Shown in pieces: positions 1 to 64,000 of a DNA stretch of 64,000 nucleotides; position 1 is the first letter of the stretch; each line of letters starts with the position of its first letter. The stretch comes from Candidatus Halobonum tyrrellensis G22 (GTDB lineage Archaea > Halobacteriota > Halobacteria > Halobacteriales > Haloferacaceae): positions 1 through 64,000 of the forward strand of contig NZ_ASGZ01000023.1 of the NCBI RefSeq assembly GCF_000495475.1, written 5' to 3'. The translations under genes were made by a program, and so were the position numbers. Under the pieces are notes generated by a model that did not search any database, had not been told where the DNA came from, and was given only the letters and a program-made list of their open reading frames with translations.

Positions 1-423
1 GACGCCCACCCCGAGAGTGCGCCCCGCGCGACCGGGGACCAGCCACGCCACCGCCGCCTCCGACTCCCGGACGGGGGTCGTGCGGACGTACGCCACCGCG
101 AGCGCGAGCAACAGCAGCGTCCGATACGACGCGAGCGCTGGCGGCAGCGCCGCGGCGGGCGCGACCCACGGCGCGCCGAGCCGTACGGTCTCCACCAACG
201 GTCCCGCGACCAACAGCGGGAGCGCCAGCCGCACCTCGCCGAGCGCGGCGACCGGCGAGAGCCGACAGCACGCCAGCGCCACCCCGGCGACGACCGTCAG
301 CACGGCCAGCCCGCGGGGGGTGGCGTGCGCGAACCCCGCGGCCGCGACCCCGGCCTGAAACAGGAGCTTGCCCCGCGGGTCGAGGCGGTGGCCGAGCGAG
401 TCGCCCGGGGCGTAGCCGAGCAC
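1..423 (-). CDS. bioN: Biotin ECF transporter T component BioN (partial, runs off window)
   Basis: Not a complete gene: translation from a GTG at 423 runs off the left edge (141 codons visible). The product is hydrophobic and has the EcfT features: an N-terminal HRLDPRGKL motif about 12 residues in, several membrane segments, and the coupling-helix region with PVRESEAAVAWLVPGRAGR near the cut. EcfT couples the ATPase to the substrate-binding membrane subunit. The start is fixed by an in-frame TGA (the stop of bioM) two codons upstream, leaving 3 nt between genes. It is last in the bioY-bioM-bioN order, so it should share their promoter and biotin response. The family assignment is firm; the biotin substrate is inferred from the adjacent BioY. 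Confidence 0.88.
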   Translation of the reverse strand, partial: MLGYAPGDSLGHRLDPRGKLLFQAGVAAAGFAHATPRGLAVLTVVAGVALACCRLSPVAALGEVRLALPLLVAGPLVETVRLGAPWVAPAAALPPALASYRTLLLLALAVAYVRTTPVRESEAAVAWLVPGRAGRTLGVGV

Positions 424-426
424 GGG

Positions 427-1143
427 TCAACCGGACTCCCCGGCGCCGGGCGCGCGGACCGGGAGCCCGCCGAGCGCCTCGAACGCCGCCGCGGGCGGGG
501 CGTCGACGGCCACCCGGCCGCCGTCGAGGACGACCACCCGGTCGGCGAGCGACCCCAGCCCCCGGAGGTCGTGAGTGACGACGACGACTCCCGTCCCCTC
601 CCGGTTCAGGTCGCGGAGCCGTGCGAGCACCCGGTCGCGGGCGGGGGCGTCGAGCCCCGCGAACGGTTCGTCGAGCACGAGGTGGGTCGGCTCCATCGCC
701 AGCGCGCCCGCGATGGCGACACGGCTCCGCTCGCCGCCCGAGAGTTCGTCGACGCGGGCGTCCTCTCGCCCGCCCATTCCGACCGCCGCGAGCGCCGACT
801 CGACCCGCCGGTCGACGGCCTCGCGGGGGAGACCCAGGTTCTCCGGGCCGAACGCCACGTCCGCGCCGACCGTCGCGGCGACGAACCCGTCGCGCGACTC
901 CTGGAACGTCATCCCCACGGCGGTGCGCGCCGCGACCAGGTCGTCGCCGACGGGCGTCCCGTCGACCAGCACCTCGCCCGCGTCGGGCGTCAGGAGGCCG
1001 TTGAACTGGCGGACCAGCGTCGTCTTCCCCGAGCCGTTCGCGCCCGCTAGCACGACGAACTCGCCGTCCGGGAGCGACAGCGAGACGCCGTCGAGCGCGA
1101 CGGCGTCCCCGTATCGGTGGAGGAGGTCGCGTGTCTCTATCAC
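427..1143 (-). CDS. bioM: Biotin ECF transporter ATPase BioM
   Basis: ABC ATPase of 238 residues that powers an energy-coupling-factor importer at the cytoplasmic membrane. Visible motifs are Walker A GANGSGKTT (34-42), the Q-loop glutamine at 81, the ABC signature LSGGE (134-138), Walker B HLVLDEP (154-160) and the H-loop in VVVTHDL. The length is normal for EcfA/BioM. The Q-loop reads FQESRDGF rather than the FQNPDDQ common in group II EcfA proteins. It begins 7 nt after the bioY stop and ends 3 nt before bioN, so the three genes form one transcript. With a BioY directly upstream, biotin is the likely substrate; CbiO-type cobalt transport is less likely. Confidence 0.93.
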   Translation of the reverse strand: MIETRDLLHRYGDAVALDGVSLSLPDGEFVVLAGANGSGKTTLVRQFNGLLTPDAGEVLVDGTPVGDDLVAARTAVGMTFQESRDGFVAATVGADVAFGPENLGLPREAVDRRVESALAAVGMGGREDARVDELSGGERSRVAIAGALAMEPTHLVLDEPFAGLDAPARDRVLARLRDLNREGTGVVVVTHDLRGLGSLADRVVVLDGGRVAVDAPPAAAFEALGGLPVRAPGAGESG

Positions 1144-1150
1144 GTGACGC

Positions 1151-1741
1151 TCACCGCGCGGCCGCCGCGTCGCTCCGGACGATGGCGACGCAGGCGGCGG
1201 CCTTCAGCGCCTCCGCGGGGACGAACGGGAGCGCGGCGGTCACCAGCGCCGTCCGGACGCCGACGTTCCCGACGAGCACGAACCCGGCCGTCCCGAGCGC
1301 GTAGATGACGACCGTCGCCGCGGCCATCCCGCCGACCAGCCGTCCGAGCCCCGCCGTCGACGGGTCGCGGAGGTCGCCGACGCCGTGGACCGCGAGTCCG
1401 ACGACGCCCGCCGCGGGCGGGTACGACCAGAGGTAGCCGGCGGTCGGGCCGAGCAGCGAGCCGAGTCCCGCGCCGCCGCCCGCGAAGACGGGCGCGCCCA
1501 CCGCGCCCGCGACGAGGTACAGCGACAGCGACGCGAACCCCCACACCGGACCCAGAAACGCGCCCGCGAGGAAGACGCCGAGCACCTGCAGCGTGAAGGG
1601 GACCGACGTGACGGGGAGCGTGAACGAGACGTACGCGAACGCGCCCGTCAGCGCCGCGAACAGCGCGGCGCGCGCGAGGTTGCCGACCGTCTCCTCGCCG
1701 ACGAGCGCCACGTCCTCCGAGCGAGTGTTCGTGCGGGTCAC
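1151..1741 (-). CDS. bioY: Biotin transporter substrate-binding subunit BioY
   Basis: Membrane S component of 196 residues that binds biotin in the cytoplasmic membrane. BioY hallmarks are visible: FTLPVTSVPFTLQVLGVFLA near the N-terminus (about 40-60), the LGPTAGYLWSYPPAA segment (about 95-110) and around six hydrophobic helices. The start is a GTG at 1741; the N-terminal ~20 residues are polar and cytosolic. It is the first gene of bioYMN. An inverted repeat resembling a BirA box lies 7-37 nt upstream and overlaps the expected TATA region, so repression by biotin-loaded BirA is the likely control. No biotin synthesis gene is seen nearby, which fits biotin scavenging. Confidence 0.93.
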   Translation of the reverse strand: MTRTNTRSEDVALVGEETVGNLARAALFAALTGAFAYVSFTLPVTSVPFTLQVLGVFLAGAFLGPVWGFASLSLYLVAGAVGAPVFAGGGAGLGSLLGPTAGYLWSYPPAAGVVGLAVHGVGDLRDPSTAGLGRLVGGMAAATVVIYALGTAGFVLVGNVGVRTALVTAALPFVPAEALKAAACVAIVRSDAAAAR

Positions 1742-1747
1742 ACGCCC

Positions 1748-1778
1748 TCGTCAACCGAGTCCGAGAAGAGGTTTACGA
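1748..1778. promoter_or_regulatory. BirA-like operator upstream of bioY
   Basis: Inverted repeat TCGTCAACC (1748-1756), 13-nt spacer, GGTTTACGA (1770-1778). Eight of nine arm positions pair. The arms resemble the published BirA box arms (TTGTAAACC and GGTTTACAA, usually 14-16 nt apart). The site overlaps the place where the TATA box of a near-leaderless bioY transcript should lie, so a bound repressor would block initiation. The identification is by pattern and context only. Confidence 0.6.
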
Positions 1779-1872
1779 AGTCGGACCGGCGTCCGCGGTG
1801 TGAGCGTGCGGGCCGAGTTGGAGGGCCGGAGTCCGGCGGGTCCGAGTCGGAGCGGCCGTCGACCGGGGCGGC

Positions 1873-3570
1873 TCAGCGGTCGACCTCGCCCATGATCGTA
1901 TCGAGGCTGCCGAGCGAGGCGATCAGGTCGGGCACGTACTCGCCCTCCGAGAGTTCGGGGAGCGTCTGGAGGTTCGAGAAGGAGGGGCCGCGGATCTTGA
2001 ACCGCGCGGGCTCGTCGGTGCCGTCCGCGCGGATGTAGATCCCGAGTTCACCTTTCGCGCCCTCGACTGCTCGGTACACTTCGGTGTCGTCGTCGGGCTT
2101 GAGCGTTCGGGGGACGTTCGACTGGATCGTGCGGTCGTCCTCCGGCCACTCCTCTAGGAGGTCGACACACTGGCCGACGATCTTCGCCGACTCCTCGACC
2201 TCGCGCATCCGGACCAGTAGACGAGCGTAGTTGTCACAGCCGTCCTCGGTGACGACGTCCCAGTCGAGTTCGTCGTAGTAGCCGTACGGGTCGTCCCGGC
2301 GGAGGTCGTAGTCGACCCCCGACCCGCGCGCGACCGGCCCGGTCGCGCCGTACTCCTTCGCCACTTCCGGCGGCAGGACGCCCGTATCGACCGTCCGCAT
2401 CTGGATGACCTCGTTGGCGGTCAGCAGGTCGTGGTACTCTTCGAGCGCCTGAGGCAGGTCTTCGAGGAAGTCGCGCGTCTTCTCGAAGAACTCCTCGCGG
2501 GGTTCCGGGAGGTCCCAGACGACCCCGCCGAGTCGGAAGTAGTTGAACATCAGTCGCTGGCCCGTGAGGTCTTCGAGGATGTTCTGGACCTTCTCGCGGT
2601 CGCGGATGGCGTACATGAACGTCGCGGTGAAGTCGCCGATCACGTCGAGCGCGTACGCGCCGACCGCGAGCATGTGCGAGAGGATCCGCGACAGTTCCGC
2701 GCCCATCGTGCGGACCACCTGCGCGTACTCGGGCACGTCGATATCCGCGAGGTCCTCCGCGACGCGCGCGTACGCCCACTCGTTCAGCAGGCCGGCGCCG
2801 CCCCAGTCCCAGCGGTCGGGGTACGGCATGATCTGGTGGCGGTAGGTGCCGCTCTGCGCCATCTGCTCTTCACACCGGTGGATGTACCCCAAGTCCGGGT
2901 CGGCGTCGACCACCTGCTCGCCGTCGAGCGTCACCTCGACGTGGAGGACGCCGTGGGTCGCCGGGTGGTGCGGCCCGATGTTGAGCAGCATCGTGTCCCG
3001 CCCGGCGTCGCCGGCCGCACCGCCCTCGACCCGCCCGTCCTCGTCGAGGGGGTTGGCGTTCTCGACGAACGGGACGATCTGGGGTCGGTTCTGGTCGTAG
3101 TCGCGCGACAGCGGGTGTCCCTGCCAGGTGTCGGGGAGGAGGATCCGTCGGAGGTCGGGGTGGTCGTCGTACTCGATGCCGACCAGGTCGTACGCCTCCC
3201 GTTCGTGCCAGTCGGCCGTGCGGAACACCGGTTCGGCGGATTCGGAGACGGGGTTCTCGCGGTCGGTGGGGACGACGACGCTCACCTCCTGGGTGGGGTC
3301 GTCGTACTTCTTGAGGTGGTAGATCGACTCGTACCGGTCTTCGTACTCCTGGGCGGTCACACACGAGAGGTGGTCGTACCCCGCCTCGCTCTTCAGCGTC
3401 GAGAGCGTCTCTTGGACCGCGTCCGGCCGGATCACGTACCCCGGCGCGTTGAGATGCTCCTCCCGACCGATCACGCTATCGCCGAGCAACTCGCCGATCT
3501 CGTCCGCCGAGCGCTCCGCGTCCGCGGTTCGCGCCTCCCGGGTCGGCTCCTCGGGGCGTTCGAGGCTCAC
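1873..3570 (-). CDS. nuoCD: NADH dehydrogenase-like complex subunit NuoCD (fused C and D)
   Basis: Fused 565-residue protein: NuoC-like domain (about 1-175, with the WHEREAYDLVGIEYDDHPDL signature) joined to the 49-kDa NuoD-like domain (about 190-565). It forms part of the quinone-reducing arm of a complex-I-like enzyme. The GPHHPATHG motif (199-207) supplies the conserved quinone-pocket histidine (H206, equal to His38 of Thermus Nqo4). The position of Thermus Tyr87 is Trp256 here (PDRWDW). As in other complex I proteins, the Ni-Fe cysteines of hydrogenases are absent. Start is GTG at 3570. Unusually, no other nuo gene is adjacent: bioY lies downstream and a Bat-type regulator is divergent upstream. 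Confidence 0.93.
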   Translation of the reverse strand: MSLERPEEPTREARTADAERSADEIGELLGDSVIGREEHLNAPGYVIRPDAVQETLSTLKSEAGYDHLSCVTAQEYEDRYESIYHLKKYDDPTQEVSVVVPTDRENPVSESAEPVFRTADWHEREAYDLVGIEYDDHPDLRRILLPDTWQGHPLSRDYDQNRPQIVPFVENANPLDEDGRVEGGAAGDAGRDTMLLNIGPHHPATHGVLHVEVTLDGEQVVDADPDLGYIHRCEEQMAQSGTYRHQIMPYPDRWDWGGAGLLNEWAYARVAEDLADIDVPEYAQVVRTMGAELSRILSHMLAVGAYALDVIGDFTATFMYAIRDREKVQNILEDLTGQRLMFNYFRLGGVVWDLPEPREEFFEKTRDFLEDLPQALEEYHDLLTANEVIQMRTVDTGVLPPEVAKEYGATGPVARGSGVDYDLRRDDPYGYYDELDWDVVTEDGCDNYARLLVRMREVEESAKIVGQCVDLLEEWPEDDRTIQSNVPRTLKPDDDTEVYRAVEGAKGELGIYIRADGTDEPARFKIRGPSFSNLQTLPELSEGEYVPDLIASLGSLDTIMGEVDR

Positions 3571-3659
3571 ACCGGACGACTCGGCGCGGCCGACCAGTCG
3601 GTTCTGCCGCGTGGATGCGGTCCTTTATGTGAGGGGCGTCGTCACCCCCCGGACGAGCC

Positions 3660-4325
3660 ATGAAGTACCTCCGGTTGACCCTCCGTTTCTCCGGCGACGC
3701 CCTCCACCCGGTCCACGAGTTCATCGACCGCCACGACGGGGTCGAGCGCGACCTGTTGCTCCACGGCAACACCGCGACCGACGGCTGGGACACGTTCCTG
3801 TTCTACGTCGACGGCGAGCGGGAGCCGTACGAGGCGGCGCTCGAATCCGCCGAGCAGGTGGTCGACTACGACCTCACGTCGTTGGGCGACGGCTCCTTCT
3901 ACGCCTACCTCAAACAGGAGGAGAGTTCGATCGACGACCAGTTGTTCGGGCTGTTCTCGCGGACCGGCATCATCCTGGTCCCGCCGGTGGAGTTCGTCGA
4001 GGGCGGCCGCGCCACCCTCACGGCGCTCGGCGACCCCGAGGTGCTCCAGTCGACGCTCGACGACCTCCCGCCGGAGGTGAGCGCGTCCGTCGAGCGGATC
4101 GGCGAGTACGACGGCCGGCAGGCGGCGTTCGACCCCGGCTTGACCGACCGCCAGCGGGAGGCGGCCGCGGCCGCCGTCGACCGCGGCTACTACGCGGTCC
4201 CCCGCGAGTGTGGCATCGAAGACGTGGCCGCCGCCCTCGACTGCTCGACCGGCACCGCAGCCGAACACCTCCGGAAGGCCGAGCGGAACGTGATGTGCGC
4301 GCTCGTCGAACTCCGGTCGTTCTGA
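3660..4325 (+). CDS. Bat-type helix-turn-helix transcriptional regulator
   Basis: Protein of 221 residues with the architecture of haloarchaeal Bat-like regulators: a variable N-terminal sensor-like domain (1-155) and a C-terminal HTH_10 domain (about 160-221) beginning LTDRQREAAAAAVDRGYY and continuing CGIEDVAAALDCSTGTAAEHL. The C-terminal domain binds DNA; the ligand of the N-terminal part is unknown. A TATA-like TTTATG at 3624-3629 sits about 33 nt upstream of the ATG, suggesting a very short leader. It is divergent from nuoCD with an 89-bp gap, so regulation of nuoCD is possible but unproven. Confidence 0.85.
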   Translation: MKYLRLTLRFSGDALHPVHEFIDRHDGVERDLLLHGNTATDGWDTFLFYVDGEREPYEAALESAEQVVDYDLTSLGDGSFYAYLKQEESSIDDQLFGLFSRTGIILVPPVEFVEGGRATLTALGDPEVLQSTLDDLPPEVSASVERIGEYDGRQAAFDPGLTDRQREAAAAAVDRGYYAVPRECGIEDVAAALDCSTGTAAEHLRKAERNVMCALVELRSF

Positions 4326-4438
4326 ACGCCGAGCGCGCCCCTCTCGGGGGCCCGCCGCACCGCGTCCGGGTCGAGCGTCGGTCACGCTCGCCCCGGCGAA
4401 CCCCAACGTACAACTGGGGGGGTCCGTCACCGTCGCGC

Positions 4439-5101
4439 ATGGAGTTCGCCATCGAGAACGGTCCGAGCAACGCCGTGGTGACCGCCACCCTCGACGCCGA
4501 CGAGTCGGTCGTGGCCGACCCCGGAGCGATGATAACCCGGAGCGAGTCGGTCGACAGCGACACCCGGGGCACCGCCGAGGGCGCCACCGGGATGATCAAG
4601 AGCGCGCTCAGCGACGAACTCGACGTGACGGAGACGGTGTTCACCGCGACGGAGGCGGGCGGGACGGTGACGCTCGGCCCGGACCTCCCGGGCGACATCG
4701 GTCGGATCGACCTCGCGGAGACGGGGCGCGTGAAGGTCCAGTCGGGCGGGGTGGTCGCGTGGACGCCCGACGTCGAGAAGTCCTCCGTGGCGAACGAGGC
4801 GGGCAACTTCTTCTCGTCGGGCGAACTGACGGTGCTCTCGCTCGACGGGTCGGGGACCGCGTTCCTCTCGGCGTTCGGCGCGCTCCGGAGCCGCGAGGTG
4901 TCGTCCGACGACCCGGTCGTGGTCGACGAGGACCACCTGCTCGCGTGGACCGACGGACTCGACGTCTCGCGGACGAAAGACTCCAGCGTCAAGTCGACGC
5001 TGCTCGGCGGCGAGGGGTTCGTAACCCGCTTCGCCGGCGACGGCCGCGTCTGGATCCAGACGCGCGACCCGCTCGTGATCCGCGGCACCGGCTCGCAGTA
5101 G
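4439..5101 (+). CDS. AIM24 family protein (TIGR00266-like)
   Basis: Protein of 220 residues of the AIM24 / TIGR00266 family, predicted to be an all-beta soluble protein. Visible family features are the N-terminal EFAIENGPSNAVVTATLD, the glycine-rich middle with LPGDIGRIDL, and the C-terminal stretch FVTRFAGDGRVWIQTRDP. The biochemical role of archaeal members is unknown; the eukaryotic relative AIM24 affects mitochondrial inner-membrane organisation. The ATG at 4439 was chosen because the family begins with this MEFAIENGP-like sequence and the longer frame upstream shows no family similarity. It follows the Bat-type regulator by about 110 nt on the same strand and could be co-transcribed. Confidence 0.85.
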   Translation: MEFAIENGPSNAVVTATLDADESVVADPGAMITRSESVDSDTRGTAEGATGMIKSALSDELDVTETVFTATEAGGTVTLGPDLPGDIGRIDLAETGRVKVQSGGVVAWTPDVEKSSVANEAGNFFSSGELTVLSLDGSGTAFLSAFGALRSREVSSDDPVVVDEDHLLAWTDGLDVSRTKDSSVKSTLLGGEGFVTRFAGDGRVWIQTRDPLVIRGTGSQ

Positions 5102-5146
5102 GCCGGCGGGCGGAGCGTTCTTGCGCCCCGCGAGCGCGCAGCGCGG

Positions 5147-5935
5147 TCAGTACGTCCCGGCCAGTTCCTCGAACCGGTCGAGGTCGTGGCCGTACAGCAC
5201 GTCGGCGTCGTGTACGCGTTCGAGCTCCCGGACGGTTTCGAGGCTGTCGCGCCACGCGCGCTCGCTCCACAGCAGCCCCGGCCCGAGGGGGACGCCCTCG
5301 CGGTAGTTGGCGTCGACGTAACACTCGTCGCCGGCTATCACGAGCGTCCCCGCGGGCGTCTCGACGCGCGCGCCGAGCACCCCGGGGGTGTGCCCCGGCA
5401 GGTGGACGAGTTCGAACCCGTCGGCGAGCGTGCGGCGGTCGCGGTGGACCACCTCCCAGGTGAGGTCGCGGTCGAAGTCGTCGGCGAGATACGCGATCGA
5501 CCCCTCCGTGGTCTTCGCGGAGTAGTAGGCGAACTTCAACTCCTCCTCGTGGACGTACACGGGGACGTCCGTCCCCTCGAACGCCGCCAGCCCGCCCGCG
5601 TGGTCGAGGTGGAGGTGACTCGCCACCACCGCGTCGACGTCGGACAGGTCGTAGCCCGCGTCTGCCAGGTCGCCCTCCAGCGGGTGCTCGTCGGCGTCGT
5701 ACGCCTCGAAGGCGTCGTACAGCGGGTCGGGCCACGACTCGGCGGCGTCGGCACGGCCGCCCGTGTCCCACAGGTACGTCGCGTCGTCGGTCTCTATCAC
5801 CGCGTTCCAGACGACGAAGTCGATCCGCTCGTGGTCGGGGTTCGGGTCGTCGGCGGTGGCCATCGTGTAGCCGTCGATGACGGAGGCGACGTCGGCGCGG
5901 ACGCGGCCGCGGTCGACGAGCGTGACCTCGGGCAT
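5147..5935 (-). CDS. Metallo-beta-lactamase fold hydrolase (N-acyl homoserine lactonase-like)
   Basis: Cytoplasmic metallohydrolase of 262 residues. The zinc ligands are visible in VVASHLHLDHAGGLAAFEG (HxHxDH motif, roughly residue 105) and LVHLPGHTPGVLGARVETP, followed by VIAGDECYVD with the bridging aspartate. Gene order of motifs and size fit the AHL lactonase / glyoxalase-II-like group of MBL proteins. The substrate cannot be read from sequence, and lactonase activity in archaea is not assumed. The start ATG at 5935 gives MPEVTLVDRGRVRADV, a normal family N-terminus; a second ATG nine codons upstream is the alternative. It is convergent with the AIM24 gene. Confidence 0.82.
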   Translation of the reverse strand: MPEVTLVDRGRVRADVASVIDGYTMATADDPNPDHERIDFVVWNAVIETDDATYLWDTGGRADAAESWPDPLYDAFEAYDADEHPLEGDLADAGYDLSDVDAVVASHLHLDHAGGLAAFEGTDVPVYVHEEELKFAYYSAKTTEGSIAYLADDFDRDLTWEVVHRDRRTLADGFELVHLPGHTPGVLGARVETPAGTLVIAGDECYVDANYREGVPLGPGLLWSERAWRDSLETVRELERVHDADVLYGHDLDRFEELAGTY

Positions 5936-6032
5936 ACCCGACGCTACGCGGGCGGGGAGCATAAGCGGTCGGCGGCGCCGGCCGGCGGGCGGTGTCGGGC
6001 TCCGCCGAGGGGCGTCAGGTCCCGGGTCGGTC

Positions 6033-7046
6033 TCAGTCGACGCGCACGACGACCTTCCCCTGGTGTTCACCCGCTTCGACGTACCGGTACGCCTCGCGCG
6101 CCTCGTCGAACCCGAACGTTCGGTCGACCACGGGTTCGAGTTCCTCGACGGCCATCGCGCGGAGCATCCGGTCGAACATCGCGCGGCTGCCGACGCCCAG
6201 CACGCCCTCGACGGTCAGCGCCTTCCCGAGCGCGGGTGCGGGGTCGACTTCGCCGCCCTGCCCGGCGAGTACGCCGATGAGGTGGACGTGCCCGCCGACG
6301 GTCGCGGCCGCGAGCGACTGTTCGAGCGTCCCCGCGCCGCCCACCTCGATCACGTGGTCCGCGCCGCCGAGTTCCCGAACGGCCTCCCCCCACTCGGGCG
6401 TCTCCTCGTAGTCGAGCGTCGCCGCCGCGCCCAACTCCTCGGCGCGCTCGCGCTTCTCCGCGCTCGACGACGTGACGATGACCTCGGCGCCGAACGTTCG
6501 CGCGAACTGGAGCGCGAACGTCGACACCCCGCCCGTCCCGAGCGCGAGCACCGTCTCGCCCGCCCGCAGGTCGCCGTCCTCGACCAGCGCGCGCCACGCG
6601 GTCAGCCCCGCACACGACAGCGACGCGCCCCCCTCGTACGAGAGGTACTCGGGGAGCAGCGGCAGGCTCTCGGCGGGGAAGACGGCGTACTCCGCGAGTG
6701 CGCCGTCGACGTTACCGCCGGTCGTCCGCGCCGTCTTCTCGCGGGTCAGCCGGCCGTCGACCCAGTCGGGCGCGAACGGCGTCGCCACCCGGTCGCCCTC
6801 CGAGAGCCGGTCGACCCCCTCGCCCACCCCGACTACGTCGCCCGCGCCGTCCGACAGCGGGACGACCGGGAGCCGTGCCCCCGGATACGCCAACTCGGAG
6901 TTGGCGATGGCTAGGTCGCGGTAGTTCAGCGAGCACGCGCGCACCCGGACCAGCGCCTCCCCGGGTCCGGGTTCGGGCCGCTCGCGCTCGGTTCGAACCA
7001 CGCCTTCGTACTCCGGTGTCGCCTCGCGCACCTCGTAGGCGTCCAT
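6033..7046 (-). CDS. MDR-family NAD(P)-dependent alcohol dehydrogenase / quinone oxidoreductase
   Basis: Medium-chain dehydrogenase/reductase of 337 residues: a GroES-like N-terminal domain (about 10-140, with SLNYRDLAIANSEL) followed by a Rossmann domain (about 150-300) with nucleotide-binding VLALGTGGVSTFALQFAR and a basic residue pair after VTSSS that may favour NADP. The classical catalytic zinc signature GHExxG is replaced by PLSDGAGDVVGVG, which places it in the zinc-independent quinone-oxidoreductase branch. Substrate unknown. It is transcribed in the same direction as the MBL hydrolase downstream (about 100 nt), so a shared transcript is possible. Confidence 0.87.
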   Translation of the reverse strand: MDAYEVREATPEYEGVVRTERERPEPGPGEALVRVRACSLNYRDLAIANSELAYPGARLPVVPLSDGAGDVVGVGEGVDRLSEGDRVATPFAPDWVDGRLTREKTARTTGGNVDGALAEYAVFPAESLPLLPEYLSYEGGASLSCAGLTAWRALVEDGDLRAGETVLALGTGGVSTFALQFARTFGAEVIVTSSSAEKRERAEELGAAATLDYEETPEWGEAVRELGGADHVIEVGGAGTLEQSLAAATVGGHVHLIGVLAGQGGEVDPAPALGKALTVEGVLGVGSRAMFDRMLRAMAVEELEPVVDRTFGFDEAREAYRYVEAGEHQGKVVVRVD

Positions 7047-7139
7047 CGACGGAGCCAGGGGCGGGACGGCCTTCGGTCCTCCGCTCGGCGGGCGCCTTGC
7101 CCGGTTCGGCGGCCGGGGACGGACCCGACGGCGATGGGC

Positions 7140-7439
7140 CTACCAGTCGTCGAACTCCTCGTCGGTCGTCTCGTCGAACCACTCGGCCGTGTGGCGCTCC
7201 CACTCGGCCGACTCCACCTCGAACGCGTCGTCGAGTCGCCACTCGCCGGCCGCGTCGTCGTACACCAGCGAGTAGAGCGTCTCCGGCGTCTGGACGTAGA
7301 AGTGGACGACGCCGTCGGCCGTCTCCTCGCGGACGAGCGAGATGCGGCCGGTCGTCGGGTCCTCGATGGCCTCGACTTCGGCGTCCAAGAGGGGTCGGTC
7401 CGGGAGGGAGTCGACGATGCTGCTCACGGCCGGGAACAC
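7140..7439 (-). CDS. Conserved hypothetical protein (99 residues)
   Basis: I do not recognise the family. The 99-residue product is acidic and soluble. It carries a beta-rich core (VHFYVQTPETLYSLVYDD followed by GEWRLDDAFEVESAEWERH) and ends in an aspartate- and tryptophan-rich tail EEFDDW. The longest start is GTG at 7439; a second GTG at 7427 (VSSIVDSLPDRP) is an equally plausible start. Codon use matches its neighbours. It ends just downstream of the MDR gene start on the same strand. It borders the integrated island but lies outside the duplicated tRNA segment, so it probably belongs to the chromosomal backbone. Confidence 0.7.
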   Translation of the reverse strand: MFPAVSSIVDSLPDRPLLDAEVEAIEDPTTGRISLVREETADGVVHFYVQTPETLYSLVYDDAAGEWRLDDAFEVESAEWERHTAEWFDETTDEEFDDW

Positions 7440-7485
7440 GCTACCGCGGTCCTAAAGGAGTGGCGAAGGGCCGAGAAAACGGGAG

Positions 7486-7529
7486 TGCTCCGACAGGGAT
7501 TCGAACCCTGGTCATTGCCGTGAGAGGGC
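7486..7529 (-). repeat. att copy: displaced 3' fragment of tRNA-Glu
   Basis: Forty-four nucleotides identical to 8751-8794: discriminator base, acceptor 3' strand, T-arm, variable region and anticodon stem-loop. After 7529 the identity stops, so there is no D-arm and no 5' acceptor strand; this is not a functional tRNA. Similarity continues weakly into the outer flank (both copies are preceded by GAAAA...CGGGAG), implying that some 3' trailer was also carried by the element. Confidence 0.85.
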
Positions 7530-7824
7530 TATCAATTACTTCGACCAAATATGGTCAAAGCACGAAAGACGAATAACGGGGAATAAGTCGGAATAGGTAT
7601 CTCATTATTTCTATTCGACAATGAACGAAGGGATCCAGATAGAGCATATACTATTGAAGTCACTCTCTGGAGCGATCTACTACATCATCGGAAACATTGA
7701 GTAATAACTCTGCTTTGGAGCCGAGTCGCCAAATGGACGACCTCTCTGAGTTGCAAGTTACCCATGACAACTCTCCCATCTCCCTTAACCCCCGTCGAAT
7801 GGTGTATCATTCTCTTTTCGAACA
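7530..7824. other. AT-rich non-coding part of the island
   Basis: About 295 bp with no convincing gene. It holds a small inverted repeat GACCA-AATA-TGGTC (7544-7557) just inside the att copy, possibly a recombinase arm site or a terminator. It also holds a 27-codon reading frame (7621-7704) that I do not regard as supported. No integrase motif (R..HxxR..Y) is visible on either strand. Confidence 0.5.
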
Positions 7825-8631
7825 TCAATTTCTTGAACACTTTCTATTTTTTTGGTCATCGACAATAAATGGAGATTTTAGAACCATAGTGAACGGATTT
7901 GTCTCGACAAGACTCTCTAACAGGTCGTCATTTTGGATGTAGACGAGCGAATCGAAGACTTCAGTTCGATAAGTATTGGAGGGGCCTTCGTAGACGATAT
8001 TCCCGATAACTCGAACCTCATCTTCATCCAGATGTAGGTGATTATGTAAATTTGAGAAGGTATTATATTTACTCTTTTCTACACTTTTATCGTACCATTT
8101 GAAACCAAGAGGAGAACTCTCAACTACCTCTCTTTGAGAACCGGAAATAATGTGTGCATTAGTCTTATTTGTCCATCCAACATCTTCAATATCTATAAGT
8201 GTAAGTGGTTGCATGTTTTTTCCTGAAGAGTATTCATCGAAATCTCCTGTTTTCTCAGAGAACCCAATTATAGTCTCCAACTGAACGTTCCGGGCTGCAC
8301 TGTTCCCCGAATTTGAAATTCGAATCTTAACCGAGTTTTCTTGACTCCCCTGCCTAAAACCATCAACATGCAAGACCGGTCGTTCAAGTTCTCTCTGGAA
8401 ATCCTGCTGATCTTTTTGTATTTCCGACTGCCTCCAATAGAGTATTGCAAGTAGGCTCGTGAGGGCAAGACTCCCGAGTGCGTTAAACCAGCTGAGGAAA
8501 TCGTCTCTCAGATGGAAGTAGAGCAGAATCAGTATCCCTGAGAGGATGAATCCCCCGAATCCCACGTCCTTGAGAGTAGGATTGACCTCAATGTCGTCTC
8601 GCAGTTTCTCGACCAAATCAATATCCAGCAT
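7825..8631 (-). CDS. Island-encoded hypothetical protein with two membrane helices
   Basis: Protein of 268 residues that I cannot assign. The N-terminal ~25 residues are polar. Two hydrophobic helices follow (FGGFILSGILILLYFHL and LGSLALTSLLAILYW), then a short charged coiled-coil-like stretch (RQSEIQKDQQDFQRELERP) and a soluble beta-rich domain starting VKIRISNSGNSAARNVQLE. Topology suggests a membrane-anchored protein with its large C-terminal domain on one side. Codon use (many A/T third positions) and amino-acid composition (Lys and Asn rich, less acidic) differ sharply from the neighbours, indicating recent transfer. A TATA-like box at 8653-8660 places transcription start at the ATG. As the only cargo of a tRNA-site island it could be a host-interaction or defence gene, but that is speculation. 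Confidence 0.72.
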   Translation of the reverse strand: MLDIDLVEKLRDDIEVNPTLKDVGFGGFILSGILILLYFHLRDDFLSWFNALGSLALTSLLAILYWRQSEIQKDQQDFQRELERPVLHVDGFRQGSQENSVKIRISNSGNSAARNVQLETIIGFSEKTGDFDEYSSGKNMQPLTLIDIEDVGWTNKTNAHIISGSQREVVESSPLGFKWYDKSVEKSKYNTFSNLHNHLHLDEDEVRVIGNIVYEGPSNTYRTEVFDSLVYIQNDDLLESLVETNPFTMVLKSPFIVDDQKNRKCSRN

Positions 8632-8652
8632 ACTCCCTCACGTTAGAGAGAC

Positions 8653-8660
8653 GTAATAAC
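8653..8660 (-). promoter_or_regulatory. TATA-like box of the island gene
   Basis: GTTATTAC on the minus strand, centred about 25 nt upstream of the ATG at 8631. This is the spacing expected for a leaderless archaeal transcript and supports the chosen start. Confidence 0.5.
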
Positions 8661-8750
8661 AAGTCCGGGTTCAGTGGTCCTAGACTGTACCTGAACGCAT
8701 GTACGTGAACCAGTTACCACTCGGACTGACATCTCGAAAAACGGGAGAAG

Positions 8751-8825
8751 TGCTCCGACAGGGATTCGAACCCTGGTCATTGCCGTGAGAGGGCAATATG
8801 ATTGGCCGGACTACACTATCGGAGC
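8751..8825 (-). tRNA. tRNA-Glu(CUC)
   Basis: Complete 75-nt tRNA on the minus strand. The acceptor stem GCTCCGA pairs with TCGGAGC, followed by discriminator A at 8751. The anticodon stem TTGCC/GGCAA encloses the loop CTCTCAC, with anticodon CTC. The T-loop GTTCGAATC is standard. No CCA is encoded and there is no intron. It is the integration target of the adjacent island, whose left end carries a copy of the tRNA 3' part. Confidence 0.95.
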
Positions 8826-9033
8826 GCGCCGCATCGCACCGCTCTGTGCACTCACCGGTAGTGGCGAGTTGGTTAAAACGGTGTCGTTTCGCGCCCGCCG
8901 TGCGGACGGTTCACGGGCGTCCCGGCTGGCGGTTCCGGTCCCGATTCCCGGTGCTGCGTCGGCGTCCCGGTCGTCCGGGTCTCGCGGCCGACCGGAACGC
9001 CACGGCTTTGCTCCCCCCGCCCGAGGGGGGCGC

Positions 9034-10281
9034 ATGGTCGGAGAGGCGGAACATCCGACGGGCGAGACCGGCCCGCTCGACGGGATCAACGTGCTCGACG
9101 CCTCGCGCGTGCTCGTGGGACCGTTCTGTACGATGCAGTTGGGCGACCTCGGCGCCGACGTGGTGAAAGTCGAGCGCCCGGGGACGGGCGACCAGACGCG
9201 CGGGTGGCACCCGCCGCGGTACGGCGACGCCGACGAGTCGGCCTACTACATGAGCGTCAACCGCAACCGGCGCTCGGTCACGCTCGCGCTCGACACCCCC
9301 GAGGGCCGCGACGCCTTCCGCGAGTTGGCGCGGGAGGCGGACGTGCTCGTCGAGAACTTCCGGGTCGGCCGGATGGACGAGTGGAACCTGGGGTACGCGG
9401 ACCTCCGCGCGGACAACCCCGGGCTGGTCTACTGCGCGCTGTCGGGGTACGGCGAGTGGGGACCCGACCGCGACCGCCCGGCGTACGACATCGTGATGCA
9501 AGCGGAGGGCGGGTTCATGTCGTTCACCGGCGTCGACGGCGGGCCGCCCGTCCGCATCGGCGTCGCCCTCGCGGATATCGGCGCGGGGATGTACGCGGCG
9601 CAGGCGGTGTTGGCGGCGCTGTTCGAACGCGAGCGGAGCGACGACGGCGCGGGCCAGAAGGTCGACGTGAGCCTGCTCGACGGGCAGGCGGCGTGGACCT
9701 CCTACATGGCGACGAACTACTTCGCCACCGGCGACCCGCCCGGGCGGATGGGGAGCAAACACCCGACCATCGCCCCCTACCAGGCGTTCGAGACGGCCGA
9801 CAGCTACGTCGTCGTCGCCGTCGCCTCCGAACCCATCTGGGAGCGGTTCTGCCGCGCGCTCGACCGGCCCGACCTGTACGCCGACGAGCGGTTCGAGACC
9901 AACAGCGCCCGCGTCGAACACCGCGACGAACTCGACCCGTTGCTCGACGCGGCGCTCGCCGAGCGCTCGACGGACGACTGGCTCGACCGGTTCGACGCCC
10001 ACGACGTGCCCGCGAGCCGCGTCAACAGCGTGGCGGACGTGTTCTCGCACCCGCAGGTGCTCGCGCGGGGGATGCGCGCGAGCGTCGACCACCCCACCGC
10101 GGGCGAGGTGGAGTTCCCGGGCAGTCCGATGCAGTTCTCGCGGACGCCCGCGACCGTCCGCCGCTACCCGCCGCGGCTGGGCGAACACACCGACGAGGTG
10201 CTCCGCGAAGTCGGCTACGACGACGAGGAGATAGACGCGCTCTACGCCGCGGGCGCGCTCGGCGACCGGTTCGAGGGGTGA
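9034..10281 (+). CDS. CaiB/BaiF family CoA transferase
   Basis: Family III CoA transferase of 415 residues, moving CoA between organic acids. The N-terminus LDGINVLDASRVLVGPFCTM and LGADVVKVERPGTGD are family signatures. The conserved aspartate that carries the acyl intermediate lies in VALADIGAGMYAAQAVLAAL. The C-terminal half has the usual VPASRVNSVADVFSHPQVLARGM motif. The ATG at 9034 was chosen because the preceding in-frame sequence overlaps the tRNA and has no family similarity. No acyl-CoA dehydrogenase or synthetase lies beside it, so the acid substrate cannot be inferred. Confidence 0.9.
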   Translation: MVGEAEHPTGETGPLDGINVLDASRVLVGPFCTMQLGDLGADVVKVERPGTGDQTRGWHPPRYGDADESAYYMSVNRNRRSVTLALDTPEGRDAFRELAREADVLVENFRVGRMDEWNLGYADLRADNPGLVYCALSGYGEWGPDRDRPAYDIVMQAEGGFMSFTGVDGGPPVRIGVALADIGAGMYAAQAVLAALFERERSDDGAGQKVDVSLLDGQAAWTSYMATNYFATGDPPGRMGSKHPTIAPYQAFETADSYVVVAVASEPIWERFCRALDRPDLYADERFETNSARVEHRDELDPLLDAALAERSTDDWLDRFDAHDVPASRVNSVADVFSHPQVLARGMRASVDHPTAGEVEFPGSPMQFSRTPATVRRYPPRLGEHTDEVLREVGYDDEEIDALYAAGALGDRFEG

Positions 10282-10320
10282 ACGCGGCGCCCGCCCGCCG
10301 GCCGTGGCCGGGCGGTGAGG

Positions 10321-10845
10321 CTACTCCTCGTCGCTAGTCCCGTCCGCCTCGTCGTTCCTTCCGTCCGCCCGGTCCTGCCTCCCCTCGTCGTTCCGGTCGC
10401 CCGCGTCCGCCGCGCCGTCGACCGGGTCGTCGCTCGCCCCGTCGCCCGCGCCGGCCCCGTCCTCGACCAGGCGGGCCATCGCGTCGAGCGCGGCGAGGAC
10501 GCGGTCCGCCGCGGGTCCGGCCGAGACGGCGTCCGCCTCCGCGTCGAACGTGACCACGCCCCGGTCGGCCAGCCGCGGAAGGTGGACGTGATAGAGGGCG
10601 GCGGACGCCCGGTCGCGGGCGGTCGCGTCGACCGCGGACGGCGCGACGCCCTCCTCGATGGCCGCGACTCGCGCGGCGAGGTCGGACAGCGGCCACCGGT
10701 CGCGCTCGGAGAGCAGGTAGCAGACCGCTCGCCGGGTCGGGTTGGCGAGCGCGTCGTACACGGTGTCGAGTCGGAGCACCGCCTCGGGGAGTACGGGGAG
10801 TACCGGGCCGGACGCGTCGCCGTCCGTCCCGTCTCCGTCGTCCAC
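10321..10845 (-). CDS. Winged-helix DNA-binding protein (DUF7344-like)
   Basis: Probable transcriptional regulator of 174 residues. The core LRLDTVYDALANPTRRAVCY, LSDLAARVA and YHVHLPRLADRGVVTFD matches the short winged-helix domains (ArsR/DUF7344 type) common in haloarchaea. A long acidic, low-complexity tail rich in Asp, Gly and Arg follows. The GTG at 10845 was chosen because a TATA-like TACTATTG (10871-10878) lies about 28 nt upstream, which predicts a leaderless start exactly there. A longer frame from GTG 10914 is possible but would contain that promoter. Target genes are unknown; it is divergent from the CHY zinc-finger gene. Confidence 0.75.
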   Translation of the reverse strand: MDDGDGTDGDASGPVLPVLPEAVLRLDTVYDALANPTRRAVCYLLSERDRWPLSDLAARVAAIEEGVAPSAVDATARDRASAALYHVHLPRLADRGVVTFDAEADAVSAGPAADRVLAALDAMARLVEDGAGAGDGASDDPVDGAADAGDRNDEGRQDRADGRNDEADGTSDEE

Positions 10846-11038
10846 GCCCGCCCCGTTGTGTACGACCCCACAATAGTACGTCCGTGCTACCCGCGACCCC
10901 CCTAGTATGCTCACACAGATCGTCCCCGAGACCGAGTTAGCACCCGGTTTTCCGCCTACCGTCGGCCGTGTCGGCGGCGTAAGCCGAGCGTACTCGGTCG
11001 CCGAACCGCTTTTGCCGCGGGCCCGCGTCGCCCAGCCC

Positions 11039-11380
11039 GTGTCCGCACGCCGCGTCCGCGGGGTCGAGGTACGGGGGGTCGACGTGGGTCCGGAGACGCG
11101 CTGTGCCCACTACGCGGGCGAGCGGGACGTGATCGCCCTGCGGTTCGGCTGCTGTGAGCGCTACTACCCGTGTTTCGCGTGCCACGAGGCGGTCGCCGAC
11201 CACGACGCCGAGCCGTGGCCGCGGGCGCGTTCGGACGAGCCGGCGGTGCTGTGCGGCGTCTGCGGCGCGACGCTGACCGTCGACGCCTACCTCGACGCCG
11301 GGTTCGTCTGCCCCGCCTGCGACGCCGCGTTCAACCCCGGCTGTGCGGCCCACCACGACCGCTACTTCGAGCGCCCGTAG
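11039..11380 (+). CDS. CHY zinc-finger protein
   Basis: Small cytoplasmic protein of 113 residues. It carries the CHY-type zinc-binding pattern: RCAHYAGERDVIALRF, CCERYYPCFACHEAVADH, then paired CxxC motifs (LCGVCGATL and FVCPACDAAFNPGCAAHH). Eukaryotic relatives are Pirh2-type ubiquitin ligases, and small archaeal and fungal proteins such as Hot13 act in redox or zinc handling; the archaeal role is unknown. The GTG at 11039 gives a start (MSARRVRGVEVRGVD) shortly before the finger. A T-rich box at 11009-11015 lies about 27 nt upstream. The longer frame from 10907 would overlap the divergent regulator's promoter and was rejected. Confidence 0.82.
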   Translation: MSARRVRGVEVRGVDVGPETRCAHYAGERDVIALRFGCCERYYPCFACHEAVADHDAEPWPRARSDEPAVLCGVCGATLTVDAYLDAGFVCPACDAAFNPGCAAHHDRYFERP

Positions 11381-11530
11381 CGGCGACGCCACCCCGGCGC
11401 CGGCGCGGACGAACGAGCGGCCGGCCGGCACACGCGAGCGGAACGGCGGCCGCGGAGTCGGGGGTCGCCGCGAGTCGCACGGCGCTCCGGGGCGCGTGGT
11501 TTTTCGTACTCGCCGTGGGAACCGCCGGGT

Positions 11531-12277
11531 ATGACGACAGTGACCGTCTGGAACGAGTACCGACACGAGCGGGAACACGACGTCGTCGCGGACCTGTACC
11601 CCGACGGGATCCACGCGACCATCGCGGACGCGCTCGAAGACCGGGGGTTCGAGACGAACACCGCGACGCTCGACGAACCCGAACACGGGCTGACCGAGGA
11701 GGTGCTCGACGACACCGACGTGCTGACGTGGTGGGGACACGCCGCCCACGACGAGGTGGACGACGAGGTGGTCGACCGGGTGCAACAGCACGTCCTCGAC
11801 GGGATGGGGCTGATCGTGCTCCACTCGGCGCACCTCTCGAAGCCGTTCCGCCGGCTCATGGGCACGAGCGGTTCGCTGAACTGGCGGGAGGCCGCCGAGA
11901 CCGAGCGGGTCTGGACGATCGAACCCGGCCACCCCATCGCCGACGGTATCGGCGACTACTTCGAGGTGCCCGACGCGGAGATGTACGGCGAACGGTTCGA
12001 CGTACCCCAACCCGACGACCTCGTGTTCACCTCCTGGTTCGAGGGCGGCGAGGTGTTCCGGTCGGGCTGCTGTTGGACCCGCGGGAACGGCCGCGTCTTC
12101 TACTTCCGGCCGGGCCACGAGACGTACCCCGTCTACCACCAGGAGGAGGTCCGGCGCGTCCTCGGCAACGCCTGCGAGTGGGCGGCCGACGCCGCCGACG
12201 CCCCCGGTCCGTCCGTCTCGAACCGGTCGGAGCCGATCGAGGATATCGACTCGGACGACGAGCGGTCCGTCCACTGA
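11531..12277 (+). CDS. ThuA-like domain protein (trehalose utilisation family)
   Basis: Cytoplasmic protein of 248 residues with a ThuA / class-I glutamine-amidotransferase-like fold. Visible features are the N-terminal [32 protein letters not shown], the core strand [16 protein letters not shown], and the C-terminal [25 protein letters not shown]. ThuA homologues act in trehalose and sucrose catabolism in rhizobia, possibly as ketotrehalose-modifying enzymes; the haloarchaeal substrate is unknown. A non-conserved acidic tail of about 25 residues closes the protein. A Gfo/Idh/MocA enzyme of the kind often paired with ThuA lies elsewhere in the window (50.0 kb) but not in the same operon. Confidence 0.85.
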
Positions 12278-12344
12278 CGGCGGCGCCGCTCGGCGGGACC
12301 GTCCGTGGCTCGCGGCAGCGTCCCCACCGACCGCACGCCCGCGC

Positions 12345-12902
12345 TCACCGCCCGGCGACCGCCGTCGCGCCCGCCCGTGCCCACGAGACGAGGAGGCCGA
12401 CCCCCGGACAGCCGTCGCGGTACCAGACGACCAGGGTGAGAGCGCTGAGTGCGACCCCGACGGCGAGTACGGGCGTCAGCGAGAGGTTCAGGAAGAACTC
12501 GACGAAGCTCCGCCCGTGTTCGGGTTCGACCGGGTAGACCGGCCAGAGCACGAACGTGAGGTCGCCGACGTCGCCGGCGAGGAGCGACCCCCACGAGTCG
12601 CCGACGAGGTGGGAGCCGACGCCGACCGCGAACGCCGCGACCACGCCCCTGCGGGCGGGCGAGGCGACCGTCCACAGCAGCGCGACCAGCGGAACGAGCA
12701 CGAACACCGAGTGGCCGACCGACCGCCCGGAGGGGACGACACCCAGCGTCCACGCGCCGGGCTTGTCGACCAGGTCGGGGAACTGCGTCCCGACCGCGAG
12801 CGCGAGCGTCGGCGCGTCCGCGGGTCCGCGCTCGGGGTCGCCGAGTCGGAGGAGGAGGTGATACAGGAGGTAGCCGAGGGCGAGGTGACCCCACGGGAGC
12901 AT
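12345..12902 (-). CDS. YdjM-like membrane-bound metal-dependent hydrolase family protein
   Basis: Integral membrane protein of 185 residues. The N-terminal MLPWGHLALGYLLYHLL carries the histidine typical of the YdjM / DUF457 family. GTQFPDLVDKPG and GRSVGHSVFVLV supply further acidic and histidine residues of the presumed metal site, and GSHLVGDSWG a third. About four to five hydrophobic segments follow. The family is often annotated as a LexA-regulated or inner-membrane hydrolase, but activity is not established. The ATG at 12902 starts exactly at the conserved MLPWGH motif; the longer upstream frame adds an unrelated 14 residues. Confidence 0.8.
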   Translation of the reverse strand: MLPWGHLALGYLLYHLLLRLGDPERGPADAPTLALAVGTQFPDLVDKPGAWTLGVVPSGRSVGHSVFVLVPLVALLWTVASPARRGVVAAFAVGVGSHLVGDSWGSLLAGDVGDLTFVLWPVYPVEPEHGRSFVEFFLNLSLTPVLAVGVALSALTLVVWYRDGCPGVGLLVSWARAGATAVAGR

Positions 12903-13077
12903 TGAGCGTACCTGCGACACCTGGGAGCATAGGACTGTCGTCACGCCGAGAGGTCGGCCCGGCCCGCGGCGTCGGCGGGACTCGTTGGCGGCGACGACGC
13001 GAGGCGGCCGACGGGCTCTCCCCCGCGTTCGGCGCGGTCCGATGCGTTGAAACCGTCGGAGGCCCCGATACGCGCCA

Positions 13078-13767
13078 ATGACTTACCCCTCGTTCGTCGT
13101 CGGTATCGCCGGGGGAACCGGCGCTGGTAAGACCACCGTCACGCGACTCGTCACCGAGAACGTCGCGGACGCGGTGACGCGCATCCCGCTGGACAACTAC
13201 TACGAGGACCTCTCACACCTCGATATCTCCGAACGGGCGGAGGTCAACTACGACCACCCCGACGCGTTCGAGTGGGAACTCCTCCGGGAACACCTCGAAG
13301 CGCTCCTGTCGGGGCAGTCGGTCGAGATGCCCCAGTACGACTTCGAACTCCACAACCGCAAGGAGGAGACGCTGACGGTCGAGCCGACGGACGTCATCGT
13401 GCTCGAAGGGATCCTCGCGCTGTACGACGACGAGATAAACGACATGCTCGACCTCCGGCTGTACGTCGAGACGGACGCCGACGTGCGGATCCTCCGACGG
13501 ATCGAACGCGACGTGATCGAACGCGGCCGCGAGTTGGAGGGCGTCATCGACCAGTACCTCTCGACGGTGAAGCCGATGCACGAGCAGTTCATCGAACCGA
13601 CGAAGAAGCACGCCGACCTGATCATCCCGGAGGGCGCCAACTCGATGGCGGTCAACCTCCTCGAGGAACGACTGCGCAACGAGGTGGAGGGCGACTCGAC
13701 GCGGACGTGGGAGCGGGAGGCGCTCGAACAGCGAGTTACGGGCGTCCGTCCCAACCGCGAGAAGTAG
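13078..13767 (+). CDS. udk: Uridine kinase
   Basis: Nucleoside kinase of 229 residues that phosphorylates uridine and cytidine in pyrimidine salvage. Visible features are the P-loop GIAGGTGAGKTT (9-20), IPLDNYYEDLSHL with the base-contacting aspartate and tyrosines, VNYDHPDAFEWELL, the EGILALYDD strand and the lid-region RRIERDVIERGRELEGVIDQY. The length and motif order match canonical Udk. The C-terminal ~25 residues are a polar extension. The gene stands alone between the YdjM-like gene and a gene-free stretch. Confidence 0.94.
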   Translation: MTYPSFVVGIAGGTGAGKTTVTRLVTENVADAVTRIPLDNYYEDLSHLDISERAEVNYDHPDAFEWELLREHLEALLSGQSVEMPQYDFELHNRKEETLTVEPTDVIVLEGILALYDDEINDMLDLRLYVETDADVRILRRIERDVIERGRELEGVIDQYLSTVKPMHEQFIEPTKKHADLIIPEGANSMAVNLLEERLRNEVEGDSTRTWEREALEQRVTGVRPNREK

Positions 13768-14160
13768 ACTGGGGAGGGGACGTAGATGGAGACGGAGACG
13801 GAGGTAGCGGAGACGGAGCGAACAGCGGTAGCGGTAGACGGCGACGGGACGCGACGCGAACCCGCGTGGGCCCACGCCCGCCACCGAGGGCACCGCGTCG
13901 CCGCCTACCGAACCGGAGTGGGAGGCGTCCGCGTTCTCGGCCGTGCCGGACGGCTCCTCAGTCCCCGCCTCCCGGACCCGAGGGTCGTGGTGTACTGGAC
14001 GGACCTCTCGCCGGTTCGCTCGTCGGCCGAGTCACCGAACTGACGAGTCGTCCGCGCGTCGTGGAGGGCACCCTGTCCGTCGCCGTCGGCCGCCCGAAGA
14101 GCGCCCGCCGACGCGGGGGAGGGGTCTCCCACCGCGGGTCGCGGTCCGCCCCGCGCTCCC
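13768..14160. other. Gene-free stretch downstream of udk
   Basis: About 390 bp with no supported gene. The first ~60 bp after the udk stop is a purine-rich run built on GGAGAC/GGTAGC hexamers, which would be a slippery low-complexity sequence. The rest is GC-rich with no clear promoter, hairpin or conserved reading frame. Confidence 0.5.
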
Positions 14161-14496
14161 CTATCCGCGCGTCCGGGTGAACTGGTCCGCGCCCTCGTAC
14201 GTCCAGTAGCCCTGCCGGCGCATCGCCCGGCCGACGCCCTTGTGGAACGAGACGATGTCGTCGTACGTCTCGTCGGGGTCGATGTCCTCGAAGATCTCAG
14301 CGATCGAGACGACCGTCTCGGAGTCCAGTCGCACGGGGTAGTCGCCGTACTCGTCGGCGTAGTCGCCCGCCCGCAGCGGGAAGCTCTCCTCCTCGTCGAC
14401 GAACTTGACCAGCACCGCGTGGCCGTACTTCCGGCCCTCCTCGCTCCCCTTCTCGCCGTCCGGGTCGTGCGGCCAGTCGTGGCTGCTACTGCTCAT
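14161..14496 (-). CDS. DUF5785-like conserved haloarchaeal protein
   Basis: Acidic soluble protein of 111 residues. It starts MSSSSHDWPHDPDGEKGSE and continues RKYGHAVLVKFVDEEESFPL, GDYPVRLDSETVVSIAEIF and FHKGVGRAMRRQGYWTYEG, a pattern I associate with the haloarchaeal DUF5785 family (assignment from memory). Function unknown; the family is restricted to haloarchaea and the protein is a likely housekeeping factor. The ATG at 14496 starts the conserved WPHDPDG region; the longer frame upstream is not protein-like. It lies downstream of the DUF3054 gene in the same direction, separated by about 175 bp. Confidence 0.78.
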   Translation of the reverse strand: MSSSSHDWPHDPDGEKGSEEGRKYGHAVLVKFVDEEESFPLRAGDYADEYGDYPVRLDSETVVSIAEIFEDIDPDETYDDIVSFHKGVGRAMRRQGYWTYEGADQFTRTRG

Positions 14497-14672
14497 TGCC
14501 GGGGGTGAGAACGGGAGTCGGTTAGCCGTTTCGCTCCCCGGCGGCGGGACGCGCCGGACGGCTCCGAGATGGCATCGCCGGCGCTCGTGGCCGTGAGACG
14601 GAAACGGGCGGCGAGAACGTACGGAGCGGACCGATCGGGGCGTGAACCGAACCGCGGGTGCTCGCGGGCCGG

Positions 14673-15098
14673 TCAGACGAACCGCGCGGCGACGTAGCGC
14701 CAGACGCCGAGACAGACGGACCCGACGACGAGCATCACGACGGCGAACGTCGGCGCGACGCCGCCGTCGACCCACGGCGTCGCGCGGATGAGCAGGCCGA
14801 TGACGGCGGCCGGTATCCACGACCGGACCGCGAGCGGAACCGACGCCTTCGCCGACTCCACCGCGCCCGCCGAGTAGGCGCCGACGAGGGGTGCGGCGAC
14901 CACCCAGCCGACCAGGAACGGGACGGCGACGCCGACGACGTACGCGACGGCGTCGACGCCCGCGGGCGGGAACCCCACGGCGTCGTGGTTGATCGTGCCG
15001 ACGTAGACGAACAGGAGGATCACGACCAGGTCGCCGACGGCCAACGGGAGGGCGTCGGCGTCCACACGTCTCCGGAGGAACGAGGAGTCCGTTGCCAT
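14673..15098 (-). CDS. DUF3054 family membrane protein
   Basis: Membrane protein of 141 residues with four hydrophobic helices and a short polar N-terminus. The first helix region LAVGDLVVILLFVYVGTINHD, then FLVGWVVAAPLVGAY and VRSWIPAAVIGLLIRA match the DUF3054 family of actinobacteria and haloarchaea. The function is not known. The length is normal. It is transcribed in the same direction as the methyltransferase upstream (gap 24 bp), which suggests a shared transcript. Confidence 0.83.
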   Translation of the reverse strand: MATDSSFLRRRVDADALPLAVGDLVVILLFVYVGTINHDAVGFPPAGVDAVAYVVGVAVPFLVGWVVAAPLVGAYSAGAVESAKASVPLAVRSWIPAAVIGLLIRATPWVDGGVAPTFAVVMLVVGSVCLGVWRYVAARFV

Positions 15099-15122
15099 AT
15101 GCGGGGGTTCACGCCGCTCGTC

Positions 15123-15761
15123 TTAACGGCCGGGGTTCTCCTCCGCGGCGCTCCCGCGGCGCGGCTCCGACCGGGAGCCGTCGGTCGGGTTCACCCCGAC
15201 GACCGTGTAGCCGAACCCCGGGTCGACCACCCGGCCGCGGAGACCCGCCTCGTCGAGCGCCCGCGTCAGGTCGTCGGGGGGGAGGAACCGCGACCCCATG
15301 CGCGCGACCCGTTCGACCGTCGCGAGCGCGCGACCGCGCCGCGTCCGCGGGTCGAACTCGCGGACGACCACCACGCCGCCGGGCGCGAGCGCGCGCGCAC
15401 ACTCCGCGAGCGCTCCCCGCGGGTCGGGGAAGTGGTGGAGCGCGTCCGCGACCACGACGGCGTCGACGCCGCCGTCCCGAACCGGGAGGCGGCCGGCGTC
15501 GCCGCGGACGACCGGGTGGCCCGCGGCGGCGGCGCGCGCGAGCATGCCGCGCGAGGCGTCGACGACGGTTACCTCGCCCCCCCGTCCTTCGAGCGCGCGG
15601 GCCGCCCGGCCGGTCCCCCCGCCGACGTCGAGGATGCGCTCGATCGGCCGGTGGGCGAACGCGAGTCCCGCGTGCAGGTCGGCGGGCCGAACGCTCGGCA
15701 TCGCCGCGTCGTAGAGGCTGGCGACCGCATCGAAGAAGCGTACGTCCCCGCGCCCGTGCAT
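15123..15761 (-). CDS. Class I SAM-dependent methyltransferase (UbiE-like)
   Basis: Cytoplasmic methyltransferase of 212 residues. Motif I is IERILDVGGGTGRAA, motif II VTVVDASRGMLARAAA and motif III VVRGDAGRLPVRDGGVDAVVVADALHHF, typical of the Methyltransf_11/UbiE group, with a conserved APGGVVVVREFDP strand. Substrate unknown; a small molecule or quinone is as likely as anything. The ATG at 15761 was chosen because MHGRGDVRFFDAVASLYDAA is the usual start for this group. It is divergent from the GNAT gene (66 bp apart). Confidence 0.85.
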   Translation of the reverse strand: MHGRGDVRFFDAVASLYDAAMPSVRPADLHAGLAFAHRPIERILDVGGGTGRAARALEGRGGEVTVVDASRGMLARAAAAGHPVVRGDAGRLPVRDGGVDAVVVADALHHFPDPRGALAECARALAPGGVVVVREFDPRTRRGRALATVERVARMGSRFLPPDDLTRALDEAGLRGRVVDPGFGYTVVGVNPTDGSRSEPRRGSAAEENPGR

Positions 15762-15827
15762 GGACGCCCCCACGGACCGGGAGGGCAAAGCCGTGGCGCT
15801 CATCCCGTCGCGGCTCTCAGGAGGCGT

Positions 15828-16499
15828 ATGACCGCGAGCGTCGAGCCGCGCCTGCTGGACTGGCCGCCCGACGGCCCGCGCCTCAGACTCGACCACCGCG
15901 AGTTCGCGTACGCCGGGAAGTTCGTGATGACGAGCACGGGCAAGGCGGTGCTCGCCCCGCCGGGGTGGGAGCCGCCCGCGGACGTCGAGTCGTACGCCGA
16001 CCCGCTCGCGGCCGCCGCGTTCAACGACGACCGCACGGACGAGCGGACGCTGTGGATCCGGTACGTGACGGTTCGCCGGGACCGCCGCGGCGAGGGGCTG
16101 GGCCCGCGCCTGTGTGCGTTCGTCACCGACCGGGCGGCCGACCGCGGCTACGACCGCGTCCGCATCGCGGTCAACAACCCCTACTCGTACGAGGCGCTCT
16201 CGAAGGCGGGGTTCGCGTACGCCGGCCGCGAGACGGGGCTGGCGGAGGTCGTACTCGACCGTCCCGCGGGCGCGACTCGACCGCTCGACCCCGCCGACTA
16301 CCGCGCCGGTCTCGACGCGTTCGCCGACCGGGAGGACCTCTCGGAGGGCGAGCGCGCCTTCCTCGCCGACAAGCGCGAGCGCGGACCGCCCGCCGTCGGC
16401 GACTCCCGCGCGTCGCCGGGGTCGAACGGGCCGGACGAGTCAGAGTCTGACCCGCACCGACCGGACGAGTCAGCGTCGGACGGGCCGGGTCGGGACTGA
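15828..16499 (+). CDS. GNAT family N-acetyltransferase
   Basis: Protein of 223 residues with a GCN5-related acetyltransferase core: the acetyl-CoA-binding motif [21 protein letters not shown] (about 68-87), then [21 protein letters not shown] and [16 protein letters not shown]. The substrate is unknown. A linker-like acidic C-terminal tail of ~50 residues contains a near-duplicated PDESESD / PDESASD motif, which is unusual but common as low-complexity sequence in haloarchaea. It lies just upstream of fen on the same strand (55 bp gap). Confidence 0.83.
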
Positions 16500-16554
16500 C
16501 TCGCCGGGCGACGGGTTCGGGGAGTTCAAACCGGCGAGCGTCCAAACCCCCCCG

Positions 16555-17532
16555 ATGGGTAACGCAGACCTCCGCTCGCTCGCGGCCATCGCCGACGTGT
16601 CGTTCGACGACGTGAGCGGCGTCGTCGCCGTCGACGCGCACAACTGGCTCTACCGCTACCTCACGACGACGGTCAAGTTCACGTCCGACCGGGTGTACAC
16701 CACCGCCGGCGGCGACGAGGTGGCGAACCTCGTCGGCATCGTCCAGGGGCTACCCAAGTTCTTCGAACACGGGCTGACCCCCGTCTTCGTCTTCGACGGC
16801 GGCGTCACCGAGTTGAAGGACGCGGAGGTGTCCGAGCGCCGTGCACGACGGGAGAAGGCCGAGGAGCGCCGGCAGGCGGCCGAGGAGCGGGGCGACGCGG
16901 TCGAGGCGGCGCGGCTGGAGGCGCGCACCCAGCGGCTCACGTCGGTCATCCACGAGACTTCCCGGGGACTGCTCGACCGTCTCGACGTGCCTATCGTGGA
17001 GGCGCCCGCGGAGGGCGAGGCGCAGTGTGCGTACATGAACCGGGTGGGCGACGTCGACTACTCCGGCAGCGAGGACTACGACACCCTGCTGTTCGGCGGG
17101 CCGTACACGCTCCGACAGCTCACGTCGTCGGGCGACCCGGAGCTGATGGACCTGAACGCGACGCTCGACGAACACGACATCACGTACGAACAACTGGTCG
17201 ACATCGGGATGCTCTGCGGGACCGACTTCAACGAGGGCGTCCCCGGAATCGGACCGAAGACGGCGCTCAAGGAGGTGAAGGAACACGGCGACCTGTTCGG
17301 CGTCCTCGACGCGCGCGACGCCCACATCGACTTCGCCGACCGCATTCGGGAACTGTTCTTCGACCCGCCGACGACCGACGACTACGACGTCGACACCGAC
17401 CTCTCGCCGGACGTCGACGCCGCCCGCGCGTACGTCACCGACGAGTGGGAGGTGCCCGCGGGCGAGGTGGACCGCGGGTTCGACCGCATCGAGGAGGCGC
17501 TCACGCAAACCGGTCTCGACGACTGGACCTGA
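16555..17532 (+). CDS. fen: Flap endonuclease FEN1
   Basis: Structure-specific 5' nuclease of 325 residues that removes RNA-primed flaps in replication and repair. The acidic metal ligands are visible: D27 ([10 protein letters not shown]), D81 (VFVFDGG), the glutamates of [14 protein letters not shown], the aspartates of [11 protein letters not shown] and the final aspartate in [18 protein letters not shown], which also holds the helix-hairpin-helix DNA-binding element. The C-terminus TQTGLDDWT resembles a PCNA-interacting peptide (Q-x-x-L-x-x-W). Start [10 protein letters not shown] is conserved in archaeal FEN1. Confidence 0.96.
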
Positions 17533-17633
17533 CGGGGACGACGCGAACCGAATCGCGAGCCGGACCGCTCGACCGCCGCCCGGTCGGGGGAATCCGATGG
17601 GATTAAACCGTCCCGCGGGGAACCGACGAGTGC

Positions 17634-17708
17634 GCTCGGTTGGTGTAGTCCGGCCAATCATGTTGGCCTTTCGAGCCGACGACCAGGGTTCAAATCCCTG
17701 ACCGAGCA
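17634..17708 (+). tRNA. tRNA-Glu(UUC)
   Basis: Complete 75-nt tRNA. The acceptor stem GCTCGGT pairs with ACCGAGC, followed by discriminator A. The anticodon stem TTGGC/GCCGA encloses the loop CTTTCGA, with anticodon TTC. The D-arm sequence (GTGTAGTCCGGCCAATCA) is identical to that of the Glu(CUC) gene at 8.8 kb. No intron and no encoded CCA. An AT-rich GATTAAACC about 30 nt upstream is a likely promoter. No displaced 3' copy is visible downstream. Confidence 0.95.
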
Positions 17709-17795
17709 TTCTGCGGGGACCGAAACGACCAGCGGCGCGGCGCGGATTCCGAGGCGGACGAGTCGCAGCGGCCGAAGGGAGCGAGTCCGACCGTC

Positions 17796-17831
17796 GTTTA
17801 AGTAGTTCTCGACACAACGGATAGATACGAA
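17796..17831 (+). repeat. 36-bp promoter-like repeat, copy 1
   Basis: First of three near-identical copies (others at 18562-18597 and 18719-18754). It begins GTTTAAGTAGTTCTCGACAC and ends GGATAGATACGAA. The TTTAAGTA core resembles the strongest haloarchaeal TATA boxes, with the conserved block ending where transcription would begin. Similarity to copy 3 extends further, to about 17873, including a small palindrome GGACGCGTCC (17854-17863). Possible promoter of a short non-coding RNA. Confidence 0.7.
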
Positions 17832-17893
17832 GGAGGTTCGACGCCCGCGCGTCGGACGCGTCCTCACAGTTCTCATCCGGCCAGCGGTGGCTC

Positions 17894-18499
17894 TCACTCC
17901 AGCGCCCACGCGATAGCGGCGCCCCGCCGGTGGACCGGGTGGCGCAACCCGTCGAACCGCTCGATAGCGGCGACGCTCGCGTTCAGGTCGTACCAGAAGT
18001 CGAGGTCAACCACCGCCTTCCGCGCCAGCGTCTCCGCGCCGAACCGCTCGGGCGACTCGGGGACCGTTACGGGGTCGTCCGGCGCCCGCTCGTAGAACAG
18101 TCCGAGCAGGCCGCCGGGTCGGTCGAATCCCGACTCCGAGAGCCGTTTCGCGTCGGTGAGGAGGGTGTTCGCGTCGAACGGGCTGAAGACGTGTCCGTAC
18201 GCGTGTGGCTCCGGGTCGCCGTTCGCCCGCCAGTAGCGGAGGAGTTTGGCCTCGACTGGCGTACCGTCCGCGAGGCGGAGGTCACACCGCGCCGCCCGTT
18301 CGGGGTACGCGACTTCCCGTTCGACCCCGCGGTACCGCTCGTGCCGCTCCGCGAGGTAGTCGACCAGCGCGTCCACCTGTCGCTCCTCCGACTCCGACCC
18401 CAGTCCGTCGCCGTACCGACCGGTCGTCTCGGCGTCCACCGGCGGAACCGCGGACGCGACGTCGGCCGCGAACCGCGAGAGGGACTCCTCGTTCGACAC
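17894..18499 (-). CDS. Hypothetical protein with PD-(D/E)XK nuclease-like motif
   Basis: Protein of 201 residues of unknown function. After an alpha-helical N-terminus (SRFAADVASAVPPVDAETTG) it has ERQVDALVDYLAERHERY, then CDLRLADGTPVEAKLLRYWR. The spacing D...E-A-K is that of a PD-(D/E)XK restriction-endonuclease-like active site. YGHVFSPFDANTLLTDAKRL follows. GTG at 18499 gives VSNEESLSRF; longer frames read through the 36-bp repeat and are rejected. It has no partner methyltransferase beside it, so a classical restriction system is not supported. It is flanked by direct copies of the 36-bp repeat, both in the opposite orientation to the gene. Confidence 0.68.
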   Translation of the reverse strand: MSNEESLSRFAADVASAVPPVDAETTGRYGDGLGSESEERQVDALVDYLAERHERYRGVEREVAYPERAARCDLRLADGTPVEAKLLRYWRANGDPEPHAYGHVFSPFDANTLLTDAKRLSESGFDRPGGLLGLFYERAPDDPVTVPESPERFGAETLARKAVVDLDFWYDLNASVAAIERFDGLRHPVHRRGAAIAWALE

Positions 18500-18561
18500 G
18501 GCCGACCCACGCCCGGTGGGCGCTAAAAGTCGGCGTGACCGCCGCCGTCTCCCCCGAGCCT

Positions 18562-18597
18562 GTTTAAGTAGTTCTCGACACAACGGATAGATACGAA
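18562..18597 (+). repeat. 36-bp promoter-like repeat, copy 2
   Basis: Exact match to copy 1 over 36 bp. Six nt downstream is a perfect 7-bp hairpin ACCGGCG-GACGCA-CGCCGGT (18603-18622), which would lie in the first 20-30 nt of any transcript. The sequence further downstream differs from copies 1 and 3. Confidence 0.7.
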
Positions 18598-18718
18598 CGA
18601 GGACCGGCGGACGCACGCCGGTCGCTTCTCCCGTCTCCAGTTCGACAGCGACGCCGTTCGACGCCCGACGGGTCGGTATCGTCCCCGGTGCGACTCGGCC
18701 GCGGTCACCCCGAGATTC

Positions 18719-18754
18719 GTTTAAGTAGTTCTCGATACAACGGATAGATACGAA
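18719..18754 (+). repeat. 36-bp promoter-like repeat, copy 3
   Basis: Differs from copies 1 and 2 by one base (C to T near position 17). The downstream ~40 nt resemble those of copy 1 (GTTCGACGCC...GTCGGACGC...GTTCTC) and contain a 12-nt palindrome CCGACGCGTCGG (18767-18778). Copies 1 and 3 therefore look like members of one ~75-nt unit. Confidence 0.7.
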
Positions 18755-18919
18755 CGGAGTTCGACGCCGACGCGTCGGACGCTCCGCCGGTTCTCGATTC
18801 GACTCGTCCCCTCCTCGTCAGCGTGTGCCGTCCGCTCGGGCGGACTAGCCGGCCGAACGGGACGGTTCTCGACGCCCGACGACCCGTCCGAGAGCGGGGA
18901 GCCCCGACCGGCGGGCCGC

Positions 18920-20908
18920 TCAGGCCAGCCAGTCGTCGGGTTTGGTGTCGTAGTCCACCTCGGCGGCGCCGATCCGCGCCTCCAACTCGGCGTCGAGTTC
19001 GTGGTGTTCGACCCCGTCGCCGTCGTAGCGGAGGCGGACGCCGACCTCCTCCCCGTCGGGTTCGCGGCCGCGGCGGCGCGCGACTTCGAGTTCGTGGTCG
19101 TCGTACTCGGTGACGATTGTCGCGAGGTTGACCGGCCGGCCCCACAGTTCGAACACGCGTTCGAGGGTGGACTCGGCTTTCGCCAGGTCGAGTGCGACGC
19201 CGTTGTAGCGGTGGCCGAGGAGGAGTTCCCCGCGGTTGTCGAAGTTACCGTCGTAGACGGCGATGCTGGGCTTGCCGAAGTTGGTGAACCGGAGCAGCAG
19301 CTTCCGTTTCACGTCGTCGGGGTCGGTGCTCGCCACGCGGTAGTCGTCGGTCGCGCGCGAGTACTCGTAGGTGAAGTAGTTCCCCTCGACGACGAACTCG
19401 CGGGTGAGGAACTCGTCGATGAACGTCACGTCGTTGTGGCTCTCGCGCACCTCGCGCATCCGCGCCCAGCCGGCGCCGTAGTCGACGTCCGCGAGCGCCT
19501 CCTCGACGCTCGCGTACACCTCGTCGTCGAACATGTAGCGGGCGGCCTGTTCGAGTTCGCTCCGGCCGACGCGTTCGAGGAAGCCGCGGTGGGCGGGCTT
19601 GGCCAGCGAGAAGTGCCGCTCGCAGAGGCCCTCGTAGCTGAGGACCGCCCACGGGTAGCGGTCGGCGTCTATCTCGCCCGCCCGCGCGCGTTCGAGGCCG
19701 TCGGCGTCGACCCGCGGGTCGTCGGGGTCGAACCGGTCGAGCGTGTCCGACCGCACCTCCTCCAACGCCGGGTCGGGCGCGAGCGCCTCCCGGACGGTGT
19801 CGAAGTCGACCGTGTCGTGGAAGTTGCGCCACGAGACGCCGCGCACCCGCAGGAGTCTGTCGACCACCTCCCGGCGGTTCGCGGCGTTCTCGACGTACTC
19901 CCACAGCTCCTTGCCCAGTTTGTACGGGTTCAGCCCGGGCGACCCGAGCACGCGCGACTGGTGGTCGGCGTACGTGAGGAACTCGTCGGTGCCCGCGAAC
20001 CCCTCCTCGGCCATCATCAGCGACTCCCAGTAGGCCGCCCACCCCTCGTTCATCACCTTCGTCAGCTTCTGGGGGGCGAAGTAGTACGCCTCCCGCCGGA
20101 GCAGTTCGAGCACCTCGTCCATCCACGGCTCGCGCTCCGTCGCCTTCCCCTCCTCGTCGTCGTAGCGCTCGCCGTGTTCGCGGAGGTACGCGAGCACGTC
20201 CGGCCGCGGCGCGGCGAGGTGTTCGCGGCCCTCCTGGGCTTCGACCCACTCGTCGTCGAACACCTGGTCGCGCACCTCCGAGGAGAGTCCCAGCCGGTCG
20301 AGCCGCTCGTCGATGTCGACGTCGGCGAACTCCTCGGCGGTCTCGCCGCCGCGCTCGGCCGCGAGCGCGCGGTGTTGGTCGATGGTGTCTTCGAGACAGA
20401 GTGCGGCGTCGATGAACCGCTCCACCTCGCCGCGGTCCGTCTCGGGGTCGTCCATGTACCCCGCGATGGTCTCGGCGTGCCGTTCGAGCATCGCGGCCGC
20501 GTCGGGCTCCTCGTCGTCGCCGGCGAACCGGCCGAACCACTCGTTGTTCCGGAAGAAGTCGGCGTGCGCCTCGACGTGGGTGATCACCGCCTTCTGGTCG
20601 GCGAGGCTGTTCGACTCCTGGAGGAACGCGTGACACGGGTTGTCGTTGTTGACGATCTCGAACGCCTTCCCCATCCCGAACGCGTCCTGCTTCCGCTGGC
20701 GGTCGTACTTCATCCCCCACCGCCAGTGGGGGTAGCGGGTCTGGAACCCGTCGTACGCGATGAGTTCGTTCATCTCGTCGTAGTCGACGACCCAGTAGTT
20801 CACCGGGTACGGCCGGAGTCCCAGCCGCTCGGCCAGTTCCCGCGCGCGCTCCGCCGGTTCCTCGAGTCGCGCCGCCTCGCGGCGCGCGACGATCCTGTCG
20901 TCTTTCAT
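18920..20908 (-). CDS. spoVR: SpoVR family protein
   Basis: Cytoplasmic protein of 662 residues of the SpoVR/YcgB family. Conserved stretches include [34 protein letters not shown], the [20 protein letters not shown] region, [15 protein letters not shown] with clustered histidines and acidic residues that suggest a metal site, and [17 protein letters not shown]. The molecular function is unknown; in Bacillus the family is needed for spore cortex formation and in enterobacteria it belongs to the general-stress group. It is the last gene of prkA1-prkA2-yeaH-spoVR, with an ATGA overlap (4 nt) with yeaH. No sporulation is implied in an archaeon. Confidence 0.93.
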
Positions 20909-22227
20909 GATCCGTCCTCCGTCGAGAGGATGTCGTAGATGGCGCCGGTCACGTCCTCGGGACCGCCGACGCGCGTGACCGCGACGTTGTCCAGGTCCGT
21001 GAGCGCGCTTTCGACCTCCTCGGCGTGGGTCGCGTTGATCGTGTTGCCGCCGGGTTGGGTCTCGACGTACGCGTGGAGGTTGGCGTCGATCGACCGCATC
21101 AGCGGCACCACGTTCTCGGTGGTGTCGTTACTGGAGTTCTCGGAGTCGCCCGCCGCGAACACGTAGCGGTTCCACTCGCTCCAGGGGTACTCCGCTAAGA
21201 TCTCCGCGGCGAGTTCGTACGCGCTGGATATCCGGGTGCCGCCGCCCGAGCGGATGCCGAAGAACTCCCCGCGTTCGACCTCCCACGCCTCCGCGTCGTG
21301 GGCGACGTAGTGGAACGTCGCCTCGTCGTACTTGCCGGTGAGATACCAGTCGAGCGGCGTGAACACCCGCTCGACGAGTTCGCGCTTCCGCTTGCGCATC
21401 GACCCGGACACGTCGCGGATGTTAACCACGACCACGTTCTTCTGGCGCTTCTCCTCCACCTCGGGGTGGCGGTAGCGCTCGTCCTCGCGGCGGAACGGCA
21501 CCTGCTTCAGCCCGTCACGGCGGATCCGCTGGTTGATCGGCGTCCGTTCGACGTTCTCGGCCATCTCGTCGAACGACGCCCACCGGTCGCGCTCGTCGTC
21601 GGGCACGTCGCCCATCGCGTCGTCGATCCACGCCAGCGAGACGAGGACGTTCTCGCCGCGACAGAAGTCGAACACGTCGCGGGCGTCCGCGCCGGCGACC
21701 CGGCACGCCTCGCGGACGTACTCCTCGTCGAAGTCGGTCGCGAGCTTCCGCTTGAGTCCCTGCTTGAACAACTGCTCGAAGTCGAGCGTGGAGTTCGGTC
21801 CCGCGCGGGTGAGTTCGGTGAAGTCGCCCTCCACCTCCTCGACGACCTGCTTCCCCTTGGGTTCGAGATCCAGCCCGAGTTGGTCGTCCAACTCCTCGGC
21901 GAACTCGCTGGGGTCCATCTCGTAGTAGCCGTGCTCCCCCTCGCCCTCGCCGGGTTCGTCGCCGTCGCCGTCGCCGTCACCGTCGTCGCCGTCGTCGCCG
22001 GGTACGTCGACCGGCTGGCCGGGTTGGGGCTGACCGCCCTGCCCCTGGCCGACGCCGCCCATGTCCCGCTGGCTGTACTCGAACCCCGGGAGGTCGACCA
22101 TCTTCACCGGGATCCGGATGTCGCCGTCGCCGCCCGACAGGTCGCCCTCGCGGATGAACTCGGTGAGGTCCGGGCGGCGCTGTTCGCCGACCTCGCGGAA
22201 CCGTTCGAGGTCCTCCCTCAGTCCCAT
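20905..22227 (-). CDS. yeaH: YeaH/YhbH family protein (DUF444)
   Basis: Protein of 440 residues of the DUF444 family, normally co-encoded with PrkA kinases and SpoVR. A glycine-, glutamine- and aspartate-rich low-complexity linker lies near residues 55-95. The C-terminal half has VWA-like features, with the MIDAS pattern in [20 protein letters not shown] and [20 protein letters not shown]. In enterobacteria YeaH works with the kinase YeaG in starvation and nitrogen stress. The ATG at 22227 was chosen because [20 protein letters not shown] is the family N-terminus; it overlaps the end of prkA2 by 10 nt, indicating translational coupling. Confidence 0.93.
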
Positions 22228-24506
22228 CGCGCGCTCACCTCCCGCATCACGGCCCGGCCGACCAGTTCGGCCGACGCCGGGCTGTACCCCTGCGAGACGA
22301 GGTGGGTTATCGTCCGCTCTTTCACGCGCTCGGTCTCCGTGTTCGCGGGCGGGTCGTCCCACCGCGCGGGGTCGAAGTCCTCGTAGACGCGCCGGACGTC
22401 CTCCCACGAGTGGGTGTCGAGCACCGCCCGGATCACCGGGATCGAGGCGAGGTCGACGTCCGACACCGCGAAGTCGTCGTCGCGGTGCTCCCACGCGTAG
22501 CGGTTGATCGCGGTGATCACCTTCTCGCGGCGGAACTCCTCGACCGCCTGGCTCGGCGAGTTCCCCGAGTAGTCGGACTCGGCGAACCGCCCGAGGTGTT
22601 CGGTCTCGAACACCTTCATCAACAGCGGGTCGGGGTCGACCGGCCCGCGGTCGGTCGCCACCTGCTCGTCGGCGTCCCACGCGAACACGTGTTCGACGTA
22701 CTCGGCGACCGTCTCCTCGGCGACGCCCTTGTCCGCGAGCACCGCGTCGAGCACGTCCCGCTCCTGCCGGCCGAACACGTACTCCTTGACGGCGGCGAGG
22801 CGGCCCTCGTACTCGGCGGCCTCCGCCCGCGAGAACACCGGGGCGTCGGCCAGCCCGTTCGCCATCGCGTCGAGCAGGTCCGTCGGCATCAGCACCTCCT
22901 CGACCGGCAGGTCGGGGTGGTGGCGGTCGGGCGTCTCGTGGAGCAGGTCCGCGACCACGTCGCGGGTGTACGTCACCGGGATGCCGTGGGTGCCGTCCTC
23001 GCCGTCGAACTCGTAGTCGGCGGCGTCGACACGCTCGTCGCCCTCGCGCAGGTAGCCCTGGTCGTACAGCAGCGCCTTGTCGACCAGGTCGACGTCCGCG
23101 GGGAGGTCCTCGCTGTCGAGCCGCGTCACCACGCTGTACGCCGCCGCCGCCTCGATGGCGTGGGGGGCGAGTTCACGCTCGCGGGTGACCCCGCGCTCGT
23201 CGCGTACGGTCACGGTCAGCGGCGCGCGCACCCGCTCGTCGACCGTCTCGCGGACCGCCTCGGGGTCGGTCGCGTCGATGGCGGTCGCCCACACGCCGGT
23301 CTCGTCGGTGAGTTCGCGGTGGATCAGCTCGGCTTCGAGCGACAGTCCCGTGAGGTAGCGGAACTCGTGGCGGTCGAGCCGGCGCTTGAGCGCCTTCAGC
23401 GGGTCGCGGTCGTTTCGGTCGGCGAACTGGTCCAGTTCCGCGTCCAGGTCCGGGTTCGAGATGATCAGCAACTGCGAGTCGATGTCCATCCCGATCCCCT
23501 TGTCGAGTTTGACGTGCTTCTCGTCGGGCACGTTCAGCAGTTTCCGCAGCAGGTCCGCGTGCTGGCTGGCGTCCTCGACCACGGTGAGCAGGCCGTTCCC
23601 CTGCGAGAGCACGCCGTCGTAGCTGAACGCGCGGGGGTCTTTCCGCCCGCGGCTGTCGAGTTCCCGCAGCATGCCGGGCATCCACGAGCCGACCAGCCGC
23701 TCCTTCGGCGAGCCGTCGTCCTCGGCGTGGAGCACGCCGATGCCCGAGCCGACGCCGACGACGTAGTTCTTCACCCGGAGGTGCCCCCGGTCGGTCACCG
23801 CCGAGAACAGTTCGCGGGCGCCCTCGCGGCGGTAGCGCTCCTCGAGGTAGTCGTACGCCTCCCGCGAGAACGGGTCGAGTTCCGTGTCGAGTCTGACCGG
23901 CACGTGGTCGTCGTTCCCGTCGTTGAGGTCGGCGACGATCTCGCGGCGGACCGACTCGGGGAACACCGACAGCGGGTGCGCCTGTACGGGGCTCTCGTAC
24001 CAGTCGTCCTCGTCGTCGGCGTCGCCGCCGTAGCTCAGGTTGCTCGCGCCCGACGACCCCGCGCCCGCGATGTTCCACTCGACGGTGTACCGGCGGCCCG
24101 CCCGCGTCTTGGAGTAGGCGCTCAGCCCGTTGACCAGACACCGCTTCAGCTCCGACTTGCCCGTCGCGGTGGGCCCGTCGAACCAGTGGATCTTCTCGTC
24201 TTTCCCGCGACCCGCCGCCACGGTCCGGAGGTCGTCGACGAACGCGTTCAACACCTTCGTGTTGCCGAGCACCGCGTGCGCGCCGTCGTTGTGCGGGTCG
24301 TCGAAGAAGCGGTAGCGCTCGCGCTCCTCGCCCTCCTCGATGACGGTGCGGGTGCCCATCGACTCGACGGCGTCCAGCAGGTACTTCGCCGCGTGAGCGG
24401 CCACGGAGGGGTTCGCGAACGCGAGGTCCACGTACTCCTCGAGGCTCATCGGAGGCTCGTACGCCCCGTCGAGCGCCTCGTCGGCCCGCTCGATGTAGTC
24501 GGTCAT
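22218..24506 (-). CDS. prkA2: PrkA family serine protein kinase, second paralogue
   Basis: Protein of 762 residues: an AAA-like P-loop domain with Walker A GPTATGKS (111-118) and a C-terminal PrkA kinase-like region ([20 protein letters not shown] and [20 protein letters not shown]). It is clearly diverged from the upstream paralogue (different Walker A and about 70 residues longer), so the two are not a recent duplication. It starts 1 nt after prkA1 stops. Reported activity of bacterial PrkA/YeaG includes serine autophosphorylation; partner and substrates in archaea are unknown. Two non-identical PrkA proteins in tandem suggest a hetero-oligomeric kinase. Confidence 0.9.
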
Positions 24507-24507
24507 G

Positions 24508-26583
24508 TTACTGTGACTCTTCCAGCTCGCTCTTTGCCACCTCCGCGCCGGCGAACTCCAGCACCTCGCGCGCGCCCTCGCGGGAGTAGCCCTGTTCGAT
24601 CAACGCGTCGACCCACGCGCTCCGCTCGTCGTCGTCGAGTTCCCCCGCCGACACCAGCGCGGAGAAGTTGATGTTGTGCTTCTTGTCCTCCCAGAGCTTC
24701 CGCTCCAAGGCGCGCCGCAGTCGGTCGTTCTCCTGGGGGTCGAAGCTCGACCCCTCCCGCGCCCGGCGGGAGACCCAGTTGGCGACCTCCTGGCGGAAGT
24801 CGTCCTTCCGGTCGCCGGGGATCTCCAGTTTCTCCTCAACCGACCGCAGGAACGTCTCGTCCGGTTCCTGCTCGCGGCCCGTGAGGCTGTCCTCGACGGT
24901 GGTGTCGTCGATGTACGCCATCACGTGGTCCATGTACTTCTCGCCCTGTCGGCGGATCTCGTCGACGTCGTACGCCAGCGCGTGCCGCACGTCCTCGATG
25001 GCGCGCTCGCGGTACTCCTCGCGGACGAGTTCGAGGTAGCGGTGGTAGGCGTCGAGGTTCTCCTCGGGGATCGACCCGTGGTTCTCGAGGTTCTCCTCGA
25101 GGTGGGTGAACATCGACAGCGGCGAGAGGTAGTCGCGCCCGCGGTGGGTCGAGTCCATGATCGCCTCGGCGATCTCGTCGCCGATGAACCGCGCGGAGAC
25201 GCCGTCCATCCCCTCGGCGATGTCCGAGAGCGCGTCGCCGCTCTCGCGCAGCTTCCGCTCGTCGATGTCGTCGGTCTCGTCGATCTCGCCGTTGTACGCG
25301 AGCGCCTTCTGGACCAGCGAGACGTTCCCCTCCGCGGGCTCCTCGATCCGCGTGAGCACGCCGAACAGCCCCGCCATCTCCATGGTGTGCGGCTCGATGT
25401 GCATGTTCGGCACGTCGGCGTTCCGGAGCATCTTCCGGTAGATCTCCGCCTCCTCGTCGTACTCGAGGACGTACGGGTAGTCGATCCGCTTGGTGCGGTC
25501 GTTGAACGCCTCCATCTTCTCGTCGCCCTTCTTCTCGCGGTACTCCGGCATGTTGGTGCGGCCGACGATCACCTGGTCGATGTCGATCCGCGGGTTGTTC
25601 CGCGGCTTGATCGTCTGCTCTTGGGAGGCGTGGAGGAAGTCGTAGAGGAACTCCCGCTGGAGCTTCAGTAGCTCCTCGCCCGAGAAGATCCCCCGGTTGG
25701 CGTTACAGAACGCGCCCGCGTAGTCGAACGCCCGCGGGTCGTTCTCGCCGTACACCGCGAGCTTCGAGTAGTTGACGTCGCCGGTCAACTCGGTCTCGTC
25801 TTGGTTCTTCTTGTCCTTCGGCTCGAACGTCTCGACGCAGCGGCGCTGGTTCTCGTCGGCGACCAGCCGGACGATCTCGACGTGGTTGTCGAGCACCGCC
25901 TGGAGGTCGTCCTCGTAGTGAGCGAGGAGTTCGTCCATGTAGAAACTCGACGCCGGGTCGAGCGACTGCTCGTTGCGGATCGTGTACGGCGCGTCAAGGT
26001 CCTCGTTGAGCCGTTCGATCACGCGGTCCCGCTGGGGCTGGGGCAACAACACCAGCGGGTCCTGGTTCATCGCCGACTGGACCGTGTCGTCGGAGGGGTC
26101 CTGGTCTTCGATCACCTCACAGAGGTTGGTCCACCGGAACGTGTACATCCGGCCGGCCTCGCTGGCGGTGTAGTCCTCGAAGTAGCGCCGGACGAGCCAG
26201 TCGAAGTGGCTCTTGCCCGACCCCACCGGCCCGAGGAGGAGTTTGATCCGCTTTTCGGGGCCAAGCCCCCGAGCGCCCGACTTCACCTTGTTGACGAACT
26301 CGTGGATCGACTCGTGGACCTCCCGACCGTAGAAGGTGTTCTCGCCGTCGTGGAGGGGGTCCTCGCTCGCCATCAGGTACTCCACGACGCCCGCGTCCTC
26401 GTCGTAGCGGGTGCCGTAGTGGTCGAACATGTCGGCGACCCGCTGGTGGGCGTTGCGCGCCACGTGAGGGTCGTCGGCGACCTCTTCGAGGTACCACTCG
26501 AACGAGTTCGCCTCTCTGAGGTCCGCGGGAACCGATTCCTTGTAGTGTTCGCTCAGTTTTTCAAGCGTTTCCATCTCTTTCAT
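24508..26583 (-). CDS. prkA1: PrkA family serine protein kinase, first paralogue
   Basis: Protein of 691 residues close to the canonical PrkA/YeaG plan: an N-terminal helical region, an AAA-like domain with Walker A GPVGSGKS (118-125), the conserved EEPLHD-like EDPLHDGENTFYGREV segment, VIVGRTNMPEYREKKGDEKMEAF sensor region, and a C-terminal kinase-like domain. First gene of the four-gene operon. The ATG at 26583 was chosen because MKEMETLEKLSEHYKESVPADL is the family N-terminus; upstream in-frame sequence runs into the repeat-bearing regulatory region. A leftward TATA-like box at 26761-26768 implies a leader of roughly 150 nt containing a conserved hairpin (26709-26732), unusual among the mostly leaderless genes here. 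Confidence 0.93.
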   Translation of the reverse strand: MKEMETLEKLSEHYKESVPADLREANSFEWYLEEVADDPHVARNAHQRVADMFDHYGTRYDEDAGVVEYLMASEDPLHDGENTFYGREVHESIHEFVNKVKSGARGLGPEKRIKLLLGPVGSGKSHFDWLVRRYFEDYTASEAGRMYTFRWTNLCEVIEDQDPSDDTVQSAMNQDPLVLLPQPQRDRVIERLNEDLDAPYTIRNEQSLDPASSFYMDELLAHYEDDLQAVLDNHVEIVRLVADENQRRCVETFEPKDKKNQDETELTGDVNYSKLAVYGENDPRAFDYAGAFCNANRGIFSGEELLKLQREFLYDFLHASQEQTIKPRNNPRIDIDQVIVGRTNMPEYREKKGDEKMEAFNDRTKRIDYPYVLEYDEEAEIYRKMLRNADVPNMHIEPHTMEMAGLFGVLTRIEEPAEGNVSLVQKALAYNGEIDETDDIDERKLRESGDALSDIAEGMDGVSARFIGDEIAEAIMDSTHRGRDYLSPLSMFTHLEENLENHGSIPEENLDAYHRYLELVREEYRERAIEDVRHALAYDVDEIRRQGEKYMDHVMAYIDDTTVEDSLTGREQEPDETFLRSVEEKLEIPGDRKDDFRQEVANWVSRRAREGSSFDPQENDRLRRALERKLWEDKKHNINFSALVSAGELDDDERSAWVDALIEQGYSREGAREVLEFAGAEVAKSELEESQ

Positions 26584-26652
26584 GGTGTGTTGTCTAGCCG
26601 GCGTCTCGACTTTCGAGCCGCCTCGTGCCTGCGACCGGCCCACCGGCACCGT

Positions 26653-26882
26653 GCGACCCCCACGAGCGTCGACGACGAGAACTTCGGAACGGCGGGTGGA
26701 CCGGCGTCCCAGTTCGGGCCCGCCCCGACTGGTGACTTGATACCATGTGAGAGGTTAACACGTATAAACCTTCTCCCAACTCCAACCCGGAAGGCGCGCA
26801 CGTCGGGCAATTGCCCCCCGGTGTCGGACGCGCGTCCGACGGCGGTTATATACGAACGGCGAGTCCGAACCGGGCTACGCCT
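26653..26882. repeat. Duplicated bidirectional promoter module, copy A
   Basis: Matches 27267-27491 over most of its length by eye. In order it has the hairpin CCAGT(t)CGGG-CCCGC-CCCGACTGG (26709-26732), a leftward TATA-like box TTTATACG (26761-26768), the perfect palindrome GTCGGACGCGCGTCCGAC (26823-26840) and a rightward TATA-like TTATATAC (26846-26853). The leftward promoter faces prkA1; the rightward one faces the decayed spacer. Confidence 0.7.
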
Positions 26883-27266
26883 CTCAGTGTGTAGAGCGGA
26901 CCCCGGTGTCACACTGTGCCGCAAAGCTAATAACCGCCGGACCGGTACCCCTACCCGCTCAGCTAGGGGCGCCGCATTCTGGCGTCCATAGCCTACCCGG
27001 TCAGTCCCTACTCCGTCTCTCCCTCCTCGCGAGTGCGCTTCCAGATCTCGAGCGCTGAGACGACTATCGCTATCGTCCGAGCGCCGATATTGAGCCATTC
27101 TCCCAGGTGGTCCGGTGGAAGTATCTCTCCGAGCATGGGGCGTTCCAGGGTCGGAGAACGCGCGTGCTCAGCTAGGGGCGCGGGTGCTCCGACTCGTGTC
27201 GCTATGCGGATGTTCGTGACTCACCGCGAGTCCGGTTCGTAGTCGCAACCGATCCTCCCGTGCCGC

Positions 27267-27491
27267 GCGACCCACACGGGCTTCGACGACGAGAGCGATG
27301 GAACGGCGGGCGGACCGGCGTCCCAGTTCGGGCTCGCCCGACTGGAACCTGCTACTGTGTGAGTAATTAGCACGTATAAGCCTTCTCCCGACTCCCACCC
27401 GGAAGGCGCGCAGTCAGGCAATCGCCCCCGGTGTCGGACGCGCGTCCGAGGGCATTTATATACCGGAAGCGAATCCGCGAGCGCACCGCCT
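27267..27491. repeat. Duplicated bidirectional promoter module, copy B
   Basis: Diverged copy of module A with the same order: a hairpin at 27323-27345 whose stem is preserved while the loop differs, a leftward TATA-like box CTTATACG (27373-27380), a palindrome with one mismatch (27433-27450) and a rightward TATA-like TTTATATAC (27455-27463). The rightward promoter would start transcription near 27485-27492, at the short upstream frame preceding the DUF5820-like gene. Confidence 0.7.
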
Positions 27492-27521
27492 ATGGGCGTC
27501 GGCCGCGTACGCCGGCCGTGA
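27492..27521 (+). CDS. Nine-codon upstream reading frame (putative leader peptide)
   Basis: ATG at 27492 encodes MGVGRVRRP and stops with TGA at 27519-27521, which overlaps the GTG start (27518-27520) of the next gene as GTGA. The TATA-like box of module B lies about 32 nt upstream, so the ATG would sit at or very near the 5' end of the transcript. This is the arrangement expected for leaderless initiation followed by coupled re-initiation. No family is recognisable in so short a peptide. Confidence 0.4.
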   Translation: MGVGRVRRP

Positions 27522-27910
27522 GCCTCGACGACTCGGATCTCCCCGACGGGTGGCGCGTGTGGAACGAGGAGCGCGAGGGGCGGGTCATCCTCGTCTACCG
27601 GCCCGACGTGTTCGACGCCGACCGCTTCGACCCGGCGTGTCTCCCCACCGTGTACGTGACGAACGGGTCGCGGCGCGCCCGCCCGGGCGCGGGGCAGTAC
27701 GAGACCGACGAGTGGCACGTCACCCTCTTTCTCGAACCCGAGGTCGAAGTCGAGTCGACGCGGTACGACGCCCGCGACGACGCCGTCGACGGCGCGCGGG
27801 CCGTCGCCGACCGGTTCGCGCGCGGCGACGTCGACTACCGCGGCGCCTACCAGGTCCCCCGCGAGGCGTACTTCGAGGCGCTCGACGACCTGACCGGTCG
27901 AAAGGCGTAA
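27518..27910 (+). CDS. DUF5820-like conserved haloarchaeal protein
   Basis: Acidic soluble protein of 130 residues. DLPDGWRVWNEEREGRVILVY, RPDVFDADRFDPACLPTVYV, WHVTLFLEPEVE and DYRGAYQVPREAYFEALDDL match a small haloarchaeal family that I associate with DUF5820 (from memory). Function unknown. GTG at 27518 starts the conserved SDLPDGW region. It is preceded by an overlapping nine-codon frame. UPF0179 follows on the same strand after 25 bp. Confidence 0.8.
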   Translation: MSLDDSDLPDGWRVWNEEREGRVILVYRPDVFDADRFDPACLPTVYVTNGSRRARPGAGQYETDEWHVTLFLEPEVEVESTRYDARDDAVDGARAVADRFARGDVDYRGAYQVPREAYFEALDDLTGRKA

Positions 27911-27935
27911 CCGGACCGCCGGGAAAGCGGGCAGT

Positions 27936-28385
27936 ATGTCGACGGTCACGCTCGTGGGGGCTCGACTCGCGGTCGAGGGGGAGGAGTTCGTCTACCAGGG
28001 GGCGTCGTCCGCCTGCGAGGGCTGTCCGTACCGGAGCCAGTGTCTCAACCTGGTCGAGGGGCGGCGCTACCGGGTGACGGGCGTCCGCGAGAACACCCAA
28101 CTGCTGGAGTGTGCGGTCCACGACCGGGGCGTCCGCGCGGTCGAAGTCGAGCCGACGGCGGTGACCGCGAACGTCCCCTCGAAGGGGGCGTACGCCGGGA
28201 GCAAGGCGTCGCTCGCGGGCCCGTGTCCGCACGTCGAGTGCCCCAGCCACGAGTACTGCGAACCGCTCGGGATGGCGTTCGACGAGGAACGCCGCATCGC
28301 GGCGGTCGAGGGGGAGCCGCCGCACGACTTCTGCGCGCTCGACCGCGAGTTGACGCTCGTCACGTTCGAACCCGACGACGACTGA
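27936..28385 (+). CDS. UPF0179 family protein
   Basis: Cytoplasmic protein of 149 residues belonging to the archaeal UPF0179 family. It carries two cysteine clusters: SSACEGCPYRSQCLNLVEGR near residue 25-44 and AGPCPHVECPSHEYCEPLGM near residue 94-113, plus a late cysteine in HDFCALDREL. The cluster layout suggests zinc or iron-sulfur binding, but no function is established. Length is normal. It is likely co-transcribed with the DUF5820-like gene upstream. Confidence 0.9.
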   Translation: MSTVTLVGARLAVEGEEFVYQGASSACEGCPYRSQCLNLVEGRRYRVTGVRENTQLLECAVHDRGVRAVEVEPTAVTANVPSKGAYAGSKASLAGPCPHVECPSHEYCEPLGMAFDEERRIAAVEGEPPHDFCALDRELTLVTFEPDDD

Positions 28386-28444
28386 GCCGGCGGCGACCGT
28401 GAGCCGGGCGACCCGACCGCCCGCGTGCCGTCGACCCCGCGCTC

Positions 28445-28552
28445 CGACCCGCCCTCGCCGCGGCTCGCCGGCTCGCGATTCGCCGTCCCCGCGAGCCGAC
28501 CCGCCCTCGCCGCGGCTCGCCGGCTCGCGATTCGCCGTCCCCGCGAGCCGAC
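28445..28552. repeat. Two tandem 52-bp repeats with hairpins upstream of the helicase
   Basis: Two exact head-to-tail copies (28445-28496 and 28497-28548, plus 4 nt of a third). Each contains a perfect 9-bp stem CGGCTCGCG / CGCGAGCCG with a 12-nt loop (28469-28498 and 28521-28550). The block lies between the UPF0179 stop and the helicase start. It could be a double terminator for the upstream operon. Confidence 0.7.
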
Positions 28553-28599
28553 GCCCCCGCCACCGACACCGTTTTTCCTCCGCACCTGCGCTCTCACAC

Positions 28600-31392
28600 G
28601 TGAACGTTCGCGGGCCGGTCTTGGAGGTGGGGGAGGTGCGCTCGGTCGACACGCGGTACGGCGAGCGCGACGTCGCGGAGTTGACGGTACGACCCGACGG
28701 CGGCGCCTCGGCCCCGGTCGACGTGACGCTGTGGGGGAAGTGGACGCACACTGCCGAGCACGCCGAACCGGGGATGGAACTGCTCGTCACCGACGCCGAA
28801 CGCGACGACTACGGCGGCGAGGAGGGGTACACTACCTCGAAGGAGTCGTACGTCGTGCTCGAACCCGACTTCCTCGTCGACGTGACCGACGTGCGCTCGT
28901 GGGTGCAGTGCCCGCGGATGTACTACCTCAACAAGCTCTCGGGCATCCCGCTGAACTACCCGGTCGTGAAAGGGACCGTCGTCCACGAGGTGTTCGGCGA
29001 CCTTCTCAGGGGGGTCGACCTCGACGACGCCGTCGCCGACCGCGTCGCGGAGGCGGGGCTCCAACTCGGCCTGCTGGGGTACGAACGCGACGAGGTCGAG
29101 GACGAAGTCAGGCGGAACGCCGCCGCCATCGAGGGGTGGCTCGCGCAGGGAACGTTGACGGGCGACGGCGGCGGGGACGCGGGCGCGAACGCGGGAACGT
29201 CCGACGCCGCGGGCGACACCACGCTCGCCGACTGGGAGGGGACGCCCGACGAGGACGAGTGGCGCTCGGAGTACACCCTCATCTCGCCGACGTTCGGCGT
29301 GAAGGGTCGGGCGGACGCGCTCCGGCAGGGGATGCCGGTCGAACTCAAGACGGGGAAGAACACCAACCGCGAGCCCAGATTCCAAGACAAGATCCAGGCG
29401 GCCTGCTACGCGCTCCTCCTCCGGGAACGCGGCGTCGACGCCGACACGGGCACGCTGCTGTACACGAAGAACACCGCGCTCGACCGCGCGGAGGCGACGG
29501 GCGACCTCTCGCCCGCCAAGGAGTTCTCGGTCGGCAAGGGCCTGCTCGACTTCGTCGTCCGCACGCGCAACGAGATAGCCGCCATGGAGTTCGACGCGTC
29601 GGTGCCGACGGGGTTCGAGGCCGACGCCCGCTGTGAGTACTGCTTCGAGCAGGACACCTGCATGGTGGTCTCGGGGCGGCTGGACCAGGAGTCGAAAGCC
29701 GGGCGGATAGGCGAGCCGCTCCCCGCCGAGGAGCGCGAGTACATCGACCGGCTGTACGGCGCCCTCGAGGCCGAACGCCGCGAGACCCACGCCGAGTACC
29801 GCAAGCTCTGGGAGCAGACGCCCGCCGAGCGCGCCGCCGACGACCGCGCGCTGATAGGGTTAGAGCCGCTCGGGCGGGAGGAACTCGGCGACGGCCGGTG
29901 GCGCCTCCGCGCGCGAAAGGAGCCCGAGGCCGTCTCCAAACTCCGCGCGGGCGACGTGGCGCTCGCCTCGGACGGCGACCCCGTGAGCGGTCACGCGGAG
30001 CTGGGTCGGATCGAGACGCTCGGCGAGGAGGTGACGGTGACGACCGACGAACCGGTCGACCTCCGCCGGCTGGACGTCTACCCGTCGGAGCTGTCGGTCG
30101 ACCGGATGCTCACGGCGCTCCACGACGCCGTGCTCAAGGGCGACCCCGACCGGAAGGACGTGCTGTTCGGCCGGCGCGACCCCGTCTTCTCCGAGCCGAC
30201 GGACGAGACGTACGTCGACAACAACGCGGCCCAAGACGAGGCGGTCCGCCGGGCGGTCGCCGCCGAGGACTTCGCGCTCGTCCACGGCCCGCCCGGCACC
30301 GGGAAGACGTACACCATCGCGCGGGTCGTCCGCGCGCTGGTCGAACGCGGCGACCGGGTGCTGCTGTCGGCGTTCACCAACCGCGCGGTCGACAACGCGC
30401 TCGAAGCGCTCCGCGAGCAGGGGTTCGAGGGGCGCGTCGCGTCGGGGGCACGACCGGACGGCGACGGGGACGGCGGAGCCGCCGGAGTGGTCCGCGTCGG
30501 CACGGAGACGGGCGTCCGCGCGGACATGCAGGACGTACGGCTGGTCCAGCGGGGCGAGCCGAACGACCGCGCGGCCGCGCTCAACGGCGCGTCCGTCGTC
30601 GCCGCCACCACCGCGACCTGCGGTTCGCGGGTGATGCGCGAACAGTCGTTCGACGTGGCGCTCGTCGACGAGGCGTCGCAGTTGACCGAACCGGGGACGC
30701 TCGCGGCGGTGAACCTCGCCGACCGGTTCGTGCTCGTCGGCGACCACGAACAGCTTCCGCCGGTGGTACGCGCCGACACCGACCTCCGGCGGTCGCTGTT
30801 CGAGCGACTGATCGACGACCACCCCGAGGCGGGGACGATGCTCGACCGCCAGTACCGCATGAGCCAGCGGATCCAGGCGTTCTCGTCCGCCGAGTTCTAC
30901 GACGGCGCGCTCCGCCCCGCGACGGGCGAGGTGGCCGGCCGGACGCTCGCGGACCTCGGCGTCGACACCGCGGACCTGCCCGCCGAACTGCGGGACCCGG
31001 TGTCGTTCGTCGACCCCGACGGCCGCCGGGAGGGGAACGCCAACCCGCGCGAGGCCGAACGGGTCGCCCGACTCGTCGAGGCGTACGTCGACGCGGGCGT
31101 GAGCCGGGAGGACATCGGCGTCATCGCGCCGTTCCGCGCGCAGGTCGCCGAGATCGGACGCCGGACGGACGTCACCGTCGACACCGTCGACCGGTTTCAA
31201 GGCTCCAGCGAGGAGGTCGTCGTCGTCTCGTTCGTGGCGACCGGCGGTCTCGACTCCCCCATCTTCGAGGACCACCGTCGGGTGAACGTGGCGCTGACGC
31301 GAGCAAAGCGGGCGTGCTGTCTGGTGGGCGACGCGGCGGCGCTGTCGTCGGACCCCTTCTACGCGCGGATGCTCGAGTGGGCGCGCCGCTGA
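28600..31392 (+). CDS. Dna2/Cas4-like nuclease fused to superfamily 1 helicase
   Basis: Protein of 930 residues. The N-terminal part (about 90-400) is a Cas4/RecB-like PD-(D/E)XK nuclease: VRSWVQCPRMYYLNKLSG, VVKGTVVHEVF, a GRADAL...PVELKTGK active site, QAACYALLL, and a cysteine triad in CEYCFEQDTC that with the first cysteine would hold a 4Fe-4S cluster. The C-terminal part is an SF1 helicase: Walker A GPPGTGKTYT, Walker B LVDEASQL, motif III GDHEQLPP, motif IV DRQYRMSQRIQ and VDRFQGSSEEVVVVSFV. This is the Dna2 plan, acting in replication and recombination. GTG 28600 is supported by a T-rich box 25-30 nt upstream. Confidence 0.9.
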   Translation: MNVRGPVLEVGEVRSVDTRYGERDVAELTVRPDGGASAPVDVTLWGKWTHTAEHAEPGMELLVTDAERDDYGGEEGYTTSKESYVVLEPDFLVDVTDVRSWVQCPRMYYLNKLSGIPLNYPVVKGTVVHEVFGDLLRGVDLDDAVADRVAEAGLQLGLLGYERDEVEDEVRRNAAAIEGWLAQGTLTGDGGGDAGANAGTSDAAGDTTLADWEGTPDEDEWRSEYTLISPTFGVKGRADALRQGMPVELKTGKNTNREPRFQDKIQAACYALLLRERGVDADTGTLLYTKNTALDRAEATGDLSPAKEFSVGKGLLDFVVRTRNEIAAMEFDASVPTGFEADARCEYCFEQDTCMVVSGRLDQESKAGRIGEPLPAEEREYIDRLYGALEAERRETHAEYRKLWEQTPAERAADDRALIGLEPLGREELGDGRWRLRARKEPEAVSKLRAGDVALASDGDPVSGHAELGRIETLGEEVTVTTDEPVDLRRLDVYPSELSVDRMLTALHDAVLKGDPDRKDVLFGRRDPVFSEPTDETYVDNNAAQDEAVRRAVAAEDFALVHGPPGTGKTYTIARVVRALVERGDRVLLSAFTNRAVDNALEALREQGFEGRVASGARPDGDGDGGAAGVVRVGTETGVRADMQDVRLVQRGEPNDRAAALNGASVVAATTATCGSRVMREQSFDVALVDEASQLTEPGTLAAVNLADRFVLVGDHEQLPPVVRADTDLRRSLFERLIDDHPEAGTMLDRQYRMSQRIQAFSSAEFYDGALRPATGEVAGRTLADLGVDTADLPAELRDPVSFVDPDGRREGNANPREAERVARLVEAYVDAGVSREDIGVIAPFRAQVAEIGRRTDVTVDTVDRFQGSSEEVVVVSFVATGGLDSPIFEDHRRVNVALTRAKRACCLVGDAAALSSDPFYARMLEWARR

Positions 31393-31411
31393 CCCGCACG
31401 GGGCGCCCGAA

Positions 31412-31428
31412 TCGACCGAGTCGGTCGA
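31412..31428. terminator. Inverted repeat after the helicase gene
   Basis: TCGACCGA-G-TCGGTCGA, 8-bp arms with a one-base centre, about 20 nt past the helicase stop. It could be part of a 3' hairpin or a protein site. No T-run follows, so the terminator call is weak. Confidence 0.3.
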
Positions 31429-31550
31429 CCCGACCCGGCGTCGCGCGGACCGCTCGACCCGGCCCGAACTGACCGAGCGTGGACCGCCAGCGCCGCCGAC
31501 GCACGGCCGGCGGCGGCTTTATCTCCCGTGCGAGCGTCCCGACGGGTAGT

Positions 31551-32057
31551 ATGGACTCGAGCGAGCCGACCGTTCCCGCCGACGCCGTAACGGGCGACGA
31601 AGCCACCTCCATCGGCGTCCACGAGATACTCTCGGCGGCGGGCGCGGGCGCCGTCGGACAGGCGACGATGGTGCCGTTCTTCGTCGCCGCGTACCTCCTC
31701 GGCGCCACTTCGCCCGCGTCGTTCACCGGGCTGGCGGAACTGTTCGGGCTGTCCGCGAGTTCCCAGTGGGCGCTCCCGCTCGGCATCGCGCTGTTCTTCG
31801 CCGGCGGGACGGTGACGCTCCCGGTGCTGTTCGTCTCGCTCGCGGAGTTCCTCCCGCCCGAACGCGACATGGGGCTTCGCGGCGTGAGCTTCGCCGTCAT
31901 CGTCTGGACCGGGTTCGTCATCGCGTTCTCGACGGGCCAGACCGGCTGGACGCTCGTGTTATACGGCGCGCTCTCGCTCGCGGCGCACGTGACGTACGGC
32001 TACACGCTCGGCGCGCTGTACGACCGGTTCGCCGACGCCCCCCGCTACGACGTCTGA
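31551..32057 (+). CDS. Hypothetical four-helix membrane protein
   Basis: Protein of 168 residues I cannot assign to a named family. A polar N-terminus (1-25) is followed by hydrophobic segments GAVGQATMVPFFVAAYLLG, WALPLGIALFFAGGTVTLPV, GVSFAVIVWTGFVIAFS and LVLYGALSLAAHVTYGYTL. The last helix ends with YGYTLGALYDRF, a histidine- and tyrosine-containing motif seen at the C-terminus of several small haloarchaeal membrane families. ATG 31551 is the natural start after a GTAGT spacer. It is convergent with the PH-domain gene pair. Confidence 0.78.
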   Translation: MDSSEPTVPADAVTGDEATSIGVHEILSAAGAGAVGQATMVPFFVAAYLLGATSPASFTGLAELFGLSASSQWALPLGIALFFAGGTVTLPVLFVSLAEFLPPERDMGLRGVSFAVIVWTGFVIAFSTGQTGWTLVLYGALSLAAHVTYGYTLGALYDRFADAPRYDV

Positions 32058-32170
32058 GCCTCCGGTCGGACCGTCCGACCGCCCGACCGCCCGACCGCCG
32101 ACTCGCCCGCCGCCCGTTCCGCACGGTTCTCTCCGCCCGACTCTCCTACCCTCTCCCGCTCGTGGTCCCC

Positions 32171-33892
32171 TCACCCGTCACGCCGCGCGTCGTCGCTCCC
32201 GTCGGGTCCGTCGGATCCGTCTGGGGGCGCCGACGCCGACCCGTCCGGGCCGACAGGGGGTCCGCTCGTGCGGTCGCCCAGCGTGTCCGCCGTCCCGCCG
32301 GACGGTCGCTCGTCGGCGCCGTCCGCCGCCCGCCGCTCGGCGAGGTCCGCCCGCAGGCGGTCGAGCAGGTGCTCGCGGAGGGCGGTCGCCACCTCCCCGT
32401 CGACGTCGTGGGCGGTGGCGTCGCCGCCGACGAGGCTGGTCGTGCTCGCGGTGTCGGCGACCACGCTCGCGAGGTCGAACCGGCGCTGGAACACCGTCCG
32501 GCTCACGAAGACGGTCTGGAGCCGGTAGTACGGGACGACCCGCGTGTGTCGCCGCCAGAAGCCAGCGCGCGCGACGAACGCCTCGGAGAGGTCGTCGTAG
32601 CCGAGGTGGCGCCACTTCGCGCGCGCGGCGACCGGCGCGAGCAACAGCCCGACGAGCGGGACGTACGCGAGGAGGCCCAACGGGAACAGGAACCGGTCGA
32701 CGGCGACGGAGACGGCCGTCACCCCGACTGCGGCCAGCGCGTACCGACGGGTGTAGCGCCGCCGCGCGCGCTCGGGCGGCCGATCGAACGACGGCTCGCC
32801 GAACCCGTACACGTCCCGCGCGAGTTCGAGGACGCGCTCGCGGCTCGCCAGCGGCACCGTGGTCTCCGCGCCGCCGCCGCCCGACTCCGACCCCGGCGCG
32901 TAGCCCGCCGTCTCGACGGCGAGGCTGGCGTAGCCCAGCCGACGCATCAGCGGGTTCTCGCCCACGGTGAGCGTCTGGACCTTCCCGAGCGGGATGGTGC
33001 CGCTGTACCGGCCCAGCAGGCCGCGCTCGTACCGGAGTTCGTCCGCGACCCGTTCGAGCCGGAAGTCGTAGTAGCGGACGAACGTGATGAGCGCGCTCGC
33101 CACCCACGCGGTCAAAAGCCCCGCGACGACCGCGACGACGCCCGACACCACGACCGAGAACAGTTCGACCGACGGCCCGCCCGAACCGAGGTCGACGCCG
33201 ACGCCGGCCGCGCGCAGGAACCGGCCGAACACGCCGCCGAGCAGGTCGTCGAACAGCCCCGCACCGAAGAACGGCGCGAGTATCGCGCCCGGCCGGAACG
33301 ACACCGCGCTCAGCGTCACCAGGTCCTGCGTCGATATCTCGTACAGCGTCTCGCGCTCCGTCCGCTCCGCGGACCCCCCGGGGCCCGACTCCTCGCGCCC
33401 GTCGGGGTCGACCGCCTCCGCTCCGGCGTCCTCTCGCGACCGCTCGCGCGCTCGGCGCGCGCGCGAGCCGACCTCCTCGCGGAGGCGGTCGGCCTCGGCG
33501 CTCCCGACCGCGTCGAGTTCCGCCTCGGTCGAACTCCCGCCCGCGGTCTCGAACCGGACGACAGCCAGCCCCAACAGCCGGTGGAGCAGGTCGCGGCTCA
33601 CGTCGACGTTCTGGACCCGCCGGAGCGGTATCTCCCGCTCCTGACGGGAGAACACGCCCGACGTGACGACGAGCCGGTTCCCCTCCAGTTCGTAGTCGAA
33701 CCGGAGGTAGCGCGCGACGGCGTACGCGACACCGACGAGGGCGCCGAGGGGCGCGAGCACGAACACCGTGTCGACGCCGTCGACCAGCCCGGTCCCCGAC
33801 AGCATCGCGCCCGCGAAGAAGCCGAACGAGCCGACCTGTACCGCCGACTGGAGGCCGCCGACGACCGCCGAGAGTGGGTGGAGCCGTGTCAT
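32171..33892 (-). CDS. PH domain-containing membrane protein (YdbT-like, bPH2)
   Basis: Membrane protein of 573 residues with three bPH2 (bacterial pleckstrin-homology-like) units separated by helix pairs. The first is LEGNRLVVTSGVFSRQEREIPLRRVQNVDV, the second DELRYERGLLGRYSGTIPLGKVQTLTVGEN and the third begins GYDDLSEAFVARAGFWRRHT. A charged insert (about 130-190) and an acidic low-complexity tail (about 530-573) are non-conserved. Homologues (YdbT in Bacillus) affect membrane-related stress. It starts 7 nt after the small PH gene ends, the same two-gene arrangement as ydbS-ydbT. Function in archaea unknown. Confidence 0.86.
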   Translation of the reverse strand: MTRLHPLSAVVGGLQSAVQVGSFGFFAGAMLSGTGLVDGVDTVFVLAPLGALVGVAYAVARYLRFDYELEGNRLVVTSGVFSRQEREIPLRRVQNVDVSRDLLHRLLGLAVVRFETAGGSSTEAELDAVGSAEADRLREEVGSRARRARERSREDAGAEAVDPDGREESGPGGSAERTERETLYEISTQDLVTLSAVSFRPGAILAPFFGAGLFDDLLGGVFGRFLRAAGVGVDLGSGGPSVELFSVVVSGVVAVVAGLLTAWVASALITFVRYYDFRLERVADELRYERGLLGRYSGTIPLGKVQTLTVGENPLMRRLGYASLAVETAGYAPGSESGGGGAETTVPLASRERVLELARDVYGFGEPSFDRPPERARRRYTRRYALAAVGVTAVSVAVDRFLFPLGLLAYVPLVGLLLAPVAARAKWRHLGYDDLSEAFVARAGFWRRHTRVVPYYRLQTVFVSRTVFQRRFDLASVVADTASTTSLVGGDATAHDVDGEVATALREHLLDRLRADLAERRAADGADERPSGGTADTLGDRTSGPPVGPDGSASAPPDGSDGPDGSDDARRDG

Positions 33893-33899
33893 GGTCGGG

Positions 33900-34358
33900 T
33901 CAGACCGCGTCGAACTCGCTGTCGGTCGCTAGGTCCCGGAGCCGTTCGCGGAGGTCGCCCGCCCGCTCGGGCGTCAGCCCGGGGATGGTGATGTCGGCCC
34001 CCCGGGTGCCGGCGGTGTAGACGACGACGCTCGCCAGCCCGACCGTCCGCTCGACGGGACCGCGGCGCGTGTCGATGTGTTGGACGCGGACGAACGGGAC
34101 CGACGTGTCGGTCCGGGTGAGCACGCCACGGACGAGGTACAGCGAGTCGTCGCGCACCTCGAACCGCCAGACGCGGTAGCGGAGCACCGCGAGGGCGAGG
34201 CCGACGATTGCGAGGAGGGCGACGACGGCCGCGAGGGCGGCGACGGGGACCGGCGCGCCGACCCGGCGGGCGACCAGGCCGACGGCCGCGACGACCGCGG
34301 CGGTCACGACCGCGCTCACCGCCCAGACCAGTCTGACGCGGGGGTCGAGTGACTCCAT
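33900..34358 (-). CDS. PH domain-containing membrane protein (YdbS-like)
   Basis: Membrane protein of 152 residues: two hydrophobic helices (about 12-60) followed by one bPH2 unit, VRDDSLYLVRGVLTRTDTSVPFVRVQHIDT, RTVGLASVVVYTAG and DITIPGLTPERAGDLRERL. It is the small partner of the larger PH protein encoded directly downstream, in the order and spacing (7 nt) of ydbS-ydbT operons. The two probably form one membrane complex. Start ATG at 34358. Confidence 0.87.
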   Translation of the reverse strand: MESLDPRVRLVWAVSAVVTAAVVAAVGLVARRVGAPVPVAALAAVVALLAIVGLALAVLRYRVWRFEVRDDSLYLVRGVLTRTDTSVPFVRVQHIDTRRGPVERTVGLASVVVYTAGTRGADITIPGLTPERAGDLRERLRDLATDSEFDAV

Positions 34359-34424
34359 GTCCGTCGGGTGACCGGGTGACGGTAAAAAACGGCGGGACCC
34401 TGGCGTCGGCCGTCGCGCGGCCCG

Positions 34425-37019
34425 TCAGTCGTCGCTCGCGTCCCCGTCCGGCAGGTCGACGGTGATCGTGTGTTCGCCCGGGCCGTACGTGCCGGTCGTC
34501 GCGTTCAGCAGTTCCTGCTGGTCGACCGTACTCAGCGAGAACTCGTCGTCGGGCATCGAGTAGACCGCGAGCGAGAACGCTCGGCTCGAACAGTTCTCCG
34601 CGACGGTGAACGTCACCGACGCGGTGCCGTTCCCCTCGTCGGTGATCGCGCCGTGGTCGACGCACTCGCGCAGCGTCTCGTTCTCCCACGCCGACCCGAG
34701 GGAGGTGATCCCCTCGTCGGCTTCGCCGAACGCGTACTGGAACAGGCGGTCGTCCTGCGCGTAGAGGTTGACGACCGAGAGGTTCTCGATGGGTTCACCC
34801 GCGACGAAGTCGACCTGGTAGAACGACGGTTTCGACCTGACGGGCAGTACCCGCGCCGTGAGACTCGCGTTCGCCGACGAGACGGTGACGGGAACGAGCG
34901 ACAGGCGCCGCTCCGGTTCCTCGCCGACGACCACGTCGAACGTCACCGTCGCCGTCTCGCCGGGGGCGAGCGTGACCGTCCTGCTCGCCGGCGACGACTC
35001 GACCGACGCGACCGTGACCGACTGGGTGACCGTCTCCGTACCGACGTTCTTCACGGTGGCGGTGACGGGTCCCGCCTCCCCCCACTCGAACGTCGCCGGC
35101 GCGTCGACGTCGGTCACTTCGAGGTAGCCGACCGACGCGTTCGTGTCGTCCGCCAGCGGGAGGTAGTCGGTGTCGTTCGGGCTCAGCGCGTTCGGGTCGT
35201 CGCAGATCCCGTCACGGTCGGCGTCCCGGCACGCCTCGCTGAAGCCCGTCCCGTCGACGACCGCGTAGTAGTTCCCGCCGGTCGTGGACCCGCCGACGAC
35301 GTTCTCGCCCGAGCGCGCGGTGACGTTCCACGCGTTCGAGTGATGCACGCGAATACCTGCGGCATGGGATTGACCCGGTCCGCGACCCCTCACGATGGCA
35401 CTCCTGTCCGCCGCGACGACGCGCTCCCCCCCCGCGGCGGTTTCGATCAGGTTGTCGTAGACGAGAGTCCGGTTGGCCCGGACGGACACTCCCACCTCGG
35501 TCGCGTTGTGTATCCGGTTGCTCCGGACCGTGTTCCCGTTCCCGTACACCACGACCCCCCGGCGGCTGTCGTTCGCGTCGTTCCCGACGACGGTGGTGTT
35601 CGATCCCTCGACCGAGAACCCGACTCCGTTCGACGCCGCGTCGTTCCCGACGACCGTGTTGTCCGATCCGTTGATAGAGAACCCGGATCCCCGATTCTCC
35701 GACGCCGCGTTGTCGGAGAGGGTGTTGTTCGCTCCGTCGATAGAGAACCCGTATATGCGGTTCTCCGACGCCGCGTTGTCGGAGAGGGTGTTGTTCGACC
35801 CGGAGACGGTCACCCCGTCGCCGTTGTTCGACGCCGTGACGTCGGAGAGGGTGTTGTTCGACCCGGTGACACCGATCCCGCGGGTGTTGACCCGTTCCAC
35901 CGTGCTGTCGGAGAGGGTGTTGTTCGACCCCCTGACGTAGACCCCGCCCCAACTGTTCGACACCGTGAGGTCGGTGACGGTGTTGTTCGCTCCCGTCATA
36001 TCCATCGCGTCCGTGCCGATGTCGACCAGAGTCACGTTGACGAACGCGTTGTCCGACCCCTCGACCTGCACGCCGTTGGAGGCGTGGACGATGGCCACGT
36101 CCTCGACGAGGGCGTCGGTCCCGTTCACCAGAAGCGTATTCGTGGTGTACGTGTCGGAGAGCGTGTTGTTCGACCCGCCGACGGCGACCCCCGTCACGAT
36201 CGTCTCCGAGACGTCGTTGCTCGCGACGACGTTGTCGGAGCCGACGATGACCATCCCGACCGCAGCCTCGCCGGTCACCTCGTTGTCGACGACCGTGTAG
36301 TTCGACCCACCGACGCGAACGCCGTAGTCGTCGTACGCGGTTTCGAGAGCGGTCATGTTGACCGTGTTCCCGTGGAGGGTCCCGTTCGACCCGCCCACGT
36401 ACAGGCCGCCGAGCGAGTCGCTCCCTTCCACGTTGGTCGTCGAGGTGACGCGCAGACCGTTGTCGACGACGGTCGCGTCGTCCGCGGTAACCCGGACTGC
36501 GGCGGCGTCCACGCTCGTGAACGCGGAGTCGCAGACCGCGACTCCCTCGCCGCCGTCGACTCGGAGGGGACGACCGGCCTCCGCGGTGACGTTCGCGACG
36601 ACGCCGCCGATCACGTTCCGGTACGCGACGCCGGTGGCGCCGTCACCCGCGCGCACCGTCACGTCCCGGACGGTGACGTTCGCGAGGGCGGTCGCTCCGC
36701 TCGCCCCGGCCACGATACCGCTGCCGTTCGAGGCGTTGCCGAGGGCGACCGCGTGGCCGTCCCCGTCGATGGACACGTCGTCGGTGCGGACCGCGATACA
36801 CGGCCCGCCGTCGGTCGGGTCGTCCGGGGAGACGTTCGAGGTCAGTTCGTACGCGCCCGGTTGGTCGATCACGGTACAGTCGGCGACCCCGGTCGGCGCC
36901 GCACTCGCGGTTCCCGCGACGAGGCTCACGCCCGCGATGCCCGCCGAAGCGACGATTACGACCGTCACTGCGAGCGTCAGGACTCCGCGACTCCGATTCT
37001 GTATGGTCTTAGATGACAT
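34425..37019 (-). CDS. Secreted right-handed beta-helix (NosD-like) protein with novel C-terminal domain
   Basis: Exported protein of 864 residues. Residues 1-40 are a Sec signal (LTLAVTVVIVASAGIAGVSL then ASAAP). Residues ~45-560 are a parallel beta-helix of short repeats, many reading GSNNTLSDN, as in NosD/PbH1 carbohydrate-binding or lyase proteins. GNYYAVVDGTGFSEACRDAD with DRDGICDD (about 590-630) is a calcium-type loop. A CARDB-like beta domain follows (about 650-730), then a 131-residue C-terminal domain (734-864) shared with the next two secreted proteins. The ATG at 37019 is 27 nt from TATA-like TTTATACG. Substrate unknown; polysaccharide is likely. Confidence 0.85.
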   Translation of the reverse strand: MSSKTIQNRSRGVLTLAVTVVIVASAGIAGVSLVAGTASAAPTGVADCTVIDQPGAYELTSNVSPDDPTDGGPCIAVRTDDVSIDGDGHAVALGNASNGSGIVAGASGATALANVTVRDVTVRAGDGATGVAYRNVIGGVVANVTAEAGRPLRVDGGEGVAVCDSAFTSVDAAAVRVTADDATVVDNGLRVTSTTNVEGSDSLGGLYVGGSNGTLHGNTVNMTALETAYDDYGVRVGGSNYTVVDNEVTGEAAVGMVIVGSDNVVASNDVSETIVTGVAVGGSNNTLSDTYTTNTLLVNGTDALVEDVAIVHASNGVQVEGSDNAFVNVTLVDIGTDAMDMTGANNTVTDLTVSNSWGGVYVRGSNNTLSDSTVERVNTRGIGVTGSNNTLSDVTASNNGDGVTVSGSNNTLSDNAASENRIYGFSIDGANNTLSDNAASENRGSGFSINGSDNTVVGNDAASNGVGFSVEGSNTTVVGNDANDSRRGVVVYGNGNTVRSNRIHNATEVGVSVRANRTLVYDNLIETAAGGERVVAADRSAIVRGRGPGQSHAAGIRVHHSNAWNVTARSGENVVGGSTTGGNYYAVVDGTGFSEACRDADRDGICDDPNALSPNDTDYLPLADDTNASVGYLEVTDVDAPATFEWGEAGPVTATVKNVGTETVTQSVTVASVESSPASRTVTLAPGETATVTFDVVVGEEPERRLSLVPVTVSSANASLTARVLPVRSKPSFYQVDFVAGEPIENLSVVNLYAQDDRLFQYAFGEADEGITSLGSAWENETLRECVDHGAITDEGNGTASVTFTVAENCSSRAFSLAVYSMPDDEFSLSTVDQQELLNATTGTYGPGEHTITVDLPDGDASDD

Positions 37020-37042
37020 ATACTGTACGACTCCGGTAGTAT

Positions 37043-37050
37043 CGTATAAA
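37043..37050 (-). promoter_or_regulatory. TATA-like box of the first beta-helix gene
   Basis: TTTATACG on the minus strand, centred about 27 nt upstream of the ATG at 37019. It predicts a leaderless transcript and fixes the start codon ahead of the longer open frame. Confidence 0.6.
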
Positions 37051-37190
37051 TTACACGGATCGTTCGGTAGACGAGTGGGTACACTCGCGGCCGTTCGGGT
37101 CGTCCGGAGCCGCCCCGCCCCTCGTGGAGCCGTCGACACTCCGGAGGCCGCCGACGCGGCAGTGTCGGGGAGGGCGACCGTCGCCCCCGG

Positions 37191-40145
37191 TCAGTCGTCG
37201 CTCTCGTTTCCGTCCGGCAGGTCGACGGTGATGGTGTGGTCGCCGGGGCCGAACGTCCCGGTGGTCGCGTTCAGCAGTTCCTGTTCGTCGGCGGTGTCCG
37301 CCGAGAATTCGTCGCCGGGCATCGAGTAGACCGCGAGCGACAGCGTCATCTCGTCGCAGTCGTCCGCGACGCTGAACGTCACACTCGCGGTGCCGTCGTC
37401 GTGTTCGCGAATGTGGCCGTACTCCACGCAGTCGCGGATCTCCGCGCTCGGCCACGCGGTGTCCTTCTCGGTGATGCCCTCTTCGACCGACCCGAACGCG
37501 AACCGCATCAGCCGGTCCTGCTCGGCGTACAGTCCCTCCTCGCCGAGTTCCTCTATCGGCTCGCCCGCGGCGAAGTCAACCTGGTAGTGCGTGGTCTCGC
37601 TCCCGTCGTCGTCGGCGACGGTGAGCGTCGTCTCCGCGCGCACGTCCCGCGAGGAGGCCGCGACGAGCACGCGGTACTCGCCGGCGTCGACCGCCCACTC
37701 GCCGGCCGCCTCGTCCCAGTAGCGGAACGCGTCGCCGCCCACCTCGACGGTGAACGTCTCGGTCGTGCCCGCGGGCACGGTCCGCTTGTCGAAGCCCGCG
37801 AGTTCCTTCGGCGGGCGCTCGACCGGCGAGTCCGTCGGCGCGAGGTACACCTGGACCGTCTCGGCGCCGTCGTACTCGCCCGCGTTGGTCACGTCGACGG
37901 AGACGGTGGCGCCCTCGTCGGCGGTCGTCTCGGCCGTCGACACCGACGCGTCGCCGTACGCGAACTCGGCGTAGCTCTCGCCGTGGCCGAACGGGAACAC
38001 GGGGTCGACGCCGGCGGCGTCGAAGTGGCGGTAGCCGACGAACACGCCCTCGTCGTAGTAGACGTCGCCCTCGATTCCGGGGTAGCCGCGGCCGTTCTCG
38101 GGGAGCGTGTTGATCTCCTGCGGGAGGTAGTCCTCGTACGACTCGGCGAACGTGATCGGGGTCTTCGCCGAGGGGGTCGACTCGCCGAACAGCAGGTTCG
38201 CCACCGCGGTGCCGGCCTCCTGACCGGGGTACCACACCTCCATCAGCGCGGGCACGTCGTCGACCCACGGGAGTTCGACGGCCGTCTCGGTGTTGAGCAG
38301 GACGACCGTGTTCTCGTTCGCCGCCGCGACCCGGCGGATCACCTCGTTTTGCACCTCTGGGAGGTTGAACTTGTAGCGGTCGTCGCCGTAGTTGGTGTAC
38401 GTCCGCGCGAGCACCACCGCGGCGTCGGCGTCGGCCGCCGCGGGGGCGGCGTCGGCGTACGCGGACGGCGGGTTCCACTCCAGCGCCGCCGGCGCCGGAC
38501 CGTGCACCTCGACGACCACCTCGTGGGCCGTCCCGGCCTCCAACTCGACGCTGGAGCGTTCGGGGACGATGACGAACCCCGCCGGCTCGTTGTACCCGAC
38601 GAGTTCGCCGTCGACGTAGACGTACCCCTGGCCGCGACTCGTGAAGGAGAGCCCGTACAGCCCCCCCTCGTCGGGCGTGACCGTCCCCTCCCAGCGAGCG
38701 GAGGCGAACTCGGCGTCCTCGGCGCCGACCGTCTCGGTCGTCCCCGTCGCCGTCGGCTCGCCGCCGAGGTCGTCGGTGTCGTAGTACTCGTAGGCGAACC
38801 CGTCGTCGGCGCTCACGGGTTCGAGACTCGACGTCGACGCCGTCTCGACGCTCACGCTCCCGCCGACGACCCGGTCGAGTCCCTCGACGGGTCCGACCTC
38901 GCCGCCGTCGGGGGTGCCGGTGATCGCGTCGCTGCCGCCGACGTCCTGTTTGAACGCGGTCGGCGTCGGGCCGACCAGCGCGAGCGAGTCCACCTCGGCG
39001 TCGTCGAACGGGAGGACGCCGTCGTTCTTCAGGAGGACCGACCCGTCCTCGGCCATCCGCCGGGCGAGCGCCCGGTGGTCGTCCGAGCCGATCACCGACT
39101 CGTCGCCGACGCCCTCGCGGTCGCCGCTCAGCGCGCCGATGTCCCGCTGGGAGCGCAGCCCCCGCAGGACCATGTCGTCGACGACGGACTCGTCGAGGTC
39201 GCCGTTCTCGACGGCCTCCGCGAGCGTCCCGCCGAAGTAGTTCTCCGACGGCATCTCGATATCGAGGCCGTTCCGCGCGGCGGTGACGGTGCTGTGAGTG
39301 CCGCCCCAGTCGGAGACGACGACCCCGTCGAACCCCCACTCGCCTTTGAGTATCTCCTCCAACAGGTAGGCGTTCTGACTACAGAACGTGGCGTTGACCA
39401 TGTTGTACGCGGGCATCACCGCGCCCGCGTCGCCCTCTCGGACCGCGGCCTTGAACGCCGGGAAGTAGATCTCCCGGAGCGCGCGCTCGCCGACGACGTC
39501 GTTGTGCTCGGAGATGGAGAAGCCGTCCTCGGCGGGACCGGTCGTCCGCGTCTGGTTGTACCCCACGAAGTGTTTCAGCGTCGCGATCACGCCGCCGTCT
39601 TGGATCGCGCCGGTGTACGCCGCCGCCATCGCGGCCGAGAGGACGGGGTCCTCGCCGTACGACTCGCCCGCGCGACTGCTGAACGGGACGCGGAACGCGT
39701 CCATCGACGGCGCGAGGTGGACGTCGACGCCCCACGCCTTCGTCTCGGCGGCGATCGCCGATCCTTCCGCCGCGACCAGGTCGGGGTCGAACGTCGACGC
39801 CGTCGAGACCGGGTGGGGGAAGTCGGTCGCCGGGACGCCGATCGACGCCCCCGGCGGCCCGTCGGCCATGTCGAGCGGGGGGATCCCCAGCGAGTCGACC
39901 CCCCGGACGCTCCCGGCGATCCCCTCCGGGGCGCCCTCGACGCTCGCGCCGTGGGTCCGCGCCACCTTCTGTTCGAGCGTCATCGACTCGACGAGCGACT
40001 CGATCCCCTCGCTGGTCTCGGCCGCCGCGGACGACGCACCCCCGAGCAGTCCGCCGCCCGCCGCCGTCAGCGCGCCCGTCAGTTTCAGGAACGTCCGTCG
40101 GTCCGCCCCGCCGCCGCGGTCACCGCCGCCGTTGTCGTCGTGCAT
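37191..40145 (-). CDS. Tat-exported GH3 beta-glycosidase with PA14 insert and shared C-terminal domain
   Basis: Glycoside hydrolase of 984 residues that would cleave beta-linked glucosides or xylosides outside the cell. A twin-arginine signal ADRRTFLKLTGALTAAGG lies at the N-terminus. The GH3 TIM-barrel (about 50-330) contains the nucleophile aspartate in VVVSDWGGTHS. The second GH3 domain is interrupted by a PA14 domain (about 460-590, TSRGQGYVYVDGELVGYN). A fibronectin-III-like domain follows (about 730-850), then the 131-residue C-terminal domain (854-984) also present in both beta-helix proteins. Minus-strand TTTATGCG (40171-40178) suits a leaderless start at 40145. A TrmB regulator is divergent. 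Confidence 0.92.
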   Translation of the reverse strand: MHDDNGGGDRGGGADRRTFLKLTGALTAAGGGLLGGASSAAAETSEGIESLVESMTLEQKVARTHGASVEGAPEGIAGSVRGVDSLGIPPLDMADGPPGASIGVPATDFPHPVSTASTFDPDLVAAEGSAIAAETKAWGVDVHLAPSMDAFRVPFSSRAGESYGEDPVLSAAMAAAYTGAIQDGGVIATLKHFVGYNQTRTTGPAEDGFSISEHNDVVGERALREIYFPAFKAAVREGDAGAVMPAYNMVNATFCSQNAYLLEEILKGEWGFDGVVVSDWGGTHSTVTAARNGLDIEMPSENYFGGTLAEAVENGDLDESVVDDMVLRGLRSQRDIGALSGDREGVGDESVIGSDDHRALARRMAEDGSVLLKNDGVLPFDDAEVDSLALVGPTPTAFKQDVGGSDAITGTPDGGEVGPVEGLDRVVGGSVSVETASTSSLEPVSADDGFAYEYYDTDDLGGEPTATGTTETVGAEDAEFASARWEGTVTPDEGGLYGLSFTSRGQGYVYVDGELVGYNEPAGFVIVPERSSVELEAGTAHEVVVEVHGPAPAALEWNPPSAYADAAPAAADADAAVVLARTYTNYGDDRYKFNLPEVQNEVIRRVAAANENTVVLLNTETAVELPWVDDVPALMEVWYPGQEAGTAVANLLFGESTPSAKTPITFAESYEDYLPQEINTLPENGRGYPGIEGDVYYDEGVFVGYRHFDAAGVDPVFPFGHGESYAEFAYGDASVSTAETTADEGATVSVDVTNAGEYDGAETVQVYLAPTDSPVERPPKELAGFDKRTVPAGTTETFTVEVGGDAFRYWDEAAGEWAVDAGEYRVLVAASSRDVRAETTLTVADDDGSETTHYQVDFAAGEPIEELGEEGLYAEQDRLMRFAFGSVEEGITEKDTAWPSAEIRDCVEYGHIREHDDGTASVTFSVADDCDEMTLSLAVYSMPGDEFSADTADEQELLNATTGTFGPGDHTITVDLPDGNESDD

Positions 40146-40214
40146 GACGGTCCGACCCACCGGCCCGGCCCGCATAAACGTATATTATGAATTGGGTTAT
40201 ACCTGTGGAATTTA

Positions 40215-40232
40215 TTTTGTACCGATACAAAA
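40215..40232. promoter_or_regulatory. Candidate TrmB operator between GH3 gene and regulator
   Basis: Perfect inverted repeat TTTTGTA-CCGA-TACAAAA, 7-bp arms around 4 nt. It lies in the 151-bp divergent intergenic region, about 70 nt from the GH3 start and 65 nt from the regulator start. The AT-rich palindrome stands out from GC-rich surroundings. Its position suggests a site for the adjacent TrmB-family protein. Confidence 0.6.
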
Positions 40233-40296
40233 ATCGAGGGTGGGCACGCGAGAGTATCCGGACGAGTGATACGACCCGCCCGCGTAGGTCGGGCGG

Positions 40297-41406
40297 ATGA
40301 GCGACGACCGGCGGCTGGTTGCGCAACTGGAACGGTTCGGACTCACCGAGAAGGAAGCGGCCGTCTACCTCGCGCTCGTCGACCGGGGTGAGGCGAAACC
40401 CCCCGTCGTCGCGTCCGACGCGGACGTCTCGGTCAGCTACGTCTACCAGGTGTGCGAGCGGCTCGAGACCGAGGGCCTGGTCACGGTGAACGACCACCGG
40501 ACGCCGACGACGATGCGCGCGCGGCCGCCCTCGGAGACGCTCCGTGCGCGCATCGACCGGATGCACGACGCGCTCGAGGCGGTGGAGCGGCGGTACGACC
40601 GGCCGACCGACGACATGGAGTCGCTGGAGGTGCTTCGCGCGCGGGCGGCGATGTACGAGCGCCTGCGGGGGCACGTCGAGAGCGCCGACGACGAACTGTT
40701 CGTCTCGGTCCCCCTCGCGGCGGTCCGCGAACTCGCCGACGCCCTGCGCGACGCCGTCGACCGCGGGGTGTTGGTGTTGCTCGCCGTCGGCGCCGAGGCG
40801 GGCGAGGTGCGCTCGGCCGACGTCGACGGCGTCGCGACCGCCGTCCGGCGGCGGGTGGGCGGGACGACCGTCTACGTCTCGGCGGACATGACCCGGGGGG
40901 TCGTCGCGCCCGCGTCGGTGCTCGGGTGGGACCACGGCGAGAGCGAGGGGGTCAGCTACGGCAACCTCACGGTCGCGGTGGCCGTCGAGAGCGCCTTCCT
41001 CGGGACGACGTGGCCGATGGCCGAGGAGGTGCTGCTCCGCCGACCGTCACCGCTCCCGCGGACGTACCGGACGATCCGCCCGGCGACGTACGACGCGACG
41101 CTCCACCGTCGCGCGGGGCGGACCGTTCGGGCGGAGGTCGAAGCGCGCCCCGCGCGAACCCGGGTCGACCTGGACACGTGGGACCCCGACGGGGCCACCC
41201 GGCGGTCGCTCGTCGGGACCGTCGTCGGGACGCGGCAGTGTCTCGTCGACCCGCCGACCGGCGAGTTCGCCCTGGAGAACGAGTTGTCGCTCGCGACCGG
41301 CGACGGGACGGTTCGCGTCGGCGGGCGCGGGGCGTTCAGGGAGGACTACGAGGCCGTCCGAGTCACCCTCCGCGGGGACGACGGCGGGACCGAGACCGGG
41401 GCGTGA
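40297..41406 (+). CDS. TrmB-family transcriptional regulator
   Basis: Sugar-responsive regulator of 369 residues. The N-terminal winged helix (about 8-80) has LERFGLTEKEAAVYLALVDR and VSVSYVYQVCERLETEGLV. A coiled-coil-like helix follows (LRARIDRMHDALEAVERRYD). The TrmB C-terminal effector domain has PLAAVRELADALRDAVDRGV and YVSADMTRGVVAPASVLGWD. TrmB proteins of haloarchaea and thermococci bind sugars and control sugar metabolism and uptake. Divergent from the GH3 glycosidase with a palindrome between them, it most likely controls this secreted-enzyme cluster and perhaps itself. Confidence 0.87.
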   Translation: MSDDRRLVAQLERFGLTEKEAAVYLALVDRGEAKPPVVASDADVSVSYVYQVCERLETEGLVTVNDHRTPTTMRARPPSETLRARIDRMHDALEAVERRYDRPTDDMESLEVLRARAAMYERLRGHVESADDELFVSVPLAAVRELADALRDAVDRGVLVLLAVGAEAGEVRSADVDGVATAVRRRVGGTTVYVSADMTRGVVAPASVLGWDHGESEGVSYGNLTVAVAVESAFLGTTWPMAEEVLLRRPSPLPRTYRTIRPATYDATLHRRAGRTVRAEVEARPARTRVDLDTWDPDGATRRSLVGTVVGTRQCLVDPPTGEFALENELSLATGDGTVRVGGRGAFREDYEAVRVTLRGDDGGTETGA

Positions 41407-41429
41407 GCCGCGCCGGCGCGGGGACGCCC

Positions 41430-41501
41430 GAACGGTTCGGGGGCGACGCCGCGGAACGGTTCGGGGCCGACGCCGCGGAACGGTTCGGCACTGACGCCGC
41501 G
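41430..41501. repeat. Three tandem 24-bp repeats
   Basis: Three head-to-tail copies of a 24-bp unit starting GAACGGTTCGG and ending GACGCCGCG (41430, 41454, 41478), with a few substitutions. The block lies between the convergent ends of the TrmB gene and the second beta-helix gene. In one rightward frame it would read ERFGxDAA three times, but no start serves that frame. It may be a shared 3' element or replication slippage product. Confidence 0.6.
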
Positions 41502-41511
41502 GGCGCCCGCG

Positions 41512-43293
41512 CTACCCGGGCAGGTCGACCGTGATGGTGTGCTCGCCGGGGCCGTACGTGCGGGTCGTCGCGTTCAGCAGTTCCTGCTGGTCGGCGGTGT
41601 CCGCGGAGAAGCCGTCGCCGGGCAGCGAGTAGGTCACGAGCGACAGCGTGACGCTCTCGCCGTCGGCGACGGTGAAGCTGACCGACGCGGCGCCGTCAGA
41701 CTCGACGACGTGACCGTAGTCGACGGCGTCGCGGATCTCGGCGCTCGGCCACGCGGTGTCTCTCTCCGTGATCCCCTCGTCGGTGTCGCCGAACGCGAAC
41801 CGGAGCAGGCGGTCCTCGCCGGCGTAGAGGCGGTCGGCGCTCAGGTTCTCGATCGGGTCGCCGGCGACGAAGTCGACCTGGTAGTCGGTGACGTTCGCCC
41901 CGCCCCCGTCGACGGGGGCGGCGGTGTCGTTCGCGGGGCCGGCGAGCGGGTGGACGTCGGTGTCGTTCTCGGTCAGTTCGTACGCCGAGTCGCAGAGACC
42001 GTCGCCGTCCGCGTCCGCACACGTCTGGCTGAACCCGGTTCCGTCGGCGGTCGCGTAGTAGTTGCCCGCGACGGCGTCGCCGCCGACCACGTTCTCGCCC
42101 GGCCGCGGCGTGACGTTCCACGCGTTCCCCGCGTTCGACGCCCGCGCGTCGGACGGCTCGCCGACCAGCGGGCCGAACAGGACCGGCCGGTCGAAGATGC
42201 CGAGGCTGGCGTCGAAGCGGTTGTCGTACACCAGACTCCCGCGGACGCCGGCTTCCAACTGGAGGGGCGACCGGAACTCGTTGGTCTCGACGGTGGCGTT
42301 CGTGACGTTCGTCAGCCGCGCGCCGACGAGCAGGTCGGACGCGAACCGGTTGCCCGCGAGGACCGTCCCGTCGGCCCCGTCGGCCGCGAGACCGACGACG
42401 AGGTCGCCGCTGAGCGCGTTCCCGTCGAGGACGGTGTCGGTGGTGTTCGCGAGCGTGACCGCCCGCCCGTCGACCGACCCGCCGTACAGCGTCGCGTTCG
42501 ACAGCCGAGTGTCGGCCGCGTCGGTCACCGCGACGCCCGCGCCGTCGAAGACGCTGGCGTACGACCCGCCGCGGACGCGGGTGCCCTCGCCCGTGACCGA
42601 CAGCGCCGGCCGCCCGGCGCTGGTGACGTTCCGGAGCGCGTTGCCGTCGCCGACGACGACGACGCCGGCGTACTCCGCGCCGACGGCCGAACTGTCGACG
42701 ACGCGGTTGCGGTCGCCGACGAGGGTCAAGCGCGTGCCCGTCACGTTCCGCACCGCGGCGTCGTCGCCGACGACGGCGACGCCGCCGCCGGGCCGCGAGG
42801 GGTTGGTCAGCGTCACGTCGAACGCCGCGACGGTCCCGTTCGTGACGCCGTCGTACCGCAGGGTCGGCCGCGGCGTCGCCACGTCGACCGCGAGACCGGT
42901 GACGGTCACGTTGTCGAGCGTCCCGGCGCCGTCCGCGAGCACGACCGGGTCGCCCCACGCGTCGTCCGTCGCGTCGACGGTGTGGCCGTCGCCGCGGACG
43001 GTCACGTCGCTCGACCGGACGTCGATGCAGACGGACGCACCCGCCGTCAGGTTCCGCTGGAGTTCGTACACGCCGGGTTCGGTGATGGTCGGACAGTTCG
43101 TCACGTCGGTCGACTGGGAGGGCTCCGGGGGCGCGCCGGCGCCGACGCCGGCGACGAGCGAGACGGCGAGGAGCAACGTCAGGGTCGTCGCCGCCACGCG
43201 CTTGCCCCGGGCGGTCGTCGCGAGAGCGAACACGGGTCGGGTCACCGACTCGCGGGCAGGTAAATCGCGCCGGTCGTTCCACGGGGTAGGCAC
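41512..43293 (-). CDS. Second secreted beta-helix (NosD-like) protein with shared C-terminal domain
   Basis: Exported protein of 593 residues. A hydrophobic segment at about 34-52 (AATTLTLLLAVSLVAGVGAG) is the signal peptide. A parallel beta-helix covers about 65-400. GNYYATADGTGFSQTCADAD with DGDGLCDS (about 405-440) repeats the calcium-type loop of the first beta-helix protein. The final 123 residues (471-593) are the shared C-terminal domain, here lacking the two cysteines of its relatives. GTG at 43293 is the longest start; a later GTG (VTRPVFALATT) would also retain the signal. A TATA-like CTATTTTATC at 43367-43376 implies a leader of ~50 nt. It is convergent with the TrmB gene. Confidence 0.84.
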   Translation of the reverse strand: MPTPWNDRRDLPARESVTRPVFALATTARGKRVAATTLTLLLAVSLVAGVGAGAPPEPSQSTDVTNCPTITEPGVYELQRNLTAGASVCIDVRSSDVTVRGDGHTVDATDDAWGDPVVLADGAGTLDNVTVTGLAVDVATPRPTLRYDGVTNGTVAAFDVTLTNPSRPGGGVAVVGDDAAVRNVTGTRLTLVGDRNRVVDSSAVGAEYAGVVVVGDGNALRNVTSAGRPALSVTGEGTRVRGGSYASVFDGAGVAVTDAADTRLSNATLYGGSVDGRAVTLANTTDTVLDGNALSGDLVVGLAADGADGTVLAGNRFASDLLVGARLTNVTNATVETNEFRSPLQLEAGVRGSLVYDNRFDASLGIFDRPVLFGPLVGEPSDARASNAGNAWNVTPRPGENVVGGDAVAGNYYATADGTGFSQTCADADGDGLCDSAYELTENDTDVHPLAGPANDTAAPVDGGGANVTDYQVDFVAGDPIENLSADRLYAGEDRLLRFAFGDTDEGITERDTAWPSAEIRDAVDYGHVVESDGAASVSFTVADGESVTLSLVTYSLPGDGFSADTADQQELLNATTRTYGPGEHTITVDLPG

Positions 43294-43533
43294 CGGCTGT
43301 CGACACCGCGCTCGCGGGCGCCGATCGGCACGTCCGGTCAGGAGCTTCTTACCACGACGAAAGATGATAAAATAGATCGATGATGGGCCATGTACCGAAG
43401 GGGCGGCCCGTACCGAGACGCATTCGATATCCGCCGTCCGCGGAACCCTCGACGGGAGTCGGTCGGTCGGCGGGAGCGGTACGGGCGGGTTACCGCTCGC
43501 GCCGGCGGGTAGACGGCGGCTACCCCGCCGGCG

Positions 43534-43779
43534 TCACAGCGCCACGAACTCGCCGAGGAACAGCAGCGCGAACCCGACGGAGACCAGCAGGCTACCGACC
43601 CGGCCGAGCGTCGTGTGCTCCGTCACCGTCGCCGGGGCGATGTCGAGGTCGTAGCTATCGAACTCCTCCTGGTAGCTGACGTACGAGGGAAGCTGGAAGA
43701 ACTCGACGAACACCAGCGCGCCCCCGACGGCGCCGAGGGCGGCGCCGACGAGGCGGAGTCCCTGCGCGAGCGTGACCAT
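43534..43779 (-). CDS. Small membrane protein (81 residues)
   Basis: I do not recognise the family. The 81-residue product has a first hydrophobic helix (AQGLRLVGAALGAVGGALVFVEF), an extracytoplasmic-looking loop rich in Tyr, Ser and Asp (QLPSYVSYQEEFDSYDLDIAP) and a second helix (VGSLLVSVGFALLFLGEFVAL). The two-helix hairpin is typical of small accessory membrane proteins. ATG at 43779 fits the hydrophobic start; longer frames are not protein-like. It is divergent from the PLD gene, 60 bp apart. Confidence 0.72.
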   Translation of the reverse strand: MVTLAQGLRLVGAALGAVGGALVFVEFFQLPSYVSYQEEFDSYDLDIAPATVTEHTTLGRVGSLLVSVGFALLFLGEFVAL

Positions 43780-43839
43780 ACCGGGCGCGCGCGTCGCCGG
43801 AAGAAAAACGCACCGAACGGACGGCGGCCGCGAACGTTC

Positions 43840-45717
43840 ATGTGCGATGGGGCGACCACCAGTCGCGTGCGCCCGCTCCCCGCCCTCGTCCGCGTCGCTG
43901 TCGCGTGCAGTGTCGTCCTCGCGGCTCTCCCGGTCCTCCCGGCCGCCGCGTCGGGTCCCGCCGCGTCGACGCCGGGGCCGTCGGGTCCGTCTCCGAACGT
44001 CGCGAACGCGACGGCGCCCGCGAGCGACCCCGACTCCCCGGGAGGGAACGGCACGACCCCCGCGAACGGCACGAACAGCACGGACCGCGCGAACGGCACG
44101 GACAGGGGCACGACCGGGTCGGCCGGACCGCCGACCGCCGCCCGAATCGCGGGGGCGTACCCCAACCCGGTCGCGGCCGACGACGCCGGCGAGTACGTCG
44201 CGCTCGCGCTCCCCGCGGGAAACCGGACGTGGACGCTGTCGGACGGCGAGGGTGCCGCGACGGTCCGGGGCGGCGGCCGGGTCGTCCTCGCGGCGTCGCC
44301 CGCGGCGGTCCCGAACGGCACCGCCGGTCGGGTCGTCGCGGCGGACCTGAGGCTGTCGAACGCGGGCGAACGGCTCGCGCTCCACCGCGGCGGGACCGCC
44401 GACGGGACGCCCGCCGGCCCGCTGGTCGACGCGGCCCGCTACGACGACGCGCCCGAGGGGGAGCGCTGGCTCCGACCCGCCGAAAACGGGAGCGGTTCGG
44501 CCGTCTGGCGACCCCTCGGGTACACCCCACGGTCGGCCGTCGGAGTGGGCGGCGCGAACGCGACGGCGTTCGTCCTGCCGGACGCGCCCGAACCCGCCGT
44601 CGAGACGCTCCGGCGGGCGGACCGCAGGCTGCTGCTCGCGGCGTACACGTTCGGCTCCGAGCGGGCGGCCGACGCGCTCGTCGCGGCGGAAGAACGGGGC
44701 GTCGACGCTCGGTTGTTGGTCGAGGGCGGTCCCGTCGGCGGCGTCTCCACCCGGTCGGCGCGGATACTCGACCGACTCGTCGCCGCCGGCGTCGAGGTCC
44801 GCGTCGTCGCCGGCTCACGCGCCCGCTTCCGCTACCACCACGCCAAGTACGCCGTCGTCGACGACACCGCGCTCGTGTTGACCGAAAACTGGAAGCCCGC
44901 GGGCGTCGGCGGCGCGAGCAGCCGCGGGTGGGGCGTGGCGCTCCGCTCGGACCGCGCGGCGGACGAACTCGCGGGGGTGTTCGCGGGCGACGCCGGCTGG
45001 CGCGACGCCCGCCCGTGGGGGGAGTTCCGCGACGGCCGGACGTTCGAGTCGGGCGGGGCGACGAACGGCTCGTACCCCGCGCGGGTCGACCCGGCGGAGG
45101 TCCGCGTCGAGAACGCCACGCTCCTGACCGCGCCGGGGAACGCCCAGTCCGGGGTCGTGGGCGTCATCGACGCCGCCGACGAACGGGTCGACGTGGTCCA
45201 GCCGACGGTCGAGCGGGGACCGTTCGTCGCGGCGTGCCGCCGGGCCGCCGAACGCGGCGTCCGCGTCCGGATCCTGCTGTCGGGCGCGTGGTACGCCCGC
45301 GAGGAGAACGAGGCGCTGGTCGCGTCGCTGAACGGCTGGGCCGACCGGACCGGCGCGCCGCTGTCCGCGCGGGTCGCCGACCCCGCGGGCCGGTACGGGA
45401 AGATCCACGCCAAGGGCGTCGTCGCCGACGACCGCGCGGTGGTCGGCTCGCTCAACTGGAACCCGACGAGCGCGGGCGAGAACCGCGAGGTGGCCGTCGT
45501 CCTCCGCGGGGAGTCGGTCGCCGACTACTACGCCGACGTGTTCGACGCCGACTGGCGGGGCGGCCGCGGCGGTGTAGGGGGACTCGGCGTCGGAACCGTC
45601 CCGCCCGCGCTCGGCGTCGCGGCCGTCGCGGCGGCGGCGCTGGTCGTCCTGTACGCGAGCCGGCGGGTGCGGTTCGTCGGGGTCGAGGGGCGAGCGGACG
45701 ACGGACGGCGCGAGTGA
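43840..45717 (+). CDS. Secreted membrane-anchored phospholipase D-like protein with lamin-tail domain
   Basis: Exported protein of 625 residues. The signal VRVAVACSVVLAALPVLPAA is followed by a Thr-, Asn- and Gly-rich linker with many Asn-Gly-Thr/Ser sites (candidate N-glycosylation). A lamin-tail-like beta domain (about 100-215) has GEYVALALPAGNRTWTLSDG. Two PLD domains follow, each with an HKD motif: YHHAKYAVVDD and KIHAKGVVADDRAVVGSLNW. Both are intact, so phosphodiesterase activity is plausible. A C-terminal helix (LGVAAVAAAALVVLYASRR) anchors it. ATG 43840 starts just before the signal. Similar fusions in haloarchaea are annotated as PLD-like or micrococcal-nuclease-like secreted enzymes; substrate unknown. 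Confidence 0.85.
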   Translation: MCDGATTSRVRPLPALVRVAVACSVVLAALPVLPAAASGPAASTPGPSGPSPNVANATAPASDPDSPGGNGTTPANGTNSTDRANGTDRGTTGSAGPPTAARIAGAYPNPVAADDAGEYVALALPAGNRTWTLSDGEGAATVRGGGRVVLAASPAAVPNGTAGRVVAADLRLSNAGERLALHRGGTADGTPAGPLVDAARYDDAPEGERWLRPAENGSGSAVWRPLGYTPRSAVGVGGANATAFVLPDAPEPAVETLRRADRRLLLAAYTFGSERAADALVAAEERGVDARLLVEGGPVGGVSTRSARILDRLVAAGVEVRVVAGSRARFRYHHAKYAVVDDTALVLTENWKPAGVGGASSRGWGVALRSDRAADELAGVFAGDAGWRDARPWGEFRDGRTFESGGATNGSYPARVDPAEVRVENATLLTAPGNAQSGVVGVIDAADERVDVVQPTVERGPFVAACRRAAERGVRVRILLSGAWYAREENEALVASLNGWADRTGAPLSARVADPAGRYGKIHAKGVVADDRAVVGSLNWNPTSAGENREVAVVLRGESVADYYADVFDADWRGGRGGVGGLGVGTVPPALGVAAVAAAALVVLYASRRVRFVGVEGRADDGRRE

Positions 45718-45799
45718 CCCGCTCGCGGGGGAGGCCGGCGCGCGACCCCTCCGGGGCGGGACAGCGTTCTTGCCGTTCGGGTCTGAAGCACTCCCGAGC

Positions 45800-46678
45800 A
45801 TGTCGGCGTACCGTTCGGCGGCCGGACGACGCGAACTCGAACACCTCTACGACGACGCCGTCGACCGACTCGGGGTCGACGTCGCGGAGCGACGCGTCGA
45901 CACCCGCCACGGGTCGACGCACGTCCTCCTGGCCGGGGCGGCCGACGCCCCGCCGGTGGTTCTGTTTCACGGCGGCAACGTCACGAACCCGCTGACGCTC
46001 GCGTGGTACGCCGGACTCGCGGACGACTACCGACTGGTCGCGCCCGACACGCCCGGCCACCCCGGCAAGAGCGCCCCGACCCGACTCGACCCGCGCGGCG
46101 ACGGCTACGGCGAGTGGGTCGCGGACCTGCTCGACGCGTTCGGCGTCGACGCCGCGCCGGTGGTCGGCACGTCGTACGGCGCCGGTGTCGCGCTCCGGAC
46201 GGCCGCGGTCGCCCCCGAGCGAGTCGCGCGCGCGGCGCTGGTGGTCCCCGCGGGGTTCGGCACCGGGCCGCTCCTCCCGCTGGTCGGCGTCGGCCTCCCG
46301 GCGGTGTGCTACCGGCTGACCGCGCACGACTGGTTCCTCGACCGGACGCTCGCGGCGCTCGCCACCGACCCCGACCCGCTGGTCCGCGCCACCGTCGGCG
46401 CGTCGCTGCGGCACGCGCGACCCGACCGCACCGTCCCGGGCGCCGACGCCGCGGACCTCCGCGGGTTCGACGCGCCGGTCGCGCTGTTCGTCGCGACGGA
46501 CGACCCGTTCTTCCCGGCCGACGCGGTGGTGCCGCGGGCGCGCGCCCGCCTCCGGACGCTCGACCGGGTCGAACTGCTCGACGGGGAGCGACACCTCCTC
46601 TCGCCCGCCGCACAGCGCCGGGTCGTCGCGTCGCTCCGGACGTTCCTCCCCGATACGGACGCGGAGACGGAAGGGTGA
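45800..46678 (+). CDS. Alpha/beta hydrolase
   Basis: Cytoplasmic alpha/beta-hydrolase of 292 residues. The oxyanion region is VVLFHGGNVTNPLTLAWYAG, the nucleophile elbow VVGTSYGAGVAL (GxSxG), the acid AVALFVATDDPFFPADAVV and the histidine near GERHLLSP. All triad positions are filled, so it should be active; substrate unknown. MSAYRSAAGRRELEHLYDDA at 45800 is the start preferred over a GC-rich upstream in-frame ATG. It is convergent with the DHH gene. Confidence 0.86.
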   Translation: MSAYRSAAGRRELEHLYDDAVDRLGVDVAERRVDTRHGSTHVLLAGAADAPPVVLFHGGNVTNPLTLAWYAGLADDYRLVAPDTPGHPGKSAPTRLDPRGDGYGEWVADLLDAFGVDAAPVVGTSYGAGVALRTAAVAPERVARAALVVPAGFGTGPLLPLVGVGLPAVCYRLTAHDWFLDRTLAALATDPDPLVRATVGASLRHARPDRTVPGADAADLRGFDAPVALFVATDDPFFPADAVVPRARARLRTLDRVELLDGERHLLSPAAQRRVVASLRTFLPDTDAETEG

Positions 46679-46720
46679 GCCGAGCGGGCGTCCGGCGGAG
46701 ACGGCCCCCCGCAGTCGGAC

Positions 46721-48634
46721 TCAGTCGTCGATGCTCGCGGTGCTCGACAGTTCCTCGTCGATGTCCGCCTCACCCATCTTCTCGACCAGCGCGTCGATCA
46801 CGTCCTCGCGGCGACCCTTCACGAACTTGATCGAGCCGACGACGAGGTGACCGCCGCCGGAGACGCCGCCGCCGACCACCTCCTCGTTGAGTTCCGACAC
46901 CATCCGCGGGATGTCGAGTCGGACGCCGTCCGACCGGAGCACCGCGAAGTCGGGACCGTAGCCGATGGTGATCACGGGACCGCCGTGTTCGTTCACCTTC
47001 CGGTCGTGGAGCTGTCCGGTGGTCTTGCCCGGCGCGGGGTAGGTGAACCGGTGGGCGAAGTTCTCCAAGTCGACCCGGTAGAGGTGGGCGTCCGACTCCA
47101 GCCGTTCGTGTTCGACGTGGGGTTCGACCGCGTCCATCTGGCGTTCGACGTCGCGGGCCGCGTGGTCGGCGAGGAACTCCACGAGTTCGCCGTGTCGCGC
47201 GGCGCCCTCGTCGTCGGTGCCCACGTCGAGCACGTCGTTGACCAGGGTCTTGCCCTCGCTGTAGCGGAGCCAGTGGGCGGCGTAGTCGAGCGCCTCGCCG
47301 ATGTCCTCGATGGCGGCGCGGTCGTAGCCCGCCTCGTCGGCGAGCGCGAGGTACTCCTCCATGACCTCGGCCTTCGAGCGGTCGGACAGCCCCGCGACCG
47401 CGGGGACGTGCCGGAGGTCGTCCGTGATGTCGGGGTCGATCATCCGCGCGAGTTCGACGCACATCATCCCCGTGGTGATGCGGTAGTCCTCGCCGTGGAG
47501 GTAGGGGTTGACGTGCGCCTCCAGGAGGTCCTCGACCGCCTCGGGGTCGGGGTGGTGGTGGTCGACCACCGCGACCGGCATGTCGTAGTGGGTGAGGTTC
47601 CGGTAGGCGGGCACGTCCTCCTCGGTCGACCCGTTGTCGAGCATCAGGAGGAACGGCAGCTTCTGGCCGTGTCGCGCGCGGCCCTCGAGCGCGAAGTTGA
47701 GGTCGCGCGTCACGTCCTCCATCTCGTAGAAGGGCGCCTTGCTCGGCAGCCGTTTGAGGTGGTGGCGGGGCGCGTCGGGGTCCTCGTGGACCGACCGGAT
47801 GAAGTTCTCCAGCGCGAGTTGGACCGGGATGGCGGCGCACATGCCGTCGCCGTCGGCGTGGTGGCGGATGCGGAGCGGCCGCCCCTCCAGTACCGTCCGG
47901 CGGAGCAGGCGCGCGACCTCCTCTAAGTCCTCGCGGAGCGACTCGAACGCCTCCCACTCGACCAGCGGCTCGACCGGCTCCGGCTCCGCGCGTTCGGCGA
48001 CCGCGGCGTCGAGTCGCTCGCGCGCGTCGGCGGCCGCGTCGCCGTCGAGCGGCGTCAGCGAGTCGGCCTCCAACTGGAGCGCGCCCTCGTGCTCCTCGAC
48101 GTCACCCGCGACCCGGACCACGTCGCCGAGTTCCACCTCGGGGTACGCGCGCACGCCCGCCTCCTCGAACGCGGCGGCGGCGACGATACCCGAGTCGTCG
48201 GCGACGTGGAAGATGGTCGGCCCGCCCGTCTGTTTGATCTGGACCACCTCGCCCTCGACGGTCGCCGCGATGCCGACGTCGAGGTCGGCGACCGGCGTGA
48301 TGTCGGGTTCGTGTTCCACCGCGACCGTCTCGTAGTCGTCGAGGTCCGCGAGCGCGAACGAGAGGTCGCCGTTCTCCTTCGCCTCCTCGAGTTCGACGAT
48401 CAGTTTGTCGCCGACCCCGAACGACTGCCCGTCCATGTTCGACTCGTGGAGCAGTCCCGAAACCCCCTCGGCGATGTCGACGAAGACGCCGTAGTCGACG
48501 ACGCCGTTGACGCTGGCGTGGTAGCGCGAGCCGGCCTCGACGTCGGAGAGCGTACAGTCTGGCGCGAGGTCGTAGACGACGGGGCGCCCCCCGTCCCGGT
48601 CGTCGCCGGAATCCCCGGCGGATGCGTCTGTCAT
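46721..48634 (-). CDS. DHH-family phosphoesterase with S1 and OB domains (archaeal RecJ-like)
   Basis: Protein of 637 residues. Residues ~30-100 form an S1-like RNA-binding domain (YHASVNGVVDYGVFVDI). Residues ~125-200 form an OB fold (ATVEGEVVQIKQTGGPTIF). The DHH catalytic core follows (about 260-480): RIRHHADGDGMCAAIP, FLLMLDNGSTEEDVP and PVAVVDHHHPDPEAV, with all metal ligands present. The C-terminal DHHA1 domain ends with GGGVSGGGHLVVGSIKFVKG. This matches the archaeal RecJ-like exonuclease family involved in replication-repair or RNA turnover. ATG 48634 was chosen because MTDASAGDSGDD begins directly before the conserved DLAPDCTL region; the longer frame is arginine-rich noise. Confidence 0.9.
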   Translation of the reverse strand: MTDASAGDSGDDRDGGRPVVYDLAPDCTLSDVEAGSRYHASVNGVVDYGVFVDIAEGVSGLLHESNMDGQSFGVGDKLIVELEEAKENGDLSFALADLDDYETVAVEHEPDITPVADLDVGIAATVEGEVVQIKQTGGPTIFHVADDSGIVAAAAFEEAGVRAYPEVELGDVVRVAGDVEEHEGALQLEADSLTPLDGDAAADARERLDAAVAERAEPEPVEPLVEWEAFESLREDLEEVARLLRRTVLEGRPLRIRHHADGDGMCAAIPVQLALENFIRSVHEDPDAPRHHLKRLPSKAPFYEMEDVTRDLNFALEGRARHGQKLPFLLMLDNGSTEEDVPAYRNLTHYDMPVAVVDHHHPDPEAVEDLLEAHVNPYLHGEDYRITTGMMCVELARMIDPDITDDLRHVPAVAGLSDRSKAEVMEEYLALADEAGYDRAAIEDIGEALDYAAHWLRYSEGKTLVNDVLDVGTDDEGAARHGELVEFLADHAARDVERQMDAVEPHVEHERLESDAHLYRVDLENFAHRFTYPAPGKTTGQLHDRKVNEHGGPVITIGYGPDFAVLRSDGVRLDIPRMVSELNEEVVGGGVSGGGHLVVGSIKFVKGRREDVIDALVEKMGEADIDEELSSTASIDD

Positions 48635-48921
48635 GTCCGTTGGTACGCCGACGCCCGGTGTTAAGGTTTGTACTTCGTCGCCGTCGTCACACCGCCGTCG
48701 CTCGCCGCGCCGTCGCAGTACCCCGCTCGTCGTGCGCCGGCGCGCGCCGTACCGGGCGGCCGCGCGCCGCGCCAGGGAGTCACGCGCCGCGCCGGACAGT
48801 CGCGCGCCGGCCCGCCCCGGAGCGCCGTCGCGGCGGTTCCGGCCGCCCCGAACCGTCGCCCCGCGGGCGGTCACCCCACCCCATCGACACGCTTAGAAGG
48901 CGACCGGACCGAAGGTGGTGT

Positions 48922-49407
48922 ATGCGACTGTTCCGGTCGGGCGGGGTGCTCGGCATCGCCGACGACACCCTCGAGTTCGCGCTGGAGGCGTCCGACGAGA
49001 CGCACCCCAACGAGTACATGGGGTTCCTCCGCGGGACCGACGCGCGCGACCTGGGTCTCGACCGCGACGGCACCGTCATCACGGACGTGCTCGTCATCCC
49101 GGGCACCACCTCCTCGCCCGAGAGCGCGACCGTCCGCGAGAACCTGATCCCCAACGGCTCGCGCGCCGTCGGGTCGATCCACTCCCACCCGAACGGCGTG
49201 CTCCGGCCGTCGAACCAGGACCTCACGACGTTCCACGCCGGCTCCGTCCACGTCATCGTCGGCGCGCCCTACGAGCGCGACTGCTGGCGGGCGTTCGACC
49301 CCGACGGCGAACCCACGGAACTGGACGTGCTCGACGTCGACTTGCCCGACGACGACGCGTTCTTCGACTTCGACCAGTCGGACATCGACGCGGAGCTGCG
49401 CGAATGA
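48922..49407 (+). CDS. JAMM/MPN+ metalloprotease (desampylase-like)
   Basis: Zinc isopeptidase of 161 residues. E31 (NEYMGFLRG), the [14 protein letters not shown] motif with H87 and H89, S97 and D100 complete the JAMM active site. Haloferax HvJAMM1 of this family removes ubiquitin-like SAMPs from target proteins, so desampylation is the likely role. The C-terminal tail is strongly acidic. Its stop overlaps the ribL start (ATGA), implying translational coupling. ATG at 48922 follows directly after GGTGT. Confidence 0.87.
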
Positions 49408-49904
49408 GCGGCGACGCGGGCGACGGAGTCCGGGGCGACCGGACGGAGGGCGACGACCACCCCGACCCCGAACGGAACCGGGTCGCGCTCGCACAGGGGA
49501 CGTTCGACCTGCTCCACCCGGGGCACGTCCACTACCTCCGAGAGGCGGCCGACCACGGCGACGAACTCCACGTCATCGTCGCCCGCGGCGGCAACGTCAC
49601 CCACAAGGAGGCGCCGGTCTGTCCCGACCGCCAGCGGCGGGACATGGTCGACGCGCTCGGCGTCGTCGACGAGGCCCACCTCGGCCACGCCGAGGACTTC
49701 TACGTCCCCGTCCGCGCCATCGACCCCGACGTGGTCGTCCTCGGCTTCGACCAACACCACGAGGTCGACGCCATCCGGTCGGCGCTCGACGAGCGGGGAC
49801 TCGACGCCGACGTGGTGCGCGCCTCGGGCCGGGAGCCCCGCTACGAGGGGGAGATACTCTCGACCAACCGCCTCATCGAGCGACTGCTCGACGAGCGCGG
49901 CTGA
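49404..49904 (+). CDS. ribL: FAD synthetase RibL (archaeal cytidylyltransferase type)
   Basis: Nucleotidyltransferase of 166 residues that adenylates FMN to FAD. After a short acidic extension (1-27) come [20 protein letters not shown] with the HPGH motif, [34 protein letters not shown] and [13 protein letters not shown], the normal archaeal RibL layout. An alternative in the same family is glycerol-3-phosphate cytidylyltransferase, but the combination of motifs favours RibL. It overlaps the JAMM gene by 4 nt. Confidence 0.9.
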
Positions 49905-50016
49905 GTCGTCACCCGACGCGGCCGACGCCCAGACCGGCGAACGGCCGGGGGAGAACCCGGCAACATCTGTCGCGAGAGGCCGATGGGTGTAATTATCGGG
50001 CGGTGGACCGGGGAGT

Positions 50017-51042
50017 ATGGACGAGACCGCAGAGCGCGACGATCCGCTCCGGTTCGGGATCGGCGGCACGGGGAACTGGGGGCTGGAGGACGGTCGGAAC
50101 GTGATGGCGGAGGGGCGCGCGACGGTGGTCGCCGCCGCGGACGTGAGCGACGACGCCCGCGCGAACGCCGTCGCGGAGTTCGACATCGACGAGTCGTCGG
50201 CGTACGAGTCGTACGAGACGATGCTCGAATCGGAGGCGCTCGACGCGGTCGTCATCACGACGCCGCACGTCTTCCACTACGAGCAGATCGTGGCGGCGCT
50301 CGACCGCGACCTGCACGTGTTCTGCGAGAAGCCGCTCGTCATCGACGTCGACGACGCCAAGGACGTGGTCCGGCGGGCGGAGTCGGGCGACCGGGTGGTG
50401 ATGCCGGGGTTCCAGCGGCACGTCATGCCCGCGTACGTCGCCGCCCGCGACCACTGGCAGCGCGTCGACGAGACGCCCACCTCGGTCACGTCGACGATCA
50501 CCCAGCCGTGGGCCGGCCAGTTCGAGGACGCGTGGCGCGCCGACCCCGACCTCAGCGGCGGCGGCTACCTCTACGACACCGGCACCCACCTCCTCGACGC
50601 GCTGATGTGGGTGACCGACCTGACGCCCGCGTCGGTCAGCGCGGAGATGGAGTTCGTCGACGACGACGAGCGGGTCGACGCGAGCGCGTCGCTGCTCGTG
50701 ACCTTCGAGGAGGGCGCCACCGCGAGCGTCACCGCCGACGGGCGCGGCGGCGTGGTCGACGAACACCACCACGTCTGGAGCGGCGACACCGGCACCCACA
50801 TCAGCGGCCGCGGGTGGACCAACCGCGACCTGCGGGTCATCGACGCCGAGAGCGACCGCATCCCCAACGTCGACGCGATGGAGCGGCGCACCAAGGTGGG
50901 CGCGTTCGTCGACGCCATCACCGAGGGGACGGAGCCGCCGGCGACCGTCCGCGACGGCCTGAAGGTGACCGCGGTGACGGAGGCCGCCTACGAGGCCGCC
51001 CGCACCGGCGAGCGGGTGCCGGTCGATCTGACCGTCGACTGA
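50017..51042 (+). CDS. Gfo/Idh/MocA family oxidoreductase
   Basis: NAD(P)-dependent dehydrogenase of 341 residues acting on a sugar-like substrate. The N-terminal Rossmann domain starts FGIGGTGNWGLEDGRNVM, with VVITTPHVFHYEQIVAAL and the family motif CEKPLVIDVDDAKD. The C-terminal domain has GGGYLYDTGTHLLDALMWVT with the catalytic-type aspartate and histidine. Substrate unknown. A TATA-like region near 49990 (TGTAATTATC) precedes it and suits near-leaderless transcription from the ATG at 50017. Confidence 0.9.
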   Translation: MDETAERDDPLRFGIGGTGNWGLEDGRNVMAEGRATVVAAADVSDDARANAVAEFDIDESSAYESYETMLESEALDAVVITTPHVFHYEQIVAALDRDLHVFCEKPLVIDVDDAKDVVRRAESGDRVVMPGFQRHVMPAYVAARDHWQRVDETPTSVTSTITQPWAGQFEDAWRADPDLSGGGYLYDTGTHLLDALMWVTDLTPASVSAEMEFVDDDERVDASASLLVTFEEGATASVTADGRGGVVDEHHHVWSGDTGTHISGRGWTNRDLRVIDAESDRIPNVDAMERRTKVGAFVDAITEGTEPPATVRDGLKVTAVTEAAYEAARTGERVPVDLTVD

Positions 51043-51090
51043 GACGGCCGACGGGCGCCCGAGTCGCGACGGTTCACGCGCCGGAGCGGC

Positions 51091-51721
51091 TCACGCCCCG
51101 TCGTCCGTGTCGACCGCGGCCGCCCGCTTCCGGACGGTCAGCGGCTGGCGCGCGACCAACTCGCAGTCGAACCCGGGGTGTTCGGCGAGGTGGCGCAACA
51201 CGACGTGCCGCCGGCCGCCGGTCAGCCCGGGCGCGCCGACGTCCTCGGCGGTGAACGTCCGCGGGAGTCGGTCGTAGAGTCGTTCGAGCGCGCCGAACCG
51301 CTCGAACACCTTCGTGTGGCCCGCCGACTCCGCGGCGCGCCGCTCGACCGCGTAGCTGCCGTCCGCGCGGTGTTCGCCCGCGGTGTAGAGGAACTCCCGT
51401 CGGCCGGCGACCGCCGCCGAGAGTCGGTCGCGGAGCGCCCGCGCGGCCGCCCGAGAGAGCGCGTGCTCCTCGCCGTCGAGCGTCAGTACCACGCCGTCGC
51501 CGTCCGGTCGCGCGGCGGTCGACGGTCCGGCGTCGGTCGGGTCGCCCGCGTCGCGCGACTCGGCCGTCCTGTCGGGGTCGCCCGAGCCGTCCGCGTCGTC
51601 GGCTCCGCGGGACCTGTCGTCGGGGGCGCTATCGCGCGCTGTGTCGCGGGAGAATTTCTCGACCAGCCGCCGTCGGGCGACTTCCCCTATCCTCGTCGTC
51701 GGCGTCGACGTGTCCCGACAT
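51091..51721 (-). pseudogene. Conserved hypothetical gene with an apparent frameshift near its start
   Basis: The main frame encodes about 210 acidic residues ending in VLTLDGEEHALSRAAARAL, RREFLYTAGEHRADGSYAV, SAGHTKVFERFGALERLYDR and LTGGRRHVVLRHLAEHPGF, a conserved-looking haloarchaeal hypothetical. But that frame has no ATG or GTG before residue 133 from the end (GTG at 51492). An ATG at 51721 (MSGHVDADDED) has a TATA-like box at exactly leaderless distance but lies in another frame. Removing one G near 51690-51692 joins them as MSGHVDADDEIGEVARRRLV. So either a one-base frameshift has broken the gene or the sequence has an error. Confidence 0.6.
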
Positions 51722-51743
51722 CGCCGCTTCGTTCCGCGGCTGT

Positions 51744-51751
51744 GGGCATAA
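51744..51751 (-). promoter_or_regulatory. TATA-like box pointing at the ATG of the frameshifted gene
   Basis: GTTTATGC on the minus strand, centred about 27 nt upstream of the ATG at 51721. It supports that ATG as the original translation start of the broken gene. Confidence 0.55.
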
Positions 51752-51862
51752 ACGCGGCGGTGGGGCAGGTCGGCTGTCGGACGCCCGGTCGCTGTGGCCG
51801 CGGGCGCCCGAAACCGGCCGGGTCTCCGGACGCTTTTCCCCTCCCGCGCCGAACGGGACCGC

Positions 51863-52573
51863 ATGGAGGTACGCGGGGAACGCGAGTGTCGCGACTGCGG
51901 GACGCGGTGGTCGTACTTCGAGACGGGGAGCGTCGCGTGTCCCGACTGCGACAGCCTGCGGAGCGTCGGCACCGGCGAGCGGAAGCGACACACCGACGCG
52001 CCGGCGGAACTCGAACTCGGCCCGGTGCTCGCCCGCCTCGGCGACGACCCGCTCGCGGACCTGACCGACGACGTCAAGGAGGCCTGCCGGGCGTACCTCC
52101 GCAAGCGGGGGTTCGTCCGCGGCGGCGACCTGAAACCGCTCGACGACGCCTACCTCGCCGCCGAGGAGTTGGCGCAGGCGGCGGACGTGTTCGCGCGGCT
52201 CCGCGACCCGACCGACGACGAGCGGTGGTACCTCACCGCCCTGCTCCGGGCGGCCGACACGGGCGAGCGTCCGGCCGCGAGCGACGTGCCGCCGCGGATG
52301 CACCCCGCGCGGGGGCTGGCCGCGGCGGACGCGACGCTCGCGTACCGGCGGGACGCGACGGCGTACCTCGACGACCACCCCGACCCCGACGCGCGGGCGG
52401 CGCTCGGTCCCCTGCGCGACCGGGCGAAGCGGGTCCGCGCGCTCGAAGGCGACGTCGACCCGACTGAGGCGGACGACCTGGTGACCGCGGCCCGCCGGGT
52501 CGGCCGCTACCTGATCGAGGGCGACGCCGACGCCCTCGCGGCGGCCCGCGAGTCGCTGTCGTCGGCCGAGTGA
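51863..52573 (+). CDS. Zinc-ribbon conserved haloarchaeal protein (DUF7117-like)
   Basis: Protein of 236 residues. The N-terminal zinc ribbon has two CxxC pairs: CRDCGTRWSYFETG and VACPDCDSLRSVG. The rest is alpha-helical and hydrophilic (AFTRL-like LGPVLARLGDDPLADLTDDV, LDDAYLAAEELAQAADVFAR, WYLTALLRAADTGERP). I associate it with the haloarchaeal DUF7117 family from memory. Function unknown; the ribbon suggests nucleic-acid or protein binding. ATG 51863 has a T-rich box (CTTTTCCCC, 51832-51840) about 27 nt upstream, so the transcript is probably leaderless. Confidence 0.8.
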   Translation: MEVRGERECRDCGTRWSYFETGSVACPDCDSLRSVGTGERKRHTDAPAELELGPVLARLGDDPLADLTDDVKEACRAYLRKRGFVRGGDLKPLDDAYLAAEELAQAADVFARLRDPTDDERWYLTALLRAADTGERPAASDVPPRMHPARGLAAADATLAYRRDATAYLDDHPDPDARAALGPLRDRAKRVRALEGDVDPTEADDLVTAARRVGRYLIEGDADALAAARESLSSAE

Positions 52574-52665
52574 GCCGGGCGGCCGGCGGTGCCGACGCCG
52601 CGCGGTCGACCGAACGACCCGGCTGGCCCGTCGTCCGCTCCCCGCTCCGTCGTCCGCTCCGCCCG

Positions 52666-52950
52666 CTACACGTCGTCGACGAGTTCGCCCATCCGCTCGA
52701 CGGGGAACGCCTGCATCGTCTCGGTGTCGAGCCCGTGCTGTTCGATCACCTGCGACACCTGGAACGCCGCGTGTTCGTCCTCCACTTCGAAGACGACGAG
52801 GAAGTCGTACTTGCCGAGGACGGTGTACGTGTCGTGCAACTCCCCCCCGAGACGCTCGATACCCTCCCGGATCTCCCCCCAACGGGCCGCGAGCCCCTGC
52901 GTGTTCTGCGTCTCGCCCTCGACGTCGACCTCACACACGTACGTCGGCAT
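52666..52950 (-). CDS. GYD domain protein
   Basis: Small protein of 94 residues, ferredoxin-like alpha/beta fold of the GYD family (relatives of the Lrp/AsnC ligand domain). It starts MPTYVCEVDVEGETQNTQGL and has GIERLGGELHDTYTVLGKYD, whose GKYD replaces the name-giving GYD/GRYD motif, then FLVVFEVEDEHAAFQVSQVI. Function unknown; often near regulators or one-carbon genes. It lies downstream of folD in the same direction (161 bp gap). Confidence 0.85.
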   Translation of the reverse strand: MPTYVCEVDVEGETQNTQGLAARWGEIREGIERLGGELHDTYTVLGKYDFLVVFEVEDEHAAFQVSQVIEQHGLDTETMQAFPVERMGELVDDV

Positions 52951-53111
52951 ATCCTCCCGGTTCGCTCCGACGAATCAAAAGCCTGCGGGCGGACGAGTCT
53001 CCGGCCGGTTTCACCACGGAACCGGGTCGACAGTCTCCCACGACGCCGGATCGGCCGGTCGACGGCGGGCGGCGGTCCCCGCGTGGCCGATCGCGGCCGC
53101 CTACCGCCCGC

Positions 53112-53999
53112 TCACGGCAACTCGACGTCGACGCCGCTCTCCGCCGAGGCCGCCTTCACCGTGTTGTACAGCAGCATCGCGCGCGTCATCGGCCCGACGC
53201 CGCCGGGGACGGGGGTGATCGCGGCCGCCTTCTCGGCCACCTCGTCGTAGGCGACGTCGCCGACGAGTTCCGAGTCGCCGTCGCGTTCGACCCGGTTGAT
53301 CCCCACGTCGACGACGACGCACCCCTCGCTCACCATGTCGCCGGTGATGAACTCCGGCCGGCCCGCCGCGGCGACCACGATGTCCGCCCGGCGCGTGTGC
53401 GCCGCCAGGTCCTCGGTGCGGGAGTGACAGACCGTGGTGGTGGCGTTCCCGCCCGCCGACTTCGAGAACAGCATGTTCGCCATCGGCTTGCCGACGATGT
53501 CCGACCGGCCGACGACGACGGCCTCCTTCCCCTCCGTCTCGACGTCGACGGATTCGAGCAGTCGCTGGATGCCGTGGGGGGTGCAGGGCTTGAACCGCGG
53601 GTCGCCCGCGACGAGGCGGCCGACGTTCGCGGGGTGGAACGCGTCGACGTCCTTCTCGGGGGCGATGGTCCGGAGGACGCGCCGCTCGTCCACCTGGTCG
53701 ACGAACGGCTTCTGGACCAGAACCCCGTGAACGTCGTCGTCGTCGTTCAGCCGCTCGACGGTGTCGTACAACTCCTCGGCGGGGGCGTCGTTGTCCACGT
53801 CGACGTGGATGCCCTCGATGCCGACCTCCTCGCAGTCGCGCTGTTTCATCGAGACGTACGTCTCCGAGGCGGGGTCGTCGCTCATCAACACCGTCGCCAG
53901 CCCCGGCTTCACGCCCGTGTCGGTCAGCGTCTCCACGCAGTCGCTCACGCCCGCGCGTATCTCCTCGGCGACCGCGTTCCCGTCGATGACCTCCGTCAT
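53112..53999 (-). CDS. folD: Bifunctional methylenetetrahydrofolate dehydrogenase / cyclohydrolase FolD
   Basis: Enzyme of 295 residues interconverting methylene-, methenyl- and formyl-tetrahydrofolate. Motifs: SETYVSMKQRDCEEVGI with the catalytic lysine (YxxxK), DDDVHGVLVQKPF (normally VQLPLP; here VQKPFV), KPCTPHGIQRLL, VVVGRSDIVGKPMANMLFSK and TPVPGGVGPMTRAMLLYNTV. All key residues are present. The length is normal. glyA lies 6 kb upstream in the same direction with the protease operon between, so the two one-carbon genes are near but not co-transcribed. Confidence 0.95.
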   Translation of the reverse strand: MTEVIDGNAVAEEIRAGVSDCVETLTDTGVKPGLATVLMSDDPASETYVSMKQRDCEEVGIEGIHVDVDNDAPAEELYDTVERLNDDDDVHGVLVQKPFVDQVDERRVLRTIAPEKDVDAFHPANVGRLVAGDPRFKPCTPHGIQRLLESVDVETEGKEAVVVGRSDIVGKPMANMLFSKSAGGNATTTVCHSRTEDLAAHTRRADIVVAAAGRPEFITGDMVSEGCVVVDVGINRVERDGDSELVGDVAYDEVAEKAAAITPVPGGVGPMTRAMLLYNTVKAASAESGVDVELP

Positions 54000-54185
54000 A
54001 CCCTACCCGGCGAGTGGGAGCGGTAAGTATCCTCGGATCTGCGTATCGGAACGACATTCTCGGCGGATGTGTACACGAACGTGTCGTGTCCAGCGGCCGG
54101 CGGCGTCGACCGTCGTCGAACGGACTGGCCCTCCGGACGCCGCTGGGGCGTCGGGCGCCCCCGGTCGCGGCGCGGTCGCGGGCCG

Positions 54186-56987
54186 TCAGCGCCGCCGGGC
54201 GAGCAGCAGCGCGCCCGCGAGCGTCAGCAGCGCGACCAGCGCCGCGGACGCGCCGAAGCCGGGCGTGGTGGTCTCGGTGGCGCCGCCGCCCACCGCGGCG
54301 GTCTCGGTCCCGCCGAGCGCGGGCGCCTCCTCGGCCGTCGCCGTTTCGGTTCCGCCGTCGGTCGGGTTCGGCGTCCCGGTCGTCGCGTTCGCGCCGTCGC
54401 CGTCCACGCCGGGCGCGACCCCGACGGCGAACGCGGTGAACCCGTCGGTCTGTACCTCGTAGCGGTCGCCGCCGACGTTCGTCGTCTCCAGCGGCGTCCA
54501 CGAGCCGTCGACCAACCGGTAGACGACCACGTCGCCGGGCGACGCGCCCGCCGGAAGTTCCGACACGCTGAGCGAGACGGTGGCGCCGTCGAGCCGACGG
54601 GCGTTCAGCCCCACGCCCTCCGCCCGGAAGTACGCCACCGGCGTCGCGTCCGCGAGCGCGGGCACGCTCTCGGGCGATGCGGTCGGCGCGCCGACCTCGA
54701 TCCGGAAGTCGGCGGTGTCGAACCGGAACGCGAGCCGGAGCGACTCGACGGTGACGCCGGCGCCCGAGACGTCGACGTCGGCCTCGACGGGTTCGTCGGT
54801 GACCGCCTCGTCGACGGTGACCGTCGCGCCCGACGAGAGGTCGACCACCTCGTAGCTGGTTGCGGGACCGTCCCCGCCGCCCCCGCCGCCTCCGCCGCCG
54901 CTACTCCCACCGTCGCTACTTCCGCCGTCATCACCGCTGTCGCCGCCGTCGTCGGTCCCGTCGCCGCTACCGTCTCCGCCATCACCGCTGTCGCCGCCCT
55001 CGCTCTCGTTCCCGTCGACCGGCTGGGCCACCGTGGCGCTCAGCCGGAGTTCCGTCGGCGAGGGGGTGGCGTCGTGGCTGACCCGTACGGTCGCCCCCCG
55101 TTCGCCGGTCGCCTCGGGGGCGAACTCGACGGCGAGCGTCCGCTCGGCGCCCGGCGCGAGGTCGAACGACGCGTTCGACACCGCGTAGCCGGGCGCGGCG
55201 TCGGCGAGCGTGACGCCGGAGACGCGCACCGCGGCGTCGCCGGTGTTGCGGACCGTCACGTCGTACGTCACGTTCGACCCGAGCGTCACGTTCGCGCGGG
55301 CGGTCTCGGCGGCCGACAGCGAGACGTTCCCGGCGACCGCCCGGCCCGAGAGTTCGACGGTCGCGGGCGACCCCGCGCCGTCGTGGTCGAGCGTCAGCGT
55401 CCCCGCCGAACCGTTCGACCGCGCGGCGGGGGTCCACTCGACGGTGACCGCGCGCGCCTCGCCCGGCGCGAGGCTGCCGGTCGGGTCGCCGACCACCGCG
55501 AACGCCTCCGAGGCGGTGACGGCCGTCAGCGAGAGCGGCCCGGTGCCGACGTTCTCGACGGTCACGTTCCGCGCGGCCGTCTCGCCGACCGACACCGTAC
55601 CGAACGCCAGACTCGCGGGCGCGCTCAACTCCGCCGTGCCCGCGCCCGTGCCGGATAGCTGGACGGTCGTCGGCGACCCGTCGCCGCCGTGTTCCACCGT
55701 CAGCGTCGCCTCGTGCTCCCCCGCACCGGTGGGCGCGAACTCGACGGTCACGGTTCCGGTCCCGCCGGCCGCGACGGTGTCGGGCTCGTCCGTCACCGTG
55801 AACGCCGACGCGTTCGGCCCGGTTACCGTCGTGTTCGTGACCGACAGCGGGACGTTCCCGTCGTTGGCCACCGTCACCGCCTCGCTCGCGGTCCCGCCGA
55901 CCGACACCTCGCCGAACGAGAGACTCTCCTGGACGTCGATTGCGGCCGTCCCGGCGCCGGTGCCGGCGAGCGCGACCGAGGCGGGCGACCCGCTGGCGTT
56001 GTGCGCGACCGACAGCGTGGCCTGACGGGCGCCCGCCCCGGCGGGTGCGAACTCGACGGTTACGCTCCCGTTCGCGCCGGCCGCGACGGTGTCGGGCGCG
56101 TCCGTCACCGTGAACGCGCCGGCGTCCGCGCCGGTCACCTCCGCGCTCTCGAGCGACAGCGGCGCGCTCCCGCCGTTCGTCACCTCGACCGTTCCGGTCG
56201 CCGTCTCGCCGACCGACACTTCGCCGAACGAGAGGCTGCCCTGCACGTCGACCGTCGGCGTGCCGACGCCCGTCCCCGAGAGGCCGACCGTCGCGGGCGA
56301 CCCGCCGGCGTCGTGGTCGACCGACAGCGTCGACTCCTGTGCGCCCGCGCCCGTGGGCGTGAACCGCACGGTGACCGTCGCGCTCCCGTTGGGGGCGACG
56401 GTCGCGGGCGCGTCCGCGACGGAGAACGCCCCCGACGCGGTCGCGCTTTCGAGCGACAGCGTCGCGGTGCCGGGGTTCTCGACGGTCACCTCGGCGGTCG
56501 CCGTCTCGCCGACCGCCACCTCGCCGAACGAGACGGGACCGCCGACCCGTATCTCGGGCGTGCCGACGCCCGTCCCGGATAGCTGGACGGTCGCGGGTGA
56601 CTCGCTCGCGTCGTGGTCGACCGACAGTACGGCCTGTTCGGACCCGACGCTCGTCGGCGCGAACTCGACGGTGACCGTCTCGGTGGCGTTGGCCGCGACG
56701 GTGTCGGGCGCGTTCGTGACGGTGAACGCCGATACGTTCGGATCGACCACTTCCGCCCCGACGACCGACAGCGGGGCGTTCCCGCCGTTGGTCAGTTCCA
56801 CCTCGGCCGTCGCCGTCTCGCCGACAGCCACCTCGCCGAACGAGGCGTCGCCGGCGACCTGGAGTTCGGCGGTCCCGGTGCCAGCGCCGGTGAGCGCGAC
56901 CGTCGCGGGCGATCCGCCCGCGTCGTGGTCGACCGACAGTACGGCTTGTTTGGACCCGACGCTCGTCGGCGCGAACTCGACGGTCAC
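54186..56987 (-). CDS. C-terminal part of giant subtilase: ASH/HYDIN-like repeats, PGF-pre-PGF and PGF-CTERM
   Basis: Frame of 933 residues, the continuation of the protease at 56984-59278 after a one-base loss near 57000. It starts inside the second repeat, runs through six more ~105-residue choice-of-anchor-D (ASH/HYDIN-like) repeats (typical unit: SFGEVAVGETATAEV, then TVTVEFAPTSVGS, then LSVDHDASESPATVQLSGTG), a Gly-Ser-Asp linker, a PGF-pre-PGF domain (SGAGVTVESLRLAFRFDTAD) and a PGF-CTERM signal (TTTPGFGASAAL, helix, ARRR) for archaeosortase-mediated lipid anchoring. GTG at 56987 overlaps the upstream TGA (GTGA), so coupled restart could make this half, but it has no export signal. Confidence 0.8.
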   Translation of the reverse strand: MTVEFAPTSVGSKQAVLSVDHDAGGSPATVALTGAGTGTAELQVAGDASFGEVAVGETATAEVELTNGGNAPLSVVGAEVVDPNVSAFTVTNAPDTVAANATETVTVEFAPTSVGSEQAVLSVDHDASESPATVQLSGTGVGTPEIRVGGPVSFGEVAVGETATAEVTVENPGTATLSLESATASGAFSVADAPATVAPNGSATVTVRFTPTGAGAQESTLSVDHDAGGSPATVGLSGTGVGTPTVDVQGSLSFGEVSVGETATGTVEVTNGGSAPLSLESAEVTGADAGAFTVTDAPDTVAAGANGSVTVEFAPAGAGARQATLSVAHNASGSPASVALAGTGAGTAAIDVQESLSFGEVSVGGTASEAVTVANDGNVPLSVTNTTVTGPNASAFTVTDEPDTVAAGGTGTVTVEFAPTGAGEHEATLTVEHGGDGSPTTVQLSGTGAGTAELSAPASLAFGTVSVGETAARNVTVENVGTGPLSLTAVTASEAFAVVGDPTGSLAPGEARAVTVEWTPAARSNGSAGTLTLDHDGAGSPATVELSGRAVAGNVSLSAAETARANVTLGSNVTYDVTVRNTGDAAVRVSGVTLADAAPGYAVSNASFDLAPGAERTLAVEFAPEATGERGATVRVSHDATPSPTELRLSATVAQPVDGNESEGGDSGDGGDGSGDGTDDGGDSGDDGGSSDGGSSGGGGGGGGGDGPATSYEVVDLSSGATVTVDEAVTDEPVEADVDVSGAGVTVESLRLAFRFDTADFRIEVGAPTASPESVPALADATPVAYFRAEGVGLNARRLDGATVSLSVSELPAGASPGDVVVYRLVDGSWTPLETTNVGGDRYEVQTDGFTAFAVGVAPGVDGDGANATTGTPNPTDGGTETATAEEAPALGGTETAAVGGGATETTTPGFGASAALVALLTLAGALLLARRR

Positions 56988-59278
56988 GGTCCCGTTCGCG
57001 CCGGGGCGACGGTGTCGGGCGCGTTCGTGACGGTGAACGCTTCCGCGTCAGCACCGGCCACTCCGACTTCGGCGACCGATAGCGGCGCGGTACCGGTGTT
57101 CTCGACGCTCACGTTCCGCGTCGCGGTCTCGCCGACGGACACGTTCCCGAACGCGCGGGTCGCGGGCACCCGAACCGAGGCGGTGCCGACGCCGGTACCG
57201 GAGAGGCCGACGGTCAGCGGCGACCCGCTGGCGTTGTGCGCGACCGACAGCGTGGCCCGCTGGGAGCCGACGCTCGTCGGCGCGAACTCGACGGTCACGG
57301 TCCCGTTCCCGCCGGGCGCGACGGTCGCGGGCGCGTTCGTGACGGTGAACGCCGACGCGTTCGGTCCGGCTATCTCCGTGTCCGTGACCGACAGCGGCGC
57401 GTTTCCGTCGTTTTCGACGGTCACGTTCAGGGTCGTCGACCCGCCGACGGTCACGCTCCCGGCGCTCGCGTTCGCTGGCGCGCCCGCCTCGGGTCGGGCG
57501 TCGACGGCGCCGGAGCCGGTGTCGCCGCCGCCGACGCTGGCGACGGCCGCGCCGGCGTCGACCAGTCCGGCGCCCGCGTTACTGTTCGGCTCGCTCCCGC
57601 CGACGGGCGACGCCGTCTCGGTGAGCGTCGTCTCCACCTCCGCGGGCGAGAGGTCGGGGTCGACCCCGAGGAGGAGCGCCGCCGCGCCGGCGGTGTGGGG
57701 GGCGGCCGCGGACGTGCCGTAGAAGCTCGACCCCCCGTACGCGCCCGTCGAGACGTTGTCCGGGCCGACCAGGTCGGGCTTCCGCCGACCGTCGACGGTC
57801 GGCCCGCGCGAGGAGAACGGCTCCAGTTCGCCCGTCGCGGCGTCGACGGCGCCGACCGTCGTCGCGGCCGGGGCGACCCCCGGTTCGGTGACGCTCCGCG
57901 CCGACGTCGAGGGGGTGAGTCGCTGGGCGTCGCCCGCGAACGCGGTGAAGTAACTGGAGTTATCGGCGTCTTGGCTCCGCACCGCGACGTAGTATCTGCC
58001 GTACGCGCCCGACATCTCGAACCGTTCGAGCGGCTCCTGCGACCCGGTCTGGGCCGTGTCGACCACCTCGTACGCCATGCCGCCGTCGGGGTCGCCGTCG
58101 TCGAAGTCGGACTCGTACTGGTAGAGGTACAGCGCGTAGTCCTGGTCGCTGTCGGGCCAGTCGTCCCACTGGAGCGCGAACAGCATCGACGACCCCGGCG
58201 ACACCGTCTCCACCGTCATCAGTTCGTCGTCGCCCGCGAAGTTGAGCCAGCCGTCGCCGTCGGGGTCGCTCCACTGGCCGTCCCAGTGGTTGCCGCCGCC
58301 GGCGTTGCCCGCCGCCACGAAGTACGGCGTCCCGGCGTCGACGCTCCGTTGGATCTCCGTCGACAGCGGCGCCGTCCCGTCGAGGGGACCGACGTCCTTC
58401 CAGCCGAGCGACATCGACACCGCGTCGACGTCCGTCTCCTCGCGGAGCCACTCGACGGCCGCCTGCGCCTGGAGGTACGTCCCGACCCGGACCGCGACGA
58501 CGTTCGCGCCGGGCGCCGCGTCCGACACCAGCGCGGCCGTCGCGGTGCCGTGCGCGCCGACGGTTCCGTTTCCGATGCCGCCTTCGTGGTAGTTCCGGTG
58601 GGCGACGACGCCGTCGAGTTCCGGATTCGAGAGGTTGAACCCGCCCACGTCGACCACCGCGACGGTCACGTTCTCGCCGGTGACCCCGCGGTCGTGGAGC
58701 GCGGTCGCGTTGATACTGCCGACCCCCTCGCTCACCACGGTCGGCTCGGGCCTGCGGGGTTTCCTGACGTACGAGACGTCGGACCGCTCGGCGAGCGCCC
58801 CGAGCGCGGCCCGCGGGAGCGTCGCCTGGACCGCGTCGCCGTGGACCAACTCGACCGTGCCGTCGAGCGCGCGCACGGCCGCCGCGACCGACTCGGCCGC
58901 GCCGGGGTCGGTCAACACGACGACCGTCACCGGGGCCGGGTCGTCGACCGACGCCGCCGCGACCGAGCGGTCGGCCGTCGCGCCCCGGTCGCCCCTGAGC
59001 GCCGCCGAGAGCTTCCGCGCCGCGTCGTCGGTCCCCGACCCGTCGGCGGTCGCGGTCCTCGTCGCGTCCGCGTCCGCCTCCGTGCTGTTCGTCGCGTTCG
59101 TCGCGTTCGTCGTCCCGTCGGCGACCGACGGCGCGGTCACAGCGCCGGCCGTCGCGCCGCGGTCGGTCGGACCGGCGGGCGCGCCGAGGCGTCCGGCGGG
59201 GTCGATTGCCCCGGCCGCGGGGGCGGCGACCATGAGGAGCGCGAAGACGACGGCGGCCGCGCGCGTACGCCGACTCAC
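56984..59278 (-). CDS. Subtilisin-like serine protease (S8), N-terminal part before frameshift
   Basis: Frame of 764 residues. Signal peptide 1-24, a Thr/Asn-rich pro-region (30-110), an I9-like propeptide (113-178, ending VSYVRKPRRPEP), then the S8 catalytic domain with D210 (VAVVDVGGF), H243 (GAHGTATAAL), N325 (AAGNAGGG) and S523 (YGTSAAAPHTAG). An insert at about 330-455 resembles a P-domain-like beta region. Two ASH/HYDIN-like repeats follow; the second breaks off at NAPDTVAPARTGP where its sister repeats read TVAPGGNGTVTVEFAP. The intact gene would encode about 1,697 residues (54186-59278). It overlaps the upstream lipoprotein by 4 nt (ATGA). Role: secreted, probably cell-anchored protease. 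Confidence 0.88.
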   Translation of the reverse strand: MSRRTRAAAVVFALLMVAAPAAGAIDPAGRLGAPAGPTDRGATAGAVTAPSVADGTTNATNATNSTEADADATRTATADGSGTDDAARKLSAALRGDRGATADRSVAAASVDDPAPVTVVVLTDPGAAESVAAAVRALDGTVELVHGDAVQATLPRAALGALAERSDVSYVRKPRRPEPTVVSEGVGSINATALHDRGVTGENVTVAVVDVGGFNLSNPELDGVVAHRNYHEGGIGNGTVGAHGTATAALVSDAAPGANVVAVRVGTYLQAQAAVEWLREETDVDAVSMSLGWKDVGPLDGTAPLSTEIQRSVDAGTPYFVAAGNAGGGNHWDGQWSDPDGDGWLNFAGDDELMTVETVSPGSSMLFALQWDDWPDSDQDYALYLYQYESDFDDGDPDGGMAYEVVDTAQTGSQEPLERFEMSGAYGRYYVAVRSQDADNSSYFTAFAGDAQRLTPSTSARSVTEPGVAPAATTVGAVDAATGELEPFSSRGPTVDGRRKPDLVGPDNVSTGAYGGSSFYGTSAAAPHTAGAAALLLGVDPDLSPAEVETTLTETASPVGGSEPNSNAGAGLVDAGAAVASVGGGDTGSGAVDARPEAGAPANASAGSVTVGGSTTLNVTVENDGNAPLSVTDTEIAGPNASAFTVTNAPATVAPGGNGTVTVEFAPTSVGSQRATLSVAHNASGSPLTVGLSGTGVGTASVRVPATRAFGNVSVGETATRNVSVENTGTAPLSVAEVGVAGADAEAFTVTNAPDTVAPARTGP

Positions 59279-59721
59279 GCGTTCGGCTCCCGGGGGGTTC
59301 GCACGTACGTCACGTTCTCGTCGGCCGCCAGCGCCCGGACCTCGTCGACCGGGACGGACGCCTCGACCGTGTCGCCGGCCGCGAGCGTCGCCGCCGCGCC
59401 GTACCCGGTCGGGAGCGTCCGTCCCTCCCGGAGCGTCACGACGACGGTCACGCGCCCGTCGTCGTAGGCGATGCCGTGGGCATCGGCGAACGCCGCCGGG
59501 TCGGCGGCGTTCGCCAGGTCGACCAGCCGCGACTCCACGGCGTCACCGCCGTCGGCGGCGGGCGTCGCCGTGGGTGGGGTGGCGTCGGCCGTCGCGGCGG
59601 TCGAGCGCTCGGCCGCCGGGCCGGACGATTGGACGCAACCGGCCGCGAGGCCGGTCGTCACTAGGAGGAGACAGGCGGCCACGGTGCGTGACCGCTGGAG
59701 GAACGCGGGGGTACTGGCCAT
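59275..59721 (-). CDS. Lipoprotein resembling a subtilase propeptide
   Basis: Protein of 148 residues with a lipobox LAAGC (Cys29) after a hydrophobic signal, then a Thr/Ala-rich linker and an alpha/beta domain (about 85-148). Its end, VEASVPVDEVRALAADENVTYVRTP, closely parallels the propeptide of the protease encoded next (VQATLPRAALGALAERSDVSYVRKP). I9-type propeptides fold and inhibit their protease. It overlaps the protease start by 4 nt, so the two are coupled. It is probably a membrane-anchored inhibitor or folding helper. A leaderless start is supported by TTCTTTAAC at 59741-59749. Confidence 0.78.
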   Translation of the reverse strand: MASTPAFLQRSRTVAACLLLVTTGLAAGCVQSSGPAAERSTAATADATPPTATPAADGGDAVESRLVDLANAADPAAFADAHGIAYDDGRVTVVVTLREGRTLPTGYGAAATLAAGDTVEASVPVDEVRALAADENVTYVRTPREPNA

Positions 59722-59740
59722 TGATTATATTCGCTGGACT

Positions 59741-59749
59741 GTTAAAGAA
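59741..59749 (-). promoter_or_regulatory. TATA-like box of the lipoprotein-protease operon
   Basis: TTCTTTAAC on the minus strand, within an AT-rich island about 25 nt upstream of the ATG at 59721. It predicts a leaderless transcript for the lipoprotein-protease pair, separate from glyA. Confidence 0.45.
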
Positions 59750-59772
59750 TAAGAAAGTTGTTTCTACTCGCA

Positions 59773-59819
59773 TACCACCTCCCTACCCCGGACGCCGTAG
59801 GCGGCGTCTACGGGTGGTA
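59773..59819 (-). terminator. Nested hairpin after glyA
   Basis: Outer arms TACCACC (59773-59779) and GGTGGTA (59813-59819), inner arms GACGCC (59791-59796) and GGCGTC (59803-59808). It starts 8 nt past the glyA stop and is followed on the minus strand by a T-rich tract (59741-59763). This is the form of a 3'-end/terminator for glyA; the same T-rich tract supplies the next promoter. Confidence 0.6.
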
Positions 59820-59826
59820 GGCGGTA

Positions 59827-61077
59827 TCACTCCTCGTAGAGGGGGTGGGCGTCCGTGAGTTCGTCGACGCGGCCGCGCACGTCGTCGAGCACCGACTCGT
59901 CGTCGGGCGCGTCGACGACGCGGGCGATCAGGTCGCCCACCTCGCGGAGGTCGTCCTCGTCGAAGCCGCGGGTGGTGAGCGCGGGCGTACCCGCGCGGAT
60001 GCCCGAGGGGTCGAACGCCGAGCGGGTCTCGTCGGGCACCGTGTTCGCGTTGAGCACGATCCCCGCCTCGGCGAGCGCGTCCTCGGCCTCGCCGCCGCTG
60101 GTGTCGGGGTGCGACTCCCGGAGGTCCGCGAGCACGAGGTGGTTGTCGGTGCCGCCCGAGACCAGCGACAGGCCGCTGTCGACGAGCGACTCGCCGAGCG
60201 CTTCGGCGTTGTCGACGGTCCGTTCGGCGTACTCCTCGAAGGCGGGTTCGAGCGCCTCCGCGAAGCCGACCGCCTTCCCGGCGATGTTGTGGAGCAGGGG
60301 ACCGCCCTGCATCCCCGGGATGACCGCCGAGTCGACGTCGTCGGCGTACTCCTCGCGGCACATGATGATCCCGCCGCGGCCCGCGCGGATCGTCTTGTGC
60401 GTGCTACCCGTGACGAAGTCGGCGTGCCCGACGGGCGACGAGTGGACGCCCGCCGCGACCAGCCCGGTGATGTGGGCGATGTCGGCGATGTGGTAGGCGT
60501 CCACCTCGTCGGCGATCTCGCCCATGCGCTCCCAGTCGACGTCGCGCGTGTACGCGGAGTAGCCCGAGATCAGCGCGTCGGGGTCGACCTCGCGCGCCTG
60601 CGCTTCGACCGCGTCGTAGTCGAGACGGCCGGTGTCGGGGTCGACCTTGTACTGTTCGACGTCGTACACCTGCCCGGCGAAGTTGGCGGGGTGGCCGTGG
60701 CTGAGGTGGCCGCCGTTGGTGAGGTCGAGCGAGAGGATCGTATCGCCCGGGTCGAGGACGGCGAGGTAGACGCCCATGTTGGCCTGCGACCCCGAGTGGG
60801 GCTGGACGTTGACGTGTTCGGCCCCCCACAGCTCCTTCGCGCGGTCGATCGCCAGCCGTTCGATCTCGTCGACGTGCTCACAGCCCGCGTAGTAGCGCGC
60901 GCCGGGGTAGCCCTCGGCGTACTTGTTGGTGAGGACGCTGCCCTGCGCCTCCATCACGGCTTTCGAGACGTGGTTCTCGGAGGCGATCATCGCGAGCGTG
61001 GTCTCCTGTCGGTCGGCCTCGGCTTCGAGCGCGTCCGCGACGGCGGGGTCGGTCCCGCGGACGTGGGGATACTCCAT
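59827..61077 (-). CDS. glyA: Serine hydroxymethyltransferase
   Basis: PLP enzyme of 416 residues converting serine and tetrahydrofolate to glycine and methylene-tetrahydrofolate (or a pterin equivalent). Motifs: TTLAMIASENHVSKAV, LTNKYAEGYPGARYYAGC, VNVQPHSGSQANMGVYLAVL, VDAYHIADIAHITGLVAAG and the Schiff-base lysine in VTGSTHKTIRAGRGGIIM. The ATG at 61077 (MEYPHVRGTD) has minus-strand TTTTTG (61101-61107) about 27 nt upstream, indicating a leaderless transcript; the longer frame was rejected. It feeds the FolD step encoded 6 kb away. Confidence 0.96.
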   Translation of the reverse strand: MEYPHVRGTDPAVADALEAEADRQETTLAMIASENHVSKAVMEAQGSVLTNKYAEGYPGARYYAGCEHVDEIERLAIDRAKELWGAEHVNVQPHSGSQANMGVYLAVLDPGDTILSLDLTNGGHLSHGHPANFAGQVYDVEQYKVDPDTGRLDYDAVEAQAREVDPDALISGYSAYTRDVDWERMGEIADEVDAYHIADIAHITGLVAAGVHSSPVGHADFVTGSTHKTIRAGRGGIIMCREEYADDVDSAVIPGMQGGPLLHNIAGKAVGFAEALEPAFEEYAERTVDNAEALGESLVDSGLSLVSGGTDNHLVLADLRESHPDTSGGEAEDALAEAGIVLNANTVPDETRSAFDPSGIRAGTPALTTRGFDEDDLREVGDLIARVVDAPDDESVLDDVRGRVDELTDAHPLYEE

Positions 61078-61185
61078 GTCGGCGCTTCCGTCAGCGGCTA
61101 CAAAAACCCACTCTCTCCGGCGCGAGCCGTCGACGGCGATACGCATATACCACGGTGGCTCGGTATCTCCACCGAACCCAGTTCA

Positions 61186-63252
61186 ATGAGGGTCGAAACG
61201 ACCGACGAGGGACTCCGAGCGGCCGACGCGACCAAGTCGTCGATCACGGTGTCGACCGGCGACTGGGCCGACGGCGCGGACGCCCCATCGATCGCCGCCG
61301 CCCACGAGCGGTTGGGCGACCGCGCGCCCCACACCCCCGAGACGGCCGTCTCCGGCGAGACCGCCCGCCTCGGGTTCCCGCCGTACCGGGCCACCGTCCG
61401 GTCGCTCTCGTCGGGCGACACGACCACGCTCGCGCGCGCCGGCGGCCACCTCGACCTCCCGGCCGACGAGTACCTGCTCGTGGTGCAGGGGAGCGTCGTC
61501 GCGCAGGTCAGGTTCGACGGCCCGGCGACGCTGTCGCTGCCGAACTACGAGCGGGTCGTCCTCTCGCTGCCGGCGCGGGCGCCGGTCGAGGTGGGGTTCG
61601 TCTCCCGCGTCGCCGACGGCGTCGGGACGGTCACCGTCCCGCGGACCCCGCAGGGGCTCGCCACCGCCGTCTCGGTGTTCGGGGCGGTCAACCGGACGGA
61701 GACGCCCGACCGGACCTACCCGTCGATGCGCGGGCCGGCCCCCCGGGTCGAGTTCGGCGCGACGGACGTGCCCTCGGAGGTGCGCGAGCGGGTGGCCCGC
61801 TCCGGCGTCGAACTCGCCGTCCCGCCCGACCCCAAGCACCTGTTCGTCGCCGCGCCGCTGGCGGCGTATCTCGACGCCGAGGTGACGCTCGTCGACCCCG
61901 AGCGGGCGGCGCTGGTCGCCGACGGCGAGCGGTGGCCGCTCCCGGGGTTCCCGGCGTTCCCCGACCGGGTCGCCGGCCTGCTGAGACGGGTGTTCTTCCT
62001 CGACTGTCTCGTGCGGGTCGCCGGTCCACACGACGAGGGGGTCGACCAGGTGCCGCTTCTATCGGAGGTGGGGCTCGACGCCGAGACGGTGTACCCGATG
62101 TCGGTCGCCGAACGGGTCGGCGCCTACCTCGACGTGCCGTTCGAGTCGATATCCGACCGGCTCCCCGACTGGCACCTCTCGATGTACGTCAAGCCGACGT
62201 TCGACCACGTCGCCGCCCTGCCACACCTCGTCCCGGACCTCCCGTTCGTCCTCCCGCCGGACGCGACCGACCTGGAGAGCGACGAGTGGCTCGACCGCTC
62301 GCTCAGCGACTTCTACCGCGCGAGCCACGGCGACGTGGCGTCGATCGACCTAGTGCGGCCGACGCTCGGCCCCGGGCGGACCCACGGCTGGCTGGCCGAC
62401 GGCGTCCCGATAGACGTGTTCAAGGCCACCACCGCGGCGTACGAGAACCGCGCGCGGTACCTCGACGCCGCCGGCGAGCCGCTGTCGGTGACCGCGGTGC
62501 TCAACGACAGCCGGATGCGCGACGAACAGGACGACGCCGCGGCCCGCTACCGCGAGCACGCGGAGGAACTCGACGTCGACATCGAGGTCCGCGAGAGCCT
62601 GACCGTCGACGACCTCGCGGCGGTGTTCGAGAGCCGTCACGACCTGGTCCACTACATCGGCCACTGCGAGACCGGCGGACTCCGGTGTTCCGACGGGACG
62701 CTGTCGGTGTCGAGCATCGACGAGTCGAACGTCCAGACGTTCTTCCTCAACGCGTGTGGCTCCTACTACGAGGGGCGCGAACTGGTCCGGAAGGGGAGCG
62801 TCGCGGGCGGGGTCACGCTCAACGAGGTGCTCGACAGCCACGCCGCGACCGTCGGCACGACGTTCGCACAGTTGATGGCCGGCGGCTACTGCATCGAGCG
62901 GTCGCTCGACAAGGCTCGCCGGCGGATCATGACCGGGAAGGACTACGCCGTCGTCGGCGACGGGACCCACGTGCTCACGCAGTCGACGTCGCTCGTCCCC
63001 GCCGACGTCGAACTCGACCGGGTGGGACCCGACGAGTTCCGGGTGCGCTACTGCGTCGACGGCCCGCGTCTCCCGGGGGCGTCCCACCACTGTTACCTCC
63101 GCGACGACGACGGGGAGAGCCTGCTGCGGACGCGCGAGGAGTACGTGGTCGACCGCGCGAAGATCCGCGAGTTCTTGGGCTACTGTCGCGAACCGATCCT
63201 GTACGAGGGCGACCTCCACTGGCCCGAAGAACTACGCGAATCGGTGCTCTAA
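61186..63252 (+). CDS. CHAT domain (caspase-like) protease
   Basis: Protein of 688 residues. The C-terminal CHAT peptidase core has DLVHYIGHCETGGLRCSDGT with the catalytic histidine (H493) and TFFLNACGSYYEGRELVRKG with the catalytic cysteine (C524). A ~400-residue N-terminal region is of no known family (PNYERVVLSLPARAPVEVGF, FVAAPLAAYLDAEVTLVDP, WHLSMYVKPTFDHVAALPHL) and is probably a sensor or scaffold. CHAT proteases act as inducible executioners or effector-processing enzymes in bacteria. No obvious effector is adjacent. A TATA-like CATATACC at 61144-61151 suggests a short leader. It is divergent from glyA. Confidence 0.85.
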   Translation: MRVETTDEGLRAADATKSSITVSTGDWADGADAPSIAAAHERLGDRAPHTPETAVSGETARLGFPPYRATVRSLSSGDTTTLARAGGHLDLPADEYLLVVQGSVVAQVRFDGPATLSLPNYERVVLSLPARAPVEVGFVSRVADGVGTVTVPRTPQGLATAVSVFGAVNRTETPDRTYPSMRGPAPRVEFGATDVPSEVRERVARSGVELAVPPDPKHLFVAAPLAAYLDAEVTLVDPERAALVADGERWPLPGFPAFPDRVAGLLRRVFFLDCLVRVAGPHDEGVDQVPLLSEVGLDAETVYPMSVAERVGAYLDVPFESISDRLPDWHLSMYVKPTFDHVAALPHLVPDLPFVLPPDATDLESDEWLDRSLSDFYRASHGDVASIDLVRPTLGPGRTHGWLADGVPIDVFKATTAAYENRARYLDAAGEPLSVTAVLNDSRMRDEQDDAAARYREHAEELDVDIEVRESLTVDDLAAVFESRHDLVHYIGHCETGGLRCSDGTLSVSSIDESNVQTFFLNACGSYYEGRELVRKGSVAGGVTLNEVLDSHAATVGTTFAQLMAGGYCIERSLDKARRRIMTGKDYAVVGDGTHVLTQSTSLVPADVELDRVGPDEFRVRYCVDGPRLPGASHHCYLRDDDGESLLRTREEYVVDRAKIREFLGYCREPILYEGDLHWPEELRESVL

Positions 63253-63259
63253 CCGGCGT

Positions 63260-63448
63260 CTACGGCCCGGCGTTCGTCGACCCGGTCGAGGCGGGACCCA
63301 TCGTCGGCGGCTGCGTCTCGGCGGCCACCCCGCCCGCCGCGAGCGCGACGAGCAGTACGACCGTCAGGACGACGACCCGCGGATGGCGCGCGAGGAACGA
63401 TGCGACCGCCGCACCCGTATTTGTATTCTTGACCACACTTAGTGGCAT
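63260..63448 (-). CDS. Small single-helix membrane or secreted peptide (62 residues)
   Basis: Product of 62 residues: a polar N-terminus (MPLSVVKNTNTGAAVASFLA), one hydrophobic helix (VVVLTVVLLVALAAGGVAA) and a Pro/Thr/Ser-rich tail (ETQPPTMGPASTGSTNAGP) that would face outside. No family recognised. The ATG at 63448 has TATATTTATC (63471-63480) centred 27 nt upstream, a textbook leaderless promoter, which makes the gene more credible than its size suggests. It is convergent with the CHAT gene (7 bp apart) and divergent from tbsP. Confidence 0.62.
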   Translation of the reverse strand: MPLSVVKNTNTGAAVASFLARHPRVVVLTVVLLVALAAGGVAAETQPPTMGPASTGSTNAGP

Positions 63449-63470
63449 AGGGTCACTAGACGGTTGCAAC

Positions 63471-63480
63471 GATAAATATA
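63471..63480 (-). promoter_or_regulatory. TATA box of the 62-residue peptide gene
   Basis: TATATTTATC on the minus strand, centred 27 nt from the ATG at 63448. It is the most canonical archaeal TATA box in this part of the window. Confidence 0.6.
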
Positions 63481-63568
63481 TTGTGTCCGTAAGGAGTTAG
63501 CGGCCGTCTACCGGTCGATCCCGGTCTATTCGTCGGGTAGACGGCTTGGTTCGCTAAAATCCCGTTAG

Positions 63569-63578
63569 TATTAAATAG
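63569..63578 (+). promoter_or_regulatory. TATA box of the TbsP-like gene
   Basis: TATTAAATAG about 30 nt upstream of the ATG at 63605, in an AT-rich island. It predicts a leader of no more than a few nucleotides. Confidence 0.6.
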
Positions 63579-63604
63579 CTCTCTCCCCCTTCGTAGAGAT
63601 ACGA

Positions 63605-64000
63605 ATGGCTTCGAATTTACTGGAAGGCTCGACGGAAGACGTGCTCCGCGCGGTACTCGACCGCACGGACGGCGACCTGGTGGTCGTCGACCCCTCGGAG
63701 ACGGTGGTCGAGACGCTCGTCTCGCTCGGCTCCGACGACGACGACCTGCCGACGCTGAACGTCGTCGCGGACGAACGACTCCTGAAGGACGTCCTCGGCG
63801 ACTTCCTGGTCGCGAGCGAGGCGGCCGACCTGGTGGCGGCCGACCGGCTCACGCTCCGGACGCTCGAGTCGGACGTCGACAACACGCTGCTCGTCGGCGC
63901 GGACGAACTGTACGCGCTCGTGACCGCGGGCGACCACGTCGCGGCGCTCACCGCCGCCGACGACGCGTTCATCGGCGACGCCTACGAGACGTACCGCGGG
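63605..64000 (+). CDS. TbsP-like transcriptional regulator (DUF5821), partial
   Basis: The gene starts at ATG 63605 and runs off the right edge (132 codons visible). The product begins MASNLLEGSTEDVLRAVLDR and continues TDGDLVVVDPSETVVETLVS, LPTLNVVADERLLKDVLGDF, LVASEAADLVAADRLTLRTL and NTLLVGADELYALVTAGDHV. That matches the haloarchaeal TbsP/DUF5821 family as I remember it. TbsP was described in Haloferax as a regulator of glycerol metabolism genes; this copy may be a paralogue with another target. The usual C-terminal DNA-binding part is outside the window. It is divergent from the 62-residue gene. Confidence 0.78.
   Translation, partial: MASNLLEGSTEDVLRAVLDRTDGDLVVVDPSETVVETLVSLGSDDDDLPTLNVVADERLLKDVLGDFLVASEAADLVAADRLTLRTLESDVDNTLLVGADELYALVTAGDHVAALTAADDAFIGDAYETYRG

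Follow-up and report, generated by a model that had tools for sequence, protein, structure and literature searches.

An integrase-less, one-gene island at tRNA-Glu(CUC) in a haloarchaeal genome, probably the remainder of a larger integrated element

The 64,000-nucleotide stretch of Candidatus Halobonum tyrrellensis G22 DNA analysed here (the window) contains an integrated island of 1.27 kb, bounded by an intact tRNA-Glu(CUC) gene and an exact copy of the 3′ part of that gene, with a single cargo gene and no detectable integrase. The island resembles the cis-mobilizable elements (CIMEs), which keep attL and attR and have lost their integration and transfer genes (PMC5704250), and it is probably what erosion has left of an element inserted by an integrase clade that targets tRNA-Glu in haloarchaea. 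Islands of this kind are already known; the unusual property of this archaeal example is its small size, and it points to a well-defined integrase clade for possible mobilisation in trans.

Boundaries and composition of the island

The tRNA-Glu(CUC) gene is called as intact by both ARAGORN and Rfam, and the copy beyond the cargo gene matches it in 44 of 44 nucleotides and in the same orientation (Table 1). These 44 nucleotides, all inside the tRNA gene, correspond to tRNA positions 32 to 75 and span it from anticodon loop to 3′ end. With the adjoining bases included, the two copies are identical over 46 nt (7484-7529 = 8749-8794), and a longer direct repeat (7484-7532 / 8749-8797) is 98% identical over 49 nt, giving a repeat-to-repeat unit of 1265 bp. 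Among the exact direct repeats of the 64-kb window the att repeat ranks second in length, and a search of the whole genome with up to three mismatches gave two copies of the att core and no third. The DNA between the repeats has a GC content of 42.7%, compared with a mean of 71.1% (sd 4.5%) for pieces of 1220 bp across the window, and no other piece of this length is as low. The first-pass annotation of this DNA had described an exact tRNA 3′ copy bounding an AT-rich insert, and both the repeat search and the GC comparison bear this out.

Table 1. Features of the island and its boundaries, in window coordinates.
Feature	Position	Strand	Basis
attR core, exact 44-nt tRNA 3′ copy; repeat exact to 7484	7486..7529	-	repeat search
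AT-rich insert, 1220 bp, 42.7% GC	7530..8749		GC comparison across window
Distal non-coding arm, contains 81-aa ORF 7697-7942 (+)	7530..7824		
Lone cargo gene, 268 aa; 2 predicted N-terminal membrane helices, coiled stretch, beta-sandwich-like C-terminal domain	7825..8631	-	
tRNA-side non-coding arm; T-run directly after tRNA	8632..8749	-	
TTATTA, candidate TATA box, 22 nt upstream of cargo ATG	8654..8659	-	by eye, weak
attL core, tRNA positions 32-75; repeat exact to 8749	8751..8794	-	repeat search
tRNA-Glu(CUC), intact, carries attL	8750..8825	-	ARAGORN, Rfam

We also note that the window holds other long exact direct repeats (57, 42 and 39 nt; 28444-28552 and 55984-57310) that are unrelated to the island, and a second tRNA-Glu gene of the UUC type at 17634-17708 (+), 9 kb away, where the GC profile shows no AT-rich island.

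tRNA-Glu(CUC) is an integration hotspot

Family-wide and order-wide pattern scans found second, partial copies of the tRNA-Glu(CUC) 3′ part in many haloarchaea, and one clade of tyrosine integrases adjoins this tRNA gene in dozens of species. The integrases of the clade are mostly 54-72% identical among themselves and occupy 74 loci in named haloarchaeal genomes; 34 of the 64 loci tested lie 147-347 nt 3′ of tRNA-Glu(CUC), and five of the 64 are beside tRNA-Glu(UUC). The integrase gene is found just 3′ of the tRNA in five genomes (G148, G151, G063, G394 and G217), and in G023 it is situated some 11 kb into the island. The att copy starts at tRNA position 32 in the window and at about positions 29-37 in the other tRNA-Glu(CUC) elements, and all of these copies reach the 3′ end of the tRNA. 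The window island thus has the same att core, from anticodon loop to 3′ end, as the elements that carry an integrase, and it differs from them in having no integrase gene beside the tRNA. The genes of its left flank were found beside tRNA-Glu in none of the genomes examined.

Comparison of the islands shorter than 10 kb at tRNA-Glu(CUC), which span 1.3-7 kb, shows the integrase in every condition from intact to missing. Three islands have an intact integrase (G394, 3.1 kb; G148, 5.1 kb; G217, 5.4 kb). The gene carries a frameshift in G228 (4.9 kb), both G088 (5.8 kb) and G135 (7.0 kb) have a truncated version, and G466 (3.8 kb) retains short C-terminal remnants. No integrase is detected in four islands: those of G382 (4.4 kb), G140 (2.36 kb) and G220 (1.77 kb), and that of the window, which at 1.27 kb is the smallest found at this tRNA gene. 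The earlier description of the locus as an integrated island that lacks an integrase is upheld by the geometry of its att sites, by its foreign base composition and by the large number of related islands at tRNA-Glu(CUC).

Two of these relatives carry recognisable cargo. The integrase-truncated island of G135 encodes a HepT toxin with its nucleotidyltransferase partner (L058:6181-7045), and the integrase-less island of G140 encodes a DUF6884 protein, which corresponds to PADLOC family PDC-M57A (L057:5962-7034), suggesting a bias towards defence or toxin-antitoxin functions.

Integrase and attP-arm traces in the insert

Two candidate traces of a former integration module were considered; the first is rejected and the second is not claimed. 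The product of the 81-aa ORF at 7697-7942 (+) could be aligned with integrase N-termini ('MDDLSELQV...SLNPRR'), and with a profile of 10 sequences this alignment was equalled by 1 of 953 shuffles; with a profile of 34 sequences the signal was gone (132 of 2000 shuffles and 60 of 1000 real pieces), and the ORF lies at the wrong end of the insert. The other candidate, a decayed attP arm at 8632-8749, is slightly but not significantly similar to the arm found with the tRNA-Glu integrase clade. In the first tests this was equalled by 0 of 200 and then 2 of 2000 shuffles, but by 18 of 2000 real pieces, and when more arms were included the counts rose to 10 of 1000 shuffles and 107 of 1500 real pieces. 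A search with nhmmer gave no match of the insert to the conserved attP arm. No integrase homology was left in the insert under the stricter controls, and the genome itself contains no match to a tRNA-Glu-clade integrase at E<=1e-8. Since neither an integrase trace nor an attP-arm trace survives these controls, we infer erosion from a larger element rather than see it.

The cargo gene and its family

The cargo gene fills about two thirds of the insert and is the one real ORF there; its open frame of 270 codons is longer than any seen among 1000 dinucleotide shuffles, where the maximum was 215. The TATA box that the first-pass annotation assigned to the gene amounts to a TTATTA, which is weak evidence. 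The hydrophobic segments of the gene product, at about residues 19-41 and 46-64, agree with the helices that a single-sequence AF2 model of low confidence (mean pLDDT 43) places at 21-42 and 45-82. This supports the prediction of two membrane helices, and with it the first-pass reading of the insert as encoding one protein of this type. The C-terminal domain contains an SNxGNxAxNV motif. Searches with the protein gave no Pfam domain above cut-off, no PHROGs match below E 0.05, no PADLOC defence family at E<=1, and no credible match among NCBIfam models or PDB sequences. With its single ORF and no PHROG below E 0.05, the insert shows no virion or replication genes, and no close relatives of the cargo gene or of the insert DNA were found in plasmids, phages, IMG/VR or GTDB contigs.

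A profile (A1) was built from remote homologues that were marginal pairwise hits, and a class-wide search with this profile places the family, whose limits are loose for this reason, in 72 of 294 Halobacteria genomes. The family is marked by two N-terminal membrane helices (2TM), a coil, a beta-sandwich and the motif LxxLYxxQ...Q...RPxL...SNxGxxxA, and the window cargo fits this layout in both alignment and profile. In all 29 loci compared, the family gene has a lower GC content than its flanks (mean 45% vs 57% GC), and several members occur as single genes within GC-rich DNA. Judged from the profile and alignments, the cargo is a member of a broad haloarchaeal family that is accessory and uncharacterised. 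Because the ORF is intact and the family widespread, a retained function of the cargo is plausible.

The association of the family with tRNA genes is borderline: 4 of 29 members lie within 1.5 kb of one (P=0.05). The first-pass annotation had called for a search for the cargo family beside other tRNA 3′ copies, and this returned one clear positive, in G107 at tRNA-Val. Two further members are directly beside tRNA genes, at tRNA-Ala(CGC) in G022 and at tRNA-Val(CAC) in G316; both do adjoin the tRNA, and we count them as neighbours and not as clear positives.

One-gene islets at tRNA-Val(CAC)

The clear positive is a 1.44-kb islet next to tRNA-Val(CAC) in another genus of the Haloferacaceae (G107; L215:7304-8964). 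Its sole gene is a 2TM family member of 320 aa (profile E 4e-25), it has no integrase, and it is bounded by one exact 23-nt and one near-exact 20-nt copy of the tRNA-Val(CAC) 3′ part. The cargo proteins of the window and of G107 are only remotely related. A congener, G115 (L235), has a clean empty site, with the left flank directly adjoining tRNA-Val; five other congeners keep an extra tRNA-Val 3′ copy alone. In G108 (L240), whose flanks are 96-97% identical to those of G107, the site is occupied by a different single gene, encoding a PLD-family protein of 375 aa (PF13091) with a weak resemblance to DrmC. This islet measures 1.33 kb with 47% GC, and no tRNA copy was found on its distal side. 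The inserts of G107 and G108 have no common sequence, and this speaks for two independent insertions and against the uneven decay of a single element. Integrase-less one-gene islets at tRNA genes therefore recur, and can differ between sister species.

We observe that the site in G112 (L238-L239) holds an island of about 20 kb with an integrase, a type IIG-like restriction-methylase and an HKD-Snf2 helicase, so that across the genus tRNA-Val(CAC) is a variable site that may be empty or hold extra copies, one 2TM gene, one PLD-family gene or this defence-type island.

Origin of the island

We propose that a tyrosine integrase of the haloarchaeal tRNA-Glu clade would have inserted an element across the anticodon-loop-to-3′-end core of tRNA-Glu(CUC), leaving the intact tRNA gene (attL) on one side and the 44-nt copy (attR) on the other. 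The integrase would then have been lost, during or after integration, and the island that remains would hold one accessory gene for a putatively membrane-anchored protein. The island cannot now excise by itself because the integrase gene is absent; attL and attR may still be recombinable by an incoming cognate integrase. We favour this reading, and hold it to be probable, because the tRNA-Glu(CUC) islands display integrases at every stage of loss.

The first-pass annotation had left the choice between a remnant and a satellite mobilised in trans, and these do appear to be the right pair of alternatives: integrase decay at tRNA-Glu favours the former, and the islets at tRNA-Val keep the latter alive. 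An element of this second sort would be a cassette of a tRNA 3′ core and an accessory gene that never had an integrase of its own and was moved in trans by the integrases of larger elements. The G107 islet, a second integrase-less one-gene insertion with a family member, would fit such a cassette, as would the empty site in G115, the 3′ copies standing alone in five congeners and the unrelated single gene at the same place in the close sister G108. The perfect att repeats of the window point the same way, since they allow for a recent insertion, perhaps of an element that already lacked an integrase. However, the small islands at tRNA-Glu form an integrase decay series, no tRNA copy bounds the G108 islet distally, no excised circle was observed, the cargo proteins of the window and G107 share only a remote relationship, and the window genome has no cognate integrase that could act in trans. 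On balance we regard a cassette as clearly the less probable origin.

Two further explanations dispense with an integrase altogether. Repeats alone cannot tell the mechanism that made them, and repeat-associated indels are frequent in haloarchaea (PMC3119063), so the tRNA copy might derive from segmental duplication or homologous exchange; this is highly improbable, as the boundaries of the copy coincide with the att sites of integrase-bearing tRNA-Glu elements and the bracketed DNA is foreign. The idea that the cargo is a vertically inherited, AT-rich core gene and the repeat incidental found no support and is harder still to credit, given the presence of the family in only 72 of 294 genomes, the absence of a near relative from GTDB contigs, plasmids, phages and IMG/VR, and the low GC content of family genes relative to their flanks in 29 of 29 loci.

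For the remnant that we prefer, the cargo might be expressed and of benefit to the cell, perhaps by protecting it from other elements. This is a tentative suggestion made by analogy, because comparators at tRNA-Glu(CUC) carry toxin-antitoxin or candidate defence genes; the recurrence of the 2TM family and its exchange with a PLD-family gene at tRNA-Val likewise make an accessory, perhaps defensive, function a candidate. More speculatively, haloarchaeal tRNA genes might host interchangeable, recombinase-less one-gene cassettes that are inserted and exchanged by the integrases of other elements, with the 2TM family as one recurrent type, found at tRNA-Glu here and at tRNA-Val in another genus. 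If one-gene islets are mobile, archaeal tRNA genes would be landing sites for single accessory genes, and genes would be exchanged in this way unnoticed by island finders that rely on integrases.

Relation to known elements

The window island shares with CIMEs its boundaries, an attL and an attR at the 3′ end of a tRNA gene, and the lack of integration or transfer genes of its own. It differs in being archaeal, in its single gene and small size, and in showing no sign of an ICE or IME parent. Dyall-Smith et al. 2011 (PMC3119063) described integrases next to tRNA-Glu in Hfx. volcanii (HVO_2815A), Hgm. borinquense and Nab. magadii, and truncated copies of the tRNA at distances of 5-48 kb; the kind of target tRNA and the truncated copy as boundary are the same as in the window, whereas these elements are far larger and have an integrase at the tRNA. 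The 6.7-kb tRNA-Thr remnant of Haloquadratum walsbyi (PMC3119063) resembles the window island in that it has a partial tRNA copy with no integrase nearby and was read as a remnant. Its copy has 5 mismatches in 57 nt and it contains many pseudogenes, while the repeat in the window is perfect and the gene intact. Thaumarchaeal cryptic integrated elements (PMC6563490) are likewise small, integrated and often at tRNA genes, yet they are multigene elements of 2.6-98 kb.

Additional tRNA copies and fragments

G014 carries two near-identical full tRNA-Glu(CUC) genes 242 bp apart (L060:8204-8520), so repeats of this tRNA gene do not always mark islands. Beyond several haloarchaeal tRNAs or att copies, at distances of about 70-170 nt, there are extra fragments of the T-arm and acceptor (L057:5646-5790; L058:3059-3201; L119:7838-8103; L123:8422-8576; L215:8766-8964). 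These are perhaps scars of earlier integrations, and they often have an inverted partner with which they could form a hairpin.

Follow-up and report, generated by a model that had tools for sequence, protein, structure and literature searches.

An undescribed domain family on exported proteins of Candidatus Halobonum tyrrellensis G22 and its possible role in surface retention

In this study, we show that three neighbouring genes of Candidatus Halobonum tyrrellensis G22 encode exported proteins that end in the same module of about 130 residues, and that this module recurs throughout the genome of this haloarchaeon. The genes lie in the window, by which we mean the whole 64,000-nucleotide stretch that was analysed (contig NZ_ASGZ01000023.1, positions 1 to 64,000). 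As judged from its sequence, the module is an undescribed domain family, and the common denominator of its hosts is export, not substrate. We propose, with a probability of about one half, that the module is not cleaved off and would serve to retain exported, otherwise unanchored proteins through a partner common to all of them.

The three modules of the window and their family

The modules of the window (Table 1) share 60-70% pairwise identity over about 127-136 aa and match the profile with E values of 1e-72 to 1e-81, far above chance; the stop codon of each gene lies at or just past the module end. The original prediction had described a C-terminal module of this size on two beta-helix proteins and a GH3 glycosidase, in a cluster with a TrmB regulator, and each of these points is borne out by the profile matches and by Pfam. 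The residue numbers first given for the modules hold for alternative, later start codons (lengths of 864, 984 and 593 aa, as against open reading frames of 904, 994 and 593 aa). The TrmB regulator is a neighbour and stands outside the module system. Neither a lipobox nor a C-terminal membrane segment was detected in the products of host genes A and B.

Table 1. Positions of the modules, their host genes and nearby features in the window
Feature	Position	Strand	Basis and remarks
Module copy A	34428..34832	-	Residues 770-904, C-terminal ~135 of a 904-aa beta-helix protein; profile match E 3e-78 and alignment
Host gene A, exported right-handed beta-helix (NosD-like) protein	34425..37139	-	Pfam Beta_helix 5.7e-36, NosD 6.1e-25
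Module copy B	37194..37598	-	Residues 860-994, C-terminal 135 of the GH3 glycosidase; profile match E 5.7e-81
Host gene B, Tat-exported GH3 glycosidase with PA14 and Fn3-like domains	37191..40175	-	Pfam; Tat motif DRRTFLKLTG
TrmB-type sugar-responsive regulator	40297..41406	+	Divergently oriented, in the interval from host gene B to host gene C; Pfam TrmB 5.2e-14, Regulator_TrmB 9.2e-40
Module copy C	41515..41895	-	Residues 467-593, C-terminal ~127 of a 593-aa beta-helix protein; profile match E 2.6e-72
Host gene C, exported NosD-like beta-helix protein	41512..43293	-	Pfam NosD 4.6e-12
PGF-CTERM signal	54189..54278	-	On a 953-aa open frame; over the cut-off jointly with its neighbours in the frame

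The window modules have no match over the cut-off in Pfam (models to 2025) or NCBIfam 20.0 and none among PDB sequences, so that a known family was dismissed as the identity of the module and the earlier view of it as unrecognised stands. This includes the CBM families in Pfam and the dockerin profiles; the Cohesin profile gave a single match to one module member at E 0.048, which is not significant. The home genome has no cohesin over the cut-off; a weak cohesin-like match below it (E 2e-4; G000:C68:107597-107920, in a 951-aa open frame) is a conceivable partner. Literature searches by motif strings and by keyword found no description of the module. AlphaFold2 models from three sequences (pLDDT 67 and 64, medium confidence) contain strands and one or more short helices, and Foldseek with the first of them gave no match at E <= 0.001. 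We take the module to be an independently folding domain, probably a beta-sandwich.

Two cysteines are either both present (52/83 modules) or both absent (31/83), with no exceptions. Copy B carries the pair at about residues 916 and 940, and copy C has neither. One cysteine falls in a predicted helix and the other after the central strand, and the tree requires at least 10 changes of each; only three independent pairs lie on well-supported branches, and the phylogenetic test alone is therefore weak (p=0.25). The covariation points to a predicted disulphide that would usually pin the module. Moreover, the polar positions Q6, D8, R29 and Q106 are well conserved and recur in the permuted planctomycete relative described below, which suggests a conserved site, though the role of these residues could be structural.

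Hosts, placement and relatives

A profile search of the 3.68-Mb home genome finds 33 copies, spread over 17 contigs; one of them is partial (C35), and each host has a single module. The hosts belong to at least 15 protein kinds, mostly exported, and some 12 of the 33 are CAZyme-like. They include glycosidases (GH2 x2, GH3 x2, GH10, GH15, GH43 and GH51, the last labelled from PDB matches, with only a weak ASD1_dom match in Pfam), phosphorus-linked proteins (PhoD, 5'-nucleotidase, phytase-like), M14 and InhA-MAM peptidase-type proteins, and lyase-like, beta-helix, cupredoxin, choice-of-anchor I, VWA, DUF7282 and FG-GAP proteins; the lyase-like and cupredoxin labels come partly from reading the sequences, Pfam being silent or just under the cut-off. 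Thus the module does sit on different scaffolds, as proposed, and is not particular to this cluster or a product of local duplication.

The module had also been described as placed last. By a simple distance rule this is the case for 23 of the 33 copies, while 6 are N-terminal and 4 internal, one of which (L061) may be a frame artefact. The stop-to-stop frame of L061 passes through the module into an antisense-like translation and begins with no signal peptide; a frameshift or assembly error is possible. The module of the GH51 enzyme stands between two segments of the catalytic domain, inserted in the barrel at about residue 144 of 3s2c. Because of the N-terminal copies and the copy inside the GH51 barrel, the module is not a cleaved C-terminal sorting tail. 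The range of placements, together with the GH51 insertion, fits a self-contained domain with neighbouring termini.

The distribution among Halobacteria is patchy: of 394 genomes sampled, 39 gave a match, and these belong to 14 of 86 genera. The scoring had a cap for each genome, so that the copy numbers from this sample are lower bounds. The three-sequence profile matched 9 of 171 genomes of the home family, and the module was found in 3/295 genomes of the wider phylum sample. A homologous domain with its two halves swapped, that is, a circular permutation, occurs in a surface protein of a planctomycete, the SdrD B-like Gemmataceae protein L090, which also differs from the haloarchaeal hosts in its SdrD_B repeats. 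A permuted haloarchaeal model built without L090 gave 78 bits (i-Evalue 2.6e-20 at Z = one million), and with the unpermuted model the match breaks into two pieces. This permuted relative indicates that the natural termini of the module are close together. The expectation that the family is widespread in planctomycetes is not supported (1/343 genomes, plus one weak partial match).

Some divergent relatives in other haloarchaea (L085, L124, L159, L160) sit just before a C-terminal membrane segment, so that the module cannot be the sole anchor in those organisms; this speaks against retention as its only function. Members from one other genus (L133, L138, L139, L142, L146, L147, L149, L150) have a helical tandem region ahead of the module, with the motif LTDEQR.AIADAI..GDLSDDQL.AL..AL.DG.LT.AERDALGFLG; it is possibly dockerin- or EF-hand-like, and Pfam scans of two of these members (L133, L139) gave it no match over the cut-off. 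In DUF302-type proteins of other haloarchaeal genera (L123, L083, L084; Pfam-confirmed for L123 only), the module lies ahead of the DUF302 region. Genome G401 carries three divergent copies in two adjacent genes, two of them in one gene (L157).

Export, other anchors and cassette copying

In the hosts examined, the module goes with export and with the absence of any other anchor. A strict Tat scan of 1.87 Mb of the genome, many of whose contigs were taken because they bear modules, found a lipobox or C-terminal membrane segment in 0 of 16 module carriers, whereas 36 of 43 non-carriers are anchored (Fisher p=2e-9); an earlier, looser scan pointed in the same direction. Of the 43 non-carriers, 32 are lipoproteins and 4 have a C-terminal membrane segment; the other 7 are unanchored, and about three of these look like false calls. 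The unselected contigs (0.49 Mb) hold 4 Tat lipoproteins, 1 unanchored Tat protein and no modules. A good many lipoproteins resemble solute-binding proteins, and function therefore partly confounds the exclusivity of module and anchor. This confounding is avoided by the GH2 and GH3 paralogues: a Tat signal is present in 4/4 with the module, and a signal peptide in 0/8 of those examined without it (four GH3, four GH2; Fisher p=0.002), one further GH2 without the module (C36) having been left out.

None of the 33 module hosts has a C-terminal membrane segment, and hence none has the PGF motif with its hydrophobic helix and its basic end. Eight PGF-CTERM proteins of the home genome are over the cut-off (TIGR04126), and none of these places coincides with a module host. 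The PGF-CTERM signal in the window (Table 1) indicates that the genome has the usual archaeosortase route as well.

Identity at the DNA level reaches 92% over 371 bp between the modules of GH15 and GH2 hosts and 94.7% over 412 bp between those of DUF7282 and 5'-nucleotidase hosts. These matches stop no more than about 25 bp from the edges of the module; other pairs run further where the hosts are themselves related (e.g., L063 and L064). Such identity on unrelated hosts, with edges at the module, shows recent cassette-like copying of the domain. The nearest DNA relatives of the window modules are on other contigs rather than one another, and a recent local triplication was dismissed on these grounds. 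Viral or plasmid spread was also dismissed; no relative was found among viral_contigs, and the only plasmid protein was one from Halococcus dombrowskii.

Proposed role, alternatives and known systems

The haloarchaeon has copied the cassette onto exported proteins that lack a lipid or transmembrane anchor, many of which use Tat. We suggest that the module would bind one partner shared by all hosts, either on the cell surface or in the matrix outside the cell, with S-layer glycan or an exopolysaccharide as candidates. Hydrolases of polysaccharides, phosphate compounds and peptides could thus stay near the cell rather than diffuse away. Retention is the best reading because the module follows export, has been copied intact, tolerates any position and sits on proteins for which no other anchor is seen in the genome. 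The original prediction of a targeting, anchoring or binding role holds to this extent; it is its limitation to polysaccharide enzymes that gives way. With phosphatases, peptidases and a cupredoxin among the hosts, one substrate polymer common to all of them is less likely than general retention.

The module might instead be a new carbohydrate-binding module that directs glycosidases and lyases to polymeric substrates. The share of CAZyme-like hosts, which would rise if the beta-helix hosts are lyases, the TrmB sugar regulator in the window cluster and the flexible terminal or internal placement, which is usual for binding modules, are all in keeping with this. However, near-identical modules occur on hosts without a common substrate, such as the 94.7% identical pair above, the carriers extend to PhoD, peptidases and a cupredoxin, and no Pfam CBM family matches, so we regard this explanation as unlikely; if the bound glycan were the cell's own, it would merge with retention. 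We are slightly more doubtful of a maturation, stability or solubility domain that aids folding, Tat quality control or survival in salt and binds no partner. Such a domain would explain why the host range tracks export and not substrate, and the acid-rich sequence with its covarying cysteine pair would suit it. Yet Sec-type hosts, e.g. the two beta-helix proteins of the window, carry the module as well, which is therefore not Tat-specific, and most haloarchaea have no module on the similar enzymes that they export (any copy in 39/394 genomes); Q6, D8, R29 and Q106 would also speak for a conserved site, unless they are structural.

A neutral mobile segment with no selected function, spread by recombination between secreted genes, could account for the patchy distribution and for recent copying that stops at the module edges. 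Since the copies preserve the frame and the conserved residues, the cysteine pair switches only as a pair through at least 10 changes on the tree, and the copies are on exported and not on cytoplasmic paralogues, we consider this very improbable.

The family is large and marks much of the unanchored secretome of one haloarchaeon; if retention is its role, it would offer a handle on how archaea lacking an outer membrane keep secreted enzymes close. More tentatively, and with considerable doubt on our part, the carriers might be keyed by a folded cassette tag, copied onto unrelated enzymes as required, to a dedicated surface receptor; if true, this would be a third archaeal retention route beside lipid anchors and archaeosortase tails, and in effect an archaeal counterpart of cellulosome logic. 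The recent copies on unrelated enzymes of the same genome, together with the permuted bacterial relative, make a clean natural case of domain transplantation.

The Tat-exported carriers count among the haloarchaeal Tat substrates of the soluble class (Gimenez et al.); here most members of that class carry one common added domain, which does not appear in the title of that paper. As with dockerin-cohesin systems and CBMs, a single organism has the accessory module on many of its secreted hydrolases; the module differs from them in having no significant profile match and in its hosts beyond glycan enzymes. There is also a likeness to the PGF-CTERM/archaeosortase signals, which recur at the C-termini of many unrelated proteins that haloarchaea export and are proposed to set their destination. 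In contrast to the short motif and membrane helix of PGF-CTERM, the module is a folded domain of about 130 residues, which can be N-terminal or internal and occurs in the same genome beside a separate PGF-CTERM set.
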